From NCBI GenBank assembly GCA_900404475.1, contig OUQQ01000522.1:3935-18780 (forward strand): a stretch of DNA of 14,846 nt, read 5' to 3'. Shown here piece by piece: positions 1 to 14,846 of this stretch. Under the pieces are notes generated by a model. It saw only the letters and a program-made list of their open reading frames with translations. It was not told the origin of the DNA and did no database searches. A program made the translations under genes and the position numbers. How positions within the stretch are numbered: the first letter of the stretch is position 1; each line of letters opens with the position of its first letter. This DNA is from Spongospora subterranea (Eukaryota > Endomyxa > Phytomyxea > Plasmodiophorida > Plasmodiophoridae).

Positions 1-3000
1 TTGCACCAGACGTGAATTTAGATCTTGACGTAAAGTCAGACACCTGGGGAACTGATCGTATCAAATTACCTTGGCAAGACTGCTCCTGTGCTTTCAACCT
101 TTCGTCTACTTGCAACGAAACTTCTTCAAGTTTAAAATGAGCCTATGAGATAGTCAGCAACCTGCGACTTTCTGAAAAGGTGGTATTGCACCTGCATAGC
201 GTTTTCCTCGGCTTCATTGCGGATCGATTCTGATGCGCGCAACTGCTCACCTCGGGTCTCAAGCTCCTGGAATCAAACCATGTCATTGAAAGTCGTTGTG
301 AAATAAGGTACTGAAACCTTCATCAACGAAGTTGCTTTCTCTTGACAACTTCTTAATTCCGATTGCGTTTCTTGTTGCACCTTGGTCATTGTCTCGAGAT
401 CTTTGGTAATACCGGCACAATTCGATTGCACAGTGGCAAGTTCCTCTGTAGCCGAGTTAAGTCTTCGTAAAGCAGATTGAAGCTCCTGCTCAGCGCCTAA
501 CTAAGTCAAAATATTCAAGTTAGATAAGATATGGAGGCAGGAGCGGCAATTACCATCTTGTTTTGGTACTCTTTAAGCTGTTGTGTCAGATCAGCATTTG
601 TTTCAAGTCCTTGTTCATACTGAGCCGTCGCAGTTTCTAAAGCCGCCTCTGCTGCTTTCATCTGCTTTTGTAGAGCGTTTATAGGAATGATCGCGGCTCG
701 TGCGGAAGCAAGGTCCTACAATACTGATAAGCAAGGTGCAGGGAAAATAGCATGATTTAACCTTATCTTTGGTTCCAAGTTGTCGTTCCAAAGCTTTTAC
801 CGTCTTTTCATGGGCTGTACGTTGGTTGCGAAACTCAATAGCGTCACGGTTAGCTTGCCGTCCAGCTTCCTCTAAAGTTTGAACACGTAATTGCAGTTTC
901 TCAACCTGCTTTTCTGATTGCTTGAGGTTGCGCTCAACTGCCGACCTAAAGAACTGTTCTTGTTTTGAACCTGACATTCCCATTACCTGATCGTCCAGTT
1001 AGAAACAAAAATTCGATAAAGCATTCGCGCAGACCTGGGAAAATTTATTATTCGCTTCTTTCAAGTTTTCGTTTAGCACAGCGTTTTCATTTTCAAGCAT
1101 TGATATAATAGCTTCTTGATCGGCTGCATTACTCGTCGAAGCCTTCAATGAACTCAGTTCTGACGAAATAATGTCTTTCTCAGATTGCAATACAGCAACG
1201 GTCTCTGTCAATTCTCTCGAAAGCTGGCAAACAAAAGACGTTAGTTCCTTATCCTATTGCTTCTAATAATTGTTACCTGTTGAGCACACTCCAACCGTGA
1301 TTCGTGTTCTTTCCTAGAATTGACTTCACTATCTAATTTTGCCAGGAGTGTAGACCTTTCTTGCTCGCTCTTCCTCACCGCCTCCTGGAGCTCGAGTTGC
1401 TTGGAACTTGCATCATTGGAAGAAGCCTATATCTCCAATCAAAAGTTAGGACCGCTCAACCGTTGCCATTTACATCAACGCATTTCTTCAATTGATCATT
1501 AGCAATTTGTAGAGCTTTGAGATCGTCAACCGCTTTTTCTAACTGCGCCTGGATCGTCCCTACTTCCTCAGATTTTTGTGAAAGCTGAAAAAAAAATCAT
1601 CAAACAACGGAGAAATTTCATACAATCGTTACTTTGTCTATGCACTGTTTAAGCTCAGCTTGCCCAATGACTGTGATCTTCCGTTCTGACAGAAGACGCT
1701 CGCGCCAAGTTTCGCATTGCTCAGATAAACGCTTGGACTCAAGAGAAACCATTTCCAAATTTGTTTCTGCGGAAGCACATCTAGGCAAGAAACCGGTTAC
1801 AAATAACACAAACAAAGGCTTGCATGAACCTATCACGAAGCGTCTGATTTTCCTCGCGAAGCCGCTCACTTTCAATGGTGTCGGAATTAATATGGTCGGC
1901 AGAAGGAGTACAAAGACGTAATTGATGCTCTGCTATTTCCAGGGCAGCCAAAGCTGCATCACGTTCATTGGCAATGCTCAGTGTGGATTTCTTCGATATT
2001 GATTCGCTGTCGGTATAGGCCTGCTTAAAATGTTAAATTCTTGCAGCATTCGAAGGCAATTCAACCTCTGGCATCTCATCAATGGCGTCCAGTCCAGTGT
2101 TTCCTGCTCGTACGCGTCGCTGGGGAGCCCAAAGTTGAAGGGTAGGAGCGCTAAACGCAGCTGACGAACTGTTATACAAAGTGATGTTGCCAACAAGCAG
2201 CAGCTGACCTGGATCAACAGTGCGACGGCGTCTTGCAGCGGATCGTTTGAGATCGTTTGTTGACTGATCAGTAGAAAGCGCTGTCTAATCAGTAGCGAAC
2301 GTAAGCACCACTACCACTTTATAACAACAGCATGTACCCCGGTATTCAGATCTAGGTTATTAGCGTTGATAAAAAGTTTTCTGAGTTTTTCCGATTGCGC
2401 TTGTGCTGCTTCTAATTGCCTTGTTTTATCTTCACACTGGAGTCTGAGATCGTCAGATTCATCAGAACGACGAACCCGAGACTTGAGCGCAGAAATTTCC
2501 TTTTGAAGCCGACGTATTTGAGTCTGTTCGTCAACAATCTAAAAAATATTCAGCTTCTGCGACATATAATGCAAGCATTGGCACCATACTTCATTCTTTT
2601 TCACCACGTTTTGAATGGTCTTTGCTCTACAGGCAAAGCTGATCGTACTTATCGTTTCATCAACGTGCAGCGATGCAGGAGTAATAGCGCAGATGATGAC
2701 AGTAGATGAATTTCCACCAAGTGCGGGTGACAAAATTCTGACCCCAAGTTAGCAAAGCAGGAGTGCAATTTCTACAGCAGCGTGCCTGGTTAATTTAGAG
2801 TCACGGAATGGAATGTGCTTGCAATTATCCCCCTCACTAAGAAGGCGGATGCATTTGCCGAGCGTCAGCAGCGATTTGTTGATGTGACCTAGAAAAAGTC
2901 AACGTACACAGAGGTCGCCCTAACGTTGACAATACCTCCTTCTTTGAGTCGCATTCCTGTTGAGCCTGTGGTAGCAACTCTTTCACTACCGGCCAAATCC

Positions 3001-4063
3001 ACAAGATTCAGCGCCGCAATCTGGACTCCCCCATCAACCTGGTCGACGGACTGACCTTCTACCTGTCTTTCGCGACTCTCAATTGTCAGGCGAAAAATGG
3101 AGTGGGAACGTGAACTTTCATCGTTCATATTTGTGGAGGCAGTTTGGCGATTCGCTATGAACTATCAGTTATTTGCTAGAAAGCGTTTCATGAAAAATAC
3201 CTTGACCGTTACACAACAAAGTCATGACCTCTGCTGGCGACCTGAGTTTCAACGCTTACTTTTATACTTTGAGGATTAGGAATTGCTTTATTGTTGTACC
3301 TGACGTTTTCTTCGGTCAAACGGCCAACAAAAACGTTCCCATCAGTGTTTTCGTGGATTTTTAGGTTGGTGTTGTCGGGCGATAATAAATCGCGAATCAC
3401 CTCATTACTGAAAGGATCTTGTCAGCGACGAGAACGTCTCCAGATTCTGTGTCTTACTATATTTCTAAATGAGATACTCGAAGGAGAAATTCCCGGTTGC
3501 CATGCTACACAAGTTTGTCAGCATCGTAAGGAGATATCCACATGCTTGGCAACCTCATGAATAAACTGGAAGATGTCAGACAATGCAAATGGGATGACTC
3601 CTGGGGACTCCCTTGAGCCCATCATCGTATGGGTCTTTCCTGAAGACGTTTGCCCATATGCGAACACCGTCCCGTTGATTCCTGATCACCTTTCTCAATA
3701 AACATGTAAGTTTCTGCAGATAATTACCACAATACCTTGCATAGAAGCATTCACAACTGGAGCAGCCACAGTCTGATAAAGCATTTCCGTGGATTGCCTT
3801 TCATCAAAAACATGATCAAAAGCATATGAGTGTTGAGAATTGGGCTCGTCGCTCCTACAGTACAACTTTCAGAAGTGTTTTAAACCAATATATCCATGGT
3901 AATCGGGCCTTTCTATAATTTGTCGGTTTTTCACCGTCCAAACATGGCTTGCACCGCATTGACGCTCCCGCTCATTCAATGGTCGTAGGCGTATCGCGAC
4001 TCGCACTGACTCTCTTCGCACGTCTCCATTTCGAGCAAAGAGATGGCCGGAATCGGAATCCAT
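1..4063 (-). CDS. Kinesin motor protein with long coiled coil, kinesin-7/CENP-E-like (3' end outside window)
   Basis: ATP-driven microtubule motor. Hand-built model, exons on the minus strand: 4063-3909, 3854-3736, 3681-3542, 3504-3458, 3407-3300, 3241-3201, 3154-2936, 2888-2786, 2737-2590, 2538-2338, 2284-2066, 2020-1830, 1780-1633, 1584-1474, 1426-1277, 1223-1035, 986-762, 715-554, 500-318, 266-192, 142-70, 23-1. All 22 stay in phase and give 1010 residues before the edge. The motor domain fills about residues 15-355: RLRPLNERE near the start, P-loop GQTSSGKT (about 101-108), switch I SSRSH (217-221), switch II DLAGSE (256-261), then HINKSL. A heptad-rich coiled coil follows from about residue 361, with a basic RRRR stretch after it begins. 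ATG 4063 is the first in-frame ATG; the frame is open upstream only from a TTG. Introns are 37-58 nt; two are GC-AG. Kinesin is certain; the subfamily is inferred from the neck and tail style. Confidence 0.93.
2738..2785 (-). other. GC-AG intron 8 of the kinesin gene (48 nt)
   Basis: The donor is AG|GCACGC and the acceptor GTCAG|A. It joins the conserved motor segment DSKLTR to ILSPALGGN in frame. A GCTAAC branch-point-like site lies 12-17 nt before the acceptor. The nearby GT at 2775/2774 would add unconserved residues and break the frame. Confidence 0.8.
3855..3908 (-). other. GC-AG intron 1 of the kinesin gene (54 nt)
   Basis: The splice is AG|GC at the donor and GTAG|G at the acceptor. 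It is the only junction I found that keeps exon 1 in frame with the exon encoding AFDHVFDE. The obvious GT at 3885/3884 leaves a one-base frame mismatch and an intron of only about 31 nt, whereas the GC choice gives 54 nt, the usual size in this gene. Confidence 0.72.
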
Positions 4064-4315
4064 TTGCCGAGGTTTGAGCGACCCTTCACTGATGATAAAG
4101 TAATGAATCCCTGTTATTTGAAACCCCTTCAACCGCCGTCTAGAATACACTTCAGTGTATGCCAAATGACAGTGTCGTGCTCAATCACAGTGTCATTTTG
4201 GCGCCACTATCAGGTAGGTTCCTCATGCGGTTCTGGTTGGATATGGTTGAGGGTACCGCCAACCCGGTAGGTCAATATACTCTCAGGCGGGTCATGGAAT
4301 GGTGACAACAAATGA

Positions 4316-4390
4316 TAGAGGGGATGAAACAAGCGAAACGGGAGGGAAGTAGAATGATGGAGGTGAATGGGAACGGAGAGAAAGAGAGAG
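4316..4390. repeat. Purine-rich low-complexity tract
   Basis: The plus strand is almost all A and G, ending in runs of GAGA. It lies 250-330 bases upstream of the kinesin start codon, so it could be a promoter element or simple sequence drift. The minus-strand frame through it (Ser/Leu/His/Pro-rich) is an artefact of this composition. Confidence 0.6.
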
Positions 4391-4596
4391 TACCGAATGT
4401 GAGCAGAAGGTAGTGAGAGTGATGAATCTAGTGAGTGCAACATGGGTGTAATGATTTGATTGTGGGAGTTGGATGACTAGATATGGCTGTGGACTTCCTG
4501 TTCAGGGTCTATAACTAGTCGGGTACAACCACAGGGTATATGTTTTGGAAAGTATCATCAAAACTTCACAACCGGTGCTGACGTCCCCTAAACTTC

Positions 4597-4790
4597 GTAC
4601 CTTCAAGGTTCTTCTGAGTATGTTTGAAAAGCTCTAAAACTCTCGGGATTCCAGACAAAGTTAGGAAACACACACGGGACAGGACTCTACGTAGTTATCC
4701 ACATTATATATCAAACACCCAGGTATGTTTTGTGTCCATATAACTTAGGTTGAGCATTTAAAAACATACTCAGTCGTTCCTTGAAGGTAC
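4597..4790. repeat. Imperfect inverted repeat / foldback, possibly a MITE remnant
   Basis: Bases 4597-4625 and 4762-4790 are reverse complements at 24 of 29 positions: two 12-base perfect blocks (AAACATACTCAG and CCTTGAAGGTAC on the right arm) flank 5 mismatched bases. Pairing weakly extends outward (GTTTA) and inward (AAGTTA...ACACA). The loop is 136 bases with no coding capacity. It could be a miniature transposon remnant or a transcribed hairpin. No clear target-site duplication was seen. Confidence 0.6.
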
Positions 4791-5513
4791 CAGGTTTACC
4801 AAACATCATCACCAGCTGTAAAGCGTTGATAATACCCTCGGTTGTATCCGATTAGCAATTGGCCTGCATATGCATTCTCTCTACTGCCGTTTCCACATCA
4901 ATCATCACCCTCCTGATATACTTAGAGAGGGAGCGCCGATTCCACACTTACCATGTACGTGCATGAACGTCAATTCTGGATGACGATAACTCAAGAATAA
5001 GCTGTCAAATGAGTTAGCGATTGTACTCAACCAGCTATATTGGTTTGGGATCTATCACATCTCTGTAGAGATTTGCACAGAGGTCGCCACTGTCAGCACA
5101 AGACATCGAAACTCCAAGAGCCATCAGATCCACGTGCTCTAAATGAAGCTACGAACCCACAAGAGCAGACTCGAGATGCACAGGCAATCACATCTGATCC
5201 TGTCGCTATTGGATGGAAGAGCCTGCGCCGTAATAGATGAACAGTCGTAAACCGGACGTGGCTTTGTTGTGCTCGAAACCGATCGCCTTGAGCAGAGGTC
5301 GCGACCTCATGAGTTGTCATGACGTCGCGCATAGTGATTTGATTTCGGCATGTGTTGTCGACAATGATGTTTTGGAACTGTTCAAAGCCGTGTCGTTTTG
5401 AGCACCACAAACTCGGTCCAGAATCATTCTGTCGATGATGTGACAAGAAATCAACGTCTGAATCTTTGCCGAAAATTAGCACATCGAATCTTACAGAATC
5501 CACTGTATTGATA

Positions 5514-8500
5514 TTAGATTTTGTGGGCTGGGCGCTGAGGTTCGGGACACAAGGATTCAAGAAACTCTAAATCATCCTGGAGGCGAAGAATCGCCAGTTT
5601 GAACTCCTCAAGGCGATCGGAGACCTTAACCACGATATTCTGTTGGGTATTCCACTCGAGCAGTGTCGCCGCATGAGCGGTCATCAATGTGGCCAGCTTC
5701 TCTCGCGCCTCCTCTACAAGGTTCGTAGGTTCCATCGACTTTACTTCTTCCGTCGACGACACCGGCAAGGACGCGCCCATCTTTTTGCTCGACCCAGCAA
5801 ACGCCTTCGGCCCTTCCGATTTGAACGGCTTCTTCGACGGCGCCAAGTACGATATCGGCATGTGTGTTGTCAACTGTTGCGCTTTGGCTTGGAATGTTTT
5901 GTACTTGTTGTAGGCGTACACGGCGCCAGGACAACCTAACCCAAATTCAGTTCGGCGCAAACAGACTCAATCACGGGCCAATTACATGCTAGCATTGCTC
6001 CCATGATGCATTCCTGGAGCATCACGTGTTTGGGCAAATACGAATTCCTCATCAAACCGATCACGACTAAAAACGTCGAGAGGATCACGGTGAACATAGT
6101 CGCTGCGTGGCCTTCGGCATCGATATCTGGTTTGAATTCCAGGAACGTTTTCCCCTGGAAGTCGGAACACTTGCGAACTAGGACCAACGCCACCACTAGC
6201 ATGAAGAACTTGGACGCCAACAATACCGGGAACATGTACTGGCTGAAAGGAGTTGTGGGACAGGAGTTGGGGTCTTCCGGAAGCGGGTGGAACGGATACA
6301 TCGTGCACATCATACCGACGATGGCGACATCGAGCGTTGCCGCTGTCAACGCCGTTGTCGCGATATGCTCATTCTTGATCACGATCAACGTCGCGGTCCT
6401 GTTCGAGAAAATCTGGGGATGATCAATGGAAACGTTCAGTATTCAATGACCCGATGACCCAACTTTGTAATATCGGAACAGTTTCCCAGCGATTGTGACG
6501 AATATCAATGACGCCCCTGCCATAATTGAAGCCAGGCGCCCAGCGCATATAGCAGCATCCTGCCTCAATGCCGACAATATCGTAAACACGCTGAACAGCA
6601 TCGTGCCGACGGAGAACGACGACAGCAGAATCGGACTGGCCAGCTTGATCTCGCGAATGTTTCTCTTGACGGCGACCACCGCCATCATCATTACTGTTTT
6701 GAAATTCGGCATGAGTCCAGAAGCAAATGCAAACAAGGCCAATTTCCTCACTTTGAGCGCAGATCAGGATGGAAGCGACCGTGATGATAGCGATGGACGA
6801 GGTAGAATCCAGATAAAATGCATCCTCCGCATCAACGACCGTCGTCTGCGTGAAAAGGTTCACCCTGCCCAGCGCACGACCCAGGACACCATGCTGCGAC
6901 GGCATCGTCGTCGTCCCGTGAGCGAATATCATCGGCATCATCGAGTTCGTGATGATTGTATCGCCCGGATCGCCCGTGTCGAGTTTGCGGGAGAACTTCA
7001 TGATGAGCTTCCCGTCGCGAATGTTTCCGGACACGGTTCCCTGATCGATATCCATGGAGCGCATCAGCATGAAATCTGGTTTCGGCGTGCTCTGAAAATC
7101 GGTTGCGACGGTGGAGTCGCTGCAGAGCGGAAACCCTTGATAGTAAAAGCACAGAATCACGTCGGCCCCGGCCATGTATCCGCCAAACCCGACCCCAATC
7201 CATCCGCCTTTCTCTGTCGACAACTCCACATTCCACATCGTGCCGTTGATTGTCCATCGCATCTCATATCCAGGAAGCGGAGAGAAAATCGGGTTCTTCG
7301 ACGTCGTCGTAACGTTCTGGACCGAACCGAAAGCCGGGTCGACCAGGGCGGCGTTGGAGCTGGCGTCGAATCCCAGCGCTGTCTGCAATGCAAAGGCGTC
7401 TTTTGGCATGTAATTGATGCTGGTGCTGTCGAGCATCATCCTGGACAAAGTACGCTTCTCAATCATGGTCTTTTCGGCTTCAGAGAACATTCCTGGGCGC
7501 AGATAGTATCGAGGGTCGGCGGCTCGCGTCCTGGTCATCTGGGCCGTCACCAGGGCGTCGAACGTGGCTGCGAGATTGTATGCTGGCAGTAAACTGTCCT
7601 CGGCCAATCCTGCAACAAACACGTCGACATCGCTCACGTTTTGGTAAAGAAGTTGAAGATTGTTCACCGTCGTCGGATTGAACGACAACTCGGCGAAATC
7701 GTGAATTTCTAGCAGACCCAATGCTGCTCGAACCTTGTTCAAAGTGGGAATTCCCAGGTCGCGCCCGCGTTGGATTATATTGGAGACCACGTCGTATGGC
7801 GCATTGGGAGAGTTCAACAAAGATGGGTCAACGTTGAGATCGGTGCTGGCCTGCGGCTGTAAAAGTAGACCGCGAATCAGGCGATCCATTCCATTCAGGC
7901 GTATCTCGGTCGGATCCAAATGGGAACCGGCGACAGAGATGACACCGTTGCCGATGGGACGGCGATTCTCGTTGGCGATGTAATGGTTCTCGTTGGTGGC
8001 GCTGACCACAAACTCCATGGCCGCGTTCAAGAACGCCACGTCGACGGCCGGATTGGTGTTGGGAATGTAGTCCACATAGGTCGGTAATCCATGTTGTAAT
8101 AGCTTTGGAATATACTGATCGTGATCGCATAGTTAGAACCTCAAAAACACTCATATGAACGGATAAGGACAGACCCACCTCATGATAAACCATCTTCTGA
8201 TTCACTGCAATGACCAGTCGTCTGGCACCTTGATAGAGTTCCTCATCGGTCCAACGCGGGTTTTCCATCTTGAGTTTGACGGCGAATCGATTGTGCTCTA
8301 AATGGAATATGGTGTGAAGGATCAAAAGCGGTAGGTTCTCATTCGCTCGTGGATCGCCGGCTAAGAACAGGTCCTGGCGATTATCTCCTCCAACGTTGCT
8401 CAAACCATTCAAGTTGAACGGCAGCAGTGGCCCAAACGGGCCTTTGCTAGTCTTCAACAGCCCATCGCTGAATGTTCGCAGGGCGTCAGCTCGCGCCTTA

Positions 8501-8955
8501 CTAGTTCCATAAACGGTCGAGCAGTCCAGCCATGAAGTGGCGCCATTCCTGCCTATCGGATACCCATTGGGGCCAACATCTCCTCCTTGCCGGGTGAACG
8601 GTATGGTGGCGTTCCCAACACAGCCTCTGTCCAGAACTGAATCGCATGTCGGCACCGGAATCGGGAATGGAGCTCCGGTGTCGCCGGGAGCGTAGGCCAG
8701 ATCGTGGGCAATCCATTGGGCGAAATACGGGAACATCGAGTTCATATCAACGATTGTGTTGTACTTGAAGGGCGTCGTGAATAGAGTTGTAGTAATGAGA
8801 CGTGGACTGGGGCGTTTCGATCCGGTCGTCATTGTTGAGTTATCGTCGAACTCGGCACCTCCCGCAATGTACTCGAACGCCGATCCAACGGCGCCGTAAT
8901 CCTGATGGTTCGGGACGGCGTCTGCCCCATCGAACGGGTATGGCGTATACGCCAT
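5514..8955 (-). CDS. Haem-peroxidase-like / DOMON / class C GPCR-like seven-helix fusion protein
   Basis: Exons 8955-8179, 8114-6752, 6693-6464, 6412-5986 and 5935-5514 give 1072 residues in frame; introns are 64, 58, 51 and 50 nt. Residues 5-530 match animal-type haem peroxidases: FAQWIAHDL (distal His84), TSWLDCSTVYG, FLAGDPR (Arg203), LEHNRFA, YHE/YIPKLL, QRGRDLG. The expected proximal His is Val296. Residues about 535-665 are a DOMON domain (WIGVGFGG, then ADVILCF). Seven hydrophobic helices follow: about 699-722, 734-755, 762-783, 806-826, 846-868, 894-913, 917-940. Class C GPCR hallmarks are IREIKLASP after helix 1, FRYYKIF after helix 3, and Cys762/Cys841 placed for the helix 3-loop 2 disulfide. 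The cytoplasmic tail ends in a probable coiled coil (about 1005-1062). Start ATG 8955 follows an in-frame TGA two codons upstream; no signal peptide is visible. Likely a surface receptor; ligand unknown. Cytochrome b561 was considered and fits poorly. Confidence 0.85.
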
Positions 8956-9001
8956 GCGTCAACCTCGACCCAATTTTTGCGATTTGGCACACGAGCAGGT
9001 A

Positions 9002-9414
9002 TTATGGATGCGCTAACCCAATAAAGTCCCAATAATTTGTTATTGGTCCAAACTGATCTGAGCTTTTAGACGTTGTGTCGACCTCGATCAAAGTACCCAT
9101 GTGGATTGAACGAAACCGTACTAATTGGCTAACCCCTCTTAACGAACGGGATCTGCTTGATCTCCGCTGCTGGGCAATGCGCTTCGTGTTTTCGTGGGCA
9201 AATTCTGGAATTTTCAGGTTATTAGAAACGTCTCTCGTATGGCGCCACTTCGATAATTTTTGGGATTCTTTCGAACATCGCCTCGCGTTTATTGATTTCA
9301 TCAGCAATTCTTGCGCAGCATTCGCCCCTTTCCCCGACCCACCGGAAAACGCAATCTCAGACTTTGTAAGAATCAAGGTAGACCGTATTTCTGTGATTTT
9401 TTATTTTGACGCAT
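9002..9414 (-). CDS. Small basic protein of unknown function (118 aa)
   Basis: I do not recognise this protein. Exon 9414-9384 (ATG, then MRQNKKSQKYG) is joined across a 56-nt GT-AG intron (9383-9328) to exon 9327-9002, giving 119 codons in frame. It is Lys/Arg/Ser-rich: an N-terminal part with ELLMKSINARRCSKESQKL, a middle with IPEFAHENTKRIAQQRR, then an RSSRSRS stretch and a less ordered tail. No signal peptide or membrane helix is visible. It sits 40 bp after the CRIB-RhoGAP stop and 46 bp before the receptor start, on the same strand. The intron size fits the rest of the window, which supports a real gene. It could instead be a mis-joined fragment; the overlapping plus-strand frame 9075-9416 looks like its shadow. 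Confidence 0.45.
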
Positions 9415-9454
9415 AGATTCACATTATCGTTCTACGTCCAGTTCATGAACCCGC

Positions 9455-10603
9455 CTAAGAGGAAGCCCGCTGGCTGATGAGAATTTCGAGGAATAAGGCA
9501 ACACGTTGCGAGAACCAGAGGGATTTCACCGGGTCAATGCGACCCGCGACTGTGAACAGATTCGGTGCGAACATGATGCCCAGATTCTTAGCCGACATCC
9601 TAACTCAAACATAGCCAGCGTCAGCGCGAGATCGCATTAAGACAATGGAACTGTTACTTGTTGGTATGAGATGATCGCACAACAAGACTGGCCAGATCAA
9701 TTAGCCACAACAATAATGTCCTTGATGGATCCGGTAAGTGGTTTACAACGTCGTTACAGCACGATGTGGAGTTGCACGTTGAAATCTACAGATTTCCAAA
9801 AACAAAGAAATTCAGAACTTCGTTTTAACCGAAGCCAAATCGAAAGTCAATGTGAAGATCAACATGAGACTATTGGCGTCAGAACAGATGTGCAATGAAG
9901 TACCTGATCATAACAGTCGTCGGTTATGATGGGCCTTGGCAGTTCACGGAAATAGACCTTGATCAGATTAGCGGCGACATTGACATCGACATCGCTGGCG
10001 ATATCTTCGCCCAGGTCTAATAGTTCTTTCACCTGACTGCAAGCGACCGCACTTGGCGTTAGTCGAAATAACCCTTTTGATGGTGATTATTAGCACATTC
10101 ATCACCGAGCATTGATTGCGAGAAACATTTGGGTTGAAGGTTTTTCATAACATCACAATTGACAGACCAGACCGCCTTATAATTGAAAATAACAAACGCG
10201 AACTGAACTGACAGACCAGACCGCCTTATAATTGAAAATAACAAACGTGAACTGAACTACCATAGGCTAATGAAACTACAATAAACCCATTGAACTGAAA
10301 TAACAAACCTTCAGTTTGAAGCCCATCATGATTGATGATGTGTTCTCTCATTTTGATGAGCACTGTAGGAATTCCAACATTGCAACCTGGTTCTAATCCC
10401 CGTTCGACTGTATTGCAATTCTAGGTGAGAATGGGCGTTGATGGGTCAATCGTTAATCACCAGGACGAACCAGTGGTAGGATCGCTGCCGAACTGTCGAT
10501 TGAGTTGCGCCTTCCATTCTCTGGGCAGACCGGAATAGACTTTCGTGATCGGATTAAACGAGACGTGGGTCGTGTGCTCGACGAATAATGGCATTGAGAT
10601 GTG
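9455..10603 (-). CDS. CRIB-RhoGAP protein, ROP-GAP-like (5' exon unresolved)
   Basis: Probable GTPase-activating protein for a Rac/Rop-type small GTPase. Exons 10603-10471, 10407-10309, 10073-9904, 9785-9658 and 9599-9455 stay in phase. The first holds a CRIB motif (ISMP..., HTTHVSF, then YSGLPREW), the GTPase-binding element. The rest is a RhoGAP domain: GIPTVLIKMREHI, EGLFRLTPSA with the arginine finger, NVAANLIKVYFRELPRP, LPDPSRTLLLWLIDL, NKMSAKNLGIMFAPNLF. CRIB directly before RhoGAP is the order in plant ROP-GAPs. Introns are 63, 235, 118 and 58 nt; the 235-nt one carries a tandem duplication. The protein ends soon after the GAP fold (stop 9455). Upstream, a plausible start is ATG 10758 (MNISRAESD...), but I could not find a clean splice from it; another possibility is a 45-nt intron 10648-10604 after an exon in a different frame. 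Confidence 0.85.
10161..10258. repeat. 49 bp tandem duplication inside a RhoGAP intron
   Basis: Two adjacent 49-base copies, 10161-10209 and 10210-10258, differ at one base (AACGCG versus AACGTG). On the gene's strand each copy contains GTTTGTTATTT, which is also the start of the host intron at 10308. A partial third trace lies near 10289-10308. The duplication accounts for much of this intron's 235 nt, far longer than its neighbours. Confidence 0.9.
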
Positions 10604-10758
10604 CTGCCGCCCAGTAAATATCAAAAACGGGGCACAGATCATTGGGACAGGGGGCGGGGATTCCAAGATATCAAACAATGGGCGCCGTAGAATTTTGAGT
10701 TTTGGCCAGGCGCAAATTTGGGAGACACAATGTCAGATTCTGCCCGGCTTATGTTCAT

Positions 10759-11278
10759 TTGATCGTCACATCTGTACTGTACCCACCCATCATGATATTG
10801 CCAAAGATTTTATTCCACTCAACTTAATCCACTCAACTCAATTTGCTTTCCGGATTTCTCCTCGTCGAAAATGTTATGATTGAAAAATTGGCAATCGAGA
10901 ATAAACAACAACACAGATCAACCACAGATCGAACTCGATCCAGATGATCCTAAAATTGGTTGTTCTCTACCAGATCATCTGACCCTACGTGCCGGCTAAG
11001 TATGGACGCGACCGCGATTAGCGCACTGGTGTGGGTACTGTTACCTCAGCCGAATATACATACCAGATCGTGTGTGTGTGTGTGTGACGACCCAATCTAC
11101 CAGGTACATACCGTTATAGTGGCGCCATGGGTAAGGCGACCCCTTTCCTGATGGCCCTTATTACGCTTCAGTAAGCTTTGGCCGGAATCGCCACCCTCTA
11201 TTCGCCACCGGAACAAACGATTGCTGTCGCTGTGGACTCGCAACGTCTAAGGTCGACACCGCCGCCCGACTACCTGTG
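10759..11278. promoter_or_regulatory. Divergent spacer between CRIB-RhoGAP and ATP-grasp-SET genes
   Basis: The two flanking genes point away from each other, so this stretch probably holds both promoters; no specific box can be named. It contains a short direct repeat (CCACTCAACT at about 10815 and 10830) and the GT microsatellite at 11070. A 15-codon upstream reading frame (ATG 11127, stop ending 11174; MGKATPFLMAL...) precedes the ATP-grasp-SET start and could dampen translation if transcribed. Confidence 0.4.
11070..11086. repeat. GT dinucleotide microsatellite
   Basis: Eight GT units plus a final G, about 190 bases upstream of the ATP-grasp-SET start codon. It is likely length-variable; no function is implied. 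Confidence 0.9.
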
Positions 11279-13333
11279 ATGTCCTCATCGACCAAGGACT
11301 CCGACTGTATCCGTGTGTGCGTCTTGTCTTCGTCGTACGAGGGCTCGCAGGCGTTGACCAAGGATTGGGACAACTACGTTTGCACTCCGGCCAATGTCCT
11401 CAATCAGGATCCGCGATATGAATTCACCAACGCGTTGATACTGAAAGCCACTGCTTATTCCCAGGTGGATTTCCGTCCACGACCTCAGAAAGTCAATCAA
11501 CAATCACTAAGTACTGTGTTTCTTAAGATTCGTGCTCTGGTAAATTCCGGCAAGTTCGATGTATTCTTCAACATGTGTGATGGCGCTAAAGATGAAGATC
11601 GGGCTGGAATTACGGTTGGAACCTGAAAATTCCCCGTTCTACCAACGTCCCCGGCTGATATCTGTAATATTACTAGGTCGTGCAGGCATTGGAAGAGTTT
11701 GGGGTCGCGTTTACAGGATCGGATTCCCTTCATTATGAACCGTCGAAACTGGATATGAAAATGCTGGCGTTCTATGCTGGGATAAAGGTTCGACGATAGA
11801 TTGTTGAAACTGGAGCTGCACTGCCTTTGACATGGTACGTTTTTGCAGGTCCCTCCCTTTGCCAGGGTGTCCATTCGGGACGATGTGACCCAGGTTTGCG
11901 GGCACCTCAACTTCCCAGTGATCGTGAAGCATATCAGTGGATATGGGAGCGTTGGCATGAGAAAAGAGTCCAAATGCGATAATATCAAGGAGTTAAGAGA
12001 TGAAGTAAAGAGGTATGTGTGGATATAATTGCGCTTCCCGATCACGACAACATTCATGTTCAGATTCATCGATATGTTTGGCGACGCTTTGGTCGAGGAG
12101 TTTATCGAGGGAGTTGAAATTAACGTTCTTGCGATGGAAGAATTAGACGGCAATTCGATACGAGTATTGCAACCTATACAGGTATCGGAAATCGCGTTAG
12201 CGACTTTGTTATTGGAGGTTTGAATCATCTGATAGATTGTGTTTCCACCCGGAGAATCATTCAAACATTTCGATCTTAAATGGATCGGAATGCACAATCA
12301 TCAGGTGTCTGTAATAGTTGATGATCCAACGCTTTCGAAGACCTGTGCACGGATTGGACTCACAGCTTTCGAACGAATTCTTGGCGGTGTTGGGTCTGTT
12401 ATCATAGCAATTGTTCACAAGCATTGTCAGCTCATCTGATGATCAGCTATGGCCGCTCCGACTTCCGAGTTTGCGCCAAGACCGGTGAGGTCTACTTGCT
12501 AGAAATCAACCCCAATTGCGGTTTGTTCTACCCAAACAGAGACGGGACTGCTGATTTGATCATGGATGTCGACCCCATTACTCCAGCTGGAGTCGCAAGG
12601 CATTTGATTCAGGCGGCTCTTAACAGAAACAAGCGCCTGGCAGCTAAAGTATATGTGTACACCAAAATCATCGTGTCATTGTCTAACCGTTGTGATCCAG
12701 GTTGCTCCATCCAAGGTCACTTTCCATCCTTCTAAAGGTTATCACGTTTGTGCAACCCGAGACATTTCCGCTGGGGACCTCGTGTTCAGGGACGAATCGT
12801 CCAGCTTCACTCTAGTTACCAAATCTTACGCGCAAACCCATTGGAATGACGTTGATAAACTCGCGTTCGCTCAATATGCCTGGCCGCTATCCAATGAGGT
12901 CAGGTTCTGTTCAGTGCAGCACAAACCCCTTCCTTAATCTCAGATTCGTTTAGGCTTTTGTGACCTGGAATCCAGATCCCAAGTCGTGGAGACCGATAAA
13001 CCACTCTTGTTCCCCTAAGTCTGGTTATCCCATATTTACCAAGAATCTTGTTGAGATCAATCGTTTTTTAGTCTGTGGTTTGGTGAAAACCATTCATTCA
13101 ACGTGTACGCGCGCACTAACATCAAGGAAGGCGAACAGTTGACAATGGATTATGCAACATTTTGTTCCGGGCCGCTCATGCACGCGTTTGAATGTGAATG
13201 CGAAGCGTCATCCTGTCGCAAGAAAATCACACCGCTGGATTACAGCGAAAGATCGGAGCTTCGCCAAGTTTATGGAACGCGGGTAACCGACTATATCTAC
13301 AGCAAGTTTAAAAAAAGTGGCGAACTTTCATGA
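11279..13333 (+). CDS. ATP-grasp (D-Ala-D-Ala ligase-like) and SET-domain fusion protein
   Basis: Exons 11279-11614, 11677-11787, 11849-12012, 12064-12181, 12236-12386, 12431-12648, 12701-12898, 12954-13018 and 13072-13333 sum to 1623 nt, or 540 residues plus stop; introns are 44-62 nt. Residues 1-360 form an ATP-grasp ligase: FNMCDGAKDEDRAGI, PVIVKHISGYGSVGM (nucleotide-binding Lys176), VEEFIEG, FPPGESFKHFDLKW, and Asp304/Glu318/Asn320 (LLEINPNCG) at the metal-binding positions. Residues about 367-505 are a SET domain: CATRDISAGDLVF, NHSCSPN (448-454), LTMDY (Tyr481) and a post-SET-like Cys cluster CEC....CR (495-503). It may condense an acid with an amine using ATP and/or methylate a lysine; the substrate cannot be read from sequence. 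No targeting signal is seen. The start is the ATG at 11279. The gene converges on the Vta1 gene, 109 bp away. Confidence 0.92.
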
Positions 13334-13442
13334 AACACAGTTGCTCGCATTCGGCGCTGTTTCTGCAGCAAAATTTATTGTATCAAAAAAAAATTGATTA
13401 ACAGGTTTTCTAATTGATATATTCGAGTAGAGTAAATACATA

Positions 13443-14707
13443 TTATGGTCGGGCACCCGACCACTGTTGCAGGCGACGGATACGCTCCAACGCCTCTAAC
13501 AGCAAACGATCAGCCGCTACCCAATCTGTGAACGAGGTTCCATTGAGCTTCTTCGTTGACAATTGATGTAAACAGTGATGACCTTTGAAGCGCATACTTG
13601 AGAGCGCCTGCGAAGTTTTCTTCTCCGCTTCAGTGATAGTTGTGTAATATTCCCTTTGCAGATCTGAACGAAACGATGGGAGTCACATCCTATGATAAAC
13701 GATCGAACGCACCCATTTGTGCTGGCGCAGCTGATATCGTTGGACCAGGGAAATTCGATGAGAAGTTATTGTTAGCGAGTTCAGGTGGCTTTTCAACGGG
13801 AGAATCGATTGCATGACTGTTGGAAAGCGGGCGAGAGTTTGTTTCTCTAAAATCGACTTCATCGTCATCAAATCTAAAAATGCCCACTGAAATGAATTCG
13901 ATTTGCTCTTGCGGTCGCAGAATGCATTACGAAGTTTCGATTGGCTGAATTTTGAAATCGCTGATTGGCCTTTCTTTGATGTCTTCGGGAGCGTATGGTC
14001 CGGCGATGGGCTTCGATCCGCTCTGCACAAGGTGAATCAGTAATCGTCATCGGAAGAGGAACTCTAACGAACGGAACCTTGAGACATTTCGAAATATCCG
14101 CTGCTTTCCATTTTGCATAAACGATTTTTTCTTCGATTTCAGGATTTAAAGCATCGAAATACTCCAAACATTCAAACACAACGGAAGCGGTCAAGAAAGC
14201 AAGGATTGTGTTCTTATCAGCTTTGCCTTCTCGGTCGATCCTGAAAGTTGTTTTCACAATCAGCAAGAAGCACTGGAAGCGCCTGTACGATTACCACCAT
14301 TAACAACATATACTCACTTATCAGCGTAGTTAAAGATTGTTGAAGCGAATGTCTCAACGATAGCTTTGTCATTGATTTTGTCAATGGTTAGGTCTCCTCG
14401 AGCTTTCTCCAACTGGTCCATCTGAAAAAACTTGGTTAATCACATGCATAAGTGCCACGATATTAAGGGGCTAACCAGAAAACCAAGGTAGGCCCTCGTG
14501 GTCGCATCACGTTGCTGGTTTGGAGTTTTCAATGCAGTAGAGCATGCGAACACGCGAACTGAATATCTCAGTAAAGGCAAGTTCGCAGAGAATCAAAGTG
14601 CACATACGATAGTAAGCGATTACGGGTTGATTGGATTTTTCAACAGTATTAGCTTGAATGATGAACCGTTTGATCGACTTGAGCGATTCCGGAATGGCAA
14701 CCGCCAT
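13443..14707 (-). CDS. VTA1: Vta1/LIP5 homologue, ESCRT-III/Vps4 cofactor
   Basis: Promotes Vps4 ATPase assembly at endosomes during multivesicular-body sorting. Exons 14707-14552, 14514-14476, 14421-14318, 14240-14078, 14022-13931, 13873-13713, 13663-13583 and 13525-13443 give 292 residues in frame. The N-terminal tandem-MIT region is clear: PVIAYYRM, FLMDQLEKARGDL, then DREGKADKNT, and EEKIVYAKWKAADISKCLK near residue 150, a family signature. A Pro/Ser/Asn-rich linker (about 155-235) follows, then a short VSL dimer and Vps4-binding domain, EAEKKTSQALSSMRF joined to AADRLLLEALERI. The intron inside VSL (13582-13526) is 57 nt with no stop, so it could be misread as coding. The first intron is the least certain: GT at 14551 gives 37 nt, while a GC donor upstream would give about 64 nt and a length nearer the human protein. 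Confidence 0.9.
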
Positions 14708-14786
14708 GGATGGCGATCACAGCAGTGATTGGCAAATGGAGATACGAATACAGTGCGGTGCGTGTTACCCTTTATAGCTGTACCGT

Positions 14787-14846
14787 GAACCACTGCCTAA
14801 ATCAGTGCACCACTGCATAATTCAGTACACCACTGCATAATTCAGT
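14787..14846. repeat. 20 bp tandem repeat array, continuing past the right edge
   Basis: Three units: 14787-14806 (diverged), 14807-14826 and 14827-14846. The last two differ only in their first base; the core is CACTGCATAATTCAGT. The array starts 80 bases upstream of the Vta1 start codon, so it may sit in its promoter. Total copy number is unknown because the window ends here. Confidence 0.9.

Follow-up and report, generated by a model that had tools for sequence, protein, structure and literature searches.

Class C receptors act as dimers in which the heads move the seven-transmembrane (7TM) domains. The Venus flytrap is the usual head of these receptors in animals, and members outside animals carry other heads, as set out in passages of two surveys (PMC12716839, PMC3251606). 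Fungal members of the glutamate family possess periplasmic-binding heads of several kinds, according to sections of one of them (PMC3251606), and glutamate-family receptors with 5_nucleotid_C domains are described in part of the other for choanoflagellates and further lineages related to animals (PMC12716839). Class C ligand heads outside animals are varied and have been little studied, and surveys of these receptors are, in the portions consulted, concerned mostly with fungi, amoebozoans, and the group of animals and their relatives. Enzyme domains are also found in the GPCR-bigrams of oomycetes, which, in the relevant part of the paper describing them, include AP-GPCR with an N-terminal aspartic protease (PMC6033456). 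Another extracellular enzyme fold on a membrane protein is present in human DUOX1, whose structure contains a peroxidase homology domain without haem; in the section concerned, the authors consider that this domain probably does not work as a peroxidase (PMC7794343).

The gene described here lies in the window, the whole stretch of Spongospora subterranea DNA that was analysed (14,846 nucleotides), and is present once in the genome according to a whole-genome search (G000, 20.6 Mb in 679 contigs). It is read on the minus strand from 8955 to 5514 and is modelled as five exons forming one frame of 1072 amino acids, with consistent phases and GT-AG boundaries at all introns (Table 1). The sequence-only reading had proposed this five-exon, phase-consistent model, and its limits were reproduced exactly at 5514-8955; the strand, which it did not give, is added here. 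A search against Pfam (hmmscan, E up to 10) returned exactly three families in the order An_peroxidase, DOMON, and 7tm_3, the same order of peroxidase, DOMON, and class C 7TM parts that had been suggested from the letters of the sequence. The An_peroxidase match reached 2.4e-103 (347 bits against a gathering threshold of 25) over residues 9-500, covering positions 5-530 of the 530 in the profile. The matches to DOMON (1.8e-15, 57.7 bits against 32.7) and 7tm_3 (6.3e-15, 56.0 bits against 33.5) were likewise above their gathering thresholds, and the latter spans TM1 to TM6, with TM7 lying outside it. A linker of some 35-40 residues is located between DOMON and the helices. Pfam gave no match anywhere in the protein to a Venus flytrap, a Cache domain, or a cysteine-rich domain (E up to 10), nor was there any match in a search against NCBIfam. 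Because no Venus flytrap or Cache head was found in Pfam, the protein is filed here as carrying a class C 7TM domain and not as a canonical class C receptor.

Table 1. Positions in the window of the exons, introns, domain matches, and other features of the gene.
Feature	Position	Strand	Remarks
Exon 1	8179..8955	minus	Residues 1-259; N-terminal half of the peroxidase-homology domain, with Gln80/His84 (distal) and Arg203/Glu206
Intron 1	8115..8178	minus	64 nt, phase 0, GT-AG
Exon 2	6752..8114	minus	Residues 260-713; one frame without interruption that runs from the C-terminal half of the peroxidase-homology domain through DOMON into TM1
Intron 2	6694..6751	minus	58 nt, phase 1; separates TM1 from the remaining 7TM domain
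Exon 3	6464..6693	minus	ICL1, TM2, and TM3 (Cys763, FRYYK)
Intron 3	6413..6463	minus	51 nt, phase 0; falls at K/IF
Exon 4	5986..6412	minus	ICL2, TM4-TM6, and first part of TM7; Cys841 in ECL2
Intron 4	5936..5985	minus	50 nt, phase 1
Exon 5	5514..5935	minus	End of TM7 (CCPGAVYAYNKY), cytoplasmic tail, and stop codon
Val296 codon	8004..8006	minus	Column of the proximal haem histidine in active relatives
DOMON match	6915..7268	minus	Residues 542-659 (Pfam)
7tm_3 match	6068..6809	minus	Residues 695-905, across exons 2, 3, and 4
Perfect palindrome	8940..8955		16 nt; begins at the proposed start codon; found by eye

The protein resembles class C GPCRs (GABA-B2, GPR156, mGlu receptors, GPR158, and protist and fungal members) in its 7TM part, as judged by Pfam and PDB matches, and in the cysteines of TM3 and ECL2, but differs from them in its head, which consists of a peroxidase-homology domain and a DOMON domain. 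The 5_nucleotid_C receptors of choanoflagellates and other animal relatives are similar in that a class C 7TM domain is combined with a part that descends from an enzyme of the cell exterior, an arrangement also observed in a second gene of this genome (see below); however, their enzyme family is a different one and DOMON is absent. The oomycete AP-GPCR, so far as the part of its description concerned goes, shares the N-terminal fusion of an enzyme domain to a GPCR, whereas the enzyme is again another, and the bigrams drawn in that part of the paper bear, at the C-terminus, a domain for which an intracellular location is predicted (PMC6033456).

The head is presumed to be extracellular. The inner loops 1, 2, and 3 contain four, five, and four Lys/Arg residues, compared with one, none, and two in the loops outside, according to a count by eye, a distribution that fits a receptor with its head outside the cell. 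Furthermore, possible cysteine pairs in the head (Cys104/Cys112 and Cys581/Cys590, with Cys145 lacking an evident partner) and the location there of five of the six N-glycosylation sequons fit passage through the secretory path. The model, however, begins directly at the peroxidase domain with no signal peptide, so that a head of about 695 residues would not be expected to leave the cell. An in-frame TGA stands two codons upstream of the ATG, and inspection by eye revealed no splice acceptor AG between this TGA and the first conserved peroxidase residues. Scanning positions 8956-11000 for ATG-led peptides of at least 15 amino acids gave two (at 10642 and 10351), neither of them a convincing signal peptide. 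Either the assembly is wrong at the 5' end, or an unusual splice is used, or the gene has decayed there. A misassembled or decayed 5' end, with the start encoding the signal peptide missing or lost and the receptor not made as assembled, would account for the stop codon, the absent signal peptide, and the palindrome at the start; we regard this explanation as unlikely, since the remaining frame is intact over 1072 codons, the introns are clean, and exons 3 and 4 show the codon bias found in exons 1-2, with exon 5 giving a less clear picture.

The peroxidase-homology domain retains part of the active site of its relatives. Gln80, His84, Arg203, and Glu206 are invariant in all nine aligned sequences (this gene and eight database relatives), and we take Gln80/His84 and Arg203/Glu206 to have the distal and catalytic roles of their counterparts in myeloperoxidase. 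By contrast, the proximal haem ligand, which we assume to be His336 in myeloperoxidase numbering, falls on Val296. Histidine occupies this column in eight of ten relatives, being absent from two of DUOX type (P0006 and P0008), so that all eight non-DUOX relatives aligned possess it. It also stands opposite Val296 in the alignments with the two best PDB matches by sequence, namely 8s6c, an entry named lactoperoxidase (1.8e-63), and peroxinectin A (6.2e-53). A working peroxidase, with unusual haem ligation or assisted by a partner, whose product or substrate turnover is reported by the 7TM part, could explain why the distal residues persist, all the more as the distal Gln and His are lost in both DUOX-type sequences; given the replacement of the proximal histidine against all non-DUOX relatives and both best PDB matches, this reading appears improbable. 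In all probability, then, the head does not function as a peroxidase. The earlier suggestion of a sensing head taken from a redox enzyme stands in regard to ancestry, but needs correction in regard to function, because Val296 replaces the proximal histidine.

DUOX offers a likeness to such a head, in that an extracellular peroxidase-type fold without the haem-ligand histidine is carried on a multi-helix membrane protein. The two differ in their membrane part, which is an NADPH oxidase in DUOX, and in the distal Gln and His, which are kept in the Spongospora gene. Descent of the domain from DUOX through a common loss of the proximal histidine was considered and is not supported, as the tree does not join them. 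This tree comprised 11 sequences, and the branch of the present gene is long (2.41) and its place ambiguous; the histidine may have been lost independently of DUOX.

In the DOMON domain, Met573 and His667 are presumed to be candidate axial haem ligands, following DOMON cytochromes of the type found in CDH. Met573 aligns with methionine in two of the four other DOMONs of the genome (methionine in three of the five sequences aligned). All five sequences have a histidine ahead of the final conserved stretch, although it was placed by eye and does not fall in a single strict column, and His667 itself sits just beyond the Pfam match. Comparison of the DOMON segments with the PDB by sequence identified no DOMON relative. 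The domain resembles DOMON-b561 and CDH-type cytochromes in its Pfam assignment and candidate Met/His pair, whereas the membrane part and the N-terminal partner of the Spongospora protein are unlike theirs. With valine at position 296 of the peroxidase fold and a candidate Met/His pair in DOMON, haem would more likely be held in DOMON than in the peroxidase fold.

The gene model shows the three domains in one spliced frame, and the join that matters most to this is the one between exons 2 and 3. Exon 3 alone matched 7tm_3 at 1.4e-6 with 28.6 bits, under the curated cut-off of 33.5, and the addition of the end of exon 2, which encodes helix 1, raised the score to 38.4 bits. Positions 3-98 of the profile were then aligned with residues 6-101, which means that no net gap is required across the join. 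Exon 4 yielded no 7tm_3 match by itself in the Pfam search, and it raised the score of exon 3 to 49.7 bits when the two were combined; joining exon 5 to both gave no further rise (48.6 bits). In addition, the PDB matches to GPR156 and GABA-B2 begin before the exon 2/3 junction and continue past it. Codon bias, trained on exons 1-2, placed the modelled frame above the two shifted frames in each of exons 3, 4, and 5, with positive values in exons 3 and 4 and a value near zero (-0.019) in exon 5. For exons 3-5 together, one reverse frame (0.072) came near the modelled frame (0.117) and the best frame of intron 2 reached 0.204, so the codon-bias test lends weak support.

The same evidence bears on the alternative of two adjacent transcription units, one encoding peroxidase and DOMON with a single helix and the other a separate 7TM protein. 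Exon 3 opens with three ATG codons, and exon 2, with intron 2 retained, would stay open in its frame up to a stop at 6423, both of which could suit such an arrangement. The retained-intron tail, however, matched no Pfam family up to E = 1, and a separate 7TM unit would hold only six helices. As helix 1 shares the exon of DOMON and, when joined to exon 3, extends its class C match in register, the two-gene reading is disfavoured and seems very unlikely.

Several lines of evidence support the assignment of the membrane part to the class C (glutamate/GABA-B family) seven-helix domains. Hydropathy peaks correspond to seven segments between residues 702 and 938, with one additional weak peak (1.43) in DOMON. 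Taken alone, the 7TM region matched 7tm_3 with 58.4 bits (1.1e-15), and phmmer against the PDB retrieved GABA-B2 (3e-5) and GPR156 (2.6e-4), with weaker matches to mGlu7, mGlu6, and GPR158, all of which extend over TM1-TM4 at most. Of eight block-shuffled controls and one reversed control, none matched 7tm_3 up to E = 10; other families appeared in three of the nine, none better than E = 0.12. The features by which the seven hydrophobic segments had initially been called class C were all recovered, namely IREIKLASP after TM1, FRYYK followed by IF across the exon boundary after TM3, and the pair of Cys763 (TM3) and Cys841 (ECL2), for which a disulfide is predicted. Structure predictions of single pieces were poor (mean pLDDT 40.5 and 32.6). 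DOMON is usually followed by a b561-like or other electron-transfer module, and elsewhere in this genome a ferric-reductase part lies in the same frame as one DOMON, while another two DOMONs resemble DOMON-b561 (in one case by a weak b561 match below the cut-off and in the other by eye), yet helices of cytochrome b561 or another electron-transfer type are scarcely credible here and were rejected, given that the whole protein has no b561 or ferric-reductase match in Pfam up to E = 10, that class C matches were obtained in both Pfam and the PDB, and that none of the nine controls matched 7tm_3.

With its class C membrane part, the protein is most likely a receptor. On balance, the explanation that probably fits best is a class C receptor whose sensing parts are a peroxidase fold without catalysis and a DOMON domain that binds haem. 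The head would consist of the peroxidase-fold domain followed by DOMON and the linker, in the place taken elsewhere by the Venus flytrap. By analogy with DUOX, the peroxidase-homology domain would run no usual peroxidase cycle and could serve as a binding or dimerisation module. DOMON would hold a b-type haem between Met573 and His667 and would be the likelier redox- or ligand-sensitive part. Binding, or a redox change of the haem, in a dimeric head could be transmitted through the linker to move the 7TM bundle, which is predicted to activate one of several G-alpha proteins of the cell. Matches to G-alpha over the cut-off were found on seven contigs (C447, C367, C338, C55, C193, C469, and C499). 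By eye, a heptad-like stretch was observed in the cytoplasmic tail encoded by exon 5.

A more specific version is offered tentatively: the protein could be a GPCR responsive to redox state, to haem, or to a ligand related to peroxide, by way of a peroxidase fold that has lost its activity and a DOMON domain carrying haem, and could be one of a set in this lineage with retired extracellular enzymes as heads, for which the sister gene with a head derived from 5'-nucleotidase is cited. A head of this composition would link extracellular redox chemistry or haem directly to G-protein signalling. A further suggestion is that enzymes no longer in use may be taken up as heads of receptors, and two genes of one genome allow this to be examined.

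Enzyme-type heads on GPCRs are already known, and the joining of a peroxidase-DOMON head to a class C 7TM domain was found neither in print nor in database searches, which were insensitive. In the open-licence literature, no description was encountered of peroxidase, DOMON, and a class C GPCR together or of 7tm_3 with An_peroxidase, in agreement with the earlier statement that no receptor with this order of domains had been described; the main text of the choanoflagellate GPCR survey mentions neither DOMON nor peroxidase. A search of protein databases with the whole query (7993 candidates scored) retrieved 10 relatives, each of which covered at most 48% of it, and the DOMON-7TM part gave no relative among 7995 candidates scored. 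When the 5_nucleotid_C receptor of this genome was used as the query, none of 7994 candidates reached E <= 0.001 although that domain family is widespread, and the absence of the present fusion from databases is accordingly weak evidence.

The second 7tm_3 gene of the genome is located on contig C256 (L010). In a by-eye model it matched 7tm_3 with 81 bits and 5_nucleotid_C with 74.7 bits. Its intron after TM3 corresponds to intron 3 of the present gene, interrupting the same residue pair in the same phase. The 7TM parts of the two genes are 24% identical in alignment, and BLASTP of both gave 29% over 122 columns (E = 3e-7, for a single comparison). A genome search with the 7TM part of the C256 gene recovered only itself and not even the peroxidase-DOMON-7TM gene, so that paralogues could be missed by such searches. 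The N-terminal part of the C256 gene resembles a metallophosphatase by eye, and no Pfam metallophosphatase was matched there up to E = 1; judging from its sequence, this head may also be without enzyme function.

Other observations were made in the same genome, which, judged from its sequence, probably belongs to a rhizarian. The best genomic match to a human EF-1A query was 48% identical and is presumably an EF-like protein. With regard to a placement of the host among fungi, three weak matches to the Zn_clus profile were recorded, and the genome was also searched with a chitin synthase profile, which additionally matches four of 14 control genomes. All three junctions of the polyubiquitin gene on contig C459 contain single extra residues (T, A, and S), which fit the insertion of one or two residues in polyubiquitin reported as specific to Rhizaria in the part of the source concerned (PMC3014934).

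The class C receptor gene L010, the second of its kind in the genome, carries a 5_nucleotid_C head for which no metallophosphatase match was found in Pfam (up to E = 1), and for this reason the head is perhaps non-catalytic too, as is probably the peroxidase-like head of the receptor gene in the window, which lacks the proximal haem histidine. Further 5_nucleotid_C matches were located at two other loci of the genome.

Among the other genes of the genome with a DOMON domain, L009 / L014 encodes a ferric-reductase-like membrane part in the same frame as the DOMON (Ferric_reduct, 1.3e-8). The products of L008 / L013 and L007 / L012 look DOMON-b561-like, the former with a weak b561 match under the cut-off (0.0092 in L008) and the latter as judged by eye only. 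Judged by eye, the protein L011 opens with a sequence resembling a signal peptide and is hydrophobic at its C-terminus, an arrangement typical of GPI-anchored proteins.

Features of the receptor gene's window and loci elsewhere in the genome
Feature	Location	Strand
L010, second class C receptor gene	C256 2945-5949	+
L039, 5_nucleotid_C match	C258 3757-4293	
L041, 5_nucleotid_C match	C210 2902-3132	
L009 / L014, DOMON match	C38 63749-63985	
L008 / L013, DOMON gene	C358	
L007 / L012, DOMON gene	C642	
L011, DOMON protein	C485 4365-5147	-
L027, top match to human EF-1A fragment	C349	
L031, polyubiquitin	C459	
Kinesin motor match (1.9e-21)	window 2889-3161	-
P21-Rho-binding domain match (7e-7)	window 10457-10732	-
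SET match, weak, under cut-off	window 13055-13333	+
Vta1-like match (2.2e-14)	window 13874-14290	-
Inverted repeat, 79-nt arms, 75% complementary, 126 nt between arms	window 4552-4835	
Perfect palindrome, 16 nt	window 8940-8955	
Tandem repeat, 2 x 49 nt (96%)	window 10157-10254	
Tandem repeat, 3 x 20 nt	window 14785-14844	

Regarding the host lineage, the best match to the human EF-1A fragment, L027, shares only 48% identity with it, and we take this locus to encode an EF-like (EFL) protein. The polyubiquitin L031 contains one extra residue between monomers each time (T, A, S), and such inter-monomer insertions are described as a rhizarian signature (PMC3014934).

Within the window, the kinesin gene seems by eye to extend to ~4180. 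Upstream of the receptor gene lie the P21-Rho-binding match and, further along on the same strand, a RhoGAP-like sequence recognized by eye. The palindrome is located at the proposed start codon of the receptor gene; the estimated chance expectation for a perfect palindrome of this length is ~0.2 per window, assuming even bases.
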